The translations under genes and the position numbers were made by a program. DNA of 64,000 bases from the NCBI RefSeq assembly GCF_027595165.1, contig NZ_CP097291.1:744001-808000 (forward strand), given 5' to 3'. The DNA is from Providencia sp. PROV188. GTDB taxonomy: Bacteria; Pseudomonadota; Gammaproteobacteria; Enterobacterales; Enterobacteriaceae. How positions within the stretch are numbered: position 1 is the stretch's first letter; each line of letters starts with the position of its first letter. The notes under the pieces are model-generated. The model was not told the DNA's origin, searched no databases, and was given only the letters and a program-made list of their open reading frames with translations. Below, in pieces: positions 1 to 64,000 of the stretch.

Positions 1-2869
1 TCGGCAGTAAGGCATTAAGGAACTGCTCTTGAGTATCGAAAGGGCTGCTACTGAGTGCAGCAACAAACTGAGTGTGAGCGGCTAACTGTCGTTGGCTTAG
101 TTGCTTCAATTGGTGATCAAGTTCTTGGGCACTTCCGTTGAGTACAGCAATATTTTTATCTATTTCGCTAATTTTCTCTGAAAGTGAATCAACTTGATGT
201 GTGTATTGAGCTTGTTTTTCTTGCATTTTTTGGACAAAAACAGCAACTGTTTGACCATCTAACAGATTCTGGCGTTGCATATTTTTTTGTTCAATTTGCT
301 GATTTAATTGCTCTAATTGCTGCTGTTGAGCAGAAAGTTGCTGAGTTAATTGCTGAGCATTAGCTGTTTCAGCTGCAAGCGTAGCCGTATCAACGTCAAT
401 ATTTTTGGTGATTTGCAGAAAGGTGTTTTTTTGTGCTTCATAATATTGCCCGCGTTGCTCAATCTCTTGTAGCCAAGTATTAAATTGTGCTTGGCTTGGA
501 AGAATGAGATTAAATGGCGCCAGCGAGGCCGTAAGCTGCTGTACTTGTTGTTCTAAGCGTTGTTGCAGAGATTGCTGCTCAGCTTGGTTTTCTTCTAATT
601 GCTGGGAGTGATGCTTAAGTTTCTCATCAAGGAGAGATAACTCAGAAAACAGCTGTTTAGCTTGGGTTTGCTGTTCATAATATTGGTTTTTAGCATCTTG
701 GTACTGACGCTCTAATTGTGCAAATTCATTGATGATGGTTTGCTGAGCGGTAAGCTTTTCTTGTAATTCAATGAGAAATTGTTCTACTGCAGATGCGTTT
801 TTGGCTAGTTCAGGTGTAAGTGCTTGCTCACATGCTTTCAGCCATTGACGATTCAGGTTGTTGAACTGCTCTTGTAGCTGTTTTTGAGCCAATTCGTTAT
901 CTTGCTGGTGGCGCTTGTCTGCTTGCAATAAGGCTTGCAGCTCAGTAAATTTTTGTTTTTCAGTTTCAATTTGAGTGACCAGCATAGCCAGTTGTTGCTG
1001 AGTCTCATTGGGTATAACGGCTTGATATGATGCTAAAGCAGGGTGGTCCAATGAGCCACAAAGAGGGCATGGAGTCCCTTTAATGAGCTGTTGGCGTTCA
1101 TGTTCTAAGCTGACAATCTTTTGTTCTAGCTGAAGTTTTTGCTCCAAAATTTGCCGTTGCGGCTGGAGCTGAGTCAGTCTATCTTGCGTAATGGTAATCT
1201 GTTGCGACAATTGGTTGATAGATTCGCTAAGTTGGTTTTGCAACTGCGTTTGTGACTGTAACTGTAGCTGTTTTTCCTCATGTTGAGTCAGTAAAACAGG
1301 TAGTATTTTCGCATGCTGCAAAGGTTCTTGCTGCTGTGAAATTGCTGCTTTAATTTCCTCGATATTGTGCTTTTCTTTATATTCCTGAAACTGCTTTTCG
1401 AGCTGATTAAAGCGAGAATGCTGCTCTTCTAAATGGCTTTGAGCCTGTTGAGACTCTTTGGCTTTTTGCTGCTGAACCTGTTGTAGGGTTTGCCATTCTT
1501 GGTGGATAGCTTTCTGCTTTTGCTGATTTTGGGTTAGGCGTTCTGTGAGTTCATAAATAAATTTCCCTTGCTGTTGCCAGCTTCCGAGTTGCGCGACAAT
1601 CTGGGCGTCATTTTGGTGTTCTTGCAGAAATAACTGGGTTTTATTCAACTCATTATTGGCATGAAGAATTTTCTGCTGAATATTTTCTACACTCGATTTT
1701 TTCTGTAAATATTCTCCATTTAGTTGATTTAATTGCAGGTCCAATTGGACTTTTTGCTGGTTAAGCTGCGTAAGCAAATTGTCGAGTGGTCGCACTTCGT
1801 TATCAATCATCGCCGTGGTTTTTTGTACCCAATCTTTATATTGATTTTGCTCCGACTGAGCGTGAGTGTATTGGGCGACCAATGGTAAGCGCTGCTTTTG
1901 AGCGGTTTCTAAAAGTAATGTGGTGCGCTGCTGTTTTTGGGTCTGTTCATCGAGTTGAGTTTGCAAGCTTTGTACTGCCAACCAATCTGGGCGTAAGGCT
2001 TCTGCTGGGGCGCTTTGTGCCAGCTTATGTAAGCGGGGTTCGGCGGCTTGATATTGTTGTAGAGCTTGCTGCTGTGCAATCTGTAATCGCTGGGTATTTT
2101 GTACCAATTGTTGATGTTGCTGGTGCCATGTTAGCGCTTGTTGATGGCGGTTTTTATTCTGATTCAGTTGCTGTTCTTGCGCTGAATATTGTTGCTGTTT
2201 TTCAACGAGTTCTTGATGTTCAGCTTCAGTGAGTAAGTTAATGCTACCGGCTTGCGCCCGCAGAATATCGAGATCGGTTTTAGCTTGTTTATGTTGGTTA
2301 AAAATATACACCGAAATCTGGCTGTAAATTTCGGTGCCAGTGATTTCTTCCAGTAAATCGGCTCGCTCTTTTTCGGTCGCATTTAAAAAGGCGGCAAAAT
2401 CCCCTTGAGAGAGCAAAATGGATTTAGTGAAACGCCCAAAATCTAGCCCGGTGATTTGCACAATTTTTTCACGCACTTCACTGATTTTTTCTGCAATGAT
2501 TTGCCCATCAGCGACGGTTGCTAGCTCAGCTTTTGCGTCTTGCAGGTTACCATTGGGTTTATTGTTTGCCCTGCGTTGGCTCCAAAATGCGCGATAAGCG
2601 ACGCCTTTAACTTCAAATTCCACTTCAGCTAAACATTCACTCGTGTGGCGGGTCATTAACTCATTTTTGCTTTTTGATATCGCGCCTAACCGTGGAGTTT
2701 GGTGGTACAGTGCAAGGCAGATGGCATCCAATAACGTGGTTTTTCCCGCGCCAGTTGCGCCTGTGATGGCAAATAACCCATTGCTGGCAAAAGGCTCTTC
2801 TGTGAAATCAATCTTCCATTCACCTTTTAGGGAGTTAATGTTTTTCAGGCGTAAGCTTAAGATTTTCAC
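1..2869 (-). CDS. sbcC: Exonuclease SbcCD, SbcC ATPase subunit (5' part, cut by window edge)
   Basis: SbcC is the SMC-like ATPase partner of SbcD; the complex cleaves hairpin and palindromic DNA and processes protein-blocked ends. About 956 N-terminal residues are visible; E. coli SbcC has 1047, so the C-terminal signature/Walker B lobe lies off the left edge. The reverse strand opens with GTG at 2867-2869 (MKILSLRL...), two bases after the sbcD stop, with a GGGGAA ribosome site inside the end of sbcD. A Walker A motif (GATGAGKTT) follows near residue 35. The middle is a very Gln-rich coiled coil, split by the zinc hook CPLC at about 1058-1069. The frame reads open throughout by my reading. 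Cotranscribed with sbcD. Confidence 0.95.
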   Translation of the reverse strand, partial: MKILSLRLKNINSLKGEWKIDFTEEPFASNGLFAITGATGAGKTTLLDAICLALYHQTPRLGAISKSKNELMTRHTSECLAEVEFEVKGVAYRAFWSQRRANNKPNGNLQDAKAELATVADGQIIAEKISEVREKIVQITGLDFGRFTKSILLSQGDFAAFLNATEKERADLLEEITGTEIYSQISVYIFNQHKQAKTDLDILRAQAGSINLLTEAEHQELVEKQQQYSAQEQQLNQNKNRHQQALTWHQQHQQLVQNTQRLQIAQQQALQQYQAAEPRLHKLAQSAPAEALRPDWLAVQSLQTQLDEQTQKQQRTTLLLETAQKQRLPLVAQYTHAQSEQNQYKDWVQKTTAMIDNEVRPLDNLLTQLNQQKVQLDLQLNQLNGEYLQKKSSVENIQQKILHANNELNKTQLFLQEHQNDAQIVAQLGSWQQQGKFIYELTERLTQNQQKQKAIHQEWQTLQQVQQQKAKESQQAQSHLEEQHSRFNQLEKQFQEYKEKHNIEEIKAAISQQQEPLQHAKILPVLLTQHEEKQLQLQSQTQLQNQLSESINQLSQQITITQDRLTQLQPQRQILEQKLQLEQKIVSLEHERQQLIKGTPCPLCGSLDHPALASYQAVIPNETQQQLAMLVTQIETEKQKFTELQALLQADKRHQQDNELAQKQLQEQFNNLNRQWLKACEQALTPELAKNASAVEQFLIELQEKLTAQQTIINEFAQLERQYQDAKNQYYEQQTQAKQLFSELSLLDEKLKHHSQQLEENQAEQQSLQQRLEQQVQQLTASLAPFNLILPSQAQFNTWLQEIEQRGQYYEAQKNTFLQITKNIDVDTATLAAETANAQQLTQQLSAQQQQLEQLNQQIEQKNMQRQNLLDGQTVAVFVQKMQEKQAQYTHQVDSLSEKISEIDKNIAVLNGSAQELDHQLKQLSQRQLAAHTQFVAALSSSPFDTQEQFLNALLP

Positions 2870-2871
2870 AG

Positions 2872-4086
2872 TTATTCCCCCTGTTCATTGCGCAAGTTGG
2901 CGTAGGATTGCTTGAACAGCTGCAATAAACGCTGTTCTAACGCTTTGTCTTCCAATGACTCTTCTGTAAGTCGTCGAGTAAAGACTTCCTCGGCGGTCAG
3001 TTCATTTAATGTTTCATTCTGTGGAGTGAGGTTTTGACCAGTCTGCGCCTGCCGCGCTCGGCGTAGGCGAACAACTTCAACAGGGAGTTCTTGAGTAAGA
3101 GCTTCAATACGTTGTTGGATATCTCCTAGATAATCTTGAGTGGCGACTTCAATATCTAACCAAATAGGGAGCTCATTTTCTTTGACAGGTAAGGCCATTA
3201 ATTGTTTTTGTAGTTCTTTCAAAGAGCCTTTTAAACTCAATAGTGGCTGAAAAACGGGTATTGGTAGTAAAGTAACATTGGCAAATTGGTGCTGATTAAA
3301 TTCCACTAAACAGACACTTTTTTGTTGTTGTGATTCATCAAAGCTAAGTGCAATCGGAGAACCACTGTAGCGAATATGTGCTTGCCCACCAATCAGTTGA
3401 GGGCGATGGATGTGCCCTAGTGCAATATAATCCGCAGGTGGGAATGCGCCGGAAGGAAAAGCATCCAATGTGCCAATATAAATCTCACGCACGGAGTCTG
3501 TCAGCTCTGCACCAACAACGGTCAAATGCCCCGTGGCAATAATCGGGATATCTAAGTTCAGTTCAGTACGTTGCTCAACGGCTTTTTGGTAACAGCTTTG
3601 GTAGTGTTCATGAATGGCATTTTGTAATGAAAGTTGTTTCTCTTCACTGCTTTGCCCTGCAATGCTGACTTGGATATCTCGTGGTCGTAAAAAGGGGATC
3701 GCACACACCAGCCCATTAGGGTTCCCTTGTTTATCTTTCAATGTGATGACTGGGGACTCGCTGTTTGATGTGATGACGTGAGTATTTAAATAACGTAATA
3801 ACGCGCTGGATTCATTCAAAACAGAGACAGAATCATGGTTACCGCTCAAAATAACTAATTGGCAGCCTGTTTTTTGCAAATCAACAATAAACTGGTTGTA
3901 GAGTTCGCGCGCATAACTTGGCGGAGCGCCAGTATCAAAGACATCACCAGCCACAATCAGGGCATCCACTTGGTACTGTTTGACTTGTTCTATTAACCAA
4001 CGCAAAAAGTGTTGGTGTTCAGCAGTTCGGTTTTTAGTGAAAAAATACTGACCTAAATGCCAGTCTGAAGTGTGGATGATGCGCAT
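2872..4086 (-). CDS. sbcD: Exonuclease SbcCD, nuclease subunit SbcD
   Basis: Mn-dependent metallophosphoesterase nuclease of the Mre11 family that works with SbcC on hairpins and double-strand ends. The 404 residues (E. coli about 400) carry the phosphoesterase motifs in order: DWHLGQ near residue 8, GDVFDTG near 47, GNHDS near 82, GHLTVVG near 187 and GHIHRP near 224, supplying the metal ligands. The ATG at 4084-4086 gives the canonical MRIIHTSDWHLG start. It is first in a leftward sbcD-sbcC operon and diverges from phoB across a 333-base gap that holds a LexA-like half-match and a perfect palindrome. Confidence 0.97.
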   Translation of the reverse strand: MRIIHTSDWHLGQYFFTKNRTAEHQHFLRWLIEQVKQYQVDALIVAGDVFDTGAPPSYARELYNQFIVDLQKTGCQLVILSGNHDSVSVLNESSALLRYLNTHVITSNSESPVITLKDKQGNPNGLVCAIPFLRPRDIQVSIAGQSSEEKQLSLQNAIHEHYQSCYQKAVEQRTELNLDIPIIATGHLTVVGAELTDSVREIYIGTLDAFPSGAFPPADYIALGHIHRPQLIGGQAHIRYSGSPIALSFDESQQQKSVCLVEFNQHQFANVTLLPIPVFQPLLSLKGSLKELQKQLMALPVKENELPIWLDIEVATQDYLGDIQQRIEALTQELPVEVVRLRRARQAQTGQNLTPQNETLNELTAEEVFTRRLTEESLEDKALEQRLLQLFKQSYANLRNEQGE

Positions 4087-4182
4087 GAGCTAGCGGTTCC
4101 TGTAATTATGACGCTTTTACTATATTAATATTCTGATGCTTTATACTAATATTCAAACCATTTGGTTTGCTGTGTCACAGTA

Positions 4183-4202
4183 TACTGTATATAGGTTCAG
4201 TG
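4183..4202. promoter_or_regulatory. LexA-box-like sequence, speculative
   Basis: CTGT (4185-4188), eight bases, then TCAG (4197-4200): one mismatch to the CTGT-N8-ACAG LexA core, with the TACTGTATAT left half matching the enterobacterial consensus well. It overlaps the palindrome ACAGTATACTGT at 4177-4188. It lies about 100 bases upstream of sbcD. AT-rich intergenic DNA gives such near-matches by chance, so support is modest. Confidence 0.3.
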
Positions 4203-4243
4203 AAAGCAAAGGTATGGCAAATTAAACAGTAAAAATAAGAGAG

Positions 4244-4261
4244 TTGCGAAGCGCTTCGCAA
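4244..4261. repeat. 18-bp perfect palindrome, copy 1
   Basis: TTGCGAAGCGCTTCGCAA is its own reverse complement. The identical 18 bases occur again at 57972-57989, downstream of ppiD. There is no T-run after it, so it is not an ordinary terminator. It could be a short REP-like element or a dyad binding site for a regulator. Confidence 0.85.
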
Positions 4262-4355
4262 TGATAGCCAGATGTGGTGTTAATATTTCACTTACATGAC
4301 ATTAAACTGTTAATCTAATGATAGATCTTGATTGTGGGTTGAGATATTCATAATT

Positions 4356-4373
4356 CTGTCACAAAACTGACGC
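4356..4373 (+). promoter_or_regulatory. Pho box of phoBR
   Basis: Two 7-base half-sites CTGTCAC and CTGACGC separated by AAAA, the usual PhoB 7-4-7 layout, run straight into a -10-like CATAAT at 4373-4378 about 40 bases before phoB. The layout matches the E. coli phoB control region and implies autoregulation by phosphorylated PhoB. Confidence 0.8.
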
Positions 4374-4419
4374 ATAATGCGGTCACATTAAAAATCTCTT
4401 CTTATTTACAGGAACAATC

Positions 4420-5109
4420 ATGGCAAGACGCATTCTAGTCGTTGAAGATGAAGCGCCCATCCGAGAAATGGTTTGTTTTGTATTGGAACAGAATGGTTTT
4501 CAGCCCACAGAGGCTGATGATTATGATTCTGCAATAGCGCAATTGGTTGATCCACTTCCTGATTTAGTGTTGTTGGACTGGATGATCCCCGGTGGTTCCG
4601 GTATCCAAGTCATTAAACATATGAAGCGTGATAGCGCCACGCGTGATGTCCCCGTGATGATGCTAACTGCAAGGGGCGAAGAAGAAGATCGCGTGAAAGG
4701 ATTAGAAGTGGGGGCGGATGATTATTTAATCAAACCATTTTCACCAAAAGAATTGATAGCTCGAGTTAAAGCCATTTTACGACGTATCTCTCCAATGGCG
4801 ACAGAAGACATTATTGAGATGAACGGGTTAGTTCTTGATCCTACTTCTCATCGCGTTACCAGCAAAGAAATTCCCATTGATATGGGGCCTACCGAATACA
4901 AGTTACTTCACTTCTTTATGACCCATCCAGAGCGAGTATATAGCCGCGAACAGTTACTCAACTATGTTTGGGGCGCAAACGTGTATGTGGAAGACAGAAC
5001 GGTGGATGTGCATATTCGTCGTTTAAGAAAAGCGTTAGAGTTAGATGGGCATGATAAGATGGTGCAAACGGTTCGTGGTACTGGCTACCGCTTCTCTGTT
5101 CGCTATTGA
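4420..5109 (+). CDS. phoB: Phosphate regulon response regulator PhoB
   Basis: OmpR-family response regulator that activates phosphate-starvation genes when phosphorylated by PhoR. 229 residues, the family length. The receiver domain (1-120) has the acidic pocket VVEDE near residues 7-11, phospho-acceptor D53 in LLDWMIPG and Lys in the LIKPF motif near 105. The C-terminal winged helix (130-229) has the [15 protein letters not shown] recognition helix and a TGYRFS ending. A Pho box lies directly upstream, and phoR follows after 23 bases, as in E. coli. Confidence 0.98.
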
Positions 5110-5132
5110 GAAACCATTAGGGAGAAACATGG

Positions 5133-6452
5133 GTGCTTGAACGCTTATCCTTAAAACAGCTGATTTGGGGGCTGTTTTTATTTATTTTACCCGCATTGAT
5201 ACTGTCTGTTTTTATTGGGCATCTTCCGTGGCTATTAGTGATTTCACTGCTCGCAGCACTCATTTGGCACGGATATAACCTGCTAAAACTTTCAGATTGG
5301 CTCTGGTTGGATAGAAGTATGCTGCCGCCGGATGGCAAGGGGGGATGGGAGCCGATATTTTATGGCATCTATCAGATGCAGCAGCGCAACCGTAAGCGTC
5401 GCCGTGAATTAGGTCAGTTGATTAAGCGCTTTCGCAGCGGAGCTGAATCCTTGCCTGATGCGGTGGTAATTATGACCACCGAAGGCAATATTTTCTGGTG
5501 TAACCGCCACGCTCAACAGCTTCTAGGCTTTCGCTGGCCTGAGGATAACGGACAGCATATTTTTAACTTGCTACGTTATCCTGATTTTAGTCGTTATTTC
5601 ACCGTGAAAAACTATGACCAAGCACTGACGATTGAGCTTAATAGTGGCGAAATTGTTGAGTTTCGGATCTTACCATATGCGAGTGATCAGCTTTTGATGG
5701 TGGCTCGAGATGTGACTGAAAAACGCCGTCTAGAAAAAGCACGTAGAGACTTTTTTGCTAACGTGAGCCATGAGTTACGTACGCCATTGACCGTTATCCA
5801 AGGCTATCTTGAAGTTATGGATGACCAAGAAGGCACTTCACCGATGAATAAAAAAGCGTTGTCGGTGATGCAAGAACAGACTCATCGAATGGATAACCTA
5901 GTGAAGCAATTGCTGCAATTATCCCGTATAGAGGTTGCCCCTCAAATTAATCTAGACGAACAGATTAATATGCCGGTCATTCTCAAGATGATTGAACAAG
6001 AAGCGATTAGCTTAAGCCAAGGGCGGCACGAGTTTGAATTCAGTATTGATGAAAAACTTCGAGTTCATGGAAATGAAGAGCAGCTACGAAGCGCGGTTGC
6101 TAACTTAGTGTATAACGCCATAAACCATACGCCAGATGGTACGAAAATTAAGGTGAAATGGCAGCGAACCAGTAATGGTGCCCAGTTTAGTGTGAGTGAC
6201 AATGGTCCGGGAATTCCAGCCGAGCACCTTCCTCGCTTAACAGAGCGTTTTTATCGTGTGGATAAAGCGCGTTCAAGGCAAGGTGGCGGCGGAACAGGAT
6301 TGGGCTTAGCGATTGTTAAGCATGCGATTCAGCATCATAGTAGCCAGCTCTCAGTAACCAGTCAGGTTGGTAAGGGCAGTGAGTTTTCATTCACATTACC
6401 GCCAGTGTTTATTGTGTCAGACAAGAAAGTGAATACATTAAGCGCGAAATAA
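5133..6452 (+). CDS. phoR: Phosphate regulon sensor histidine kinase PhoR
   Basis: Inner-membrane histidine kinase that phosphorylates PhoB under phosphate limitation and, with the Pst/PhoU system, acts as phosphatase when phosphate is ample. 439 residues (E. coli 431). It starts at GTG 5133: the ATG four bases earlier meets a stop after three codons, and GGGAG precedes the GTG. Two N-terminal membrane helices (10-50), a basic linker RNRKRRR near 85, a PAS domain (about 97-195), phospho-acceptor H213 in SHELRTPL, then N, G1 (DNGPGIP) and G2 (GTGLGLAI) boxes of the ATPase. Second gene of phoBR; a strong terminator follows. Confidence 0.97.
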
Positions 6453-6463
6453 TCGAAAAACTG

Positions 6464-6503
6464 AAACCTTGCTAATTAAATCATCATATTAGCAAGGTTT
6501 TTT
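6464..6503 (+). terminator. Intrinsic terminator of phoBR
   Basis: A 13-bp perfect stem (6464-6476 with 6488-6500; AAACCTTGCTAAT arm) and an 11-base loop, followed by a T-run. Confidence 0.9.
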
Positions 6504-6946
6504 GTTTTGTGTTTCACCCTATATTGGTACTATTTCTAACACCTACGTTATATTTTCAATTTTATCCTGCAATTTTCTTCATCTTATTCTGTGAATATTT
6601 CTTCAGTATGGTTAAAAAATGTTTTATTGATGATTTTTTAGCCTGAATATATACGGGATATTGCAATTTTACTGACAGTAATCACTGGTTCTTAAATTTA
6701 GTTTGGTGCATTGTTCTTGTTTTCGGGTTTGCTCTTGCCTTTTTTCCCTATAAAAGTTTTACTTGTCGCCAGTTATTGGCGATTTTTACTGTTTTTTGAT
6801 GTTTAGTATTGCAAAGCTAACCAAGACATGCATTTTGTATTGTTAATGTAATGTTGATCAGAACTCTATTTCGTCATATATGTTCCAATAGGTTACGGAT
6901 GAAGTGACCTATTTTTATTTCATAATTTACTAAAAATTAACATAAT
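6504..6946 (+). promoter_or_regulatory. Long brnQ leader with two terminator-like hairpins
   Basis: 443 gene-free bases ahead of brnQ. Hairpin 1 is TCGCCA/TGGCGA (6766-6782) followed by TTTTTA. Hairpin 2 pairs 6887-6896 with 6904-6913 (AATAGGTTAC/GTGACCTATT, one wobble pair) and runs into TTTTTATTT, ending only about 26 bases before the start codon. Two short frames precede hairpin 2: MHFVLLM (6828-6851) and an 18-codon frame from ATG 6851 whose stop is in the 3' arm; they overlap as TAATG. A promoter such as CTGACA (6672-6677) with TAAATT (6693-6698) is possible but weak. The arrangement suggests attenuation of a transporter gene; this is inferred only. Confidence 0.5.
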
Positions 6947-8275
6947 ATGGCTCATCGTTTATCATCCAGAGATATCCTCGCATTAGGTTTTATGACCTTT
7001 GCGCTGTTTGTTGGGGCTGGAAATATTATTTTCCCGCCAATGGTCGGTTTACAAGCCGGTGAACAAGTTTGGACTGCGGCACTTGGCTTCTTAGTCACAG
7101 GTGTCGGTCTTCCTGTTCTTACCGTCGTTGCATTGGCGAAAGTGGGGGGCGGTATTGAAGCGCTCAGCACGCCAATTGGTAAAACTGCCGGTCTGCTATT
7201 AGCTATCGTTGCATATCTATCGGTGGGGCCTCTTTTTGCGACCCCAAGAACGGCAACCGTTTCTTATAAAGTGGGTATTGCACCATTGCTGGGCGGTGAA
7301 TCGGAAATATCACTGCTGATTTATAGTGCCATCTATTTTGTACTGGTAATCGGTATTTCGTTATACCCAGGTAAATTGCTAGATAGCGTTGGGCACATTT
7401 TGGCACCAGTCAAAATGTTGGCACTGGCAATTTTAGGCGTTGCTGCGGTTATGTGGCCTGCTGGAGAACCGATTCTGGCAACCCCTGAATACCAAAATAT
7501 GGCATTTTCCAATGGCTTTATTAATGGCTATTTAACGATGGACACATTAGGTGCCATGGTTTTTGGTATTGTCATTGTGAATGCGGCCCGTTCCCGCGGT
7601 ATTGAAAACTCATCATTATTAACTCGCTATACCATGTGGGCAGGTTTAATTGCTGGGGTATTATTAACTCTGGTCTATTTATCGTTGTTTAAACTGGGCG
7701 AAAATAGTGGATCATTGATTCCAAATCCAGCTGATGGCGCTGATATTCTTCACGAATATGTTCAATACACGTTCGGTAACTACGGTAGCTTCTTCTTAGC
7801 GGTGTTGATTTTTGTTGCCTGTATGGTAACTGCTGTAGGGCTAACCTGCGCATGTGCTGAGTTCTTCAGCCGCTATGTGCCAATCTCTTACCGTAAATTG
7901 GTATTGATTTTAGGCTTGTTTTCTATGGTGATTTCAAACCTAGGACTGAGTAAGCTGATTGCGTTCTCATTGCCGGTATTGGTTTCGATTTATCCACCTT
8001 GTATCGTTTTGATTTTAATGAGCTTTACGTTGAAGTGGTGGCGAAACCCAACCATCGTGATTGCTCCAACGATGTTAACAAGCTTTGTGGTCGGTTTGAT
8101 TGGTGCAGTGAAAGCCTCTGATAACTTGAAGACTTATATCCCAGACTGGATGACGTCTATTCCATTATATCAGCAAGATTTAGCGTGGTTATTACCATCG
8201 GTGGTTGTGTTAGTGGTTGCTGCGCTATGTGACAGACTTATCACACCATCAAGTCAGCATCATAAGCACGCATAA
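6947..8275 (+). CDS. brnQ: Branched-chain amino acid transport system II carrier protein BrnQ
   Basis: Inner-membrane sodium-coupled carrier for leucine, isoleucine and valine (LIVCS family). 442 residues against 439 in E. coli, with about 12 hydrophobic segments. Family hallmarks are the N-terminal [16 protein letters not shown] motif near residues 19-34 and the ATPRTA segment near 98. The ATG at 6947 gives the conserved [14 protein letters not shown] start, but its ribosome-binding site is poor, compatible with leader control. E. coli has proY and malZ after brnQ; here a convergent ggt follows. Confidence 0.96.
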
Positions 8276-8292
8276 TATATTGTAAATTCCTA

Positions 8293-8331
8293 AAAAAATG
8301 CCAGTAGATGATAAATCCACTGGCATTTTTC
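8293..8331. terminator. Bidirectional terminator between brnQ and ggt
   Basis: Inverted repeat AAAATGCCAGT...ACTGGCATTTTT with A-run and T-run flanks, serving both convergent genes. Confidence 0.88.
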
Positions 8332-8349
8332 ATTTTAGTTATCGACTAA

Positions 8350-10116
8350 CTAATTCACACCCACCGCACTGCCCGCAGGGCGGCGAACATCGTTAGATCC
8401 GTAAATAAAGCCTTCACGGACTTTGCCAGAAACGGCAGAGTCGTTGCCGGAAGATTTCGCACTCACACCCGCACCGTCAGGAATACCGATCATAATTAGC
8501 TCAGCAGCGCCCCATGGGGTCTGCTCTACCATTTTATAACCCATCTTATCGAGTAACGCTAAACTGTCTTTAGACACGCCGCGTTGCTCATAATAAACCT
8601 CATCAGGCAGCCATTGATGGTGAATGCGAGGGGCATTTACCGCCTCTTGTGGTGGCATGCCGTGGTCAATAATGTTTAGTGCAGTTTGCAAGGTAATTGA
8701 AATGATCCTTGAGCCTCCTGGAGAGCCGAGTACTAAGAAGACTTTGCCATCTTTAGTGACAATTGTCGGACTCATTGATGATAGTGGGCGCTTACCGGGG
8801 GCGATAGAGTTTCTTTCCCCTTGTACTAAGCCATACAGATTTTTCTCACCCACTTTGGTGGTGAAATCATCCATTTCATCATTCAGGAAGAAACCTGTAC
8901 CTGGCGGAATCACTACAGAGCCAAATCGACCATTGATTGTATAAGTGGTTGAAACGGCATTGCCTTTGTCATCTACGACCGAATAGTGGGTCGTTTCTGG
9001 TTTTTCGTGAGGTCCTATTCCCGGTTGAACTTCAGTGGATGGTGTCGCTTTATTTGGCACAATCTCTTTGCGCAGATCAGCGGCGTATTGTTTGCTGAGT
9101 AGCTTACCTGTCGGGTTATCTACAAATGCAGGGTCGCCTAAGAATGTATTGCGGTCCATATAGGCGTGGCGCATCGCTTCAGTCAGCGTATGAATGTATT
9201 CAGCGGAGTTGAAGCCCATCTCTTTGAGATCATAACCTTCTAAAATATTGAGGGTTTCACAGATAGTTACGCCGCCCGAACTTGGTGGTGGTGCAGAGAT
9301 AAATTTGTAACCACGGTAGGTGCAGCTAACGGGAGTGGTATCTGAAATGGAGTAATCAGCAAAGTCTTGAGCTGTTAGGATCCCGCCATTTTTCTTCGAT
9401 GCAGCTTCTACAATTTTAGGAATATCGCCTTCATAGAATGCAACAGGGCCTTTATTGGCGATTTTTTCCAGCGTGTTTGCCAAATCGGTTTGTACCAGCA
9501 AGTCTCCCGGTTGGTAAGCACTTCCATCCGGTTTTAAGAAGATCCGAGCTACTTCGGGATCTTGTTTGAAGCGTTCGGTCGTTGTGTCGAGCACATCGGT
9601 ATCACCACGGGTTAGGACAAAGCCTTCTCGAGCCAGTTTAATCGCGGGCGCCATTACTTGTTGGCGGCTCATGGTGCCATATTTTTCAAGGGCATAATCT
9701 AAGCCTTTCACTGTACCCGGTACACCCGATGCGAGGTAGCCATATAGGCTGGCATCTTTGATAAGTTTGCCGTCTTTATCTAAATACATATCAGCGCTGG
9801 CGGCTTTTGGGGCTGTTTCTCGGAAGTTAATAAAGATATCTTTACCATCCGCAAGGTGCAGTGTCATAAAACCACCACCACCAATATTGCCACAGCAAGG
9901 GTTAACGACTGCTTGGGCATAACCCACTGCAACTGCCGCATCAACCGCATTTCCTCCGGCTTTTAAAATGTCAGCACCAATTTGTGAAGCAAGGTGTTGA
10001 GAGGAGACAACCATGCCTTTTGTTGCTTCAACGGCAGGTTCTGAAGCAGCATAAAGTTGACTTGAAGTTAGTAACGAAATCAGTAGTAAAGAAGGGCGCC
10101 ATGCATTTTTTATCAT
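8350..10116 (-). CDS. ggt: Periplasmic gamma-glutamyltransferase
   Basis: N-terminal nucleophile hydrolase that cleaves or transfers the gamma-glutamyl group of glutathione in the periplasm; the precursor cuts itself into large and small subunits. 588 residues (E. coli about 580). A signal peptide ends near residue 23 (LYAASEP). The autocleavage/nucleophile threonine is T376 in PETTHYSVVD; before it come GGNAVDAAVA near 54 and GNIGGGGFMTLH near 76, and after it the PLSSMSPT and GSPGGSRI motifs of the active site. Monocistronic, reading toward brnQ. E. coli has ggt at a different locus, so the position is lineage-specific. Confidence 0.96.
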   Translation of the reverse strand: MIKNAWRPSLLLISLLTSSQLYAASEPAVEATKGMVVSSQHLASQIGADILKAGGNAVDAAVAVGYAQAVVNPCCGNIGGGGFMTLHLADGKDIFINFRETAPKAASADMYLDKDGKLIKDASLYGYLASGVPGTVKGLDYALEKYGTMSRQQVMAPAIKLAREGFVLTRGDTDVLDTTTERFKQDPEVARIFLKPDGSAYQPGDLLVQTDLANTLEKIANKGPVAFYEGDIPKIVEAASKKNGGILTAQDFADYSISDTTPVSCTYRGYKFISAPPPSSGGVTICETLNILEGYDLKEMGFNSAEYIHTLTEAMRHAYMDRNTFLGDPAFVDNPTGKLLSKQYAADLRKEIVPNKATPSTEVQPGIGPHEKPETTHYSVVDDKGNAVSTTYTINGRFGSVVIPPGTGFFLNDEMDDFTTKVGEKNLYGLVQGERNSIAPGKRPLSSMSPTIVTKDGKVFLVLGSPGGSRIISITLQTALNIIDHGMPPQEAVNAPRIHHQWLPDEVYYEQRGVSKDSLALLDKMGYKMVEQTPWGAAELIMIGIPDGAGVSAKSSGNDSAVSGKVREGFIYGSNDVRRPAGSAVGVN

Positions 10117-10287
10117 TGGTATCTCCCGATTAAATGAGGAAGTAACGCGTAGATGTAATACAAATAAATAATTTGTTAAATATTTGTATCATCCAGATAT
10201 AGCATGAATGGTTTGAGGGATTGAATAACAAAAGTGAAAAAGTGTTAACGCGGTAGGAAAAAATTTTAGATAGGGATAGATGCAAAA

Positions 10288-10308
10288 ATGCCGGCATTAA
10301 GCCGGCAC
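10288..10308 (-). terminator. Terminator of the peroxiredoxin gene
   Basis: TGCCGGC/GCCGGCA stem (10289-10307) with a 5-base loop; read leftward it is followed by ATTTTTGC. Confidence 0.85.
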
Positions 10309-10329
10309 TTGAAAACTTAACAGGTCAAA

Positions 10330-10932
10330 TTACAGACCAGTTGCGTTCTTAGTCAGGTAAGCAGCAACGCCTTTTGGAGATGCGTTCATGCCTTCTTTAC
10401 CTTTTTCCCACTGAGCTGGGCAAACATCACCGTGCTCTTCGTGGAATTGCAGCGCGTCAACCATACGCAGCATTTCGTCGATGTTACGGCCTAATGGCAG
10501 GTCGTTAACCACTTGGTGACGAACAACACCGTTTTTGTCAACTAAGAAAGAACCACGCAGAGCAACGCCCGCTTCTGGGTGCTCGATGCCGTAAGCTTTC
10601 ATGATGTCGCGTTTGATATCAGCAACCATCGGATATTTAACTTCACCGATACCGCCGTTATCAACAGGAGTTTTACGCCATGCGTTATGAACGAATTCTG
10701 AGTCGAAAGAAACACCAACGATTTCTACGCCGCGTTTTTTGAATTCTTCATAGCGATGATCGAATGCAATCAGTTCTGAAGGACATACAAAAGTGAAGTC
10801 CATTGGCCAGAAGAAGATCACAGCTGGGCGACCGTTCAGGTGTTTTTTCAGGTTGAAGTTTTCAACGATTTCACCATTACCAAGAACAGCTGCAGCAGTA
10901 AAGTCAGGGGCTTGACGTGTAACCAGAACCAT
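10330..10932 (-). CDS. Typical 2-Cys peroxiredoxin (AhpC/TSA family)
   Basis: Thiol peroxidase that reduces hydrogen peroxide and organic peroxides in the cytoplasm. 200 residues, full length for the Prx1/AhpC group. Peroxidatic C50 is in FTFVCPSE, with the supporting T47, and resolving C171 is in GDVCPAQW, so it is a two-cysteine enzyme. It resembles the TsaA-type rather than E. coli AhpC, and no ahpF reductase gene adjoins, so thioredoxin is the likely electron donor (inference). A 15-base OxyR-like dyad lies 124 bases upstream. It sits between ggt and acpH with its own terminator. Confidence 0.92.
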   Translation of the reverse strand: MVLVTRQAPDFTAAAVLGNGEIVENFNLKKHLNGRPAVIFFWPMDFTFVCPSELIAFDHRYEEFKKRGVEIVGVSFDSEFVHNAWRKTPVDNGGIGEVKYPMVADIKRDIMKAYGIEHPEAGVALRGSFLVDKNGVVRHQVVNDLPLGRNIDEMLRMVDALQFHEEHGDVCPAQWEKGKEGMNASPKGVAAYLTKNATGL

Positions 10933-11055
10933 AATGTACTCCTATGAGTTTTAAGGGTTTCTATCTCCGCAATCGAAATGGGGCATGCGGATAAATATAA
11001 CCTAAGGATAAGGTTTTATCTTTGGAGAATAAAGACATTAAAACCAATTGATATG

Positions 11056-11070
11056 ATAGCTTTTACCTAT
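11056..11070. promoter_or_regulatory. OxyR-binding-like dyad upstream of the peroxiredoxin
   Basis: ATAGcTtttAcCTAT matches every fixed position of the OxyR half-motif ATAGnTnnnAnCTAT. OxyR binds two such motifs spaced by seven bases; the neighbouring 15-mers on either side match only partly. Placement upstream of a peroxide-detoxifying gene supports the call. Confidence 0.55.
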
Positions 11071-11138
11071 CAATGGTATCAATTTTGCAGATTAATATCA
11101 ATAAGATAGTTTTATTCCATTAAAGTGCAAGTTTTAAT

Positions 11139-11750
11139 TTATTCGGATGCACGTAATGTGAACTCTTGGGCAAAAAGTTGCTGTTTTGCCGTCTCAATCA
11201 TTTGTGGATAAAACTGAAAGAAAATATGTTCAAGTTCTAGATAATTAAGCAGAAAATCATCGAATGAGCCACTTAGAGCCGCAAGTTTAGGACGGCGCCT
11301 TGCCATGCCATTAAGTGACTTACCGATGTACGCTTTTTCTGCGTATCGTGTCAGCCATTGTTGAGGCCAGAGATACTCATTTAACTCCTGAAATTTTTCA
11401 GGGGTATGACACAAATCCGGTTCAATGGTTTGCCTGGCAAAATGCACAAAATCAGAGAGTGAATGCGAGGGAACGAGACGCTCCCAATGCAGAGAAAGAA
11501 AATGATCCCAGACTAAATCCAAGGTGATAGGGGCGACTCGGCGGTATTCTTCGCGAAATAGCTGACGAGCTTGTTTGACGAGCGGATGGGTATCGGTGGT
11601 TCTATCTACGGCTCTGTGCATACGGATCCCTGCAACAATTTCAGGAGAATAAGCTCCCGCAGGATTACCGCGTACGTAGTCTGCCATCATGTTTCCCAAT
11701 AGGGAGCTTTTGGCAAGATGGGCAAGATGAAGATGAGCAAGATAATTCAT
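11139..11750 (-). CDS. acpH: Acyl carrier protein phosphodiesterase AcpH
   Basis: Removes the 4'-phosphopantetheine group from holo-ACP, giving apo-ACP; a cytoplasmic HD-like Mn enzyme. 203 residues, about ten more than E. coli. The opening [10 protein letters not shown], the metal-binding [11 protein letters not shown] near 18-28, and [12 protein letters not shown] near 45-56 are family features; WDHFLS near 81 is another. Divergent from queA across 193 bases, the same neighbour as in E. coli (former yajB). Confidence 0.93.
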
Positions 11751-11836
11751 ATCGATACTATAAACGAAAAATGTCAGAAACGAAAAATTGAAAGAAAAAA
11801 GGCAGCCGACACATTCCGTGCGGTTTCAGAAAATAT

Positions 11837-11864
11837 TTGTACAATATTGATTCTTTTTTATACA
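11837..11864 (+). promoter_or_regulatory. Candidate sigma-70 promoter of the queA cluster
   Basis: TTGTAC (11837-11842), 16-base spacer, TATACA (11859-11864), about 80 bases before queA. A GGCGC/GCGCC hairpin (11869-11887) would lie at the transcript 5' end. Confidence 0.45.
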
Positions 11865-11943
11865 AAATGGCGCTTATTTCTTGCGCCAAAGGCAGTGCAG
11901 CACTAGACTAGTCGCCTTATTTTTTTAGATTGATGTCAATACA

Positions 11944-13026
11944 ATGCGTGTATCCGATTTTACTTTTGAATTACCAGAAGAACTTATTGCCCACTATCCT
12001 CAGGCTGAGCGTAGCTCATGTCGCTTACTTGGTCTTGATGGTGCCACGGGACAGCTCACGCATGGTGTGTTTACCGATATTCTTGAAAAATTGGAGCCAG
12101 GGGATTTGCTGGTGTTCAACAACACTCGCGTGATCCCTGCCAGATTGTTCGGTCGTAAAGCGAGCGGCGGTAAAATTGAGGTTTTGATTGAGCGTATGCT
12201 CGATGAACATCGTGTTTTGGCTCATGTTAGAGCCTCTAAAGCACCGAAAGAAGGTGCAGCGCTGTTACTGGGTGAAGATGAAAGTGTGAATGCAACGATG
12301 GTCGCTCGTCACGGCGCACTGTTTGAGCTGCGCTTTGATGATGCACGTGATGTATTAAGCATCCTTAACCAAATTGGTCACATGCCATTACCTCCGTATA
12401 TCGACCGTCCAGATGAAGAGTCTGATAAAGAGTTGTATCAAACCGTGTATAGCCAGCGTCCGGGCGCGGTTGCTGCACCAACAGCAGGTTTACACTTTGA
12501 TGAGCCTTTATTAGAAGCATTACGCCAAAAAGGCGTTGAGATGGCATTTGTGACATTGCATGTCGGGGCGGGAACGTTCCAACCGGTGCGTGTTGATTCC
12601 ATCGAAGACCATATTATGCACTCTGAATATGCGGAAGTTCCGCAAGAGGTGGTCGATGCCGTGTTGGCGTGTAAAGCGCGTGGAAATCGTGTGATTGCAG
12701 TGGGAACAACATCTGTTCGTTCACTCGAAAGTGCCGCGAAAGCCAGCGAAAACGCTTTAATTGCTCCATTCTTTGATGATACTCAGATATTTATTTATCC
12801 GGGTTATGAATATCAAGTGATTGATGCCTTGATCACTAACTTCCACTTGCCAGAATCCACATTAATTATGCTGGTCTCTGCGTTTGCGGGATATCAAAAC
12901 ACCATGCAAGCCTATAAAGAAGCTGTTGAGCAAAAATACCGTTTTTTTAGCTATGGTGATGCCATGTTTATTACGCCAAACGCCAATGCTCGTTTTGAGC
13001 AAGTCGGCTCGGCAGAACAAGAATAA
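11944..13026 (+). CDS. queA: tRNA preQ1(34) S-adenosylmethionine ribosyltransferase-isomerase
   Basis: Transfers and rearranges the ribosyl part of SAM onto preQ1 at tRNA position 34 to make epoxyqueuosine. 360 residues (E. coli 356), near-identical through [15 protein letters not shown] (near 58-72), [17 protein letters not shown] (near 174) and [14 protein letters not shown]. The ATG at 11944 matches the conserved [12 protein letters not shown] start, although the ribosome site is weak. First gene of a queA-tgt pair; with queC further right, two steps of queuosine synthesis are in the window. Confidence 0.98.
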
Positions 13027-13098
13027 GTGGCGGCGTAGCTGCTTGCTTAGATTCAGTAACCAATAGCACCAGACTGTTTTTCTGATGCTAGGAGATAA

Positions 13099-14229
<1,131 letters not shown>

Positions 14230-14246
14230 ATTTAAAGTGCGAAGTT

Positions 14247-14273
14247 AGCCCGAACTGTGTAGCATATCGGGCT
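14247..14273 (+). other. Hairpin after tgt
   Basis: AGCCCGA (14247-14253) pairs perfectly with TCGGGCT (14267-14273). No T-run follows, so termination would be weak; it may be a processing or attenuation structure between tgt and yajC. Confidence 0.5.
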
Positions 14274-14351
14274 GTACCCTTCGTTCTTGCAGCTGATTGT
14301 GGTTATTGGCATCAGCCAAAAGAATTATTTAGTGCAAATTATAGTTTTTGG

Positions 14352-14393
14352 TTCTAGTTACATGATGGTTTGATGTATTTTATGTAACTTGAA
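14352..14393 (+). other. Long inverted repeat in the yajC leader
   Basis: TTCTAGTTACAT (14352-14363) and ATGTAACTTGAA (14382-14393) pair at 11 of 12 positions around an 18-base loop, about 50 bases before yajC. No T-run follows. It could be an mRNA structure or an operator; nothing known to me fits. Confidence 0.55.
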
Positions 14394-14445
14394 CTAGTTA
14401 AAGTGTAAGTTTGAAATTGCTTTCAATAACAATGAGGAAAGTTGA

Positions 14446-14778
14446 ATGAGTTTTTTTATTTCTGAAGCAGCGGCATCAGCAGGCGCACCCGCTCAAGGTA
14501 GCCCGTACTCTCTGATTATTATGCTGGTTGTTTTCGCGCTGATTTTCTATTTCATGATCCTGCGTCCACAGCAAAAACGTGCTAAAGATCACCGTAAACT
14601 GATGGAATCAATCGCTAAGGGTGACGAAGTTTTAACCACTGGTGGTTTAATCGGTCGTGTGACTAAAGTGTCTGAAACAGGTTATGTTGTTCTTGAACTG
14701 AGTGAGAACACTGAAGTAACTATCAAACGTGATTTCGTTGCTGCTGTTCTACCTAAAGGCACAATGAAAGCAATCTAA
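14446..14778 (+). CDS. yajC: Sec translocon accessory subunit YajC
   Basis: Small inner-membrane protein that joins SecD and SecF in the auxiliary Sec complex. 110 residues, as in E. coli. One strong membrane helix (about 21-40), then the signature LRPQQKRAKDHRKLM near 41-55 and a small soluble C-terminal domain (GDEVLTTGGLIGRV). A good GAGGAAA ribosome site precedes the ATG. First gene of yajC-secD-secF. Confidence 0.98.
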   Translation: MSFFISEAAASAGAPAQGSPYSLIIMLVVFALIFYFMILRPQQKRAKDHRKLMESIAKGDEVLTTGGLIGRVTKVSETGYVVLELSENTEVTIKRDFVAAVLPKGTMKAI

Positions 14779-14805
14779 TTCTGAATTTTCCCGAAGGGAA
14801 CTGCC

Positions 14806-16653
14806 GTGCTAAACCGTTATCCTTTATGGAAGTATCTGATGTTGATCACTGCGATCCTCATCGGTTTGCTGTATGCACTTCCAAACCTATATGGTGAGGA
14901 TCCGGCTGTTCAGATCACTGGCGTGCGGGGAACCGCCGCCAATGAACAAACGCTGATCCAAGTCCAAAAAGCTTTAGAAACAGACAAAATTCAGAGCAAA
15001 TCTGTTGCTCTCGAAAATGGGGCAATTTTAGCCCGTTTCAACAACTCTGACGTTCAGTTACGTGCTCGTGAAGTCATCATGAATGCACTGGGTGACCAGT
15101 ATGTTGTTGCATTAAACCTTGCACCTGCTACACCAAAATGGCTTGAGGCTCTCGGTGGTGAACCGATGAAGCTGGGTCTGGACTTACGTGGTGGGGTTCA
15201 CTTCCTGATGGAAGTTGATATGGACACTGCATTAGGTAAATTGCAGGAACAAAACATGGATGGTTTGCGTAATGACTTGCGCCAAGCAGGTATTGCGTAC
15301 TCTTCTATTCGTAAAGGCAGTGATTACAGCGTCGAAGTTCGCTTCCGTAACGCTGACGATCGCAGTCTTGCTGAGAAAACACTGGCGCGTAAATACCCAG
15401 ATTTAGTATTTTCTGACGGCAGCGATAACACCATGATTGCTGTTATGACTGATGAGCGCTTACGTGAAGCGCGTAACTATGCCGTCTCTCAAAACATCAC
15501 GATCATTCGTAACCGTGTTAACCAATTAGGTGTTGCTGAACCACTTGTTCAACGCCAAGGTGCGGATCGCATTGTTGTTGAATTACCGGGTATCCAAGAT
15601 ACTGCGCGTGCAAAAGAAATCTTAGGCGCAACTGCAACCTTAGAATTCCGCTTAGTGAATACTGGTGTAGATAGCGTAGCGGCAGAAAGTGGACGAATTC
15701 CGGGTGACTCAGAGCTTAAGTCTGATCGTAATGGCGTGCCTTATGTTCTGTATAAGCGTGTTGTCTTAACGGGCGACCATATTACTGATTCTACATCTGA
15801 AACTGATGAAAATGGTTATCCGCAAGTCAGTATTAGCCTTGATAGTGCCGGTGGCTCAATCATGTCTGACTTTACTCGTGACAACCAAGACAAGCTGATG
15901 GCAACCCTGTTTGTTGAATACAAAGACAGTGGTAAAAAAGATGCCGCAGGCCGTGCGATTTTAGTTAAAGATGAAAAAGTGATTAACGCCGCGCGTATTC
16001 AAGCTCGTTTCGGTAGCAAATTCCGTATTACGGGAATTGATAACGCGAACGAAGCGCGTCAATTATCTTTACTGTTGCGTGCTGGTGCTCTGATTGCGCC
16101 AATCCAAATTGTTGAAGAACGTACTATCGGTCCAACATTGGGTATGCAAAACATCGAGCAAGGTCTGAAAGCGTGTATCGCGGGTCTGTTGGCCTCTATC
16201 CTGTTTATGATTATTTACTATCGTAAATTTGGTCTGATCGCGAGTAGTGCTCTGATGGCTAACTTGGTCTTAATCGTGGGTGTGATGTCTCTGTTACCAG
16301 GGGCGACACTGACTATGCCAGGTATTGCCGGTATCGTCCTAACCCTTGCGGTTGCCGTCGATGCCAACGTTCTCATAAACGAACGTATTAAAGAAGAACT
16401 TCGTAACGGACGCTCAGTGCAACAAGCGATCCACGAAGGGTATAAAGGCGCCTTCTCAAGTATTACCGATGCAAACTTAACGACCTTAATCACCGCAATA
16501 ATTCTGTATGCAGTGGGTACTGGTTCGATTAAAGGCTTTGCGATTACGACAGCGATTGGTGTCGCAACCTCTATGTTTACAGCTATTGTTGGTACACGTG
16601 CAATCGTGAACCTGCTATACGGCGGTAAACGTATTAACAAGCTGTCAATTTAA
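14806..16653 (+). CDS. secD: Protein translocase subunit SecD
   Basis: RND-like membrane protein that, with SecF and YajC, uses the proton gradient to help release exported proteins on the periplasmic side. 615 residues, as in E. coli. GTG start at 14806 with GAAGGGA upstream. One N-terminal membrane helix (10-27), a large periplasmic P1 domain including [15 protein letters not shown] near 126, and five C-terminal helices from about 455, with the conserved [17 protein letters not shown] segment near 515. Cotranscribed with yajC and secF (10-base gap). Confidence 0.98.
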
Positions 16654-16663
16654 GGAGCACGTT

Positions 16664-17632
16664 GTGGCACAGGATTATACTGTTGAACAATTGAACTATG
16701 GTCGTAAAGTCTATGACTTTATGCGCTGGGACAACGTTGCCTTTAGCATTTCTATCATTTTACTGATCGCTTCTTGTGTGATTATCGGTGTTAAAGGTTT
16801 TAACTGGGGACTCGATTTTACGGGCGGTACCGTCATTGAAATCAACCTTAGTCAGCCTGCTGATTTAGATAAAATTCGTGATAGCCTGTCTAACTCGAAC
16901 CATAAAGATCCATTAATTCAGAACTTTGGTAGTAGCCGAGACATCATGATCCGTTTACCGCCGGTTGAAGGCATAGCGGGTCAAGAGGTTGGTAAAGAGA
17001 TCATTACTATCATCAATAAAAACGTTGATGAGCAAGCGACGGTTAAGCGTATTGAATTCGTGGGACCAAGCGTAGGTGCTGAGTTAGCACAAACAGGGGC
17101 ATTAGCGTTATTAACAGCGCTTATCTGTATCCTGATTTACGTTGGCTTCCGTTTTGAATGGCGTTTAGCGGCAGGTGCCGTATTGGCATTGGCTCATGAC
17201 GTGGTGATCACTTTAGGTATTCTGTCTCTATTCCACATTGAGATTGATATGACTATCGTGGCGTCATTGATGTCGGTTATCGGTTACTCCCTTAACGATA
17301 GTATCGTGGTATCTGACCGTATTCGTGAGAACTTCCGTAAGATCCGTCGCGGTACACCGTACGAAATCATGAACGTCTCTTTGACCCAAACATTGAGCCG
17401 TACCATCATGACATCAGCAACGACATTATTAGTGGTTCTGATGCTGTATCTGTTTGGTGGCGCGATGTTAGAAGGCTTCTCACTGGTTATGTTAATCGGT
17501 GTGACGATTGGTACGATTTCATCTATCTATGTGGCTTCTGCATTAGCACTGAAGATGGGTATGAAGCGTGAGCACTTAATTCAGGCGAAAGTCGAGAAAG
17601 AAGGCGCAGATCAAGAGTCTTTATTACCATAA
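16664..17632 (+). CDS. secF: Protein translocase subunit SecF
   Basis: Partner of SecD in the proton-driven export complex. 322 residues (E. coli 323). GTG start at 16664 with AAGGAG eight bases upstream. One N-terminal helix (about 24-43), the periplasmic [12 protein letters not shown] motif near 49-60, and five C-terminal helices with [19 protein letters not shown] near 205, the SecF counterpart of the SecD channel motif. Last gene of the operon, with a terminator 25 bases on. E. coli has yajD and tsx next; both are missing here. Confidence 0.98.
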
Positions 17633-17656
17633 CGAATACAGACACTCGTGTATCAT

Positions 17657-17695
17657 AAACACCCTGCGGATAAATAATCCTCAGGGTGTTTTTCA
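17657..17695 (+). terminator. Terminator of yajC-secDF
   Basis: Ten-bp stem AAACACCCTG (17657-17666) with CAGGGTGTTT (17682-17691), then TT and C; inner GGA/TCC pairs can extend it. Confidence 0.9.
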
Positions 17696-17748
17696 TTTCA
17701 GGTCTGAGTTACACTATCTACCCTACAAAAATAGAATCAGGAATTCCT

Positions 17749-18198
17749 ATGCATTGCCCATTTTGCTCAGCTGTAGATACGAAAGTGATTGACTCGCGTC
17801 TGGTTGGTGAAGGCTCACAAGTGCGCAGGCGCCGCCAGTGTTTGGTTTGCCATGAACGCTTCACTACATTTGAAGTGGCGGAACTTGTTATGCCTCGGGT
17901 AATTAAAAGTGATGACATTCGCGAGCCTTTCGATGAAGAAAAGCTCAACAGAGGCATGTTGAAAGCCCTAGAAAAACGCCCTGTCAGTTCTGATGCTATC
18001 GATCAAGCCATAATTTCTATTAAATCCCACCTACGAGCGACTGGCGAACGCGAAGTTCCCTCGAAGTTAATTGGTAATTTGGTGATGGATGAACTCAAAA
18101 AACTCGATAAAGTGGCTTACATTCGCTTTGCTTCGGTCTATCGTAGTTTTGAAGATGTACGTGAATTTGGCGAAGAAATTGCCAAGTTACAGGACTAA
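17749..18198 (+). CDS. nrdR: Transcriptional repressor NrdR
   Basis: Nucleotide-sensing repressor of ribonucleotide reductase genes. 149 residues, the E. coli length, from ATG 17749; an in-frame upstream extension to 17686 has no conserved content and is rejected. The N-terminal zinc ribbon has CPFC (3-6) and CLVC (31-34), followed by the ATP-cone domain (about 49-139). AGGAATT precedes the start. ribD begins five bases after its stop, the standard nrdR-ribD arrangement. Confidence 0.97.
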
Positions 18199-18203
18199 TA
18201 CCG

Positions 18204-19319
18204 ATGCTTGAACAAGACCGTATCTACATGGCCCGGGCCTTTGAATTGGCAAAAAAAGGGCGTTTTACTACATCGCCGAACCCCAATGTGGGTTGCGTGA
18301 TTGTGCGCGAAGGTGAAATTGTCGGCGAAGGTTATCATCAAAAAGCAGGAGAGCCGCATGCGGAAGTCCATGCACTTCGAATGGCGGGTGATAAAGCGAA
18401 AGGCGCGACAGCTTACGTGACTCTTGAGCCTTGTAGCCATCACGGTCGCACCCCACCTTGTGCGGAAGCATTAATTAATGCGGGGATCTCCCGCGTAGTC
18501 GCTGCAATGCAAGACCCTAACCCTCAAGTGGCTGGCCGCGGCTTATTTATGCTATCCCAAGCGGGAATAGAAACTGCTAGTAATATTTTGTTGGAAGAAG
18601 CCGAAGCAATAAACCGTGGCTTTTTAAAACGTATGCGTACCGCATTTCCTTATATTCAATTAAAACTTGCTGCATCATTAGATGGCAAAACCGCATTAGC
18701 GAATGGGGAAAGCAAGTGGATTACTAGCCCTGCGTCGCGTAAAGATGTTCAAGTTCTACGTGCTCAAGCCAGCGCTATTTTAAGTACCAGTAATACCGTG
18801 CTTGCTGATGACCCTGCATTAACGGTGCGCTGGAACGAATTACCTGCGGATGTTCAAGCTCAATACCCAGAAGAAAAGCTGCGCCAACCTATTCGTATCG
18901 TGTTAGATAGACACAATCGCGTGAAACCTGAACACAAAGTGACGCAGTTAGACGGTGAATGCTGGCTAATTCGCCCAACGCCGGATACCACAGAAACATG
19001 GCAGGGAAATGTCGAACAGCTTGCTATTCCTGCTGATGATAATGGCATCGACTTAGTGATTTTGATGATGCAATTAGCGAAACGTAATGTGAACAGTATT
19101 TGGGTAGAGGCGGGTGCTAAGCTTGCAGGTTCGTTATTAAAACTCGGTTTAGTCGACGAACTGATCGTCTATATCGCCCCTAAATTACTTGGGGATACTG
19201 CGCGTGGGTTAGTGAGTCTCCCTGAATTAAGCGCATTATCAGATGCGCCTCAATTTGAATTTACTGACGTTGAGAAAGTCGGAAATGACCTTCGCGTCAG
19301 GTTACGGCCTGTATGGTAA
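18204..19319 (+). CDS. ribD: Bifunctional riboflavin deaminase/reductase RibD
   Basis: Carries out the deamination and side-chain reduction steps of riboflavin synthesis. 371 residues (E. coli 367). The N-terminal deaminase domain (1-145) has the zinc motifs HAEVHAL near 50 and PCSHHGRTPPC near 75-85; the C-terminal NADPH reductase domain has KLAASLDGKTAL near 154 and the closing GLVDELIVYIAPKLLG near 315. Cotranscribed with nrdR; ribE follows 102 bases on. Confidence 0.97.
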   Translation: MLEQDRIYMARAFELAKKGRFTTSPNPNVGCVIVREGEIVGEGYHQKAGEPHAEVHALRMAGDKAKGATAYVTLEPCSHHGRTPPCAEALINAGISRVVAAMQDPNPQVAGRGLFMLSQAGIETASNILLEEAEAINRGFLKRMRTAFPYIQLKLAASLDGKTALANGESKWITSPASRKDVQVLRAQASAILSTSNTVLADDPALTVRWNELPADVQAQYPEEKLRQPIRIVLDRHNRVKPEHKVTQLDGECWLIRPTPDTTETWQGNVEQLAIPADDNGIDLVILMMQLAKRNVNSIWVEAGAKLAGSLLKLGLVDELIVYIAPKLLGDTARGLVSLPELSALSDAPQFEFTDVEKVGNDLRVRLRPVW

Positions 19320-19421
19320 ATGTGTTTTTTTAGCGGTTTGCTGAAATTCACTCGTACGGTTACCTAAAGAATGTGATAAAATCCGCGCCCCGCGGGTTGT
19401 AATTAATATTTGAGGAAGATT

Positions 19422-19895
19422 ATGAACGTAATCAAAGGTGTTGTTGCTGCGCCAAAAGCGCGTGTTGCTATCGCTATCGCTCGTTTTAACAACTTTATTA
19501 ATGATAGCCTGCTGGACGGTGCTGTTGACGCGTTAGAGCGTATTGGCCAAGTTGCTCAAGATAACATCACCGTTGTTTGGGTGCCAGGTGCTTATGAATT
19601 ACCACTGACCGTGAAAGCATTGGTTGAAACCAAAAAATATGATGCAGTTATCGCATTAGGTACTGTTATTCGTGGCGGTACTGCCCACTTTGAATTTGTT
19701 GCGGGTGAGTGCAGCTCAGGTCTGTCTCATGTTGCATTAAATAGCGAAGTTCCTGTGACTTTCGGTGTATTAACCACTGAAAATATCGAGCAAGCCATTG
19801 AGCGTGCTGGTACTAAAGCAGGTAACAAAGGTGCAGAAGCTGCACTGACCGCTCTCGAAATGATTAATGTGATTAAAGCTGTAAAAGGCAAATAA
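19422..19895 (+). CDS. ribE: 6,7-dimethyl-8-ribityllumazine synthase
   Basis: Condenses 5-amino-6-ribitylamino-uracil with a four-carbon phosphate to form lumazine, the step before riboflavin synthase (E. coli ribE, elsewhere ribH). 157 residues from ATG 19422, which has GAGGAAG just upstream; the in-frame TTG at 19410 is rejected. Family motifs are ARFNNFIND near 21, VPGAYELPL near 54, [14 protein letters not shown] near 80 and GVLTTEN near 112. It has a GATAAAAT -10-like sequence upstream (19373-19380), so an internal promoter is possible. Confidence 0.97.
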
Positions 19896-19902
19896 TACGC
19901 GC

Positions 19903-19950
19903 CATATCTCGGGCTCTGTGAGTTCGAGATATGCTGTGTAGTTTTTTTTA
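19903..19950 (+). terminator. Hairpin with delayed T-run between ribE and nusB
   Basis: CATATCTCG (19903-19911) pairs perfectly with CGAGATATG (19925-19933); a run of eight T starts eight bases later. Probably a partial terminator, since nusB follows at once. Confidence 0.5.
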
Positions 19951-19965
19951 TTTAAGGGGAATCTT

Positions 19966-20382
19966 GTGAAACCTGCTGCTCGTCGCCGCGCTCGTGAGTG
20001 TGCTGTACAGGCCATCTATTCATGGCAATTATCCGGTAATCCTATTGCCGACGTAGAATATGAGTTTATTGCTGAACAGGACATGTCTGACGTTGACGTA
20101 ACCTATTTCCGTGAGCTGATTTCTGGTATTGCAAACAATGCTACGAAGCTGGATCAATTAATGTCACCTTACTTATCTCGTCAGTTAGAAGAGTTAGGTC
20201 AAGTTGAGAAAGCGATTTTACGTGTAGCAATGTATGAACTAAGCTATAGAGAAGATGTACCTTTCAAAGTTGCTATCAACGAAGGTATTGAATTAGCTAA
20301 AGTTTTTGGTGCTGAAGATAGCCATAAATTTGTCAACGGTGTGTTAGATAAAGCAGCACCTGCGGTACGTCGTAAGAAATAA
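19966..20382 (+). CDS. nusB: Transcription antitermination protein NusB
   Basis: Binds boxA RNA together with S10 (NusE) to keep RNA polymerase processive on rRNA operons. 138 residues, near the E. coli length of 139. GTG start at 19966 with AAGGGGA upstream. The Arg-rich start [19 protein letters not shown] is the RNA-binding face; the all-helical fold ends in [13 protein letters not shown] and KFVNGVLDK. Part of the conserved ribE-nusB-thiL-pgpA run. Confidence 0.97.
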
Positions 20383-20511
20383 ACATAATCAGGTTCCCTC
20401 CTGTAATACGTAAGTCATAATGGGTAGGCTGGGTTCCAGTCTATCCTAGTACTTATGTCTGGCTTTTCAGTTTATTGACGAGCTAGGCATAGCGAAAATG
20501 GAAAATCTACC

Positions 20512-21483
20512 ATGTCATATGGCGAATTTGACCTCATCGCACGTTTTTTTAATCGCCAACCTGTAAACCGACGTGATGTTAACATCGGTATTGGCGATGA
20601 TTGTGCGCTAATGACTATCCCTGAGAAACAGCAACTTGCTGTGAGTACGGACACCCTAGTTTCCGGTATTCATTTTCTACCCGATATCTCTCCCGCTGAC
20701 CTTGCCTATAAATCCCTAGCTTCAAATTTAAGTGATCTTGCTGCGATGGGAGCGGATCCAGCTTGGGTCTCTTTAGCTATTACCCTACCGAGCGTAAACC
20801 ATGAATGGTTGCAATCTTTTAGCGATATGTTGTTTGAACAACTGAATTACTATGGAATGCAGCTGATTGGGGGAGATACGACCCGTGGACCAATGAGTTT
20901 AACCTATACCGTTCATGGTCTTGTGCCAATTGGCAAAGCGTTATCTCGCTCTGGTGCACGTAATGGTGATTGGATTTATGTGACGGGTACTTTGGGAGAT
21001 AGTGCTGCGGGACTTGCGATACTGCAAAACAGGTTACAGCCTGAAAGCCCTGAGCATAAGGAGTGGTTGATTGAGCGTCATTTACGCCCACAACCGCGTA
21101 TTTTGCAGGGGCAGGCTTTACGCAATTTGGCTTCATCTGCGATAGATATTTCAGATGGGTTAGTTTCTGATCTCAACCATATATTAAAAGCGAGCGGTTG
21201 TGGGGCGAGGATCAATCTCGATGCGCTACCACAGTCCGATGCGTTGAAGCAGAACTGTTCTGTGGAGCAAGCAAGAGTTTGGTCGTTAAGTGGTGGTGAA
21301 GACTATGAGCTATGCTTTACAGTACCTGAAATGAATCGGGGAGCCTTAGAAGTAGCGCTTGCTCATACGGGGTCAGGTTTTACCTGTATTGGCCAAATCA
21401 AGCCTCAATCTGAAGGGATCAGTTATTTTTGTGATAACCAAGCTGTTGAGGTTGACCTCAAGGGCTTCGATCATTTTGTTTAG
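20512..21483 (+). CDS. thiL: Thiamine-monophosphate kinase
   Basis: ATP-dependent kinase that converts thiamine monophosphate to the diphosphate cofactor. 323 residues (E. coli 325), AIRS/PurM fold. Metal and nucleotide sites are visible: GIGDDCAL near 24-31, [11 protein letters not shown] near 44, [12 protein letters not shown] near 72, GGDTTRGP near 120 and the C-terminal [12 protein letters not shown] near 207. It follows nusB after 129 bases; pgpA starts at its stop codon. Confidence 0.97.
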
Positions 21484-21493
21484 GAAAATGTCC

Positions 21494-22003
21494 ATGGCAA
21501 CCGCTCAAGAAAAAGCAGCAGCAAAAAAACGATTGAATATGCGTAATCCGTGGCACCTGCTAGCGACGGGGTTCGGAAGTGGTTTATCGCCAATTGTTCC
21601 CGGTACAATGGGCTCATTAGCCGCCATTCCATTTTGGTTGCTAATGGACAAACTCCCTGTATGGAGCCTCTGGGTTATTATCGTCGTTGGATTCTGGTTT
21701 GGGTGTTGGATATGCCAACGCACTTCCGATGATATGAGGATCCATGACCATGGCAGTATTGTTTGGGATGAGTTTATTGGAATGTGGATCACGTTAATGG
21801 CCATCCCTGTGGTGAGTATCCAGTGGGTTCTCACCGGCTTTTTGATTTTCCGTGTTTACGACATGTGGAAACCTTGGCCTATCCGTATCTTTGACCGCCG
21901 AGTCAGTGGCGGGTTTGGCATTATGATTGATGACATTATTGCTGCCATATTTGCCTATGTGACAATTTGGCTATTAGTGCATTATCAGGTGATGCCTTTT
22001 TGA
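21494..22003 (+). CDS. pgpA: Phosphatidylglycerophosphatase A
   Basis: Membrane phosphatase that converts phosphatidylglycerophosphate to phosphatidylglycerol. About 169 residues from ATG 21494, which sits eight bases after TAGGA; an ATG at 21488 is too close to that site but cannot be excluded. The family core NPWHLLATGFGSGLSPIVPGT, the acidic SIVWDEFIGMWIT and MWKPWPIRIFDRR are present, with several membrane helices. Its start lies just past the thiL stop (TAG 21481-21483), indicating coupled expression. Confidence 0.95.
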   Translation: MATAQEKAAAKKRLNMRNPWHLLATGFGSGLSPIVPGTMGSLAAIPFWLLMDKLPVWSLWVIIVVGFWFGCWICQRTSDDMRIHDHGSIVWDEFIGMWITLMAIPVVSIQWVLTGFLIFRVYDMWKPWPIRIFDRRVSGGFGIMIDDIIAAIFAYVTIWLLVHYQVMPF

Positions 22004-22052
22004 TTTGAGTTAATTCCCTCCTTCAAAGATAAAATATCTTTTTTAGATAAAT

Positions 22053-22085
22053 AAAGTCCTAGTTAAATACTAGGGCTTTGTTCTT
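22053..22085 (+). terminator. Terminator of the ribE-pgpA cluster
   Basis: AAAGTCCTAG (22053-22062) pairs with CTAGGGCTTT (22070-22079) with one wobble, then GTTCTT. Confidence 0.8.
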
Positions 22086-22762
22086 ATCCTAAATTACTTT
22101 TTATTTTTACTTCTATTTTTTATGAATAAAGTTAAATTTATTTTTATTATGAAAAATAAAAAATTCGTTATTTGTAAAAATTAATTTCACTATAATTATG
22201 CTTTCATCATAGTTTCCTATTTATTAAAAAATGTAAAAAACAAAGAATCAATATTAACTCGAAATATGGGTGGTTATTTTATTTTTTATTTTTCTGTTAT
22301 GAGAAAAAAATAACTTAGTCAAATTAACGTATACGTGATGTTTGGTATATTTATTTTATTATTTAAGTGAGAATGATTTTCATTTATTTAAATTCGAAAA
22401 TCACAAGTATGATTTATTTAGGTTGTTTTTGTTAATTTAATGTAATCAAAAGTTGATTAAAGTTAAGGTTTTTAATTGAATTTACTAATCATGGGTGTAC
22501 TTTGGGGTTTTATTATGAAATGGCAATTTACAGATTGTTACTGATATGACTCTTGAGGTGCGTATACCGAGTAAGAATATTCAAGTAGTATGCTTGGGAA
22601 ATAACAAGCATGAATTAGTTTTTATAAAACACGCCTTAATTTATTTTTTAGAAAAATTAAATTTTTATTTGGCTTGTTATTTTTTAATAAAGTCATATCG
22701 GTTTTGTTTTGATAAAAATATATTTATTTCAATTTTATATTGCCTATTAATAAGGGTTTACT
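22086..22762 (+). promoter_or_regulatory. AT-rich control region and leader of the fimbrial operon
   Basis: About 680 bases without a convincing gene and far more AT-rich than the flanks. It holds a perfect palindrome ACGTATACGT (22327-22336), a Fur-box-like dyad (22368-22382), and a 7-bp hairpin (22590-22596 with 22605-22611) in the presumed leader. I found no inverted-repeat pair and no recombinase gene that would suggest an invertible promoter. A 75-codon frame at 22546-22773 has no ribosome site and overlaps the pilin start, so I do not call it. Confidence 0.7.
22368..22382. promoter_or_regulatory. Fur-box-like dyad upstream of the fimbrial operon
   Basis: TGAGAATGATTTTCA matches the 7-1-7 Fur motif TGATAAT-G-ATTATCA at 13 of 15 positions, including both TGA/TCA ends and the central G. 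It lies about 380 bases before the first pilin gene and would imply iron control. Confidence 0.5.
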
Positions 22763-23302
22763 ATGTTAATTAATAAAAAAAATCTGATCGTATTATCTAT
22801 CGCTGCTGGCTTAGGCTTTTCAGGTGCAGCAATGTCAGCAACGAACGCACAAGTGACAGTAACTGGAAATATTGCTGCTGCGACATGTGATTTAAGCGTC
22901 ACAAATACCAATATCGATTTAGGAACGTTTATCTCTTCAGATATTCAAACGGTTGGAACTATAGCTGGTAGTACTCATAATTTTGATATGAGCTTATCCA
23001 ACTGCAGCCAAGAGTTTGATGGTGAAAGTGGTAAGTTCGTACAAATGTACGCGAAAGGTACTGCTTTAGCAGCGAATACTTCTTTATTTAACAATGTTGA
23101 AAAAGGAACTGTTGGTGTGGCAGTGACTGCTGACGGTAAAGAAGTAAAGCCAAATACAAACGTTCAATTAAGCAGCATTAAGTCTCTGGCTGAAGGCGGT
23201 TCTGCTGTGATCCCAATGAATGTGGCATTGAACTCAACTGTGAGCAAACCCGCTTCACAACGTATCGAAGCGCCGATTACTTTCTCTGTAAGCTACGAGT
23301 AA
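22763..23302 (+). CDS. Fimbrial major pilin subunit, chaperone-usher type
   Basis: Probable main shaft subunit of a surface fimbria. 179 residues with a signal peptide ending near residue 26 (AAMSA). The mature start carries an alternating hydrophobic donor strand (QVTVTGNI) followed by C42; C81 in SLSNC completes the pilin disulfide. The C-terminus FSVSYE has the penultimate Tyr read by PapD-type chaperones. First in the operon with AGGG upstream; first position and typical size suggest it is the most abundant subunit (inference). I cannot name the fimbrial type. Confidence 0.88.
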   Translation: MLINKKNLIVLSIAAGLGFSGAAMSATNAQVTVTGNIAAATCDLSVTNTNIDLGTFISSDIQTVGTIAGSTHNFDMSLSNCSQEFDGESGKFVQMYAKGTALAANTSLFNNVEKGTVGVAVTADGKEVKPNTNVQLSSIKSLAEGGSAVIPMNVALNSTVSKPASQRIEAPITFSVSYE

Positions 23303-23365
23303 GTTTGTTGTGAAATGGCAGGTTTCTGCCATTTCACTTTGTAACGCATCACGAGAAGGTAAAAC

Positions 23366-24094
23366 ATGAAATTATTCACTTTACTCCGTACGCTCCCTAT
23401 TTTTGCAACTCTGTTTTTTATTCAAATAGGAACGACATCTGCGGCTGGAGTCGGTATCAATGCCACTCGAGTTATTTTCAACCAAGGAAATCAGTCAGTC
23501 CCTGTCACTCTGCGCAATAGTACAGAGAAGGAAGAATATTTGGTTCAGGTTTATCTGACAAAAACCGCCAAAGGTGCGGCGCAAGACCAAACTTTAGATG
23601 TGCTTCCTCCTATGTTCTATCTGGCATCAAGCCAGCAGCGCGATGTTCGTTTAGTGGAAGGCGCAGGAGCATCTGTATTACCGAAAGATAGGGAATCAGT
23701 TTTTTATTTTCATGCTAGAGCCATTGCGGCAAGTGAAAAGAATGCTGGGCAGCAGAATGCAGCAATGAAAGGTGAAGTGAAAATTGCATTAGAGAGTGTG
23801 ATTAAAGTTTTTTATCGCCCTAAAAACCTAACGTTAACGGTAGAGCAAGCTCAAGGTAGCCTGACATTTGAAGAGACAGCGAGCGGAATCAAAGTGATTA
23901 ATCCATCGCCGTATTACATCACATTGTCATCATTGAGTGTGGGGGAAAAAGCGGTGACGTTAAACCCTGAAATGAATAACACCATGATAGCGCCTTTTAG
24001 CAGTATGGATTACCCAACCCCGGTGAAAAAAGGCAAAAAAGTCTGGGCTGTCATCAATGATCTTGGGGGACGAAGTGAGTATTCACAACCTTAA
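23366..24094 (+). CDS. Fimbrial periplasmic chaperone 1 (PapD-like)
   Basis: Periplasmic chaperone that folds pilins by donor-strand complementation and hands them to the usher. 242 residues, signal peptide ending near residue 26 (TSAAG). The two subunit-anchoring residues are present: Arg in NATRVIF and Lys in the G1 strand VIKVFYRP. Other hallmarks are LPKDRESVFYFHARAI, NPSPYYITLSSLSVG and MIAPFSS. The stretch between strands F1 and G1 (SEKNAGQQNAAMKGEVK) is longer than in PapD. It follows the pilin after 63 bases, and its 3' end overlaps the next gene. Confidence 0.93.
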   Translation: MKLFTLLRTLPIFATLFFIQIGTTSAAGVGINATRVIFNQGNQSVPVTLRNSTEKEEYLVQVYLTKTAKGAAQDQTLDVLPPMFYLASSQQRDVRLVEGAGASVLPKDRESVFYFHARAIAASEKNAGQQNAAMKGEVKIALESVIKVFYRPKNLTLTVEQAQGSLTFEETASGIKVINPSPYYITLSSLSVGEKAVTLNPEMNNTMIAPFSSMDYPTPVKKGKKVWAVINDLGGRSEYSQP

Positions 24095-24641
24095 ACTGGG
24101 ACAGTATCGATGGGCGCTTTTCGCTGGGATATTTTCCATTGTGGCGATACCTGAAGTGAATGCAGCGAATACCCTAGAGTTGACCGCAGAAATTGACAAT
24201 GCAGGAGAGTGCGATATTGCGGTTAGCCCTTCATTGATTGAATTCAAACGACGTCCTTCTGTGGGCGAATTTGCGGCGAATGATGCGGTAGATATCCAGC
24301 TATTAAGCTTGTCGTATAAATGTACGGGCTATGAAACCAATGCTCGCCCTGAAATAAAAGTGACAGGGAATACAGCTGCCGATACCAATTTGTTTTTAAC
24401 AGCTGATCCAAAAGGCGCCAAAGGCGTTGGTTTTATGCTGAAAGATGGCGCGGTGAAGGAGCTTTCTGGTTATTACAATGCAGGAAAAACAGTCGTTAAT
24501 GGTGATTCTGTGCTTCTACCCGTAGGGGATAATGATGGAGAAAAACCTTTTACGGTAGGGTTTATTCGCCAAGTCGGTAATAACACCGTCACTGCAGGTG
24601 CTGTGAAAGCGGCCATTTTATTCACTGTTGTGATGCCATAA
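24075..24641 (+). CDS. Fimbrial minor pilin 1
   Basis: Second pilin-like subunit, about 188 residues from GTG 24075, which has GGGGGA just upstream; an ATG at 24057 has no ribosome site but would also stay in frame. Signal peptide ends at about VNA/ANTLE. Pilin disulfide pair C46 and C83, a donor-strand-like ELTAEI after the signal, and a C-terminal ILFTVVMP beta strand. It lacks the usual penultimate aromatic. It overlaps the chaperone 1 gene by 20 bases. Role as tip, adaptor or anchor subunit cannot be told from sequence. Confidence 0.8.
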   Translation: MSIHNLKLGQYRWALFAGIFSIVAIPEVNAANTLELTAEIDNAGECDIAVSPSLIEFKRRPSVGEFAANDAVDIQLLSLSYKCTGYETNARPEIKVTGNTAADTNLFLTADPKGAKGVGFMLKDGAVKELSGYYNAGKTVVNGDSVLLPVGDNDGEKPFTVGFIRQVGNNTVTAGAVKAAILFTVVMP

Positions 24642-24652
24642 ATGGAGGTGAT

Positions 24653-25189
24653 ATGAACAAGTATTCATATTTTCTTATGGCTTCATTATTCGTTTTTACA
24701 GGGGAAATGTTTGCTGCCTCAAATTCGGTGAGTATTAACTTTGATGCGCATTTATATCGCAGAACGTGCGATGTAAACCTCTCCGAAAGTGTGGTGGCTT
24801 ATGGAAAAGTGAAACCTCAAACCATTGTTGATAATGACTTAGGTACCAGTACCGCTCTGAATCGTAATGTTATTTTAACCTTAGCTAACTGCTCAGGACT
24901 GGGAACATTAAATGGTAGCAAAGTCATTGTGACTGGTCCTAGTCAAGTCATGAACGGGGAAGCCCTGTTTAAGGAAAGTGGCTCTTCAGGCGGTGTGGGG
25001 ATTCGATTAAAAGCAGATGGAAAAAATAAGGTCAGTGGAGATTCAGTTTGGGATTTGTCTACGACCAGCAATCAAGGAAGTCAAATTACAGTGGTCACGG
25101 CACTTTCATGTGGAAATTGTCAAAACATTCAGAAAATTCAATTAGGCACATTTAAAGCCACCATGATGTTTACCGTTTTAGCTTATTGA
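24653..25189 (+). CDS. Fimbrial minor pilin 2 with an extra CxxC motif
   Basis: Pilin-like subunit of 178 residues with a signal peptide ending near residue 22 (MFAAS). C39 and C80 are the standard pilin pair; C153 and C156 (CGNC) form an additional CxxC that pilins do not normally have. The C-terminus MMFTVLAY has a terminal aromatic. TGGAGG lies just before the start. The following chaperone frame touches its stop. Probably a tip or adaptor subunit (inference). Confidence 0.82.
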   Translation: MNKYSYFLMASLFVFTGEMFAASNSVSINFDAHLYRRTCDVNLSESVVAYGKVKPQTIVDNDLGTSTALNRNVILTLANCSGLGTLNGSKVIVTGPSQVMNGEALFKESGSSGGVGIRLKADGKNKVSGDSVWDLSTTSNQGSQITVVTALSCGNCQNIQKIQLGTFKATMMFTVLAY

Positions 25190-25245
25190 GCCGTTTATTG
25201 AGTGATAAATCTATTAATAATAAAAATAACGGAATACTTTCAAAA

Positions 25246-25998
25246 ATGTTTAAGAAAACAGGTGCATTATTTTTCATTTCTCATTTATTGGTGCTGTTAA
25301 TTAGCATTAACGTTAATTCAGCACAAGCGGGATTACGTCTAGAAAAAAGTCGTATTATTTGGAGTGATTCCGACACTCAGCAATCAGTGGCATTAACCAA
25401 TGACAGTGATGACATTTATTTAATTCAGTCCGGTGTATTTAATACACCAACGGGCACTCAAGAATCGCCACTGTTTTCTGTTATTCCACCTTTATATCGT
25501 TTAGATGCGAATAAACAGCAAACGATGAAAGTCTTATTACAAAGCTCTCCAGAATCATTGCCTCAAGATAGAGAGTCAGTTTTCTATTTTAGCGCGATTG
25601 CTATTCCTGGTGTTTCTCCTGAATTAACAGAAAATGCAGCGGCGCAATTATCTATCGGTACTCGCTTAGTCATTAAGCTATTTTATCGTCCCGTTAAATT
25701 TACTCAGTCGCCAGATGCTGCCGTTGCTAATTTGCAATTTCATACATCGCCGAAAGGTTTATGTGTAGCGAATCACTCCCCTTATTTTATTACGCTCAGC
25801 GAAGTCAAAGTGGGTAATCAAGTGTTTGCTCAATTCGCTGGCACGATGGTGGCACCTTTTAGTCAGCAGACATTGGCGATTTCAGAATCCATTTCCGTAC
25901 AAACTCCGATGCGTTGGCAAGCCATCAATGATTACGGTGGTGACACTGCGCCTTACTCCGGTTCTGTGAAGGAGAATAAGGGGCTGTTATGTCAGTAA
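25246..25998 (+). CDS. Fimbrial periplasmic chaperone 2 (PapD-like)
   Basis: Second PapD-type chaperone. I choose ATG 25246 (250 residues) because it starts directly with a signal peptide (MFKKTGALFFISHLL..., cut near SAQA/GLRL); an upstream TTG at 25186 would add 20 polar residues. Anchor Arg is in KSRIIW and Lys in LVIKLFYRP; LPQDRESVFYFSAIAIP, NHSPYFITLSEVKVG and MVAPFSQ are chaperone motifs. It has an unpaired Cys in the second domain (GLCVAN) and another near the C-terminus (LLCQ). Clearly different in sequence from chaperones 1 and 3. Confidence 0.9.
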   Translation: MFKKTGALFFISHLLVLLISINVNSAQAGLRLEKSRIIWSDSDTQQSVALTNDSDDIYLIQSGVFNTPTGTQESPLFSVIPPLYRLDANKQQTMKVLLQSSPESLPQDRESVFYFSAIAIPGVSPELTENAAAQLSIGTRLVIKLFYRPVKFTQSPDAAVANLQFHTSPKGLCVANHSPYFITLSEVKVGNQVFAQFAGTMVAPFSQQTLAISESISVQTPMRWQAINDYGGDTAPYSGSVKENKGLLCQ

Positions 25999-26738
25999 TG
26001 AAATCGCTGTGTGGGTGGATTTTAATGATGACGCTAAGCCATGCATTTGCCTCAGAGACAAATGAAGGTTTTCATTTTTCACCTGAACGTTTGGTCTATT
26101 TGGAAAGTAATACCAAAGGGATCTCTGCGGGTCTACAAAATGGTACCTCAAAAGCGGCATTGATCCAGGCGCAGGTTGTACCGACAGATCTTCAAACCGG
26201 TTTACCTTTGACTGAACATCAAGGGGAAAGTCATGAGGCTTTTTTGATTACGCCGCCATTACATAAATTAGATATCAATGAGCGTTTTAACTGGCGTATT
26301 CAGCGTGTTAATGATGGAAAGCTCGCTACCGATAGAGAAACTGTTTTCTACGTTGCACTGAAAGTGATCCCAGAATCTAGCGCGAATGATAAGGCCTCAT
26401 CACAATTTATTTTGGCGCCAACTATTTATTTAAAAATGTTGTATCGCCCGAAACAAATTGAAGAATTGCGTTTAGATGCTCAAACCGCAAAGTTAGACGT
26501 CACTGTGCAAGGCAGCAAAATCACGATTACTAATCCAACGCCACTCTCTATGACATTAGCCAGCCTGTCAGTGGGGGATTATGAGGTGCCAGTAGAAAAG
26601 TTCACCCATGGAATTGCCCCTTTTGGGCAACAGGTTATTTTTCTCGAAAAAAATGTATCAGGTACGATTACATGGCGTGTGTTGAATGAATACAGCATAC
26701 CTACAAAGGTTGAAGTGAGAGGCGAGAATGAAAGCTAA
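25989..26738 (+). CDS. Fimbrial periplasmic chaperone 3 (PapD-like)
   Basis: Third chaperone of the operon, 249 residues, signal peptide ending near residue 21 (AFASE). Anchor Arg is in PERLVY and Lys in IYLKMLYRP, with TDRETVFYVALKVIP, NPTPLSMTLASLSVG and IAPFGQQ motifs. It is the most diverged of the three; the RESVFYF signature has become RETVFYV. It overlaps chaperone 2 by 10 bases and the usher by 11, so the three are translated as a block. Three chaperones for one usher is unusual and suggests each serves different subunits (inference). Confidence 0.9.
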   Translation: MSVMKSLCGWILMMTLSHAFASETNEGFHFSPERLVYLESNTKGISAGLQNGTSKAALIQAQVVPTDLQTGLPLTEHQGESHEAFLITPPLHKLDINERFNWRIQRVNDGKLATDRETVFYVALKVIPESSANDKASSQFILAPTIYLKMLYRPKQIEELRLDAQTAKLDVTVQGSKITITNPTPLSMTLASLSVGDYEVPVEKFTHGIAPFGQQVIFLEKNVSGTITWRVLNEYSIPTKVEVRGENES

Positions 26739-29310
26739 AATGCGTGATGGCGCTTTTACCGTCTCTCCAATTGCTTTGGCTCTGGCATGTTGTTTATCCA
26801 TGGGGAATGCGGTGGCAGAACCTTATTTTGATCCGACACTATTAAATCTACCTGAAGGAACTAGCGTAGATAGCATTGATTTATCTGCATTTACGCGCTC
26901 TGAATCGGTAACGGCGGGGCGTTATATGGTTACACTGAGGATCAACAAAGAAGATCAAGGGCAAAAAGAGATCTATTTTTCCGCAGATACGGCGGGAAAT
27001 ATTGTGCCGGAAATTACACCTGCGTTATTAGATGAATATGGCGTTAATGTTGAGAGTATTTCAACATTAAGATCCTTACCAAAAGATGAACCGATTGCGT
27101 CTTTAGAGGCTGCTCTACCAGATTCTCAAGTTCAGTTTGATATATCTAAGTTGGATCTCAATATCAATATTCCTCAAGTTGCCATGCGTCATAAATCGCG
27201 TGGTGCGATAGACCCGAGTTTATTGGACCAAGGGGTCACTGCGTTTTTGTTTAATTATCAAGTCAATGGAAGTAAACAAAAGCACAGTGGCTCCAGTGCA
27301 AGTGGTAAAAATACCAATGATTCGTTGTATGCCAATATTAGCGGTGGTTTTAACTTGGCGGCGTGGCGCTTGCGTTCAAACTTTCAGTATATGGAAAACA
27401 AATCCAAGAGCAATGGCTACAGCACCAGTCATCGGGAAAGCGAGTTTTCGCGCATAACGGTTTCACGGGACATTCAGCGTTTAGATTCTGAGTTAGTGAT
27501 TGGGGAAACCAGTACACTCAGCGATGTCTTTGATAGCGTTCCATTTAAAGGTGTTCGCTTGTTATCGAATGAACTCATGCTGTCCAAAGGAGATCGTGGA
27601 TTTGCTCCGGAAATTCGTGGTGTTGCAATGTCTAACTCGCGGATCATCATCAGACAAAATGGCAATATTATTTATCAAACCTATGTGGCACCAGGACCTT
27701 TTGTCATCAATGATATTTATCCAACGGGAACGGCAGGGGACTTAGAGGTTTCTGTTCAAGAGGAAGATGGAACAACGCGAGTATTCACTCAAGCATTCTC
27801 TTCATTGCCCGTCATGCAACGTGCTGGCGGAGTTAAATATGAAGTTGCTACGGGTAAATATGATGGAGGGATCACGGACGGTTCCAAAGAGCAGCAGTTT
27901 ATTATGGGAACGCTGATCTATGGTTTACCGAAGTCAATCACTCTGTATACAGGTTTACTCGGGGCAAATCATTATTGGAGCGGAATGGTTGGAACTGGGA
28001 TTTCACTCGGTAGTTTTGGTGCGCTTTCCATGGATATTACCCACGCACAAGCCTCAATTAATCATGAAAGTAAGCAAGGGCAATCTCTTCGTGTTCGCTA
28101 TTCTAAAAACTTATCAGAAAGTGGCACATCCGTTGATTTAACCGCACTGCGCTACTCAACGAAAGAATACTACAGTTTTGCGGATTTCAACCAAGTGGGT
28201 TATCAGTTAAAAGAGAACGTTGCACCGTGGCTTAATGGTCGCCAGCGTAGCAGTTTCCAAACCTATATTAACCAATCTCTGGGTAAATGGGGTTCTATCT
28301 ATTTACGCGGAATGCGCAGTGATTATTGGGGTAAATCTGACACAGTAACGACGCTAGGTATTGGTTATAACGGTTTTTATCGTGGTATCAACTATGGCAT
28401 TGATTACAGCATTAGCCGTACCGAAGGTAATGGAAATTGGCCTGAAAATAAGCAAGTTAGTGTGAATATGAGTATTCCATTCAGCATTTTCAGTGAACAC
28501 AAGAATATTGAGAACATTAATAGTACGTTCCAAGTGAGCCATGATAATTCAGGGCGCACTTACCAGCAGGTTGGTATTAATGGCCAGTTATTAGATAACA
28601 AGCTGAGTTATCAGCTGACTGAAAGTGGCGATAATCGCGATCAAAAAATGACAAGCTCGGTGAATGTGGGCTATCAAGGCAGTAAAGGGTATTACGGTGG
28701 CGGATATAGCTATGGTCGTGATAGCCAAATGATGTATGCCAATGCATCAGGTGGAATAGTTATCCATTCAGGTGGTGTTTTGCTAAGTCAGTATTTAGGT
28801 AATTCGGCAGCCATAGTTTATGCCCCAGATGCAGCGGGAACTAAGGTGAATAATGGCTCAACGGTTATCGATGCCAATGGCTACGGTATTATTCCGCATT
28901 TATCAGACTATACGCAAAATATTGCAAATTTGGATGTGAATACATTACCTGAGAACGTTGAAAGCAAAGAGAATGCGCTGAACCTTTACCCAACTAAAGG
29001 GGCAATTGTGAGAGCGAACTTTAAAACCTTAAAAGGGTATCAAGCGATGATCACTTTGCAGCAACCAAACAACGTTCCAATGGGCGCAATCGCCTCGTTG
29101 CACCAAGATGATAATACAGATGATGCCATCATTTCAGGCATTGTAAGTGATAACGGACGCGTTTATTTAAGTGGATTGCCAGAGTCAGGGCAGATAGTTA
29201 TCAAATGGGGTAAAAGTGGTTCCGAGCGCTGCGAAGCGCCTTTTAATATGGATAAATCCACAGAAAATGCCTATTCATCATTACGCAATTTAACCCTGTC
29301 ATGCCACTAA
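26728..29310 (+). CDS. Outer-membrane fimbrial usher
   Basis: FimD/PapC-family outer-membrane assembly platform through which pilins are threaded. 860 residues, normal for the family. Signal peptide ends near residue 31 (NAVAE); the N-terminal chaperone-binding domain opens with PYFDPTLLNLPEG (usually F-N-x-x-L). The barrel/plug region carries YQTYVAPGPFVINDIYPTG near 314 and PVMQRAGGVKYEVATGKY; C-terminal domains end with a Cys pair (about 835 and 859) in the classic RCEAPF...TLSCH form. Only one usher is present, so all pilins should share it. A two-domain adhesin follows directly. Confidence 0.96.
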   Translation: MKAKMRDGAFTVSPIALALACCLSMGNAVAEPYFDPTLLNLPEGTSVDSIDLSAFTRSESVTAGRYMVTLRINKEDQGQKEIYFSADTAGNIVPEITPALLDEYGVNVESISTLRSLPKDEPIASLEAALPDSQVQFDISKLDLNINIPQVAMRHKSRGAIDPSLLDQGVTAFLFNYQVNGSKQKHSGSSASGKNTNDSLYANISGGFNLAAWRLRSNFQYMENKSKSNGYSTSHRESEFSRITVSRDIQRLDSELVIGETSTLSDVFDSVPFKGVRLLSNELMLSKGDRGFAPEIRGVAMSNSRIIIRQNGNIIYQTYVAPGPFVINDIYPTGTAGDLEVSVQEEDGTTRVFTQAFSSLPVMQRAGGVKYEVATGKYDGGITDGSKEQQFIMGTLIYGLPKSITLYTGLLGANHYWSGMVGTGISLGSFGALSMDITHAQASINHESKQGQSLRVRYSKNLSESGTSVDLTALRYSTKEYYSFADFNQVGYQLKENVAPWLNGRQRSSFQTYINQSLGKWGSIYLRGMRSDYWGKSDTVTTLGIGYNGFYRGINYGIDYSISRTEGNGNWPENKQVSVNMSIPFSIFSEHKNIENINSTFQVSHDNSGRTYQQVGINGQLLDNKLSYQLTESGDNRDQKMTSSVNVGYQGSKGYYGGGYSYGRDSQMMYANASGGIVIHSGGVLLSQYLGNSAAIVYAPDAAGTKVNNGSTVIDANGYGIIPHLSDYTQNIANLDVNTLPENVESKENALNLYPTKGAIVRANFKTLKGYQAMITLQQPNNVPMGAIASLHQDDNTDDAIISGIVSDNGRVYLSGLPESGQIVIKWGKSGSERCEAPFNMDKSTENAYSSLRNLTLSCH

Positions 29311-29325
29311 TTGGATGAATATTTT

Positions 29326-30429
29326 ATGAAAATCAATGTAATAAAGAACAAGATATTAGTGGGATGGAAAAGCTTACTACTGAGCTGTGTGTTAACTTTT
29401 ATGGCGAGTATACCCAGTTTTGCCAAAACAGTGACGGTTATGAATGGACGTGGATTGATTGGTGTTTATGGTGAATATAATACTTCGCTAACGGGGATGA
29501 CGAACCCACCCGCTTGGAATGAAAAGGCTAATTTTTACTATGTACAGTTTTATAATAATTTTAATGGAATCATAAACTACTGTGTTGATCGTGGGGGGTT
29601 AGTCATCAATATTGATGGTGTCAGAGGGATGCCTATTGCTGGCGGTGAGATGATCATGGTACCTGAATTTGTGTTTGTTGATGAAAGAAGAAACTACTCA
29701 AACAATAGCTACCTCGATACCATCACTGGGCATTTTAATGGATGGGGATCTGGTACCAATGAGCAGTTAGGTATAGGAGACTGCCTCTGGTCCCCCAATC
29801 AAAGTACGCCAACACCGGCAATACGCCATACCGTTACCGCAACAGGGCGTATGTTGATTTATGGAACGGGTAACCAACGTAGTGGCACCTACCGATTAGA
29901 TGATGATATTGGCATTGTTATTCAAAATCCTCAAAATAGAACGACTGCCAGGCAAATTGTTCCCAAAACAGAAAATATTATCGTGACGGTATCAGGGCTA
30001 ACTTGCACATTAAATACACCATCTTATGTTAATTTTGGTTCTCATAGTGCAAGTAGCAAAAGTAATGAGTTGCTTTCTACTATGCGAAATAACATGTCGG
30101 TGCAGTGCGATCAAATTGCGAATAAGATCGCCGCGACGATTTCGTTATCAGGCAATGTGAAGCCGCAGTACTACGCAGGCAATAATCTGGAAGTGAACTT
30201 ATTGAATGCTCAACAGCAAGCCGGTGCGTATGTCAAAATGTACGTCATGGTTAATGGTAATAAAACACCGATTACCTTAGATCAGAAGCCGATTGATTTA
30301 GCTAAAATTACCGCACTACAAACCAATGTTAGCTTTAATAATGAGCTAGTGTATGAGCTTTATTCTCGTGGTAATAATGTGGCGGGTAAGGTGAGTGGCA
30401 GTGCAGAATTATCAATAATTATGCGCTAA
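29326..30429 (+). CDS. Two-domain fimbrial tip adhesin, receptor unknown
   Basis: Probable tip adhesin. About 367 residues from ATG 29326 (GGAT at 29313-29316); a TTG at 29311 would add five residues. Signal peptide ends near residue 33 (PSFA). Two Cys pairs, C86/C153 and C227/C261, fit an N-terminal receptor-binding domain (about 34-215) and a C-terminal pilin domain (about 218-367) that begins SGLTCTLNTPSYVNFG and ends SGSAELSIIMR, as in FimH/PapG/F17-G-type adhesins. The binding domain (Trp/Tyr/Asn-rich, e.g. GHFNGWGSGTNEQ) resembles none I can name. Last gene before a strong terminator. Confidence 0.82.
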   Translation: MKINVIKNKILVGWKSLLLSCVLTFMASIPSFAKTVTVMNGRGLIGVYGEYNTSLTGMTNPPAWNEKANFYYVQFYNNFNGIINYCVDRGGLVINIDGVRGMPIAGGEMIMVPEFVFVDERRNYSNNSYLDTITGHFNGWGSGTNEQLGIGDCLWSPNQSTPTPAIRHTVTATGRMLIYGTGNQRSGTYRLDDDIGIVIQNPQNRTTARQIVPKTENIIVTVSGLTCTLNTPSYVNFGSHSASSKSNELLSTMRNNMSVQCDQIANKIAATISLSGNVKPQYYAGNNLEVNLLNAQQQAGAYVKMYVMVNGNKTPITLDQKPIDLAKITALQTNVSFNNELVYELYSRGNNVAGKVSGSAELSIIMR

Positions 30430-30453
30430 AAGTAAGATGAATTAGTCCGTGAT

Positions 30454-30490
30454 TTAAGGCGTTACTTTTGTGGTAACGCCTTAATTTTTT
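30454..30490. terminator. Terminator between the fimbrial operon and dxs
   Basis: Perfect 12-bp stem, TTAAGGCGTTAC (30454-30465) with GTAACGCCTTAA (30473-30484), followed by TTTTTT; it can act for both convergent units. Confidence 0.92.
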
Positions 30491-30495
30491 ATAAG

Positions 30496-32361
30496 TTACT
30501 TATTTTGGTAAGTATTGATGGAACTCACGATCCCTGCAGCATCTAAACCGAGATCTGCTAGTAACTCATCTTGGGTACCTTGGGGGATAAAGAAATCCGG
30601 TAGGCCCAAGTTCAGAACTGGTAGAATTTTCTTCTCGCTCATCAGGAATTCATTCACACCGCTGCCTGCACCGCCCATAATCGCATTTTCTTCCAGCGTT
30701 ACGATTAGGTCATGGGTATTGGCCATTTCTAAGATCAGCGCTTCATCTAATGGTTTCACAAAACGCATATCCACGACGGTGGCATTGATTTGTTCTGCGG
30801 CTTCTAAGGCGTTACTCAGTAATGTCCCAAAGCTGAGGATCGCCACTTTTTCGCCTTGGCGGCGGACAATCCCTTTACCAATTTCAAGCGGTGCTAATGG
30901 CATTAGCTCAGCCCCTGTACCTGCGCCACGAGGGTAGCGAACCGCGGTAGGACCTTCTTGATAATGGTAGCCAGTGTGCAGCATTTGACGGCATTCATTT
31001 TCATCACTTGGCGTCATGATCACCATTGTTGGGATGCAACGTAAGAATGAAATATCGAATGATCCTTGGTGAGTTTGACCATCAGCACCGACGATACCGG
31101 CACGGTCAATGGCAAACATCACTGGGAGTTTCTGGATGGCCACATCGTGGATCACTTGGTCGTAACCACGTTGTAAGAACGTCGAGTAAATTGCTACGAT
31201 CGGGTTATAACCCCCAATGGCAAGACCTGCGGCGAAGGTGACAGCATGCTGCTCGGCAATCGCGACATCAAAATATTGGTCTGGGTACTCTTTCGAGAAA
31301 CGCACCATACCAGAACCTTCACGCATCGCTGGGGTGACGGCCATAAGTTTATCGTCGTCTTTAGCTTCTTCACATAACCAATCCCCAAAAATTTTGGAGA
31401 ATGTCGGTCTGGTATCTTTGCTTTTTGGTAACGTAAAAGTGGCAGGGTCAAACTTAGGTACGGCGTGCCAGCTAATTGGGTCTTTCTCTGCCGGCTCATA
31501 GCCACGACCTTTTTTGGTCATAATGTGCAGGAATTGAGGTCCTTTTAACTCGCGCATATTTTTTAACGTTTGGATCAGCGCAATCACATCGTGTCCGTCA
31601 ACAGGACCAATGTAGTTAAAGCCTAATTCTTCAAACATGGTGCCAGGCACAACCATGCCTTTGATATGTTCTTCCGTTTTCTTGAGTAACTCTTTGATTG
31701 GCGGAATATTCGAGAAAACTTTCTTTCCACCTTCACGCAGCGTGGTATATAGCTTGCCGGAAAGTAAATGGGCTAAATGGTTATTCAGCGCGCCAACGTT
31801 TTCTGAAATCGACATTTCATTGTCGTTGAGGATCACCAGCATATCGGGCGCAGCATCCCCAGCATGGTTCATTGCTTCGAAAGCCATACCCGCAGTAATG
31901 GCGCCATCACCGATAACACAAACTGTTTTGCGGTTTTTATCTTCTTTTTCCGCGGCGATAGCCATACCTAAACCGGCACTAATGGAGGTTGAGGAATGAC
32001 CAACACTAAGAATGTCGTACTCGCTTTCAGCACGCCATGGGAATGGATGTAACCCATTTTTTTGACGAATGGTGTCGATTCTGTCACGGCGCCCAGTTAA
32101 AATTTTGTGCGGGTACGCTTGATGACCGACGTCCCAAACAAGATTATCAAACGGGGTTTTATAGACATAATGTAGAGCAACAGTTAATTCAATGGCGCCC
32201 AATCCAGAGGCAAAGTGACCGCTCGAGCGACTGACGCTATTTAATAGAAATTGTCTCAGTTCATCACAAAGCTTTGGCAAGCTTTCTTTTGGCAGAAGGC
32301 GCAGTTCATCAGGCGTCTCTGCCAGTGCCAGCGTTGGATATTTCGCGGTATCTATACTCAT
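30496..32361 (-). CDS. dxs: 1-deoxy-D-xylulose-5-phosphate synthase
   Basis: Thiamine-diphosphate enzyme that condenses pyruvate and glyceraldehyde-3-phosphate, the first step of the MEP isoprenoid pathway. 621 residues (E. coli 620). ThDP motif [18 protein letters not shown]...NDNEMSIS (about 152-186), catalytic His region [10 protein letters not shown] near 430, and transketolase-type C-terminal domain ([12 protein letters not shown]). The start [12 protein letters not shown] is conserved. It lies 174 bases downstream of ispA on the same strand. Confidence 0.98.
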
Positions 32362-32535
32362 TAGGTGCTCACTACTTAAATTAATTAGGGCGATGCCTGT
32401 TAACGTCGAGCGGTTGCTGACCGTGCTTTTTTTGTGTTGAACGTATTTTATAAGTCGTCACAACGGCTCTAAGTTACTCAGGTAATCAATGTTATAATTA
32501 TCAGTCTTATCTATACCAAAAGGCAAAGCATATTG

Positions 32536-33453
32536 TTAGCTTTTGCGCTCAATGACAAAATTGGCTAAAGCTCTCAATAACTCTGTATTGTAACCTTGAG
32601 ATTGCAATGATTCTAAAGCCGCGATCGCATCTTGATAGAGCTCTTTGGCTTTTTGTTGGGCAGCTTCAAGACCTAACAGTGATGGATAAGTGCTTTTTTC
32701 ATGTTGTTCATCAGCACCTTGGCGTTTGCCTGTCACTGCGCTGTCTCCGATAACATCTAGAATATCGTCTTGAACTTGAAAGGCAAGCCCAATAGATTCG
32801 GCGTATTTATCTAAACTAGCTAATGCTTGATGACCTTTATGACCTGCGGCATAGGCGCCGAGACGAATAGCGGCTCGAATTAACGCTCCAGTTTTATGCT
32901 GGTGGATACGCTCGAGCGAAATTAGATCAACGCGCTTGCCTTCAGCATCAAGATCCAATGCTTGTCCACCGCACATCCCCGCTAAACCGCTGGCATAAGC
33001 CAGTTCTGCAATCATCGCAATACGGTCTTTATCGGACACATCAGGCATAGGGGCGCTGGAGAGTAATTGGAATGCGAATGTTTGTAAGGCATCTCCGGCG
33101 AGTACGGCATTACCTTCACCAAACTTTATGTGACAAGTTGGTTGCCCGCGGCGCAGGTCGTCGTCATCCATGGCAGGTAAATCATCATGGATCAGCGAAT
33201 AAGCATGAATGCATTCTACAGCGGCAGCGGGCGCATCTAAGTTATCAAGGCTAACGCCCAGCATTTCACCGACGGCATACGTTAAGAAAGGGCGTAAGCG
33301 TTTACCACCAAGTAAAGTGCCATATTTCATGGCTTGCGCTAATGGCAAATCAGCAAAAGGGAGCGCATCTAATGAGGTTAATAAGTATTGATTAACTCTG
33401 TCATGAGCTTGGCGTTGCTGGCGCACAAAGGTGTCTGGGTGTTGTTCGGACAT
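32536..33453 (-). CDS. ispA: (2E,6E)-farnesyl diphosphate synthase
   Basis: Prenyltransferase that adds isopentenyl diphosphate to make geranyl and then farnesyl diphosphate. 305 residues (E. coli 299). The first Asp-rich motif is DDLPAMDDDDLRRG near 93-106 and the second is FQVQDDILDVIGD near 233-245; GGKRLRPFL near 50 binds diphosphate. xseB lies three bases upstream. The order xseB-ispA-dxs is that of E. coli. Confidence 0.98.
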   Translation of the reverse strand: MSEQHPDTFVRQQRQAHDRVNQYLLTSLDALPFADLPLAQAMKYGTLLGGKRLRPFLTYAVGEMLGVSLDNLDAPAAAVECIHAYSLIHDDLPAMDDDDLRRGQPTCHIKFGEGNAVLAGDALQTFAFQLLSSAPMPDVSDKDRIAMIAELAYASGLAGMCGGQALDLDAEGKRVDLISLERIHQHKTGALIRAAIRLGAYAAGHKGHQALASLDKYAESIGLAFQVQDDILDVIGDSAVTGKRQGADEQHEKSTYPSLLGLEAAQQKAKELYQDAIAALESLQSQGYNTELLRALANFVIERKS

Positions 33454-33456
33454 AAT

Positions 33457-33708
33457 TTATTCTGTATCAGGTGAGAAATCGTCGAGGGCTTTATTTTCGT
33501 CATCGCTCAGCAAAATTTGTACACGTTGTTCTGCTTGCTGGAGGACTTTTTGACCTTGCTTAGCAATTTGGACGCCTCGCTCAAATTCGTTTAAGGCATC
33601 TTCCAAAGGCAGCTCTCCTGATTCTAGGCGAGCGACAATTTGCTCAAGCTCTTGAAGGGAGTTTTCAAAACTAACAGTGGGAACTTGCTGAGATTTTTCT
33701 TTAGCCAT
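33457..33708 (-). CDS. xseB: Exodeoxyribonuclease VII small subunit
   Basis: Small subunit that assembles on XseA to form the exonuclease degrading single-stranded DNA. 83 residues, close to the E. coli length of 80. [19 protein letters not shown] (about 14-32) and the following [10 protein letters not shown] form the conserved helical pair. First gene of xseB-ispA-dxs, divergent from thiI. Confidence 0.96.
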
Positions 33709-33931
33709 AATCGTTAATCACTAATGTTAAATCACTTAAAAGTGGGGGGAACTTTAATTATTGTGCAGACTAACTTAGTCTCGCAATGGTTACAATTTAT
33801 TATTGGTGTTTTTAGATTCAGTACGCAAGATAGTGCTATAATACGCCTCTTTATTGACAACTGGTAAAGTGCACGACAGTCACTTTTTCGCAACGTCCGT
33901 TTGCCCCACTAACCAAGAACATGCCACGACT

Positions 33932-35383
33932 ATGAAGTTTATTATTAAGTTATTCCCAGAAATCACTATCAAAAGCCAAACAGTTAGACTCCGTTTTATT
34001 AAAATTCTAACCAGTAATATCCGCAATGTATTGAAGAGTCTTGGCGAAGAGATCTCGGTTGTCCGTAATTGGGATAACATTGAAGTGCGTGTTAAAGGGG
34101 AATCAAAGCACGACGAAATTTGTGACATGCTGAGCCGTATTCCTGGTATCCACCACATCTTAGAAGTTGAAGAGAAGCCTTTTACCAGTTTACACCATAT
34201 TTTTGAAATGACACTGGAAGCCTACGGGGCATCGGTGGAGAACAAAACGTTCTGTGTGCGTGTGAAGCGCCGTGGTAAACACGAATTTTCATCCATTGAT
34301 GCAGAGCGTTATATCGGCGGCGGCTTAAATCAGCATATTGCCTCTGCAAAAGTGAAACTGAAAGATCCTGATACCACCGTACATCTGGAAATTGAAGATG
34401 ATAATTTGATTCTCGTGAAAGCGCGTATCGAAGGGATCGGCGGTTTCCCAATTGGTACACAAGAAGATGTACTGTCACTGATTTCAGGTGGTTTTGACTC
34501 CGGGGTTTCCAGCTATATGTTAATGCGCCGTGGTTGCCGAGTGCATTACTGCTTCTTTAATCTCGGCGGTGCTGCCCATGAAATTGGCGTAAAGCAAATT
34601 GCTCACTATTTATGGAACCGCTTTGGCAGCTCCCATAAAGTGCGTTTTATTGCCGTTAACTTTGAACCTGTTGTGGCTGAGATTTTAGAGAAAGTCGATG
34701 ACGGTCAAATGGGTGTCGTATTAAAACGTATGATGGTACGTGCGGCTTCTAAAGTGGCTGAGCGCTATGGCGTTCAAGCTATCGTAACGGGTGAAGCACT
34801 GGGACAGGTTTCTAGCCAAACGCTAACTAACTTACGTTTAATTGATAATGCGTCAGATACCTTAGTGTTACGTCCGCTGATCTCTCACGATAAAGAACAC
34901 ATTATCAAGTTAGCTCGTCAAATTGGTACGGAAGATTTCGCGAAAACCATGCCGGAATATTGCGGTGTGATTTCGAAAAGCCCAACCGTGAAAGCGGTGA
35001 AAGCACGTATTGAAGCGGAAGAAGAGAACTTTGATTTTGGTATCTTAGAGTCTGTCGTTGAGCAGGCACAAAACATTGATATTCGCGAGATTGCGCAAGA
35101 AAGTCTTGAGAAAGTACCTGAAGTTGAGATGGTTAGCCAACTTTCGGCAGATAATGAAGTTATCTTAGATATTCGCTCAATCGATGAGTTTGAAGATAAA
35201 CCATTGAAGGTCGAAGGAATTGAAATTAAACATATTCCATTCTATAAGCTTGGTACGCAGTTCGGTGATTTACCTAAAGAGAAAACGTACCTGCTGTATT
35301 GCGACCGTGGCGTGATGAGCCGTCTGCAAGCGTTGTACTTGAAAGAGCAAGGCTTTGAGAATATTAAGGTTTATCGCCCGTAA
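33932..35383 (+). CDS. thiI: tRNA 4-thiouridine synthase / thiamine thiazole sulfurtransferase ThiI
   Basis: Adds sulfur to uridine-8 of tRNA and supplies sulfur for the thiazole of thiamine. 483 residues from ATG 33932, which gives the conserved [15 protein letters not shown] start; an upstream extension to 33854 is unconserved and rejected. THUMP RNA-binding domain (about 60-165), PP-loop [10 protein letters not shown] near 183-192, Cys in [10 protein letters not shown] near 344, and a C-terminal rhodanese domain with active C457 in YCDRGVMS. Divergent from xseB. Confidence 0.97.
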
Positions 35384-35403
35384 GTTGTCAGGTGATATTG
35401 AAC

Positions 35404-35434
35404 AAAAAAGCGAGCTGATTAGCTCGCTTTTTTG
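35404..35434. terminator. Bidirectional terminator thiI/yajL
   Basis: AAAAAAGCGAGCT (35404-35416), loop GATT, AGCTCGCTTTTTT (35421-35433); serves both convergent genes. Confidence 0.92.
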
Positions 35435-35437
35435 TTT

Positions 35438-36031
35438 CTAATCTTCCAGATAATCATTAATGCCCGGTGGCAAAACGAGTTGTGAGGCGACATTGGCAGC
35501 GGTTTCTCGCCCTTGCAATAATTCAATCAATTTCAGTGCAAAGTCAAAGGCTGTCGCAGGGCCTTGGCTAGTCAGTAAATTTACTCGCTCATCAAAATAG
35601 ACGCGTTTATCGACCCATTTATGGGCTGGAATTTTATCCCGCATGCTTGGAAAACCAGTCATGTTTCCGAGAGGAAATAGCTGGTGGTATTCCAAAACTA
35701 ATGCAGGGGCGGCACAAATGGCTGCCACAATTTTTCCATCTAAATGCATGCGCCTGACTTTCTCAACCACCAGTGGGCTATCACGAAAAGCTTCTGCACC
35801 GGCTAGACCACCGGGTAACACGATGGCGTCAAAAGGTTCGTCCGCAACGCGGATGATGGGCAGGTCAGCAACGAGTTTAATACCTCGAGATGCGGTTATC
35901 TCTAACGCTCCGTCTTCCGTCACACTGGCTAATGTCACTTGTATTCCGGCACGAACCAGTAAATCGGAGGTAGTGACTGTTTCAATTTCTTCACTACCAT
36001 TGGCGATGCATATCAGCACGGAGGTTGTCAT
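35438..36031 (-). CDS. yajL: Protein/nucleotide deglycase YajL (DJ-1 family)
   Basis: DJ-1/PfpI-fold protein reported as a chaperone and a repair enzyme for glyoxal-modified proteins under oxidative and electrophile stress. 197 residues (E. coli 196). The oxidisable nucleophile is C106 in AAICAAPA, with the conserved Glu near residue 15 ([10 protein letters not shown]). Its first 38 bases overlap the end of panE in another frame, as in E. coli, so expression is probably coupled. Confidence 0.95.
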
Positions 36032-36905
36032 AACTTTGTTCTCTATTTTTAATTAAGTGGTACAAACGGTCATTCTCAGGGGTAGCTAAGCCATGAGCTC
36101 GGGCTTTTTTGATTAAGAAGCCCGTGATGTAATCAATTTCAGTTCTGCGATGATGACGCACATCTTGCAGCATGGATGAATAGTTTTCTGAGGTTTGATG
36201 AATAATGTCATAGACGCGCTCAGTCATCTCTTCTTTATCTGTATGCAATCCCTCGGCAACCATCACTTGGCAGCATTCATCTATGACCCGAACAATCTGT
36301 TCTGGATAGTGAATGATTTGCCCATTGGTACAATTGTGTTCCGTGGAAAGCGGGTTTATCACGCAATTAACCACCAGTTTTCGCCAAATAGTATTAAGGA
36401 TTTGATTATGCCATGCCACATCCGGTAGGGCTTCATGCAAAATATTGGCGATAGGGTAATAAGCTTCTGCTTGAGAGTTGACGGCGCCGATATGAGTGAT
36501 GCCGCTAGCAATATGAAAAACTTGGTTGTTATCTTGCCATGCCGCATGAGTTGTTACCCCACTCAAAAATGGATGGCGTAATGTGCCTAACTCTTCCAAT
36601 GTGCCTAATCCGTTATGCAGTAGGAGAATAGGGCTAGTTTCAGGAATAATGGGCAGCAGGGGCAATAAGGCATCCGAAACTTGCCATGCTTTCAAACAGA
36701 CAATCACTAATTCGCTTGTGTGTAGATGCTGATGATTATTGCAAGGAATTAATTCGCGGAAAATTTTATCGTCAGGTCCATTAACATCAACAAATAAGTC
36801 GGATTGAGCAACTCGCAGCCATCCTTGAACATCGTGTCCTTGTGAGGAGAGGGCGGCTAACCAAAGTTTACCAATAGCACCACAGCCAATCAGGGTTATT
36901 TTCAT
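35994..36905 (-). CDS. panE: 2-dehydropantoate 2-reductase
   Basis: NADPH-dependent reductase that makes pantoate for pantothenate and coenzyme A. 303 residues, the E. coli length. N-terminal Rossmann motif [13 protein letters not shown] (about 7-19), catalytic Lys in [16 protein letters not shown] near 176, and the C-terminal helical domain with EIDYITGF near 256. Operon with yajL; divergent from yajQ over 174 bases. Confidence 0.96.
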
Positions 36906-37079
36906 CGATTTTCCCTACTATCTGAGAGCGGTTGATTTGGATTAATAACCGCCATCATAGCGATTTTAATAGGATATCCAAATAATTAGTTGTGTTATAC
37001 AAGTGAGCCAATCTGACAACATGGAGTGTCATGGGCAAATAAGCTATTATAAGCCAATTGATTATAGGAGAGCGTTAAA

Positions 37080-37571
37080 ATGCCATCATTTGATATTGTA
37101 TCTGAAGTTGAAATGAGTGAAGTCCGCAATGCGGTAGAAAATGCTCAGCGTGAACTTACTAGCCGTTGGGATTTTAAAAACATCACTGCAAGCTTTGAAC
37201 TGAACGATAAAAATGAGTCTATCAAAGTGACCAGTGAATCCGATTTCCAAGTTTTACAACTGCTTGATATTTTAAGAGAGAAAATGGCAAAACGGGGAAT
37301 TGATGGCGCAGTGCTGAATGTCCCTGAAGATATTGTACATAGTGGTAAAACTTACAGCGTGGAAGTGACTTTAAAACAAGGCATTGAAGCGAGTATGGCG
37401 AAGAAAGTTGTTAAGCTGATTAAAGACAGCAAGTTGAAAGTGCAGGCGCAAATTCAAGGTGAACAAGTGCGTGTAACGGGCAAAGCGCGAGATGATTTGC
37501 AAGCTGTTATGGCGTTAGTCCGTGGCGGCAATTTAGGTCAACCATTCCAGTTCAATAACTTCCGCGACTAA
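37080..37571 (+). CDS. yajQ: YajQ family nucleotide-binding protein
   Basis: Small cytoplasmic protein with two ferredoxin-like domains; family members bind nucleotides, and in some bacteria cyclic-di-GMP. 163 residues, family length. Starts [22 protein letters not shown] with TAGGAGAG upstream, and ends with [17 protein letters not shown], the most conserved block. Single gene with a terminator shared with yajR. The exact role in this organism is not known. Confidence 0.95.
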
Positions 37572-37599
37572 TTGATAAGCGTGTTTTAGTTATTGAAAA

Positions 37600-37626
37600 T
37601 AGCCCGCGATATTGCGGGCTATTTGT
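37600..37626. terminator. Bidirectional terminator yajQ/yajR
   Basis: AGCCCGC (37601-37607), loop GATATT, GCGGGCT (37614-37620), then ATTTGTTATT rightward and ATTTTCAA leftward. Confidence 0.85.
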
Positions 37627-37647
37627 TATTTATAAGATTACATATGA

Positions 37648-39009
37648 TTAAGCATGAACAATGGCTTCAAGCTCTGCTCGGTTAACCACTTTTTTATCAA
37701 TCTTGATATAAATACTCATCTCTTCAGCAATCACAACCACATCAAGCACACCGTTCATGGCTTTTAGCTGTTCCTGAAGCTTACTGATATTTTTAAAACG
37801 ATGCGGGAGAACCATGCGAATACTGCTGACGTAAGGCGGTTGTTTCATGGTTAAGCTGATAACGAACCAGATAACGCAAAGTAGTAATCCGCCGATAAAT
37901 ACGGTACTGGCCCCTTCAAATTTATACAACCAGCCGCCCAGAATTCCGCCTAAGGCTACTCCTAGAAATTGGCTGGTGGAGTAGACGCCCATGGCTGTGC
38001 CTTTGTATCCGGCAGGCGCTTCTTTACTGATCAGGGACGGCAAAATGGCTTCCATCACGTTAAATGCAATAAAGAACAGTTGGATCCCTAAGAAGATAAT
38101 CCAAAGTTGGCGACCTGATTGCCATAAAACAATTTCCGCAGCCGCTAAGAGCAAAATGCAGAACAGGAAAACCTGCTTCATCTTGCGCTGTTTTTCTGCG
38201 TAAATAATAAAAGGAAGTACGCAAACAAAGGCGACTAACATGGTGACTAAATACGCTTTCCAGTGATCTTTTGCCAAGTAACCGGCATCGGCCATGATCA
38301 AGGGGAGGGCGACAAAGCTGGACATTAACAGTGTATGTAGGCTTAAAATCCCAACATTCAGCTTGAGAAGTTGAGAGTTAAGTAAAACGGCTTTTAAATT
38401 GCTTTTAACAAAAGCAGATTCACGGTTTACAACATGGTGAGTATTGTTAGGTACCACAAAGATAGTAACGAAAATAGCGCCGACGGCTAATAAAGTGATT
38501 CCCCAAAATAAACCGCTTAAACCAACGGCATGGGTTACAATCGGTCCTAAAACTAAGGCAATAGCAAACGTTACGCCAAAGCTTATACCTAAAAATGCCA
38601 TCGCTTTTGTACGATTTTGCTCACGGGTCAAATCCGATAACAAGGCCATAACGGCAGCAGAGATAGCGCCAGCTCCCTGTAAAGCTCGACCAATAATAAT
38701 GCCCCAAATAGAATCGCTTAATGCGGCAATGACGCTGCCCATAATAAATATCAGCAACCCAAAAATAATCAGTGGTTTGCGACCAATACGGTCAGACATT
38801 AAACCAAAAGGAATTTGAAAAACAGCTTGGCTAAGCCCATAAATACCAATCGCCAAACCAATCAAAAACTCGTTAGCGCCCTGTAAATGCATCCCATAGC
38901 TGGTGAGGATCGGGAGCACCATAAACATGCCAAGCATGCGAAGGGAGAATACGGATCCTAGTCCCCAAGTTGCTCGGAGTTCTAAAGCTGTCATTTTATT
39001 ATCGTTCAT
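37648..39009 (-). CDS. yajR: MFS transporter YajR
   Basis: Major facilitator superfamily proton-coupled efflux-type transporter with unknown substrate. 453 residues (E. coli 454). Twelve predicted helices; the MFS motif A is GLMSDRIGRKPLI near 68-80. After about residue 385 comes the cytosolic YAM domain (YVSSIRM... ferredoxin-like, ending AELEAIVHA), a hallmark of YajR. The start MNDNKM is conserved. Its ATG is only one base from an ERIC repeat, so the 5' untranslated region and ribosome site come from that element. Confidence 0.95.
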   Translation of the reverse strand: MNDNKMTALELRATWGLGSVFSLRMLGMFMVLPILTSYGMHLQGANEFLIGLAIGIYGLSQAVFQIPFGLMSDRIGRKPLIIFGLLIFIMGSVIAALSDSIWGIIIGRALQGAGAISAAVMALLSDLTREQNRTKAMAFLGISFGVTFAIALVLGPIVTHAVGLSGLFWGITLLAVGAIFVTIFVVPNNTHHVVNRESAFVKSNLKAVLLNSQLLKLNVGILSLHTLLMSSFVALPLIMADAGYLAKDHWKAYLVTMLVAFVCVLPFIIYAEKQRKMKQVFLFCILLLAAAEIVLWQSGRQLWIIFLGIQLFFIAFNVMEAILPSLISKEAPAGYKGTAMGVYSTSQFLGVALGGILGGWLYKFEGASTVFIGGLLLCVIWFVISLTMKQPPYVSSIRMVLPHRFKNISKLQEQLKAMNGVLDVVVIAEEMSIYIKIDKKVVNRAELEAIVHA

Positions 39010-39010
39010 A

Positions 39011-39138
39011 AATACTCGTCATATTTCGAGTTGTAGCTGTGTTGGCAGCGCTCACTAACTCAGGTCACATACTGGTGTATGCTCCCTGAGATTAGTTTCA
39101 CTTGCCGCCTTGCTACAACACGAACTATTTTGAGTATT
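39011..39138. repeat. ERIC element (enterobacterial repetitive intergenic consensus)
   Basis: A 128-base imperfect palindrome bounded by AATACTC and GAGTATT. Its arms pair CGAGTTGTAGC with GCTACAAC-CGAACT, and the core has CGCTCACTAACTCAGG against CCTGAG-TTAGT, then CACTTGCCGCC. Length and the core order correspond to the ERIC consensus (CGCTCACCCCAG...CTGGGGATTCAC...CACTTGCCGCC). It sits between the cyoE terminator and the yajR start codon. Confidence 0.85.
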
Positions 39139-39360
39139 CAATTTCTATTCTTTTTATTTCGGGCTGTAGCGGTGCTGGTGTTAATTTAATTTTAAATCAA
39201 TGAGTTAAGTTAGTTTGCTATATGACAATATTGGTTTATTAATAGCAGGCGGCTATTTAACCATAAAAATCATCACAAAAATATTCGCAGACAAAGAAAA
39301 ACGGCGGGAAGTTTGCACTCCCCGCCGTTTGAACACATTTATTGTCAATGATGCAATAAA
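39139..39360. other. Intergenic segment between the ERIC repeat and cyoE
   Basis: AT-rich, no gene. Besides the cyo operon terminator at its right end I see no motif strong enough to name. Confidence 0.6.
39293..39330 (-). terminator. Terminator of cyoABCDE
   Basis: ACGGCGGG (39301-39308) pairs with CCCGCCGT (39321-39328); read leftward the stem is followed by TTTTTC. Confidence 0.9.
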
Positions 39361-40248
39361 TTATCGGACTAACGCTATAACAGTATCGCTTGTAACGGTT
39401 GGGTCAACTGACATCATCACACTTAGCGAAGTAATCGCAACGATGGAGAAGATGAACAGTTTACGCGCCCAAACTCGGTCGTCATTTTCGGTTTTGAAAC
39501 CAGAAATTGCCATACCAAGCCACCATAAGCTAACCGCAGCGCCGACAACCAGATATTTATAGCCCGCGTATCCGCTAATCGCTAACATTAATGTTGCGAC
39601 CATAAACGCAAGGATATACAAGAATATATGAGTCTTAGCGACAGATATGCCCTTGATCACCGGTAACACCGGAATGTTTGCGGCTTTGTAATCCTTAAAG
39701 CGGAAAATTGCGATGGCATATGAGTGCGGCATCTGCCACAAGCTGAATATTAACAGCAGGATTAAGGCTCCAGCGTCAAATTCATTTGTGACAGCGCAGT
39801 AGCCGATAACCGGTGGTGCTGCGCCAGATAGGCTGCCAATCAACGTGCCATAAACTGACTTACGCTTCATGTACAGGCTATACACGCCCACGTACACAAT
39901 GAAACCAATGAGTGCAAGTAGCATTGCCAGTGCATTGGCTGCTACGAGTAGCAGCACCATACCAGCAATACCTAATGCAGCAGCGTAAATCAGGCTAACT
40001 TTCGGGTCAATCAGCCCTTTAACTAAAGGGCGATTCTTAGTTCTTTCCATGATACGGTCAATATCACGGTCGATGTAGTTGTTAAATACACAACCAGAAG
40101 CCACGACCAATGATACACCCAGCAAAGTCGCAATAAACAGCGGGTAGTCAATTGACCCTTTAGAGGCCAGCAGAAAACCGCCGATCACAGAAATCAGATT
40201 TCCGAATATAATTCCTGGTTTGGTCACTTGCAGGTATTGCTTAAACAT
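39361..40248 (-). CDS. cyoE: Protoheme IX farnesyltransferase CyoE (heme O synthase)
   Basis: UbiA-family membrane prenyltransferase that farnesylates heme b to heme O, the high-spin heme of the bo oxidase. 295 residues (E. coli 296). Diphosphate-binding motifs [18 protein letters not shown] (about 57-74) and the second loop [15 protein letters not shown] near 182; about nine helices. Last gene of the cyo operon, 12 bases after cyoD. Its farnesyl diphosphate substrate is the product of ispA, also in this window. Confidence 0.98.
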
Positions 40249-40260
40249 ATCGGCAACTCT

Positions 40261-40593
40261 TTAGTCGAGCATCATATTGATGTTCAGGTTGTACATAATC
40301 CACAGAGAGCCAATAACAACGATACCGATGATTAGCATAGTGAACAGGAATGCAATCAGGTTCCAGCGCTCATCTGATGATGTATTCATGTGTAAGAAAC
40401 AAACAAGGTGTACAAGGATTTGCACAACAGCCATTCCAACAACAGTTGCTAGAATAACGCCTTGTGAAGCGGTTCCATTCATCACCATCCAGAAAGGAAT
40501 TACAGTCAGGATAACTGACAGAATAAAGCCAATCAGGTATGTCTTAACGCTACCGTGGCTTGCTCCAGTATGAGCATCTTTTGCATGACTCAT
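40261..40593 (-). CDS. cyoD: Cytochrome bo3 ubiquinol oxidase subunit IV
   Basis: Small three-helix subunit of the oxidase, thought to help assemble the metal centres of subunit I. 110 residues (E. coli 109). [26 protein letters not shown] opens with a His-rich cytoplasmic tail, then three membrane helices, with [17 protein letters not shown] between the second and third. It starts on the base after the cyoC stop. Confidence 0.97.
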
Positions 40594-41208
40594 TTAAATA
40601 GCCCCCAGAAGATAAACAACGGTAAATACACAGATCCAAACAACATCTAAGAAGTGCCAGAACAGGCTCAGGCAGTTCAGACGGGTTTTGTTAACCGCAG
40701 TCAGACCACGACGACAGTTTTGGATAATCATCAGAATGATCCAAACCAGACCACAAGTTACGTGGATACCGTGAGTCGCAACTAATGCGAAGAAAGCAGA
40801 TAAGAAGCCACTGCGATCTGGGCCGTAGCCTTCAGCGATCAGTTCGTGGAACTCATAAACTTCCATAACAACGAAGCCAAGACCAAATAAGAAAGTAATG
40901 AACAGCCATAAGTTAACGGCAGCCACTTTCTCTTTGTGCATTGCAATCATTGCAAAACCGTAGGTGATACTACTGAATAACAGTAAGAATGTTTCACCTA
41001 ATACGAACTGCAAACTAAAGATGTCTTTACCAGCAGGACCGCCAGCAGTGCCATCAGATAAAACCACGTAAGTTGCAAACAAGCTAGCAAACAGGATCAG
41101 GTCACTCATTAAGTAGATCCAGAATCCGAATACTTTTGTTGCACCCGCATCGTGGTGCCCATGCTCTGCATGGGCTACATTATGATTAGTCATTGTATTA
41201 GTTGACAT
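40594..41208 (-). CDS. cyoC: Cytochrome bo3 ubiquinol oxidase subunit III
   Basis: Five-helix subunit of the terminal oxidase. 204 residues, the E. coli length. The His-rich N-terminus ([16 protein letters not shown]) leads into [35 protein letters not shown] ends the protein. Its start overlaps the end of cyoB by 11 bases, indicating translational coupling. Confidence 0.98.
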
Positions 41209-43189
41209 CGTTCACACCTGCCTTACGTAATTCTTCAAAGTGCTTATTCTCGATTTGTTCGATTTCAGCCACAGGTACGTAGTAATCAACATCTTCGTCG
41301 AAGCTTTTTGCAATCCAAGTAACAATCATGCCACCGAAACCAACGATTGCCAGCCACCAGATGTGCCAGATCATTGCGAAACCAAAAATTAAGCTAAATG
41401 CAGCGATGATAACGCCAGCGCCTGTATTTTTCGGCATATGAATTTCTTCATATGAAGTAGGTTTCTTATGAGCGATACCTTTCTCTTTCATATCCCACCA
41501 AGCATCGCGAGTTTGAATCTGTGGTTCAACAGCGAAGTTGTAGAATGGTGCCGGAGAAGAAGTTGCCCACTCCAGAGTACGTCCACCCCATGGGTCACCG
41601 GTTAAATCACGGTTTTCATGACGGTCACGGATACTCACGATAATTTGGATAACTTGGCAAGCAATACCCAGAGCAATCAGACCAGCACCACACGCAGCTG
41701 CAACCAGCATACCGTGATAGGTTGGATCAATATTTTGGCTCAGACGACGGGTCATGCCCATAAAGCCAAGGATATATAACGGCATGAATGCTAAGAAGAA
41801 ACCAGTGATCCAGAACCAGAAGGCACGAACACCCCATTTTTCATTCAGCGTGAAGCCGTAAGCTTTCGGGAACCAGTAAGTCATACCAGCGAAGCATCCG
41901 AATACTACACCACCGATAATAACGTTATGGAAGTGAGCAATCAGGAACAGGCTGTTGTGCAGAACGAAGTTCGCACCTGGAACCGCTAAGAGAACACCAG
42001 TCATACCACCCACAGAGAAGGTGATGATAAAACCGATAGTCCATAACATTGGTGATTTGAACTCGATACGACCTTGGTACATGGTGAACAGCCAGTTGAA
42101 AATCTTAACCCCTGTAGGGATTGCGATAATCATTGTAGCGATACCAAAGAAGGCGTTAACGTTCGCACCTGATCCCATCGTAAAGAAGTGGTGTAACCAA
42201 ACGATGAAGGACATAACGGTGATAACGATGGTTGCCCACACTAATGAGGTATAACCAAACAAACGCTTTTTCGAGAAGGTTGCTGCAATTTCTGAGAACA
42301 CACCGAACACTGGCAGAACAAGGATATACACCTCAGGGTGACCCCATGCCCAAATCAGGTTGATGTACATCATCATGTTGCCGCCCATATCGTTAGTGAA
42401 GAAATGGGTGCCCAGATAACGGTCTAATGTCAGTAACGTGATGGTCACTGTCAGAATTGGGAATGCTGCAATAATCAGGATGTTAGTACAGAATGCTGCC
42501 CAGCTAAATACTGGCATTTTCATCATCGACATACCCGGTGCACGCATGCGGATAATGGTCGCGAAGAAGTTAACACCTGTTAATAGCGTACCAATACCGG
42601 ATATCTGGAGACTCCATATCCAATAATCGACCCCGACCCCCGGGTTGTACTCCAAGCCGGACAGAGGAGGGTATGCTAACCAACCAGTTTGTGCGAATTC
42701 ACCTACCCCTAATGAGATGTTGATTAATACAACACCTACTACGAAGAACCAGAAGCTCAGTGAGTTAAGGAATGGGAATGCAACGTCACGGGCACCAATT
42801 TGCAGAGGAACAACTAAGTTCATCAGACCAACAACAAATGGAGTTGCCATGAAGAAAATCATGATAACGCCGTGCGCTGTAAAGATCTGATCATAGTGGT
42901 GAGGGTTTAAGAAACCTTCTTGACCCGCTGAAGCCAGCACTTGCTGACCACGCATCATGATAGCATCCGCGAATCCACGGAATAACATCACCATCGCAAC
43001 GATGATGTACATAATACCAATTTTTTTATGGTCAACAGACGTTAACCACTCTTTCCACAGCCATTTCCATTTTCCGAAATAGGTGATTGCACCAACTAAG
43101 CCAAGTCCACCGAGGACAATGGCAATCAGTGTAATAACGATAATCGGTTCATGAAGTGGAACTGCGTCCAGTGTTAATTTTCCAAACAT
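41198..43189 (-). CDS. cyoB: Cytochrome bo3 ubiquinol oxidase subunit I
   Basis: Catalytic heme-copper subunit that reduces oxygen to water and pumps protons. 663 residues from ATG 43189, the E. coli length; GAGGA at the cyoA end supplies the ribosome site, and an upstream in-frame extension to 43213 is rejected. [10 protein letters not shown] contains a heme ligand, [11 protein letters not shown] carries the CuB His and the cross-linked Tyr, WLHHFF the other two CuB His ligands and [12 protein letters not shown] the last heme ligands. About 15 helices. Four-base gap after cyoA. Confidence 0.98.
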
Positions 43190-43193
43190 GCCC

Positions 43194-44186
43194 TTATTCC
43201 TCAGCGCCTGCATGAGCGTTATGGCTCATATGCATTGAATGACCTGTAGATTCTTGCGCTTGAGCAGTGTTGCCCATGTGCATAGAATGATTTGCTTCAT
43301 TATTCGCATCTACAGGAGCGTGACCTTTATGGTGCTCATGACCAAACTTCATAATGATGTCTTCATAAAGTTTAGGTTTCACGCTAGAGAAGTAGGTAAC
43401 AGGAACGTTCATGCTAGGTTTAGCAACTTCGTCGAATGCCTGCATCGTATCCATAGTTTTTGGTGATGCTTTTACTTTCTGTACCCACTCATCGAAGCCT
43501 TGGCGATCTGCTGTAGCAATAGCATTAAACTTCATATCTGAGAATCCGTGACCGCTATAGCTTGCTGAGAAGCCTTTATAGGTACCTGGTTCGTTAGCGA
43601 TTAAGTGAAGTTTTGTCTGCATACCCGCCATCGCGTAGATCTGTCCACCTAAAGATGGGATGAAGAATGAGTTCATCACAGAATCAGACGTGATTTTGAA
43701 GTTTACAGGAACACCAGTAGGGAATGCGATTTCATTGACTGTAGCAATGCCTTGATCTGGATAGATAAAGATCCATTTCCAGTCAGCTGAAATAACTTGA
43801 ATGGTAACAGGTTCCTGATCACTAACTAATGGCTGATACGGGTCCAGCTCATGAGTCGTTTTCCAAGTGATAGCACCTAGAATAATGATAATAATGATAG
43901 GAACTGTCCAGCAGACTAACTCAATTTTGTTAGAGTGAGCCCAGTTAGGACGGTAGGTAGCTGACTTATTGGATTCACGATATTTTACAGCGAAGATAAT
44001 CGCCATAAAAATAACAGGAATCACAACAAGGAGCATCAAACCAATTGCAATAAGAATCAGTTCTTTTTGTTTTACGCCAACGGCGCCTTTCGGATCCATC
44101 AACACCATATCACAACCGCCTAATAATAAGGCTGCTGCAACAAGTGAGATTGCTCCAATGCTTTTTTTGTAGTTCATAAGTCTCAT
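43194..44186 (-). CDS. cyoA: Cytochrome bo3 ubiquinol oxidase subunit II (lipoprotein)
   Basis: Lipid-anchored subunit II. About 330 residues from ATG 44186 (MRLMNYKKS, matching the E. coli start); a longer frame to 44237 is not conserved. Lipobox LLLGGC near residue 24, two membrane helices, then a cupredoxin-fold domain ([21 protein letters not shown]) lacking copper ligands, as expected for quinol oxidases. The C-terminal tail is His/Met-rich (HEHHKGHAP..., [15 protein letters not shown]). First gene of cyoABCDE, with a CRP-like site about 125 bases upstream. Confidence 0.96.
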
Positions 44187-44612
44187 CCACGACCCCAAAT
44201 GACAAGAATCTAATTGTCGTTTCATCAGTGCGGGCATTTTACGGTAAGGTTGTGCGAGTGTAAATGATTGTAAGGTAAAGAAACGGAATTGTTAGCTCTT
44301 TATGTTAATATGATCACATGTAAAGCTTTTGCTTCTAAAAAGTTAAAATTGCTGCTAATTATAGGTATGTTTTGATAAAACAGTATGAATACTAAATTAT
44401 CTTGGTAATTTTTCAAAGAAAAATATATACAAAATTGACAAAAAAATGTGAAAACTGCTTGGGTTGTTAAGATATTCCGTAGGGGAAATTACTGATTATA
44501 TTGCCGATAAAGTGAAATTGGCTACTTTACCGGCAAAATAATAAAGAAAAATTGTTACATTTTTGAAACTAAAGGAAATATGTTAAAAATATAAACAATA
44601 TTTCCTTAGTCA
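44187..44612. promoter_or_regulatory. cyo promoter region and 3' region of the channel gene
   Basis: No gene seen. Right half: hairpin AAGGAAATAT/ATATTTCCTT (44572-44607) directly after the channel gene and a second imperfect one, TTGCCGATAAAGT/ACTTTACCGGCAA (44501-44536), probably ending that transcript. Left half: CRP-like site 44303-44318 and, reading leftward, a possible -10 TACACT at 44257-44262, which would put the CRP site near -61 of cyo. Confidence 0.6.
44303..44318. promoter_or_regulatory. CRP-like site upstream of cyoA
   Basis: TGTTA-ATATGA-TCACA matches nine of ten core positions of TGTGA-N6-TCACA. CRP control of the cyo operon is established in E. coli, which supports the call. 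Confidence 0.5.
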
Positions 44613-45386
44613 CTAGAAGTTATACTTTAATGTATAAATGATTGCATCTTGGTAGAAATCATCACCTAACTTATTGTCAGCATAACGATATTGAATACCA
44701 GCAGCTAAATTTGGTGTGGCGTTCCACCAGAAAGCTAATGCGCCGTTCACGCCATCACGCCCACCGTTGCCATAACGCTCATGACGTGCAAATTCCATTT
44801 CATGCCAGTTAGTGATCATGAAATCTTCTTGGAACATTTTGAAGTTATAACCAGCAACCCAACCAACTACATAGCCGTTATTACCGGAATAATAGGTTTG
44901 GTCAACATAGTGCAAAGCCACGAAAGGTTTGAACCACAGATCACCAATCGAGGTGTTATAACCGATACCATAAAGTGTGTTGACTTCGTGGAAGTTGCCG
45001 CCGTGTTTGTCACCCGGTAAAGACCAAGTACCATAAACGTGGCCGTATAAGTTGAACCCAGTATCTGCGATATAGACGCGAGCTGTTGTTTTCAGCGTAT
45101 AACGCTGGTTTTTGCCTGGATCTTCATGCTGTTTATTAAATGGGTTTTCAACGTCAAAGAAACCATATAATTCACCCCAATTGAAATTAGCGCCACCTTC
45201 TAATTCGAAGTAAGCGAAATCTTCCTTATGGGTTGTATTTTTAGATTTATTTTCTGTATGACGGGACCAGTCGAGATAGTTCACGTTGATATCTGCGAAA
45301 CCATTCTGATACCCAAGAAAATTTTCAGCATTTGCGGTCCCTGCCAATGATGCTAGAGCAGCAGCACAGAGTAGTGTTTTTTTCAT
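44613..45386 (-). CDS. OmpK/Tsx-family outer-membrane channel
   Basis: Predicted 12-stranded outer-membrane barrel of the nucleoside-specific channel family. 257 residues, shorter than E. coli Tsx (about 294) and closer to the OmpK branch. Signal peptide ends at ANA near residue 20; FADINVNYLDWS, FAYFELEGGANFNWGELYGFFDVENPF and the C-terminal YTLKYNF with terminal Phe are family features. E. coli has tsx between secF and nrdR; here the family member lies by cyo and ampG. A perfect GTGA-N6-TCAC dyad upstream fits CRP control, known for tsx. Confidence 0.85.
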   Translation of the reverse strand: MKKTLLCAAALASLAGTANAENFLGYQNGFADINVNYLDWSRHTENKSKNTTHKEDFAYFELEGGANFNWGELYGFFDVENPFNKQHEDPGKNQRYTLKTTARVYIADTGFNLYGHVYGTWSLPGDKHGGNFHEVNTLYGIGYNTSIGDLWFKPFVALHYVDQTYYSGNNGYVVGWVAGYNFKMFQEDFMITNWHEMEFARHERYGNGGRDGVNGALAFWWNATPNLAAGIQYRYADNKLGDDFYQDAIIYTLKYNF

Positions 45387-45519
45387 AAGACATTATTTTC
45401 GTTTATGTATTAATAAAAATTAGTTGTTACGCAAATTTTTAGCTTGTCAACTAACCATCCTCAAACATGTGAGATATTAAGCTTTCAATTTGTAATTAAA
45501 AAATCCCTTTCAGAAAATG

Positions 45520-45535
45520 AGTGATTCAAATCACG
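45520..45535. promoter_or_regulatory. CRP-like site upstream of the OmpK/Tsx-family gene
   Basis: AGTGA-TTCAAA-TCACG: the GTGA/TCAC halves are a perfect dyad, eight of ten core positions of the CRP consensus. It also fits an FNR site (TGAT-N4-ATCA) apart from the outermost bases, so the regulator is uncertain. Confidence 0.55.
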
Positions 45536-45595
45536 TTTTTATCGATCTTTAAGCGATATTTGCAAGAGAGATCTAATTTGCGAAAAAAGGAGAGA

Positions 45596-45626
45596 TTCCC
45601 CAAATTAATTAGTTTAACTTGGGGAA
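45596..45626 (-). terminator. Probable terminator of yajG-ampG
   Basis: TTCCCCAAATTAA (45596-45608) pairs with TTAACTTGGGGAA (45614-45626) with one mismatch; read leftward, a T-run follows after about eight bases. Confidence 0.6.
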
Positions 45627-45663
45627 GTCGTGAGCTGAATAGAATGGGAATCAATCAAAAACA

Positions 45664-47190
45664 TCAGAATGATTTATGTTTTATGGCTTTGCGGACAGCG
45701 AGGAAGTCGAGGGTTCCACCAACAATAAGGCTGATAGCACCAATGGCTATACCAATGTTAAATATGAGATTCTGATAAGTTGGGAGCGCTAACCACAGGG
45801 ATATATGGGTAGTAAACAAGTAAACTTTCACCCCTGCAAATGATGTGATTAGTAAACTAATTAACCAAACCGTCAGTATACATGCTGCTGCCATTAGCGC
45901 ATAAACCGCGATTTTATATTCTCGAGGAAAAAACTCTCTACGTTGAAATTCTCCCGTATCTTGGGTGTATAACAACGAAGTTCGGCAAGCGAGTAGCAAT
46001 AAAACCCCCGGTACTGCAACGCCGATGGAAATTAAGTAGAACATGGGCCAGCCATAGGTGCTGACAAAAATACTTGCGACGGGGCCGATATAGACACGGC
46101 CTACAGCGGATAATGCTGAAAGCAAGGCGAATTGAGTGGCTGATAAAGACTTATTACATAATGTCATTAATAAGGCGACAAATGCCGCAGTTCCCATTCC
46201 TGAAAAGATATTTTCGAGGAATATAATAGATCCCATGCTGATAATATTTGGCGGTGTTACTGCGAGGAACCAGTAGCCGATATTCGAACCACCTTGAAGT
46301 ACACCGAAGACGAATAATGCTCTAAATAGGCTCATATTCTTCATCAGATAACCCCCAAATAGGGCTCCGATGATTGTCGCCGCCATACCAACGGTTTTAT
46401 TTACTGTACCTACTTCGCTTAAACTAAAGCCAAGGGCATTGAGTAAAAAGTTAGTATTTAGCGCCATAACGAAAGCGTCTCCCATCTTATAAAAGATAAG
46501 AAGCAGTAAAATCAGCCATGCATTATTGCGGCTAAAAAATTCGGCAAGTGGCTCATAAATAGCATCTTTTAACGAAGTTGGTGGAGCGGTATTTTCTTGA
46601 GGTTCTTTCGCAAAAAGTGTTGCGAAGATCCCAATAAACATTAGCCCTGCCATGAATAAATAAAGTTGCTGCCAAGTGAGGAATTTATCAGCAAGCCAAA
46701 GTGCTAATCCCCCAGAAACCAACATACTGATGCGATAGCCCATGACCGATGTTGCTGCACCAATACCTCGCTCTTCTGCACTTAATAAATCTGTTTTATA
46801 GGCATCAAAGACAATATCTTGGGATGCGGAACAGAAGGCTACAGTGACCGCTAGCGCAGCTAACCACCAAAGGTGCTCCGACGGATTCATAAAACTCATG
46901 CCTGCAATGCTAATAACAAGCAAAATTTGCGTTGTTAATAGCCACCCTCTACGTCGCCCTAAAAATGGGGGGGTATAGCGATCCATCATGGGGGACCATA
47001 GAAATTTTAAAACGTAGGCCTGACCGACGAGAGAAAAGAAACCGATGGTTTTAATGTCAATTTTTTCAACGGTTAACCAAGCTTGTAATGTTCCAGCGGT
47101 TAATGCCAAGGGCAACCCTGAGACAAATCCCAGTAAAATTAAGGTCACATTATTGGGCAGTGTAAATCTGGGTAGTGTAAAACGTGGCAT
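45664..47190 (-). CDS. ampG: Muropeptide (anhydromuropeptide) permease AmpG
   Basis: Inner-membrane importer of GlcNAc-anhydroMurNAc peptides for cell-wall recycling; in species with inducible AmpC it supplies the inducing muropeptides. 508 residues from ATG 47190 (GAGGGA upstream); the frame extends to 47259 but is not conserved there. GFVSGLPLALTAGTLQAWL near 20, SPMMDRYTPPFLGRRRGW near 70, and CSASQDIVFDAYKTDLL near 120 are highly conserved. About 14 helices. Downstream of yajG on the same strand, as in E. coli. Confidence 0.96.
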   Translation of the reverse strand: MPRFTLPRFTLPNNVTLILLGFVSGLPLALTAGTLQAWLTVEKIDIKTIGFFSLVGQAYVLKFLWSPMMDRYTPPFLGRRRGWLLTTQILLVISIAGMSFMNPSEHLWWLAALAVTVAFCSASQDIVFDAYKTDLLSAEERGIGAATSVMGYRISMLVSGGLALWLADKFLTWQQLYLFMAGLMFIGIFATLFAKEPQENTAPPTSLKDAIYEPLAEFFSRNNAWLILLLLIFYKMGDAFVMALNTNFLLNALGFSLSEVGTVNKTVGMAATIIGALFGGYLMKNMSLFRALFVFGVLQGGSNIGYWFLAVTPPNIISMGSIIFLENIFSGMGTAAFVALLMTLCNKSLSATQFALLSALSAVGRVYIGPVASIFVSTYGWPMFYLISIGVAVPGVLLLLACRTSLLYTQDTGEFQRREFFPREYKIAVYALMAAACILTVWLISLLITSFAGVKVYLFTTHISLWLALPTYQNLIFNIGIAIGAISLIVGGTLDFLAVRKAIKHKSF

Positions 47191-47372
47191 TATTCCCTCA
47201 TCGCCTGATGCTGGTGTATTATGTTGCGCGAAGAATGGCGCAGTAGAAAGATAAAACAACCCAAGCTATTTGTATTAAAGAAATAACTCGGGTTAGTAGG
47301 ATAAAGCAGACTGTTTTTACAGTCTCCGATGAACCAGAATGATACTAGTATGAATTCATTCTTGATACGCGA

Positions 47373-47954
47373 TTAATATCGTGAATTTTGTCTGATAAAA
47401 TCGGCCACTTCTTGGTCTTTCGCCATATCTGAAATTAAATCACTTAAAGCAAGGTTAATTGCCGCAGCAATTTTTTCATTGGTTGCGCCTAATGCCCCTT
47501 GGGTATTGTAATTACGGCTATAAGTCCGGCTCTTAGTTGAGCCATTTGGTGCGGTAGCATTAACGACAACGCTGGAATTAACCGTAATATTATGGCGTAA
47601 ACTTCCTTCACTCACTTGGGTGTTCAACTTGTTTAATTGAACCACTAAGTTGATATTGGCGGGAGATGTCACCATGAAACCACGAGCAGCCATTTGCTTT
47701 TCTACGGCTTCTTGCATTAGATAACGCGGATCGCGAGAGGGATTTAGCACCTCTAAAGTACCGTTTCGGTTAATTTCAGCTAATGCGCGATTTGTACGGT
47801 TATCAACGCTACTCACGCTAATTGAAGTCGCATTGAGCGTCGGGTTTTTGGCTGGTAATGCAATTTTAGGTTCGAGGGGCAGCGTATTAGACGGTGCAGT
47901 ACAGCCCGCTAATAAAAATAACGCAAAAAGTGGAAAACACAGTTTTCTTAACAT
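47373..47954 (-). CDS. yajG: YajG family lipoprotein
   Basis: Lipoprotein of unknown function conserved next to ampG and bolA. 193 residues from ATG 47954 (GGAAG upstream), close to E. coli (192). Signal sequence and lipobox LFLLAGC put the lipidated Cys at residue 17. RYLMQEAVEKQMAARGFMV near 76 and AAINLALSDLISDMAKDQEVADFIRQN at the end are family blocks. An in-frame extension to 48104 would hide the lipoprotein signal and is rejected. Confidence 0.93.
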   Translation of the reverse strand: MLRKLCFPLFALFLLAGCTAPSNTLPLEPKIALPAKNPTLNATSISVSSVDNRTNRALAEINRNGTLEVLNPSRDPRYLMQEAVEKQMAARGFMVTSPANINLVVQLNKLNTQVSEGSLRHNITVNSSVVVNATAPNGSTKSRTYSRNYNTQGALGATNEKIAAAINLALSDLISDMAKDQEVADFIRQNSRY

Positions 47955-48217
47955 AATTCTTCCCAGTTCATCTTTCCTAATTGAAAATGTTCCGTTATGG
48001 TTCGGGGTGCAACAACTCACACTATTAGACAACAGTTTGAGAAAAAATTCGCGTAAATGTGCAGTCGATGAACATTTTGCATACCCGGACCATAGTTTCA
48101 ACAATGTAGATGCTATTATCCGCTATTTCTATAATAAGAAGATAGTTACCAACAGCGTGATTAGGGGATTTTTTTTCAGATGTGCTTTAGCGTTTTTTAA
48201 TTAATTTAGGAGTCTCT

Positions 48218-48556
48218 ATGGACGCCAATATGCCACAAACTATGCAGTCTCGCGTGAGTGAAAAGCTACAGTCTGCATTTGAACCTGAACATATGGAGGT
48301 GATTAATGAAAGTCATCAGCATAATGTGTTACCCGGTTCAGAGAGCCATTTCAAAGTGGTTTTAGTCAGTGATAAATTTGAAAACAAACGTATGATTGGT
48401 CGTCACCGTGAAATTTATGCTATTTTGGCTGACGAGCTTGCAGGTGAGATTCATGCTTTAGCCTTACACACTTATACTCCAAAAGAGTGGAATGAATTAG
48501 CGAGTACTGCGCTAAAATCACCTGCTTGTCGTGGTGTTGGTGGTGTGAATCGCTAA
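48218..48556 (+). CDS. bolA: BolA family transcriptional regulator / Fe-S partner
   Basis: Stress- and stationary-phase morphogene in E. coli; the protein binds DNA and forms [2Fe-2S] complexes with monothiol glutaredoxins. 112 residues (E. coli 105). Core ESHQHNVLPGSESHFKVVLVSDKF (about 30-53) and the conserved C-terminal HALALHTYTPKEW with its invariant His. AGGAG lies five bases before the ATG. Divergent from yajG, with tig following on the same strand. Confidence 0.96.
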   Translation: MDANMPQTMQSRVSEKLQSAFEPEHMEVINESHQHNVLPGSESHFKVVLVSDKFENKRMIGRHREIYAILADELAGEIHALALHTYTPKEWNELASTALKSPACRGVGGVNR

Positions 48557-48895
48557 TCAAACGTCTTGATGACATACGAATACCAATAGTGTGTTTATCG
48601 AGTGGCTGTAAGTGAGCGTTTTTTCCTCAATTTGAGAGAGGAAAATGAATTTTTAGTCAGAAAAGTCACAAATAAAGAGGAATAATCGCTTCTTTTATCG
48701 GCTTTTCTCGACTCAGGGCGCATGCATCGGTATAATGCTGCGTCTAATTTTCAGTAAGGTTTCGGGACGCTTCTGATATCAGGGATGACCGTTATGAAAG
48801 TAACGCCCCCGGTTCTGGAAGGGAGATTGCCATTATGATTTAATGGCATAACTCTGGAGTAGACCGATCACTAAGATTTATTTTGAGGTAAGAAG
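48557..48895 (+). promoter_or_regulatory. tig promoter and long structured leader
   Basis: TCGACT (48708-48713), 17 bases, TATAAT (48731-48736): a good sigma-70 promoter, giving a leader of about 150 bases. Within it, ATG 48785 (or 48794, better spaced from AGGG at 48781) opens a short frame, MTVMKVTPPVLEGRLPL, that stops at 48836-48838, in the loop of a perfect 8-bp hairpin (TGCCATTA 48828-48835, TAATGGCA 48841-48848). Otherwise no gene. Confidence 0.6.
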
Positions 48896-50200
48896 ATGCA
48901 AGTTTCTGTTGAAACGACTCAAGGCCTTGGGCGTCGTGTAACAATCACCGTTCCTGCCACTGATATTGAAAAAGCGCTGAATAGCGAGCTGGTTAACGTT
49001 GCTAAGAAAGTCCGTGTTGATGGTTTCCGTAAAGGGAAAGTACCAATGCACATCGTTAAACAACGTTACGGTGCGTCTGTAATGCAAGACGTTCTGGGCG
49101 ATGTTATGCAACGTAACTTTATCAATGCAATCATTGAACAAAAAATCAACCCAGCTGGCGCGCCAAGCTACAAGCCAGAAATGTTCGAAGACGGTAAAGA
49201 CTTCGTTTACGCGGTTGAGTTCGAAGTGTACCCAGAAATCGAATTAAAAGGTTTTGAAACTATCGAAGTTGAAAAACCAGCTGTAACCGTGAAAGACGAA
49301 GATCTCAACGACATGCTGGAAACTCTGCGTAAGCAACAAGCACAGTGGAAAGAAGTTGAAGATGCAGCAGCAGCTGATTCACGTATCACTATTAACTTCA
49401 CAGGTTCTATCGACGGTGAAGAATTCGAAGGTGGTAAAGCTGAAGACTTCGCACTGGTTATGGGCGAAGGCCGTATGATCCCAGGTTTCGAAGAAGGCGT
49501 TGTTGGTCATAAAGCTGGTGAAGAATTTGATATCGAAGTTAACTTCCCAGAAGATTACCATGCAGAAAACCTGAAAGGTAAAGCAGCTAAGTTTGCTATC
49601 GTTCTGAAGAAAGTTGAACAGCGTGAATTGCCAGAATTTACTGAAGAGTTCGTTAAGCGTTTCGGTATTGCTGACGGTTCAGTAGAAGGTCTGCGTGCAG
49701 AAGTTCGTAAAAACATGGAACGTGAGCTGAAAAATGCAGTTCGTAACCGTGTTAAAGCGCAAGTTCTGGAAGGTCTGGTTAACGCAAACGAAATCGAAGT
49801 CCCAGCAGCAGTTGTTGATGGTGAAATCGATGTTCTGCGTCGTCAAGCTGCACAGCGTTTTGGTGGCAACGAAAAACAAGCGATGGAATTACCACGTGAA
49901 CTGTTCGAAGAACAAGCTAAACGTCGTGTAATTGTTGGTCTGCTGTTAGGCGAAGTTATCCGTACTAACGAGCTGAAAGCTGACGAAGATCGCGTTAAAG
50001 CGCTGATCGAAGACATGGCTTCTGCTTACGAAGATCCATCAGAAGTTATCGAATACTACAGCAAAAATGAAGAGCTGATGAACAGTGTTCGTAACTTAGC
50101 GTTAGAAGAGCAAGCTGTAGAAACTATTCTGGCAGCGGCTAAAGTAACTGAAAAAGAAACTAACTTCACTGAGCTGATGAACCAAGTTCAAGCTGGTTAA
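48896..50200 (+). CDS. tig: Trigger factor
   Basis: Ribosome-bound chaperone and prolyl isomerase that meets nascent chains at the exit tunnel. 434 residues (E. coli 432). Ribosome-binding signature [19 protein letters not shown] (about 41-60, containing GFRK), FKBP-type isomerase domain (about 155-245), and a helical C-terminal substrate cradle. TGAGGT precedes the ATG. First of the conserved tig-clpP-clpX-lon-hupB-ppiD protein-quality-control run. Confidence 0.99.
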
Positions 50201-50242
50201 TTTTTCTTTTTAGCAGTACTCTTCTTTTTAGAAGTACAAAGC

Positions 50243-50274
50243 AAAACCCGTGGTGTTTCACTGCGGGTTTTTTG
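50243..50274 (+). terminator. Terminator of tig
   Basis: AAAACCCG (50243-50250) pairs with CGGGTTTT (50264-50271), inner GTG/CAC pairs, then TT. Confidence 0.88.
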
Positions 50275-50600
50275 TCGATTAGCGTCGTAATATTTAGACT
50301 TTGTGCAAATCATCTTGAAAATTACATTTAAACCCTAATTATAATAAGAGTCATCAAGATATCGTTCGCTAGATGATGATGGGATTTTTGTGTGGAACAC
50401 ATTTTTCGACAGTATAAAACCGTGTAACTAGATAGACTTGTGTTAAACTCTTTAGCAGAGCGTCTTGCCTATCGCAGTGTTTTCAACAGTATTCTGGCTT
50501 AATTCTTTAGCGACTTTTTAACCAAGATTTAAAAAAGTGACTAAAATAATGAAGTAAGCGAAGAGTATAAACAGGCAGACACAACTAACTTAGAAAGAGT

Positions 50601-50636
50601 GTTTTTTAGAAATATTGTTTTTTAGAAATATTGTTT
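50601..50636 (+). repeat. Tandem 16-bp duplication upstream of clpP
   Basis: GTTTTTTAGAAATATT occurs twice head to tail (50601-50616 and 50617-50632), followed by the first four bases of a third unit. About 85 bases before clpP. Confidence 0.9.
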
Positions 50637-50718
50637 GTAGCACGATCCCTGCCCAAAATGGCGGACAGACAGCAAATTAGGCGCAAGCACCAGAAAAAGT
50701 TTTTAATAGGAGATTTCG

Positions 50719-51339
50719 ATGTCACATTTTGGCGGTCAGGAGCAGTTAGCATCCCAAATGGCACTTGTGCCAATGGTTATCGAGCAAACCTCTCGAGGTG
50801 AGCGCTCATATGATATTTATTCACGTCTCTTAAAAGAACGTATTATCTTCCTGACTGGTCAGGTGGAAGATCATATGGCGAACTTAATTGTCGCTCAAAT
50901 GCTATTTCTTGAAGCAGAAAACCCAGAAAAAGATATTCAACTTTATATTAACTCACCAGGCGGCGTGATTACTGCAGGGATGTCAATTTACGACACCATG
51001 CAATTTATCAAACCTGATGTGAGCACTATCTGTATGGGACAAGCGTGCTCAATGGGTGCGTTTTTATTAACCGCAGGTACAAAAGGTAAACGTTTCTGCT
51101 TACCAAACTCTCGCGTCATGATCCACCAACCGTTAGGTGGCTATCAAGGACAAGCGACAGACATTGAAATTCACGCTCAAGAAATCTTGAAAGTGAAATC
51201 GCGCATGAATGAATTGATGGCCCAACATACAGGGAAATCCATCGAAGAAATTAGTCGTGACACAGAGCGTGACCGTTTCTTATCAGCAAATGAAGCTAAA
51301 GAATATGGTCTGGTTGATCATATTTATACCAGCCGTTAA
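50719..51339 (+). CDS. clpP: ATP-dependent Clp protease proteolytic subunit
   Basis: Serine protease that forms the two-ring chamber used by ClpX and ClpA. 206 residues (E. coli 207), made as a proenzyme. Catalytic S111 is in [10 protein letters not shown]136 in MIHQPLGG and the Asp in RDTERDRF near 186. The N-terminal propeptide ends near [14 protein letters not shown] precedes the ATG. clpX follows 117 bases on. Confidence 0.99.
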
Positions 51340-51456
51340 TTTGCGAATATTTTGATATAATTAATTTATATCCTAAAGTTTTTGAAAATTTGTTGCCTTG
51401 TTTTACTACGAAAATTAGATAAAACAAGGCATTATAAATATAAGTGAGGTCTACTG

Positions 51457-52734
51457 ATGACAGATAAACGCAAAGAGGGAGCAGGTAAATTACTGTACTG
51501 TTCTTTCTGCGGAAAAAGTCAGCATGAAGTGCGTAAGCTGATTGCCGGTCCGTCAGTCTATATTTGTGATGAATGCGTGGATTTATGCCTCGACATCATC
51601 CGTGAAGAGATCAAAGAACTGGCTCCGCATCGCGAGCGTAGTGAATTACCAACTCCCCACGAAATCAGACAGCATCTTGACGACTACGTTATTGGTCAAG
51701 AAAAAGCGAAAAAAGTGTTAGCGGTCGCTGTTTATAACCACTACAAACGTCTACGTAATGGCGATAAAACCAGCGATGGTGTTGAATTAGGCAAAAGTAA
51801 CATTCTGCTCATTGGTCCGACGGGTAGTGGTAAAACGTTATTAGCAGAAACGTTAGCTCGCTATTTAGATGTGCCATTCACTATGGCGGATGCGACCACA
51901 TTAACTGAAGCGGGTTACGTGGGTGAAGATGTTGAGAATATCATCCAGAAGCTGCTACAAAAATGCGACTATGATGTTGAAAAAGCTCAACGTGGTATCG
52001 TCTATATCGATGAAATTGATAAAATTTCTCGTAAATCCGATAACCCATCCATCACGCGTGACGTATCAGGTGAAGGGGTGCAGCAAGCATTACTGAAACT
52101 GATTGAAGGCACTGTAGCCGCGGTTCCGCCACAAGGCGGTCGTAAGCATCCGCAACAAGAGTTTTTACAGGTAGATACCTCGAAAATTCTGTTTATCTGT
52201 GGCGGTGCATTTGCCGGGTTGGATAAAGTTATTGGTCAACGTCTGAATACTCGTTCAGGTATTGGTTTTGCGGCGCAAGTTAAAGGTGAATCTGAGAAGG
52301 CAACAGAAGGTGAGTTACTCACTCAAGCGGAGCCTGAAGATCTCATTAAATTTGGTTTGATTCCTGAGTTTATCGGTCGTCTACCTGTGGTTGCCACTTT
52401 GACTGAGCTGAGTGAAGAAGCTCTGATTCAGATCTTAAAAGAGCCGAAAAACGCATTGACTAAACAGTATCAAGCTCTGTTTAACCTCGAAGGCACTGAA
52501 TTAGAGTTTCGAGAAGAAGCATTAACGGCGATAGCGAAAAAAGCAATGGCGCGTAAAACAGGTGCTCGTGGCTTACGTTCAATCGTCGAAGCTGCTCTAC
52601 TTAATACCATGTATGATCTACCTTCAATGAGTGATGTTGAGAAAGTCGTTGTAGATGAAAATGTGATTAATGAACAGTCAGAACCTCTGTTAATCTACAG
52701 CAAACCGGATGCCCAAGCTTCTGGCGATAATTAA
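51457..52734 (+). CDS. clpX: ATP-dependent Clp protease ATP-binding subunit ClpX
   Basis: AAA+ unfoldase that feeds tagged substrates into ClpP. 425 residues (E. coli 424). N-terminal zinc-binding domain CSFC...CDEC (about 15-40), Walker A GPTGSGKT near 120, Walker [10 protein letters not shown] near 182, sensor 2 GARGLRS near 370, and the IGFAAQ (IGF) loop near 268 that docks on ClpP. GAGGT upstream of the ATG; a strong terminator follows. Confidence 0.99.
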
Positions 52735-52764
52735 CTTCTCGTCTGTGTTCAATAAATAATCAAT

Positions 52765-52796
52765 CAAAATGAGGGGTAACCCTCATTTTGTTTTTT
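52765..52796 (+). terminator. Terminator of clpPX
   Basis: CAAAATGAGGG (52765-52775), loop GTAA, CCCTCATTTTG (52780-52790), then TTTTTT. Confidence 0.93.
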
Positions 52797-52810
52797 ATGC
52801 TTAACTAACC

Positions 52811-52839
52811 ATTGAATGCTAAAATCTTGTCCCCATATA
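52811..52839 (+). promoter_or_regulatory. Sigma-32 (heat-shock) promoter of lon
   Basis: TTGAAT (52812-52817), 13-base spacer, CCCCATATA (52831-52839), matching the sigma-32 pattern CTTGAA-N13-15-CCCCATNT. E. coli lon has the same type of promoter. Confidence 0.85.
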
Positions 52840-52967
52840 GTTTATATTCTTAGTTGTGGTTTCCTTATTTTGAAAGAGCACTGTTTATATCGCAGTGTTT
52901 TACAAGAATTTTTTCTGTTATAAGCAGAAACCCTTAACTGGCGTGTGCTAAACGAAGAGAGAGCTTT

Positions 52968-55397
52968 ATGAATCCAGAGCGTTCCGAACGCATTGAAATA
53001 CCAGTATTGCCTCTGCGTGATGTAGTGGTGTACCCACATATGGTGATCCCACTGTTTGTTGGACGTGAAAAATCCATTCACAGTCTGGAAGCAGCAATGG
53101 ATCATGATAAGCAAGTGATGCTGGTTGCGCAAAAAGAAGCCTCAACCGATGAACCTGGGGTGAATGATTTATTTACTGTTGGGACAATTGCATCTGTGAT
53201 CCAGATGCTGAAACTACCTGACGGTACCGTTAAAGTGCTAGTTGAAGGCCTACGTCGTGCTCGTATTACTAGCCTGACTGATAACGGGGAGTATTTCTTA
53301 GCGCAAGCTGAATATCTCGCGAACGATAGTGTGAAAGCGGCTATCTATGATGACGCATCAAAAGCGCCTAGCACTACCGAATTGGTTGACGAAAAAGAGC
53401 AAGAAGTATTATATCGTACGATTGTTAGTCAGTTCGAAAGTTACATTAAACTGAACAAAAAAATTCCACCTGAAGTTCTGACTTCACTGCATGCGATTGA
53501 GCAAGACCAGCTAGATAAACTGGCTGATACGATTGCTTCACACATGCCGTTAAAACTGGCAGACAAACAGCGCGTTTTAGAAATGGCAAACATTGCTGAG
53601 CGTGTTGAGTTCCTCATGGCAATGATGGAATCAGAAACTGAACTACTGCAAGTTGAAAAACGCATTCGTAACCGCGTGAAAAAACAGATGGAAAAAAGCC
53701 AGCGCGAGTACTATTTGAATGAGCAAATGAAAGCGATTCAAAAAGAACTTGGCGAAATGGATGATGCTCCAGATGAAAACGAATCGCTGAAACGCAAAAT
53801 CGAAGAAGCGAAAATGCCAAAAGAGGCACAAGAAAAAGCCGAAGCTGAATTGCAGAAGCTGAAAATGATGTCTCCAATGTCTGCTGAAGCGACGGTGGTT
53901 CGTAGCTACATTGATTGGATGGTTCAGGTTCCATGGCATAAGCGTAGCAAAGTCAAAAAAGACTTAGTGAAAGCGCAAGAAGTGCTCGATACAGATCACT
54001 ATGGCTTAGAGCGCGTTAAAGACCGTATCCTTGAATACCTCGCGGTTCAAAGCCGTGTTAGTAAAATCAAAGGGCCAATCTTATGCTTAGTCGGACCTCC
54101 AGGGGTTGGTAAAACGTCTCTGGGGCAATCTATCGCTAAAGCAACAGGGCGTGAATATACCCGTATGGCTCTGGGTGGGGTTCGTGACGAAGCGGAAATC
54201 CGTGGTCACCGTCGTACTTATATTGGTTCAATGCCGGGTAAACTTATCCAGAAAATGGCGAAAGTAGGGGTTAAAAACCCACTATTTTTACTGGATGAAA
54301 TCGATAAAATGTCTTCAGACATGCGTGGAGATCCTGCATCAGCACTGTTAGAAGTGTTAGATCCAGAACAAAACGTTGCATTCAACGACCATTATTTGGA
54401 AGTTGATTATGACCTGTCTGACGTGATGTTTGTGGCAACATCGAACTCGATGAATATCCCTGCACCATTATTAGACCGTATGGAAGTGATCCGTCTGTCT
54501 GGTTATACCGAAGACGAAAAACTGAATATTGCTAAGAGACATTTACTATCTAAGCAAATTGAGCGTAATGCCTTGAAAAAAGGCGAGTTATCTATCGATG
54601 ATGGCGCAATTATGAGTATCATTCGTTACTATACTCGTGAAGCTGGCGTGCGTGGATTAGAACGTGAAATTTCTAAACTGTGCCGTAAAGCTGTTAAAGC
54701 ATTGCTGATGGATAAAAAACTGAAGCATATTGAGATCACTGCAGATAATCTGAAGGATTACTTAGGTGTTCGTCGCTTTGATTACGGTCATGCTGATACC
54801 GAAAACCGAGTAGGGCAAGTGACTGGTTTAGCATGGACAGAAGTTGGTGGTGACTTACTTACCATTGAGACAGCCTGTGTACCGGGCAAAGGTAAGTTAA
54901 CTTACACCGGTTCTCTGGGTGAAGTGATGCAAGAATCAATTCAAACAGCGCTGACAGTGGTACGTGCTCGTGCAGAAAAACTGGGTATTAACGGTGACTT
55001 CTATGAAAAACGTGATATTCACGTTCACGTACCAGAAGGCGCAACACCGAAAGATGGTCCAAGTGCGGGTATCGCAATGTCAACGGCACTGGTTTCTTGC
55101 TTAACGGGTAACCCTGTAAAAGCGGATGTGGCGATGACCGGTGAAATCACGTTACGCGGTTTAGTATTACCAATTGGTGGGCTGAAAGAAAAATTACTGG
55201 CAGCTCATCGTGGTGGTATTAAAACGGTTCTTATCCCTGATGATAACAAACGTGATTTAGAAGAAATTCCTCAGAATGTGATTGCTGATTTGCAAATCCA
55301 TCCTGTTAAGACAATTGAAGAAGTCCTCTCATTAGCATTAGTCAATCCTCCTTTTGGGGCTGAAGTGGTCCAAAAGAAAGCTAAAAGAGTGAGCTGA
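52968..55397 (+). CDS. lon: ATP-dependent protease Lon
   Basis: Ser-Lys AAA+ protease that degrades misfolded and regulatory proteins. 809 residues, about 25 more than E. coli (784). N-terminal substrate domain, Walker A GPPGVGKTS near 380, Walker B PLFLLDEIDKM near 440, and a C-terminal protease domain with the nucleophile in PKDGPSAGIAM near residue 700 and catalytic Lys in GGLKEKLLAAHRGG. Most of the extra length is about 18 residues after AEYLA in the N-domain (AAIYDDASKAPSTTEL). Sigma-32 promoter upstream, terminator downstream. Confidence 0.98.
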   Translation: MNPERSERIEIPVLPLRDVVVYPHMVIPLFVGREKSIHSLEAAMDHDKQVMLVAQKEASTDEPGVNDLFTVGTIASVIQMLKLPDGTVKVLVEGLRRARITSLTDNGEYFLAQAEYLANDSVKAAIYDDASKAPSTTELVDEKEQEVLYRTIVSQFESYIKLNKKIPPEVLTSLHAIEQDQLDKLADTIASHMPLKLADKQRVLEMANIAERVEFLMAMMESETELLQVEKRIRNRVKKQMEKSQREYYLNEQMKAIQKELGEMDDAPDENESLKRKIEEAKMPKEAQEKAEAELQKLKMMSPMSAEATVVRSYIDWMVQVPWHKRSKVKKDLVKAQEVLDTDHYGLERVKDRILEYLAVQSRVSKIKGPILCLVGPPGVGKTSLGQSIAKATGREYTRMALGGVRDEAEIRGHRRTYIGSMPGKLIQKMAKVGVKNPLFLLDEIDKMSSDMRGDPASALLEVLDPEQNVAFNDHYLEVDYDLSDVMFVATSNSMNIPAPLLDRMEVIRLSGYTEDEKLNIAKRHLLSKQIERNALKKGELSIDDGAIMSIIRYYTREAGVRGLEREISKLCRKAVKALLMDKKLKHIEITADNLKDYLGVRRFDYGHADTENRVGQVTGLAWTEVGGDLLTIETACVPGKGKLTYTGSLGEVMQESIQTALTVVRARAEKLGINGDFYEKRDIHVHVPEGATPKDGPSAGIAMSTALVSCLTGNPVKADVAMTGEITLRGLVLPIGGLKEKLLAAHRGGIKTVLIPDDNKRDLEEIPQNVIADLQIHPVKTIEEVLSLALVNPPFGAEVVQKKAKRVS

Positions 55398-55419
55398 ATC
55401 AAGAAGCTTGTATAAAATT

Positions 55420-55460
55420 AAGGCTGACAGCTAATTTAGGGCTTGTCAGCCTTTTTTTTC
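55420..55460 (+). terminator. Terminator of lon
   Basis: AAGGCTGACA (55420-55429) pairs with TGTCAGCCTT (55444-55453), followed by eight T. Confidence 0.93.
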
Positions 55461-55554
55461 GTGGTTACTTTAGCGAAGATTCTGATAATGGTTAGCGTGC
55501 TATCTGTTTTCTTGCCATTAATATTCAGGATTGATATAACGGCTGCATCATTAA

Positions 55555-55602
55555 TTAACTATACTTAGTAATGTTAACTATACTGTAGTTGGTTAATTAA
55601 CC
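55555..55602 (+). promoter_or_regulatory. Repeats in the hupB promoter region
   Basis: TTAACTATACT occurs twice (55555-55565 and 55574-55584), 19 bases apart; each ends in TATACT, a close match to a -10 element. A perfect palindrome GGTTAATTAACC follows (55591-55602). E. coli hupB has several promoters, so tandem starts are plausible. Confidence 0.45.
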
Positions 55603-55635
55603 GATAAAGTCAAAACTAATATGGGGATGATAATA

Positions 55636-55911
55636 GTGAATAAGTCTCAACTGATTGAAAAAATCGCTGTAGAAGCGAACATTTCTAAAGCCGCAGCAGG
55701 TCGCGTAGTCGATGCTTTCGTTGCTTCTGTAACGACTTCTCTGAGCAAGGGTGATGATGTTACTTTAGTTGGTTTTGGTACTTTTAATGTACGTCAACGC
55801 GCAGCACGTACAGGTCGTAACCCGCAGACAGGTAAAGAAATTAAAATCGCTGCGGCAAAAGTTCCTGCATTCCGTGCAGGCAAAGGTCTTAAAGACGCTG
55901 TTAACGGTTAA
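55636..55911 (+). CDS. hupB: DNA-binding protein HU-beta
   Basis: Nucleoid protein that bends and compacts DNA as HU homo- or heterodimer. 91 residues from GTG 55636 ([11 protein letters not shown]), with GGGGAT seven bases upstream; an ATG at 55621 would add five unconserved residues. The family signature is [24 protein letters not shown], spanning the DNA-binding arm (about 46-69) with the intercalating Pro of RNPQTG. E. coli hupB also starts with GTG. Confidence 0.97.
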
Positions 55912-55987
55912 TTGAGTTTAGTTTCGTCTTTCACGCATTTTTGCGAAAACTCAAACTGACGTAATGTCTTTAATCAGCTAATATATA

Positions 55988-56018
55988 AGCGCGCCATGGA
56001 AATGGTGCGCTTTTTTTT
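55988..56018 (+). terminator. Terminator of hupB
   Basis: AAGCGCGCCAT (55988-55998) pairs with ATGGTGCGCTT (56002-56012) with one wobble, then T-run. Confidence 0.9.
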
Positions 56019-56084
56019 CTATCTGAGTTAAAATTAGCGTAATATTAAGAAATTCAACAAAGCAAAGCGGAGTTAAGCCTTTTT

Positions 56085-57953
56085 ATGATGGAAGATCTAC
56101 GCACGAAGGCGAACAGTCCTTTTATTAAAGTGTTGTTAGCTATTATTATCTTGTCATTCGTGCTGACAGGTGTTGCTGGCTATGTGATTGGTGGCTCAAG
56201 TAATAATGCTGCTGAAGTCAATGGACAGCCAATAAGCAAGGAACAATTACAGCAAGCTTTCCAGCAAGAGCGCCAGTCATTACAAGAATACTTAGGAGAT
56301 AAATTCTCTGAAGTTGCAAGTAATGACAACTACATGAAAGAGCTGCGTACCCAAGCTTTGAATAACTTAATCAATAATCAATTGATTAACCAATACGCTA
56401 ATGAATTACAACTCTCTGCTAGCGACCAACAAATTGAGCAAGCTATTTTTGCTATGCAAGTTTTCCAAACAAATGGAAATTTTGATAGTGAAAAATATCG
56501 CGAGATTTTAAAACGTTACAATATTAATGCAGATGATTTTGCGGCACAAATTCGCCAAGATTTAGTTCGTGCGCAATTAGGTAAATCGTTCACCGGAACA
56601 GAATTTGCACTGCCTTCAGAAGTCAAAGCGTATGCGGAACTGTTTATGCAAGAGCGTGAAGTCCGTACGGCAAGCTTGTCGTTAGCTGCGCTAGAAGCTA
56701 AACAAACCGTTTCTGAAGATGAATTAAAAGCGTATTACGCGGCAAATCAAAACAGTTTCATTTCACCTGAACAAGTTCAAGTAAGCTATGTCGAAATGGA
56801 TGCGGCATCTATGCCAAAAGCATCTGTGACGGCTGAAGAAGTGAAAGCTTACTACGATGAAAATCTGAAGAATTTTACTAAAGCGGAACAAAAGCTGTAT
56901 AGCATGATTCAAGTCGCATCAGAAAAAGATGCACAAGCTTTAGAAGCCGAGCTGAAAGGCGGCGCTGATTTCGCAACGTTAGCTACTGAAAAATCCACAG
57001 ATAAATTCAGTGCTGGCAACAAAGGCGTGATTGGTTGGATGGAAGCAACTTCTACACCAAGCGAAATCATCAGTGCGAATTTAACCGAGAAAGGTCAAAT
57101 TTCTGCACCGATCAAAGTCCAAGATAATTATGTCTTATTCCGTTTGGATGATGTTAAGCCAGAAGCAATTAAGCCTTTTGATGACGTTAAATCAAGTATT
57201 GAAACTAGTTTAGTTCAAGATAAAAGCGTCAAACAGTTTTACGATTTACAACAGAAAGTGAGTGAAGCTGCGACGAATGACAATGAATCATTAGCATCAG
57301 TTGAAAGCATTTCTGGCTTGAAAGTTGCGACTACTGGCTGGTTTGATCGCCAAAACCCACCGACACAACTGAATTTCCCGAAAGTCGTTAACGAAGTATT
57401 CAGCGACCGTTTAGTCGATAAAAAAGGTACAACAGGTATCAACTCTGACGTGATCAACGTTGAAGGGGATCGTGCATTTGTTCTGCGTGTGACTGATTAT
57501 AAAGCGGAATCAACAGAGCCATTCGAAACAGTAAAAGCGGATATTGAAGCATTAGTTAAGCGTCAGAAAGCGTCTGCACAATTAAAAGCGAATGGTGAGA
57601 AATTACTGGCAGAGCTACAAGCTGGTAAAGGTGATGAAGCATTGAAAGCTGCAGACACCCAATTTGGCGCTGTTCAAACAGTTTCATTCCTTGCACCTGC
57701 AACGGATGTGACGGGCGTTGCGATGAAAATGACACCGCCAACTGACGGTAAACCAACTTACGCAATCGCTTATGATCAAAAAGATAATCTACTAATTGTT
57801 CAATTAGATAAAGTGACTTTAGGTCAGCCAACAGCTGAAGAATTGAGCCAGCTATCTAACGAATATCGTGGTGCAATGAGCTCAGCGGTGAATGAAGCGT
57901 TAATGCTGAATTTACGCGCGAACGCAAAAATTGAAGTGCAAAGCTTAGAATAA
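56085..57953 (+). CDS. ppiD: Periplasmic folding chaperone PpiD
   Basis: Membrane-anchored SurA-like chaperone with a parvulin domain that contacts proteins leaving the SecYEG channel. 622 residues (E. coli 623). Cytoplasmic tail MMEDLRTKANS, one membrane helix (about 15-35), then a periplasmic N-domain, a parvulin domain (about 265-360, with GGADFATLATEKSTD) thought to be inactive in E. coli, and a C-terminal domain. Own promoter likely; followed by the 18-bp palindrome and a terminator. Confidence 0.96.
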   Translation: MMEDLRTKANSPFIKVLLAIIILSFVLTGVAGYVIGGSSNNAAEVNGQPISKEQLQQAFQQERQSLQEYLGDKFSEVASNDNYMKELRTQALNNLINNQLINQYANELQLSASDQQIEQAIFAMQVFQTNGNFDSEKYREILKRYNINADDFAAQIRQDLVRAQLGKSFTGTEFALPSEVKAYAELFMQEREVRTASLSLAALEAKQTVSEDELKAYYAANQNSFISPEQVQVSYVEMDAASMPKASVTAEEVKAYYDENLKNFTKAEQKLYSMIQVASEKDAQALEAELKGGADFATLATEKSTDKFSAGNKGVIGWMEATSTPSEIISANLTEKGQISAPIKVQDNYVLFRLDDVKPEAIKPFDDVKSSIETSLVQDKSVKQFYDLQQKVSEAATNDNESLASVESISGLKVATTGWFDRQNPPTQLNFPKVVNEVFSDRLVDKKGTTGINSDVINVEGDRAFVLRVTDYKAESTEPFETVKADIEALVKRQKASAQLKANGEKLLAELQAGKGDEALKAADTQFGAVQTVSFLAPATDVTGVAMKMTPPTDGKPTYAIAYDQKDNLLIVQLDKVTLGQPTAEELSQLSNEYRGAMSSAVNEALMLNLRANAKIEVQSLE

Positions 57954-57971
57954 GTTATTTGCATGGAATAA

Positions 57972-57989
57972 TTGCGAAGCGCTTCGCAA
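57972..57989. repeat. 18-bp perfect palindrome, copy 2
   Basis: Same TTGCGAAGCGCTTCGCAA as at 4244-4261, here 19 bases after the ppiD stop and 24 bases before a separate terminator hairpin. Flanking bases differ from copy 1 beyond one or two positions. Confidence 0.85.
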
Positions 57990-58013
57990 CTAAAATTGCA
58001 ATATCTGTAATAG

Positions 58014-58040
58014 AAGGCCACCCATTGGGTGGCCTTTCGC
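58014..58040 (+). terminator. Terminator of ppiD
   Basis: AAGGCCACCC (58014-58023), loop ATT, GGGTGGCCTT (58027-58036), then TCG; short T-run. Confidence 0.75.
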
Positions 58041-58113
58041 ATTGTATAAACAGAAGAAAAGTTTTTGAAAAAATTCTCTGGCATTGTGATGTTTCAACAC
58101 ACATAGGAGAACA

Positions 58114-58488
58114 ATGATGAAATGGAATAAAAGCATTAAACAAGGATTAGGGACAGTGTTAATGGTAGCAATGTTATGCCCTTTATCTGCATTTGCAGTG
58201 GTTAAAAAAGCAGAAACTGAAAAACCAGCCACGGCGATAGTGCAACCTCAAAATAGTGATGAAGTAAAAAACGTGGCGAGTTTAACATCTCCAGACCAAG
58301 TGAATATTAATCAAGCCACTGCTGAGGAATTAGCGAGGAAACTCAATGGAATTGGTAAACAGAAAGCTCAAGCTATTGTGGAATACCGAGAAAAATATGG
58401 CGCTTTTAATACAGTTGAAAATATCCTTGAAGTACAGGGAATTGGACCTGCATTTTTAGAGAAAAATCGTAATAAACTTGTCCTATAA
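58114..58488 (+). CDS. ybaV: ComEA-like helix-hairpin-helix protein YbaV
   Basis: Small exported protein with a ComEA-type DNA-binding domain; in competent bacteria ComEA binds incoming DNA in the periplasm, but a role here is not known. 124 residues. Signal peptide ends near residue 28 (LSAFA). The C-terminal half holds VNINQATAEELARKLNGIGKQKAQAIVEYR and ILEVQGIGPAFLEKNRNKL, two helix-hairpin-helix motifs with the usual GIG turns. AGGAGAA precedes two adjacent ATG codons (58114, 58117). Own terminator. Confidence 0.92.
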   Translation: MMKWNKSIKQGLGTVLMVAMLCPLSAFAVVKKAETEKPATAIVQPQNSDEVKNVASLTSPDQVNINQATAEELARKLNGIGKQKAQAIVEYREKYGAFNTVENILEVQGIGPAFLEKNRNKLVL

Positions 58489-58496
58489 GCAAAAAC

Positions 58497-58524
58497 AGCC
58501 CACTTTCAGCGTGGGCTATTTTTT
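58497..58524 (+). terminator. Terminator of ybaV
   Basis: AGCCCAC (58497-58503), loop TTTCAGC, GTGGGCT (58511-58517), then ATTTTTTT. Confidence 0.92.
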
Positions 58525-58702
58525 TAGAAAATGGAAAGTAGCGTTATGAGATTAAAAATAAATTATGGGTAATATTTGTGCTATTAAATTTGATTTAAGC
58601 ATGAATATGAGAGCTAAGTCTGATTAGTGATATTTTTTAAGCAGCCCTTTCAAATATTTGTTATTTTTATGTTATCAAATAATTTAGCTGGTCGGAGTAG
58701 TT

Positions 58703-59131
58703 ATGGCGATACACATAAAAGTGCTCGGTTATCACATTGATGTCTTTCAGCATGTCAATAATGCTCGGTACTTAGAGTTCTATGAAGCGGATAGATGGGA
58801 TTGGATGGGAAAAGCTAATCTTATTGAATGGGCTATTCAGCATAGAATCGTGATGGCGGCAGTGAATATTAATGTTAACTATTTCCAAGCCGTTGGGTTG
58901 GGCGATGAGCTAACCGTCATTTCACGAATGGATAAAATCGGAGTGAAGAGTGCAGTCTGTTACCAACAAATTATTCGCCATCGTAATGGTGTTGATGAAG
59001 TGGTATCTGATGCGTACGTCACGTTTGTCTTCATTGATGGTAAAGTCAATAAAGCCATGGTGATCGAGGATGAACTCCGAGAAAAAATTGAGTCACTGAA
59101 AAATAAAACAGATGCTTTTATCGAAGTATAG
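58703..59131 (+). CDS. fadM: Acyl-CoA thioesterase FadM-like (YbaW)
   Basis: Hot-dog-fold thioesterase; E. coli FadM hydrolyses long-chain acyl-CoAs left over from unsaturated fatty acid breakdown. 142 residues (E. coli 132). The active-site signature HIDVFQHVNNARYLEFYE (about 11-28) has the conserved Asp. VNINVNYFQAVGLGDEL and DAYVTFVFID are further family strands. Position between ybaV and queC is that of E. coli, which supports orthology. Confidence 0.9.
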   Translation: MAIHIKVLGYHIDVFQHVNNARYLEFYEADRWDWMGKANLIEWAIQHRIVMAAVNINVNYFQAVGLGDELTVISRMDKIGVKSAVCYQQIIRHRNGVDEVVSDAYVTFVFIDGKVNKAMVIEDELREKIESLKNKTDAFIEV

Positions 59132-59185
59132 GCAAATTAGGAGTATAGCCAACCAGTAAATATTCACTAAGGTTGGCTTTTAGAA

Positions 59186-59887
59186 TTACTTCGTTGCGTT
59201 GAGTTGTTTGAGTAATGAATCCATAACGGCTTGTTGATTATTGAGATAATAATTCAAGCCTTTGCTACGTAAATGGCATGCGGCACACTCGGAACAGCCA
59301 TCACCTGGAATACCATTGTAGCAAGTGAGAGTTTGAGTGCGGATAGTCTCAAGGTGCCCATAGTAGTCAGCAAGAGCCCATGTTTGTGCTTTGTCTAACC
59401 ACATAAGTGGTGTTTCGAAACGAATATCTTTTGCTAGTCCTAGGCTAACCGCATGATTGAGCGCTTTGACAAACTCATCACGACAATCAGGGTAACCTGA
59501 AAAGTCAGTTTCACAGACACCGGTGATCACCGCTTCAGCTTGTACTTGGTAAGCATAGATAGCAGCGAGTGTTAGGAATAGAATATTACGCCCGGGTACA
59601 AAAGTACTTGGTAACCCGCTGGCTTCGCTTTCTTCATAGTCTGGAACTGGAATGTTATCACGGGTTAAACTACTAACCGCTAGCTCATTGAGCAAGGTAA
59701 CATCGAGAACTTTATGCGCTTTTGCGCCTAATTGTAGGCTAAGCTTTTGCGCAATGTCGATTTCTAAGCGGTGGCGCTGACCATAATCAAAGGTGACACA
59801 ATGAACCTCATCATAATGTTTGAGTGCTTGAATTAGGCAGGTTGTTGAATCTTGTCCTCCGCTGAAGACAACAACAGCACGTTTCAT
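59186..59887 (-). CDS. queC: 7-cyano-7-deazaguanine synthase
   Basis: ATP-dependent enzyme that turns 7-carboxy-7-deazaguanine into preQ0, the precursor of queuosine. 233 residues (E. coli 231). PP-loop FSGGQDSTT (about 8-16), and four zinc cysteines in the C-terminal [19 protein letters not shown] segment. It feeds the pathway that ends with Tgt and QueA, both coded earlier in the window. Convergent with fadM; divergent from decR. E. coli has ybaE and cof between queC and decR; both are missing. Confidence 0.97.
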
Positions 59888-60116
59888 GAGTCTCTCCTAA
59901 GATTAAATAATGAGAATATTAATTTAGATCTATGTTAACGAGCCAAGAGGGGAATGAACAGTCTGTTTTTGTACCTTCAACCTCTAAAATAAGCAATTTA
60001 TGCTATATTTCGGTTATTCATGCAAAGTTATTCTACAATACTAGCAATTCGTAACAGCTTTATTATTTCATCATGATAGAATTTTGCGGATAACAGGATT
60101 CGCTTAGGGGCTAAAC

Positions 60117-60578
60117 ATGCTGGATAAAATAGATAAAAAACTACTTTGCTTATTACAAAATGACAGCAGCCTATCATTAAACTCATTAGCAGAAGCCGTC
60201 AATTTAACCTCGACACCATGCTGGAAGCGACTTAAAAGGCTAGAGGACGAAGGATATATTCGAGGACGAGTCACGCTATTAGATGGCGAAAAGCTGGGAT
60301 TGGGGCTGACGGTGATTGTCATGATTAAAACCCAACAACATAATAGCGAATGGTATGCGCAATTTGTTTCATTTGTGGAAAAATTACCTGAAGTTTTAGT
60401 GTTTTATCGCATGGCTGGTGAATATGACTATCTGATGCAAGTCGAAGTTCATGATATGAAATCCTATGATCTATTTTATAAGAAATTGGTTAATGGCGTT
60501 CATGGCTTAATTGATGTAACCTCCAGTTTTGCAATGGAAAAAATCAAATATACAACCGTTTTGCCAATCCCTGACTAA
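60117..60578 (+). CDS. decR: Lrp/AsnC-family regulator DecR
   Basis: Small Lrp-type regulator; in E. coli DecR (YbaO) activates cysteine-detoxification genes. 153 residues. N-terminal helix-turn-helix ([30 protein letters not shown], about 20-48, including a Cys in the recognition helix), then an effector-binding RAM domain (about 63-145) with [17 protein letters not shown]. It lies directly before mdlA, as in E. coli; no cysteine desulfidase gene is nearby. Confidence 0.93.
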
Positions 60579-60662
60579 TCCAAAAGTCATATATTAGCCC
60601 AAGAGCGCAGAGCTCCTAATAATAGAGCAAGCAGTCACTAACATCATTCAAGGCAGTAATAC

Positions 60663-62408
60663 GTGCGATTATTTTCACAATTACGTTGGTATTTTATAAG
60701 CGAATGGCGTCGCTATGTTGGCGCTATTTGTTTTCTTGTGGTCATTGCTATTTTACAAATGATCCCACCACGCTTTGTTGGTGTGATAGTGGATGGTATT
60801 AGCAAAGGATCGATGACTAATCAACAACTTGTGACGTATGTATTATCCATGCTCGGAATTGCTTTAACAGTTTATGGGTTGCGCTATGTTTGGCGTTTAT
60901 GGCTATTTGGTGCTTCCTACAAATTGGCTGTCCGACTAAGACAACAAATTTATCAGCAGCTTAGCTTACAAAATCAGCCATTTTATTTGAAATATCGCAC
61001 AGGAGATCTTATCGCGCGTACCACGAATGATGTGGATCGTGTGGTATTTGCCGCAGGTGAAGGCGTTTTAACTCTCGTTGACTCTCTGGTGATGGGATGT
61101 GCCGTCCTTATTATGATGAGCATCGAAATAAGTTGGCAGCTAACACTCCTTGCCTTGATTCCTATGCCTATCATGGCACTGGTCATTAAGCGTTATGGCG
61201 ACCAACTTCATCATCGTTTTAAACATGCTCAAGGTGCTTTTTCATCATTAAATAACCACGCACAAGAGAGCTTAACCAGTATTAGAATGATCAAAGCATT
61301 TGGCCTTGAAACGCATCAATCCAATCAGTTTGAGCAAGTTGCCACTGAAGCTGGACGCAGGAATATGCATGTAGCGAAGATTGATGCTCGTTTTGATCCG
61401 ACCATTTTTATGGCGATAGGAATGGCAAATTTGTTAGCCATCGCGGGCGGAAGCTGGATGGTGTTGAATGACACATTAACCCTCGGAGAGCTCACCAGCT
61501 TTGTCATGTATTTAGGGTTGATGATCTGGCCGATGCTTGCCCTTGCATGGATGTTTAACATTGTTGAACGAGGAAGTGCAGCATATAGCCGGATTTTAAG
61601 CTTACTTGACGAGCCATTAGTGATTAAAGATGGTAACCAAAGTTTGCTTGCGGAAAAAGGCGAGTTAAACGTCAATATCAGAACATTTTCGTATCTCGAA
61701 ACCCAGCGCCATGCTTTGCATGATATCCAGTTTGATGTAAAACCTGGACGCTTCCTTGGGGTATGTGGACCAACGGGATCAGGGAAGTCGACATTAATTA
61801 CTGTGTTACAACGCCATTTTGATGTGAATGAAGGTGAAATTATTTATCAAAATAAATCACTGACAGATATTCGACTCGATGAGTGGCGGGCAAGGTTATC
61901 AATAGTGAATCAATCTCCATTCCTATTTTCTGATTCGGTCGCAAACAATATCGCTCTTGGGCAGCCAAATGCAACAATGGAGCAAATAGAAGACGCGGCT
62001 CGAGTTGCTTGTGTGCATGAAGACATTTTACGTCTACCGGAAGGGTATCAAACCCAAGTGGGAGAGCGTGGTGTCATGCTGTCTGGGGGGCAAAAACAGC
62101 GAATTTCCATTGCACGGGCGATTTTACAAAATGCGGAAATCCTTATTTTGGATGATGCGCTGTCTGCCGTTGATGGGCAGACAGAGCACACCATTTTGCA
62201 GAATTTGAGTCGTTGGAGACAGGGGAGAACGTTGATTATTAGCGCCCATCGTCTATCAGCTTTGGTGGATGCCGATAATATTCTTGTTTTATGTCATGGG
62301 AGTATAGTTGCCAAAGGCACTCATAAAGTACTTTCCCAGCAATCTGGTTGGTACAGCGATATGTATCATTATCAGCAAATTGAAGCTGCTTTGGACGGTG
62401 ATCTATGA
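60663..62408 (+). CDS. mdlA: ABC transporter permease/ATPase MdlA (SmdA)
   Basis: Half of a heterodimeric multidrug-resistance-like ABC exporter, substrate uncertain. 581 residues (E. coli 590). GTG start at 60663 gives [11 protein letters not shown]. Six-helix membrane domain (about 18-305), Walker A GPTGSGKS near 374, signature [10 protein letters not shown] near 475, Walker [13 protein letters not shown] near 495 and H-loop SAHR near 530. The Walker B is followed by Asp (DDALS) where canonical ATPases have Glu, so this site is probably the degenerate one of the pair. Overlaps mdlB by four bases (ATGA). Confidence 0.96.
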
Positions 62409-64000
62409 ACCAAAGAAAGCCGCTTTGGCCAGCATTAAAACGTTTATTATCTTACGGTAAACCTTACCGCGGTACCATGGGGATAGCGATTGCTATGCTT
62501 TGGTTGGCTGCCGCCGCAGAAGTGAGTGGGCCCTTACTGATTAGTTACTTTATTGACAATATGGTGGCTAAAAAACAGATCATTATGCCGCTAACGCTGT
62601 ACATGGTGATTGGATTTATTGCGCTGCAAATCATTGCAGCACTTCTTCACTACTATCAAAAAATTCTGTTTAATCAAGCCTCTGTTGGAGTGGTGCAAAA
62701 TCTACGAACTGATGTAATGAATGCGGCTCTGCGCCAGCCATTAAGTGCCTTTGATAAGCAACCCGTGGGGCAGATTATTTCTCGTGTGACCAACGACACC
62801 GAAGTGATTAAAGATTTGTTTGTCATGGTAGTACCAACAGTATTTCGCAGTTTGGCATTAATTTGTGCCATGCTAGTCGCCATGTTTTCTTTAGAGTGGC
62901 GAATGGCATCCATTGCGGTACTCATTTTTCCTGCGGTTCTGATCGTAATGTTGGTTTATCAGCGGCTTAGCACGCCAATTGTGCGCCGTGTTAGGGCGTA
63001 TCTTGCAGATATTAATAATGGTTTCAATGAAGTCATTAATGGCATGACGGTTATCCAGCAATTTTTACAGCAAGCTAGATTTGGGCAAAAAATGCTGGAA
63101 GCAAGTGAAGAGCACTATCATTCCCGAATGAAAGCATTGAAATTAGATGGATTACTACTCAGGCCACTACTGAGTTTGTTCTCTGCCTGCGTATTATGTG
63201 GGTTATTATTGCTATTTGGATTTGATGGTACCAGTACTGTCGGTGTCGGGGTTCTGTATGTTTTCATTAACTATTTAGGTCGTTTAAACGAACCATTAAT
63301 TGAGCTAACATCTCAGCAGTCCATGTTGCAACAAGCGGTTGTATCCGGTGAACGTGTTTTTGAATTGATGGATAGCCCACAGCAAGGTTATGGCGAAAAT
63401 ATTGCGCCATTACAGGGCGGAGCAATTGAGATCAAACACCTCTCTTTTGCTTATCGAGATGATAAAAAAGTCCTTGATGATATTAATTTATCCATCCCAG
63501 AACACCATTTCGTGGCACTTGTTGGGCACACGGGAAGTGGAAAAAGTACCATTGCAAACTTAATCATGGGGTATTACCCATGGCAGGAAGGGGAAATTTT
63601 ACTGGATGGACGGGATTTAAATTCACTGTCCCATCAAGTATTACGAAATGGCATTGCTATGGTGCAGCAGGATCCGGTAGTACTCGCGGCTTCATTTTTT
63701 GATAACGTTGCTCTAGGACGTGATATTTCCCAAGAAAAGGTGTGGGAAGTCCTTGAAACTGTACAATTAGCTCAGCATGTCCGTGAATTGCCAGATGGAT
63801 TGGATTCATTGTTAGGTGAGCAAGGAAACACTTTATCTGTTGGGCAACGACAGCTATTGGCGATGGCGCGAGTACTCGTCGTAACACCGAAAATTCTGAT
63901 ATTGGATGAAGCGACCGCGAATATAGATTCTGGCACTGAACAGGCTATTCAAAAGGCGCTACGTGTTATTCGTCGAAATACTACGCTGGTGGTGATAGCT
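62405..64000 (+). CDS. mdlB: ABC transporter permease/ATPase MdlB (SmdB), 3' end cut by window
   Basis: Second half of the MdlAB exporter. It begins at ATG 62405, overlapping the mdlA stop as ATGA, and stays open for 532 codons to the window edge; E. coli MdlB has 593 residues, so about 60 are missing. Six-helix domain from [18 protein letters not shown], Walker A GHTGSGKS near 375, signature [16 protein letters not shown] near 478, Walker [13 protein letters not shown] with the catalytic Glu near 500. The canonical Glu here complements the Asp in MdlA. Confidence 0.96.

Follow-up and report, generated by a model that had tools for sequence, protein, structure and literature searches.

We analyzed a 64,000-nucleotide stretch of the genome of Providencia sp. 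PROV188 (G000), called the window here, and found that its positions 22763 to 30429 hold a real, complete gene set for an adhesive pilus. The eight genes all lie on the + strand in the order pilin, chaperone, pilin, pilin, chaperone, chaperone, usher, adhesin; open reading frames (ORFs) and Pfam matches agree with the original prediction on order and strand and identify three PapD-type chaperones (C1, C2, and C3) and one usher. Judging from sequence comparisons, we probably have here a classical (FGS-type) chaperone-usher operon, still intact, from a lineage with three chaperones; this lineage either is sister to the gamma-2 fimbriae or extends that group broadly, and the family placement is very likely correct. 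The system is of an ordinary kind, a chaperone-usher pilus, and the plan of its family is widespread and gamma-2 related.

The first gene, P1 (22763 to 23302, + strand, 179 aa), is probably the major pilin: its Pfam match (DUF2574) and its FimG/BcfE-type NCBIfam matches (E values = 1.2e-7 and 1.3e-6) were all below threshold, and its PDB match was FimG (E value = 2.8e-6). It is followed by C1 (23366 to 24094, +, 242 aa; PF00345, E value = 1.2e-25; PF02753, E value = 2.7e-15) and by two minor pilins, P2 (24057 to 24641, +, up to 194 aa with a more internal start possible; PF00419, E value = 3.9e-6) and P3 (24653 to 25189, +, 178 aa; PF00419, E value = 1.9e-5, slightly below the gathering score). 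C2 (25246 to 25998, +) is 250 aa long when read from its ATG, within an ORF that opens upstream at TTG 25186 (PF00345, E value = 1.1e-26; PF02753, E value = 1.3e-14), and C3 (25989 to 26738, +, 249 aa) is the poorest PapD match of the three (PF00345, E value = 1.9e-17; PF02753, E value = 6.1e-6). The usher (26728 to 29310, +, 860 aa) has all of the PapC/FimD-type N, pore, and C domains (PF00577, E value = 5.3e-163; PF13954; PF13953; FimD and PapC in the PDB). The last gene (29326 to 30429, +, 367 aa) had no family match; in its predicted structure, it is a two-domain tip adhesin with a receptor domain and a C-terminal pilin domain at approximately residues 224 to 367.

Overlaps of 10 to 20 bases had been predicted in the second half of the operon, and this stands for C2/C3 (10 bp) and C3/usher (11 bp) but not for usher and adhesin, which do not overlap if ATG 29326 is the start; C1 and P2 overlap by up to 38 bp. 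Upstream lies an AT-rich region (22009 to 22762) that we presume to be promoter or regulatory DNA and that is missing from the empty pgpA-dxs site of genome G296. Downstream, a terminator-like hairpin on the + strand (30454 to 30484) has a 13-pair stem and then a T run; 12 terminator-like sites were found in the region, compared with 6.2 in shuffled sequences. An upstream phase-variation switch was considered and rejected, the repeats there being only AT rich and chance-like, with no convincing invertible or inverted repeat, and an RNA element was rejected as well, the single match (to a snoRNA) being below the gathering score and taken as chance.

Alignment to an empty site confirmed that the operon sits between pgpA and dxs. 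The window aligned with the empty site of G296 as far as position 22008, and the alignment resumed at 30494; 57 bases of G296 in the gap stayed unaligned. These breakpoints indicate an insertion of about 8.5 kb that separates the ends of pgpA and dxs, genes that directly adjoin each other in G296 and G307. The companion claim that the operon replaces yajO has to be given up, as Escherichia coli YajO had no match (E value ≤ 1e-40) in 21 of the 24 Providencia genomes, including the operon's own, and matches of only 36 to 38% in the other 3. The same site carries the operon in 5 of the 24 genomes (its own and four with 85 to 96% usher identity). The junction as a whole (window positions 22009 to 30493) is variable across Providencia: in the 18 of 24 genomes with a pgpA match at an E value of ≤1e-50, pgpA has P1 beside it in 5, dxs in 2, and dxs about 750 bp off in 1, with neither within 1.5 kb in 10. 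In four of the latter 10, a longer stretch was read, and it holds a transporter gene and electron-transfer-flavoprotein-like genes after pgpA (named by eye). A 489-kb record labeled as a P. alcalifaciens plasmid (L022, NZ_OU659131.1) was seen to carry the core genes ribE, nusB, thiL, pgpA, dxs, and ispA, and it may therefore represent part of a chromosome or else a chromid.

The three chaperones bear out what had been claimed of them. Equivalents of the subunit-anchoring residues Arg8 and Lys112 of PapD align in all three; their mutual identities of 27 to 34% confirm a clear difference in sequence (identities to FimC are 28 to 34%), and the F1-G1 stretch does vary, with 27, 24, and 22 residues in C1, C2, and C3 and 22 in FimC by a count made by eye on the alignment, starting at the F1 "AI/VI" and ending at the anchoring Lys. 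Across the 68 operons used for building chaperone profiles, the anchoring Arg was kept in 67, 68, and 66 and the anchoring Lys in 68, 67, and 65 of the C1, C2, and C3 proteins, respectively. In a tree of 299 chaperones, the operon positions fell into three groups holding 76 of 79 C1, 73 of 79 C2, and 69 of 70 C3 proteins (supports of 90, 86, and 93), together with 4, 5, and 12 members from other positions, mostly from operons with a lost or moved chaperone. Nine operons had been kept out of the profile training, namely, the rearranged ones and L093, whose second chaperone the tree placed with C1, and in 9 of 9 the profiles recognized exactly one C1, one C2, and one C3. These results indicate that each of C1, C2, and C3 is a conserved orthologous set of its own, recognizable in rearranged operons too.

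Next, we looked at how common three chaperones are. The source genome has 19 ushers, and their operons carry three chaperones in 3 cases, two in 2, and one in 14; the other two three-chaperone operons, L124 (G000:C1:3364500-3384000) and L125 (G000:C1:112000-130000), have ushers 47% identical to that of the window. These two are sister operons in one genome, 96 to 100% identical in C1, P2 to P4, C2, C3 (aligned part), and usher, with 78% identity in the major pilin, 76% in the pilin domain of the adhesin, and 28% in the N-terminal part of the adhesin; the C3 ORF of L125 is short (187 versus 268 aa). Across the 24 Providencia genomes, 21 of which have at least one usher match above the score break, three chaperone loci were present with 45 of the 48 usher matches of at least 619.9 bits, a set that takes in every such match and leaves out one 615-bit match cut by a contig end. 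L097 and L203 in the 45 have a broken chaperone ORF and L125 has its short C3, and the three exceptions are L088, in which C3 and part of C2 remain, and L202 and L208, in which C1 remains. In the next 15 full rows (562 to 516 bits; usher fragments lower in the Providencia list were left out of the count), an usher was called in 14 and one chaperone was found in 13; L214 was counted with two because its chain continues into the following operon, and L215 is an usher fragment with no full usher ORF (50% identical over its part).

The same division appeared in usher trees. In a tree of 139 ushers (142 unique rows, with L022, L176, and L026 dropped before the count), the window usher and CsmD of CS30 shared a clade of 85 rows (support, 95) that held all 77 operons automatically counted with exactly three chaperones, whereas the 54 ushers outside it had one chaperone in 49 cases and two in 5. 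The remaining eight members of the clade are L094 and L101, where by our reading a chaperone of the neighboring operon was also counted; L203, where C3 is split into two ORFs; and L088, L202, L208, L233, and L241. The loci from outside Providencia came from genomes of the same GTDB-style family picked by C3 or adhesin similarity and from named plasmid and E. coli records, so the counts there do not represent a random sample. An earlier tree of 78 rows gave a corresponding clade of 43 rows (support, 99), and when 41 chosen ushers were analyzed with a mixture model, the three-chaperone rows, 24 in all, grouped in one clade (support, 95) in which the gamma-2 pair was the first to branch, with the window usher sister to that pair (two gamma-2 references). 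Three-chaperone operons of the window kind span 19 genus codes. An usher match with an E value of 1e-100 or better was found in only 3 of the 369 genomes of the class besides G000, at 30 to 33% identity; mostly two candidates were scored per genome, so this only hints that the lineage may not extend beyond the window's own family, broadly defined. The original prediction had set the operon apart from most chaperone-usher operons, which have one chaperone or in some cases two, and had proposed usher phylogeny as a test; the trees of 139, 78, and 41 rows go largely against it, placing the usher in a lineage that includes CS30 and has three chaperones as its standard. With three chaperones also published for the gamma-2 fimbriae, exceptional novelty is unsupported; the window plan differs from theirs in the gene order and the possession of three full two-domain chaperones.

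The order P C1 P(1-3) C2 C3 U (P, pilin; U, usher; A, adhesin) was found in 67 of the 85 operons of the clade, and an adhesin-sized ORF (340 to 460 aa) lay no more than 900 bases after the usher in 69 of 85. Among named records, the window plan occurs in P. alcalifaciens, in the E. coli plasmids pEC21Z048-116K (L024) and pRHB37-C15_2 (L169), in Morganella morganii and Candidatus Erwinia impunctatus, both with a single minor pilin, and in Proteus mirabilis H63, but there with no long ORF directly after the usher. L024 has the order P C P P C C U and then a large last gene, and L169 has one more pilin before that gene; both differ from the window operon in being plasmid borne, the L024 usher is only 35.9% identical to that of the window, and the L169 usher stands apart in the trees. 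EAL-domain genes were seen after fimbrial operons in L024 (10696 to 11445) and in L083, a Serratia plasmid (10773 to 11999), which suggests cyclic-di-GMP control. Rearranged operons have the order P C1 P P C2 U A C3 in five cases, U C3 A in one, C2 and C3 ahead of C1 in one, and C2 after the usher in one; C3 and the adhesin are adjacent in six, whereas in the standard order the usher gene separates them. In the open-license papers searched, we found no description of the order P C1 P(1-3) C2 C3 U A and nothing on gamma-2 fimbriae together with Providencia; one structural paper mentions three chaperones, but these belong to different systems.

The type 1 fimbriae (FimA to FimH) share the classical pathway with the window operon, whose usher and chaperone match FimD and FimC in the PDB, but they have one chaperone, and FimD lies across the split from the window usher in the trees. 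Like the window operon, the gamma-2 fimbriae of enterotoxigenic E. coli (987P/F6, CS12, CS18, CS20, CS26, and CS30) combine a single usher with three chaperones, pilins, and a large adhesin. Gamma-2 classification rests on usher grouping, and the window usher is in a supported clade with the only two gamma-2 references included, CS30 CsmD and the C8 plasmid usher; an AU test in addition disfavored holding this pair with 12 FimD-like one-chaperone ushers (P value = 0.032). The number of chaperones is also equal, with three stated for gamma-2 loci in PMC5216030 and PMC5624918. All this would fit a strict gamma-2 fimbria with reshuffled genes, in which C1, C2, and C3 would correspond to chaperones B, C, and E of 987P/CS18, yet we think this rather unlikely. 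The gene order differs (P C C U C P A in CS30 against P C1 P P C2 C3 U A), and csmC and csmE of CS30 are single-domain accessory chaperones of 143 and 136 aa (listed as single domain in Table 2 of PMC5624918), while those of the window all have two domains; in the C8 plasmid operon, which is gamma-2-like, just the second of these chaperones is short (155 aa). A recombinase-controlled phase switch is a feature of CS18 and probably of CS30, not of every gamma-2 member. FotS/FotT-type recombinases accompany CS18 and CS30, and none was recognized by eye among the ORFs of at least 80 aa between 19.5 and 34 kb of the window. Moreover, chaperone tree and profiles disagree on orthology: the tree puts csmC with C3, the profiles put it weakly with C2, and by the profiles, csmB and csmE are nearest to single chaperones. 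A one-to-one match of csmB, csmC, and csmE to C1, C2, and C3 was set aside, and firm gamma-2 membership was not adopted; we keep to a lineage that is sister to gamma-2 or a broad extension of it.

We then asked how each chaperone covaries with the subunits, using partial rank correlations of distance matrices conditioned on the usher and the other two chaperones, in 48 operons (57 with the full standard set, less those with near-identical ushers). C1 correlated with P1 (0.50) and P2 (0.17), C2 with the last pilin (0.30) and P2 (0.21), and C3 with the adhesin (0.22) and P1 (0.16), all other chaperone-subunit pairs being below 0.1. The top partner in 300 subsamples was P1 for C1 in 300, the last pilin for C2 in 298, and the adhesin for C3 in 286, with P2 having no clear partner (C2 in 192, C1 in 104, and C3 in 4). 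In a partial matrix of all genes, each chaperone correlated with the usher at 0.36 to 0.41, and the values were 0.49 for C1-P1, 0.24 for C2-last pilin, and 0.13 for C3-adhesin. Mantel tests on the first alignment gave P values of 0.002 for C1-P1 and C2-last pilin and 0.004 to 0.006 for C3 with the two adhesin halves.

When the operons were split by taxon (21 from Providencia and 27 others), C1-P1 was the sole pairing that was good in both halves (0.38 and 0.58). C2 tracked P1 (0.36), the last pilin (0.49), and the adhesin pilin domain (0.35) within Providencia and nothing in the others (0.06 for the last pilin); C3-adhesin was 0.07 within Providencia; outside it the value was 0.37, and there C3 also tracked P1 and the last pilin (0.29 each). 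Also on the contrary side, the two sister operons of G000 have C1 proteins 99% identical yet P1 proteins only 78% identical, and L202 keeps a full-length adhesin ORF although its C2 and C3 are lost. Neighboring genes may share a recombination history, which confounds C1-P1 and C2-last pilin; adjacency alone, however, leaves unexplained why C1 prefers P1 over the equally adjacent P2 and why C3 is linked to the adhesin across the usher gene. Taken with the taxon split, the correlations make it likely that C1 serves the major pilin, whereas the pairings of C2 and C3 are plausible, and the full three-way pairing, which adds the minor pilins for C2 and the tip adhesin for C3, has an even chance of being right.

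Redundancy would be a contrary account, with three duplicates kept for dosage and any chaperone serving any subunit. The anchoring residues kept in all three agree with it, as do several off-diagonal Mantel results (P values of 0.002 for C1-P2, 0.002 for C2-P2, 0.014 for C3-P1, and 0.03 for C1-last pilin) and the operons that are left with fewer: L202 and L208, two Providencia operons, have lost C2 and C3 and retain C1 only, and in L233 and L241 (18- to 19-kb loci, two operons of one other genome, G093), C1 was not found and C2 and C3 are kept. However, the three sets stay distinct across the 19 genus codes, with one of each in rearranged operons; the distance correlations vary by subunit; and the losses are of C2 and C3 jointly or of C1 by itself, which makes redundancy improbable. 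Still more improbable is an accessory locus that has degenerated or fallen silent. Some related operons (L097, L203, and L208) do show visible damage, but all eight window ORFs are open, and the operon recurs at its site with usher identities of 85 to 96% in the four other genomes. The division of labor put forward in the original prediction has, then, real but partial support, which is not proof: three conserved sets and a C1-P1 pairing seen in both taxonomic halves speak for it, and the links of C2 to the minor pilins and of C3 to the adhesin are weaker and do not appear in every subset.

If the system works as the known pathway does, the pilins and the adhesin would enter the periplasm, a chaperone would cap each subunit by donor-strand complementation, and every chaperone-subunit complex would go to the one usher, with the adhesin exported ahead of the minor pilins and these ahead of the rod. 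C1 may do the capping for the major pilin, C2 for the minor pilins, and C3 for the tip adhesin, with uneven support for the three. Different chaperones for rod and adhesin were reportedly described in 987P by Edwards and co-workers in 1996. We tentatively suggest, as a possibility that falls a little short of an even bet, that a large Enterobacterales pilus lineage, one that the papers searched do not describe, keeps three full-length chaperones, each for one class of subunit (C1 for the rod, C2 for the minor pilins, and C3 for the tip adhesin), and that export order is in part set by the chaperones and not by subunit affinity alone.

The three-chaperone plan has so far been known mainly from E. 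coli colonization factors; it is common in Providencia, with at least one usher match above the score break in 21 of 24 genomes, and is present in other Enterobacterales. Usher-ordered subunit assembly has mostly been studied with one chaperone. Three separable chaperones, together with natural losses and rearrangements, would make a chaperone-encoded order of assembly directly testable.
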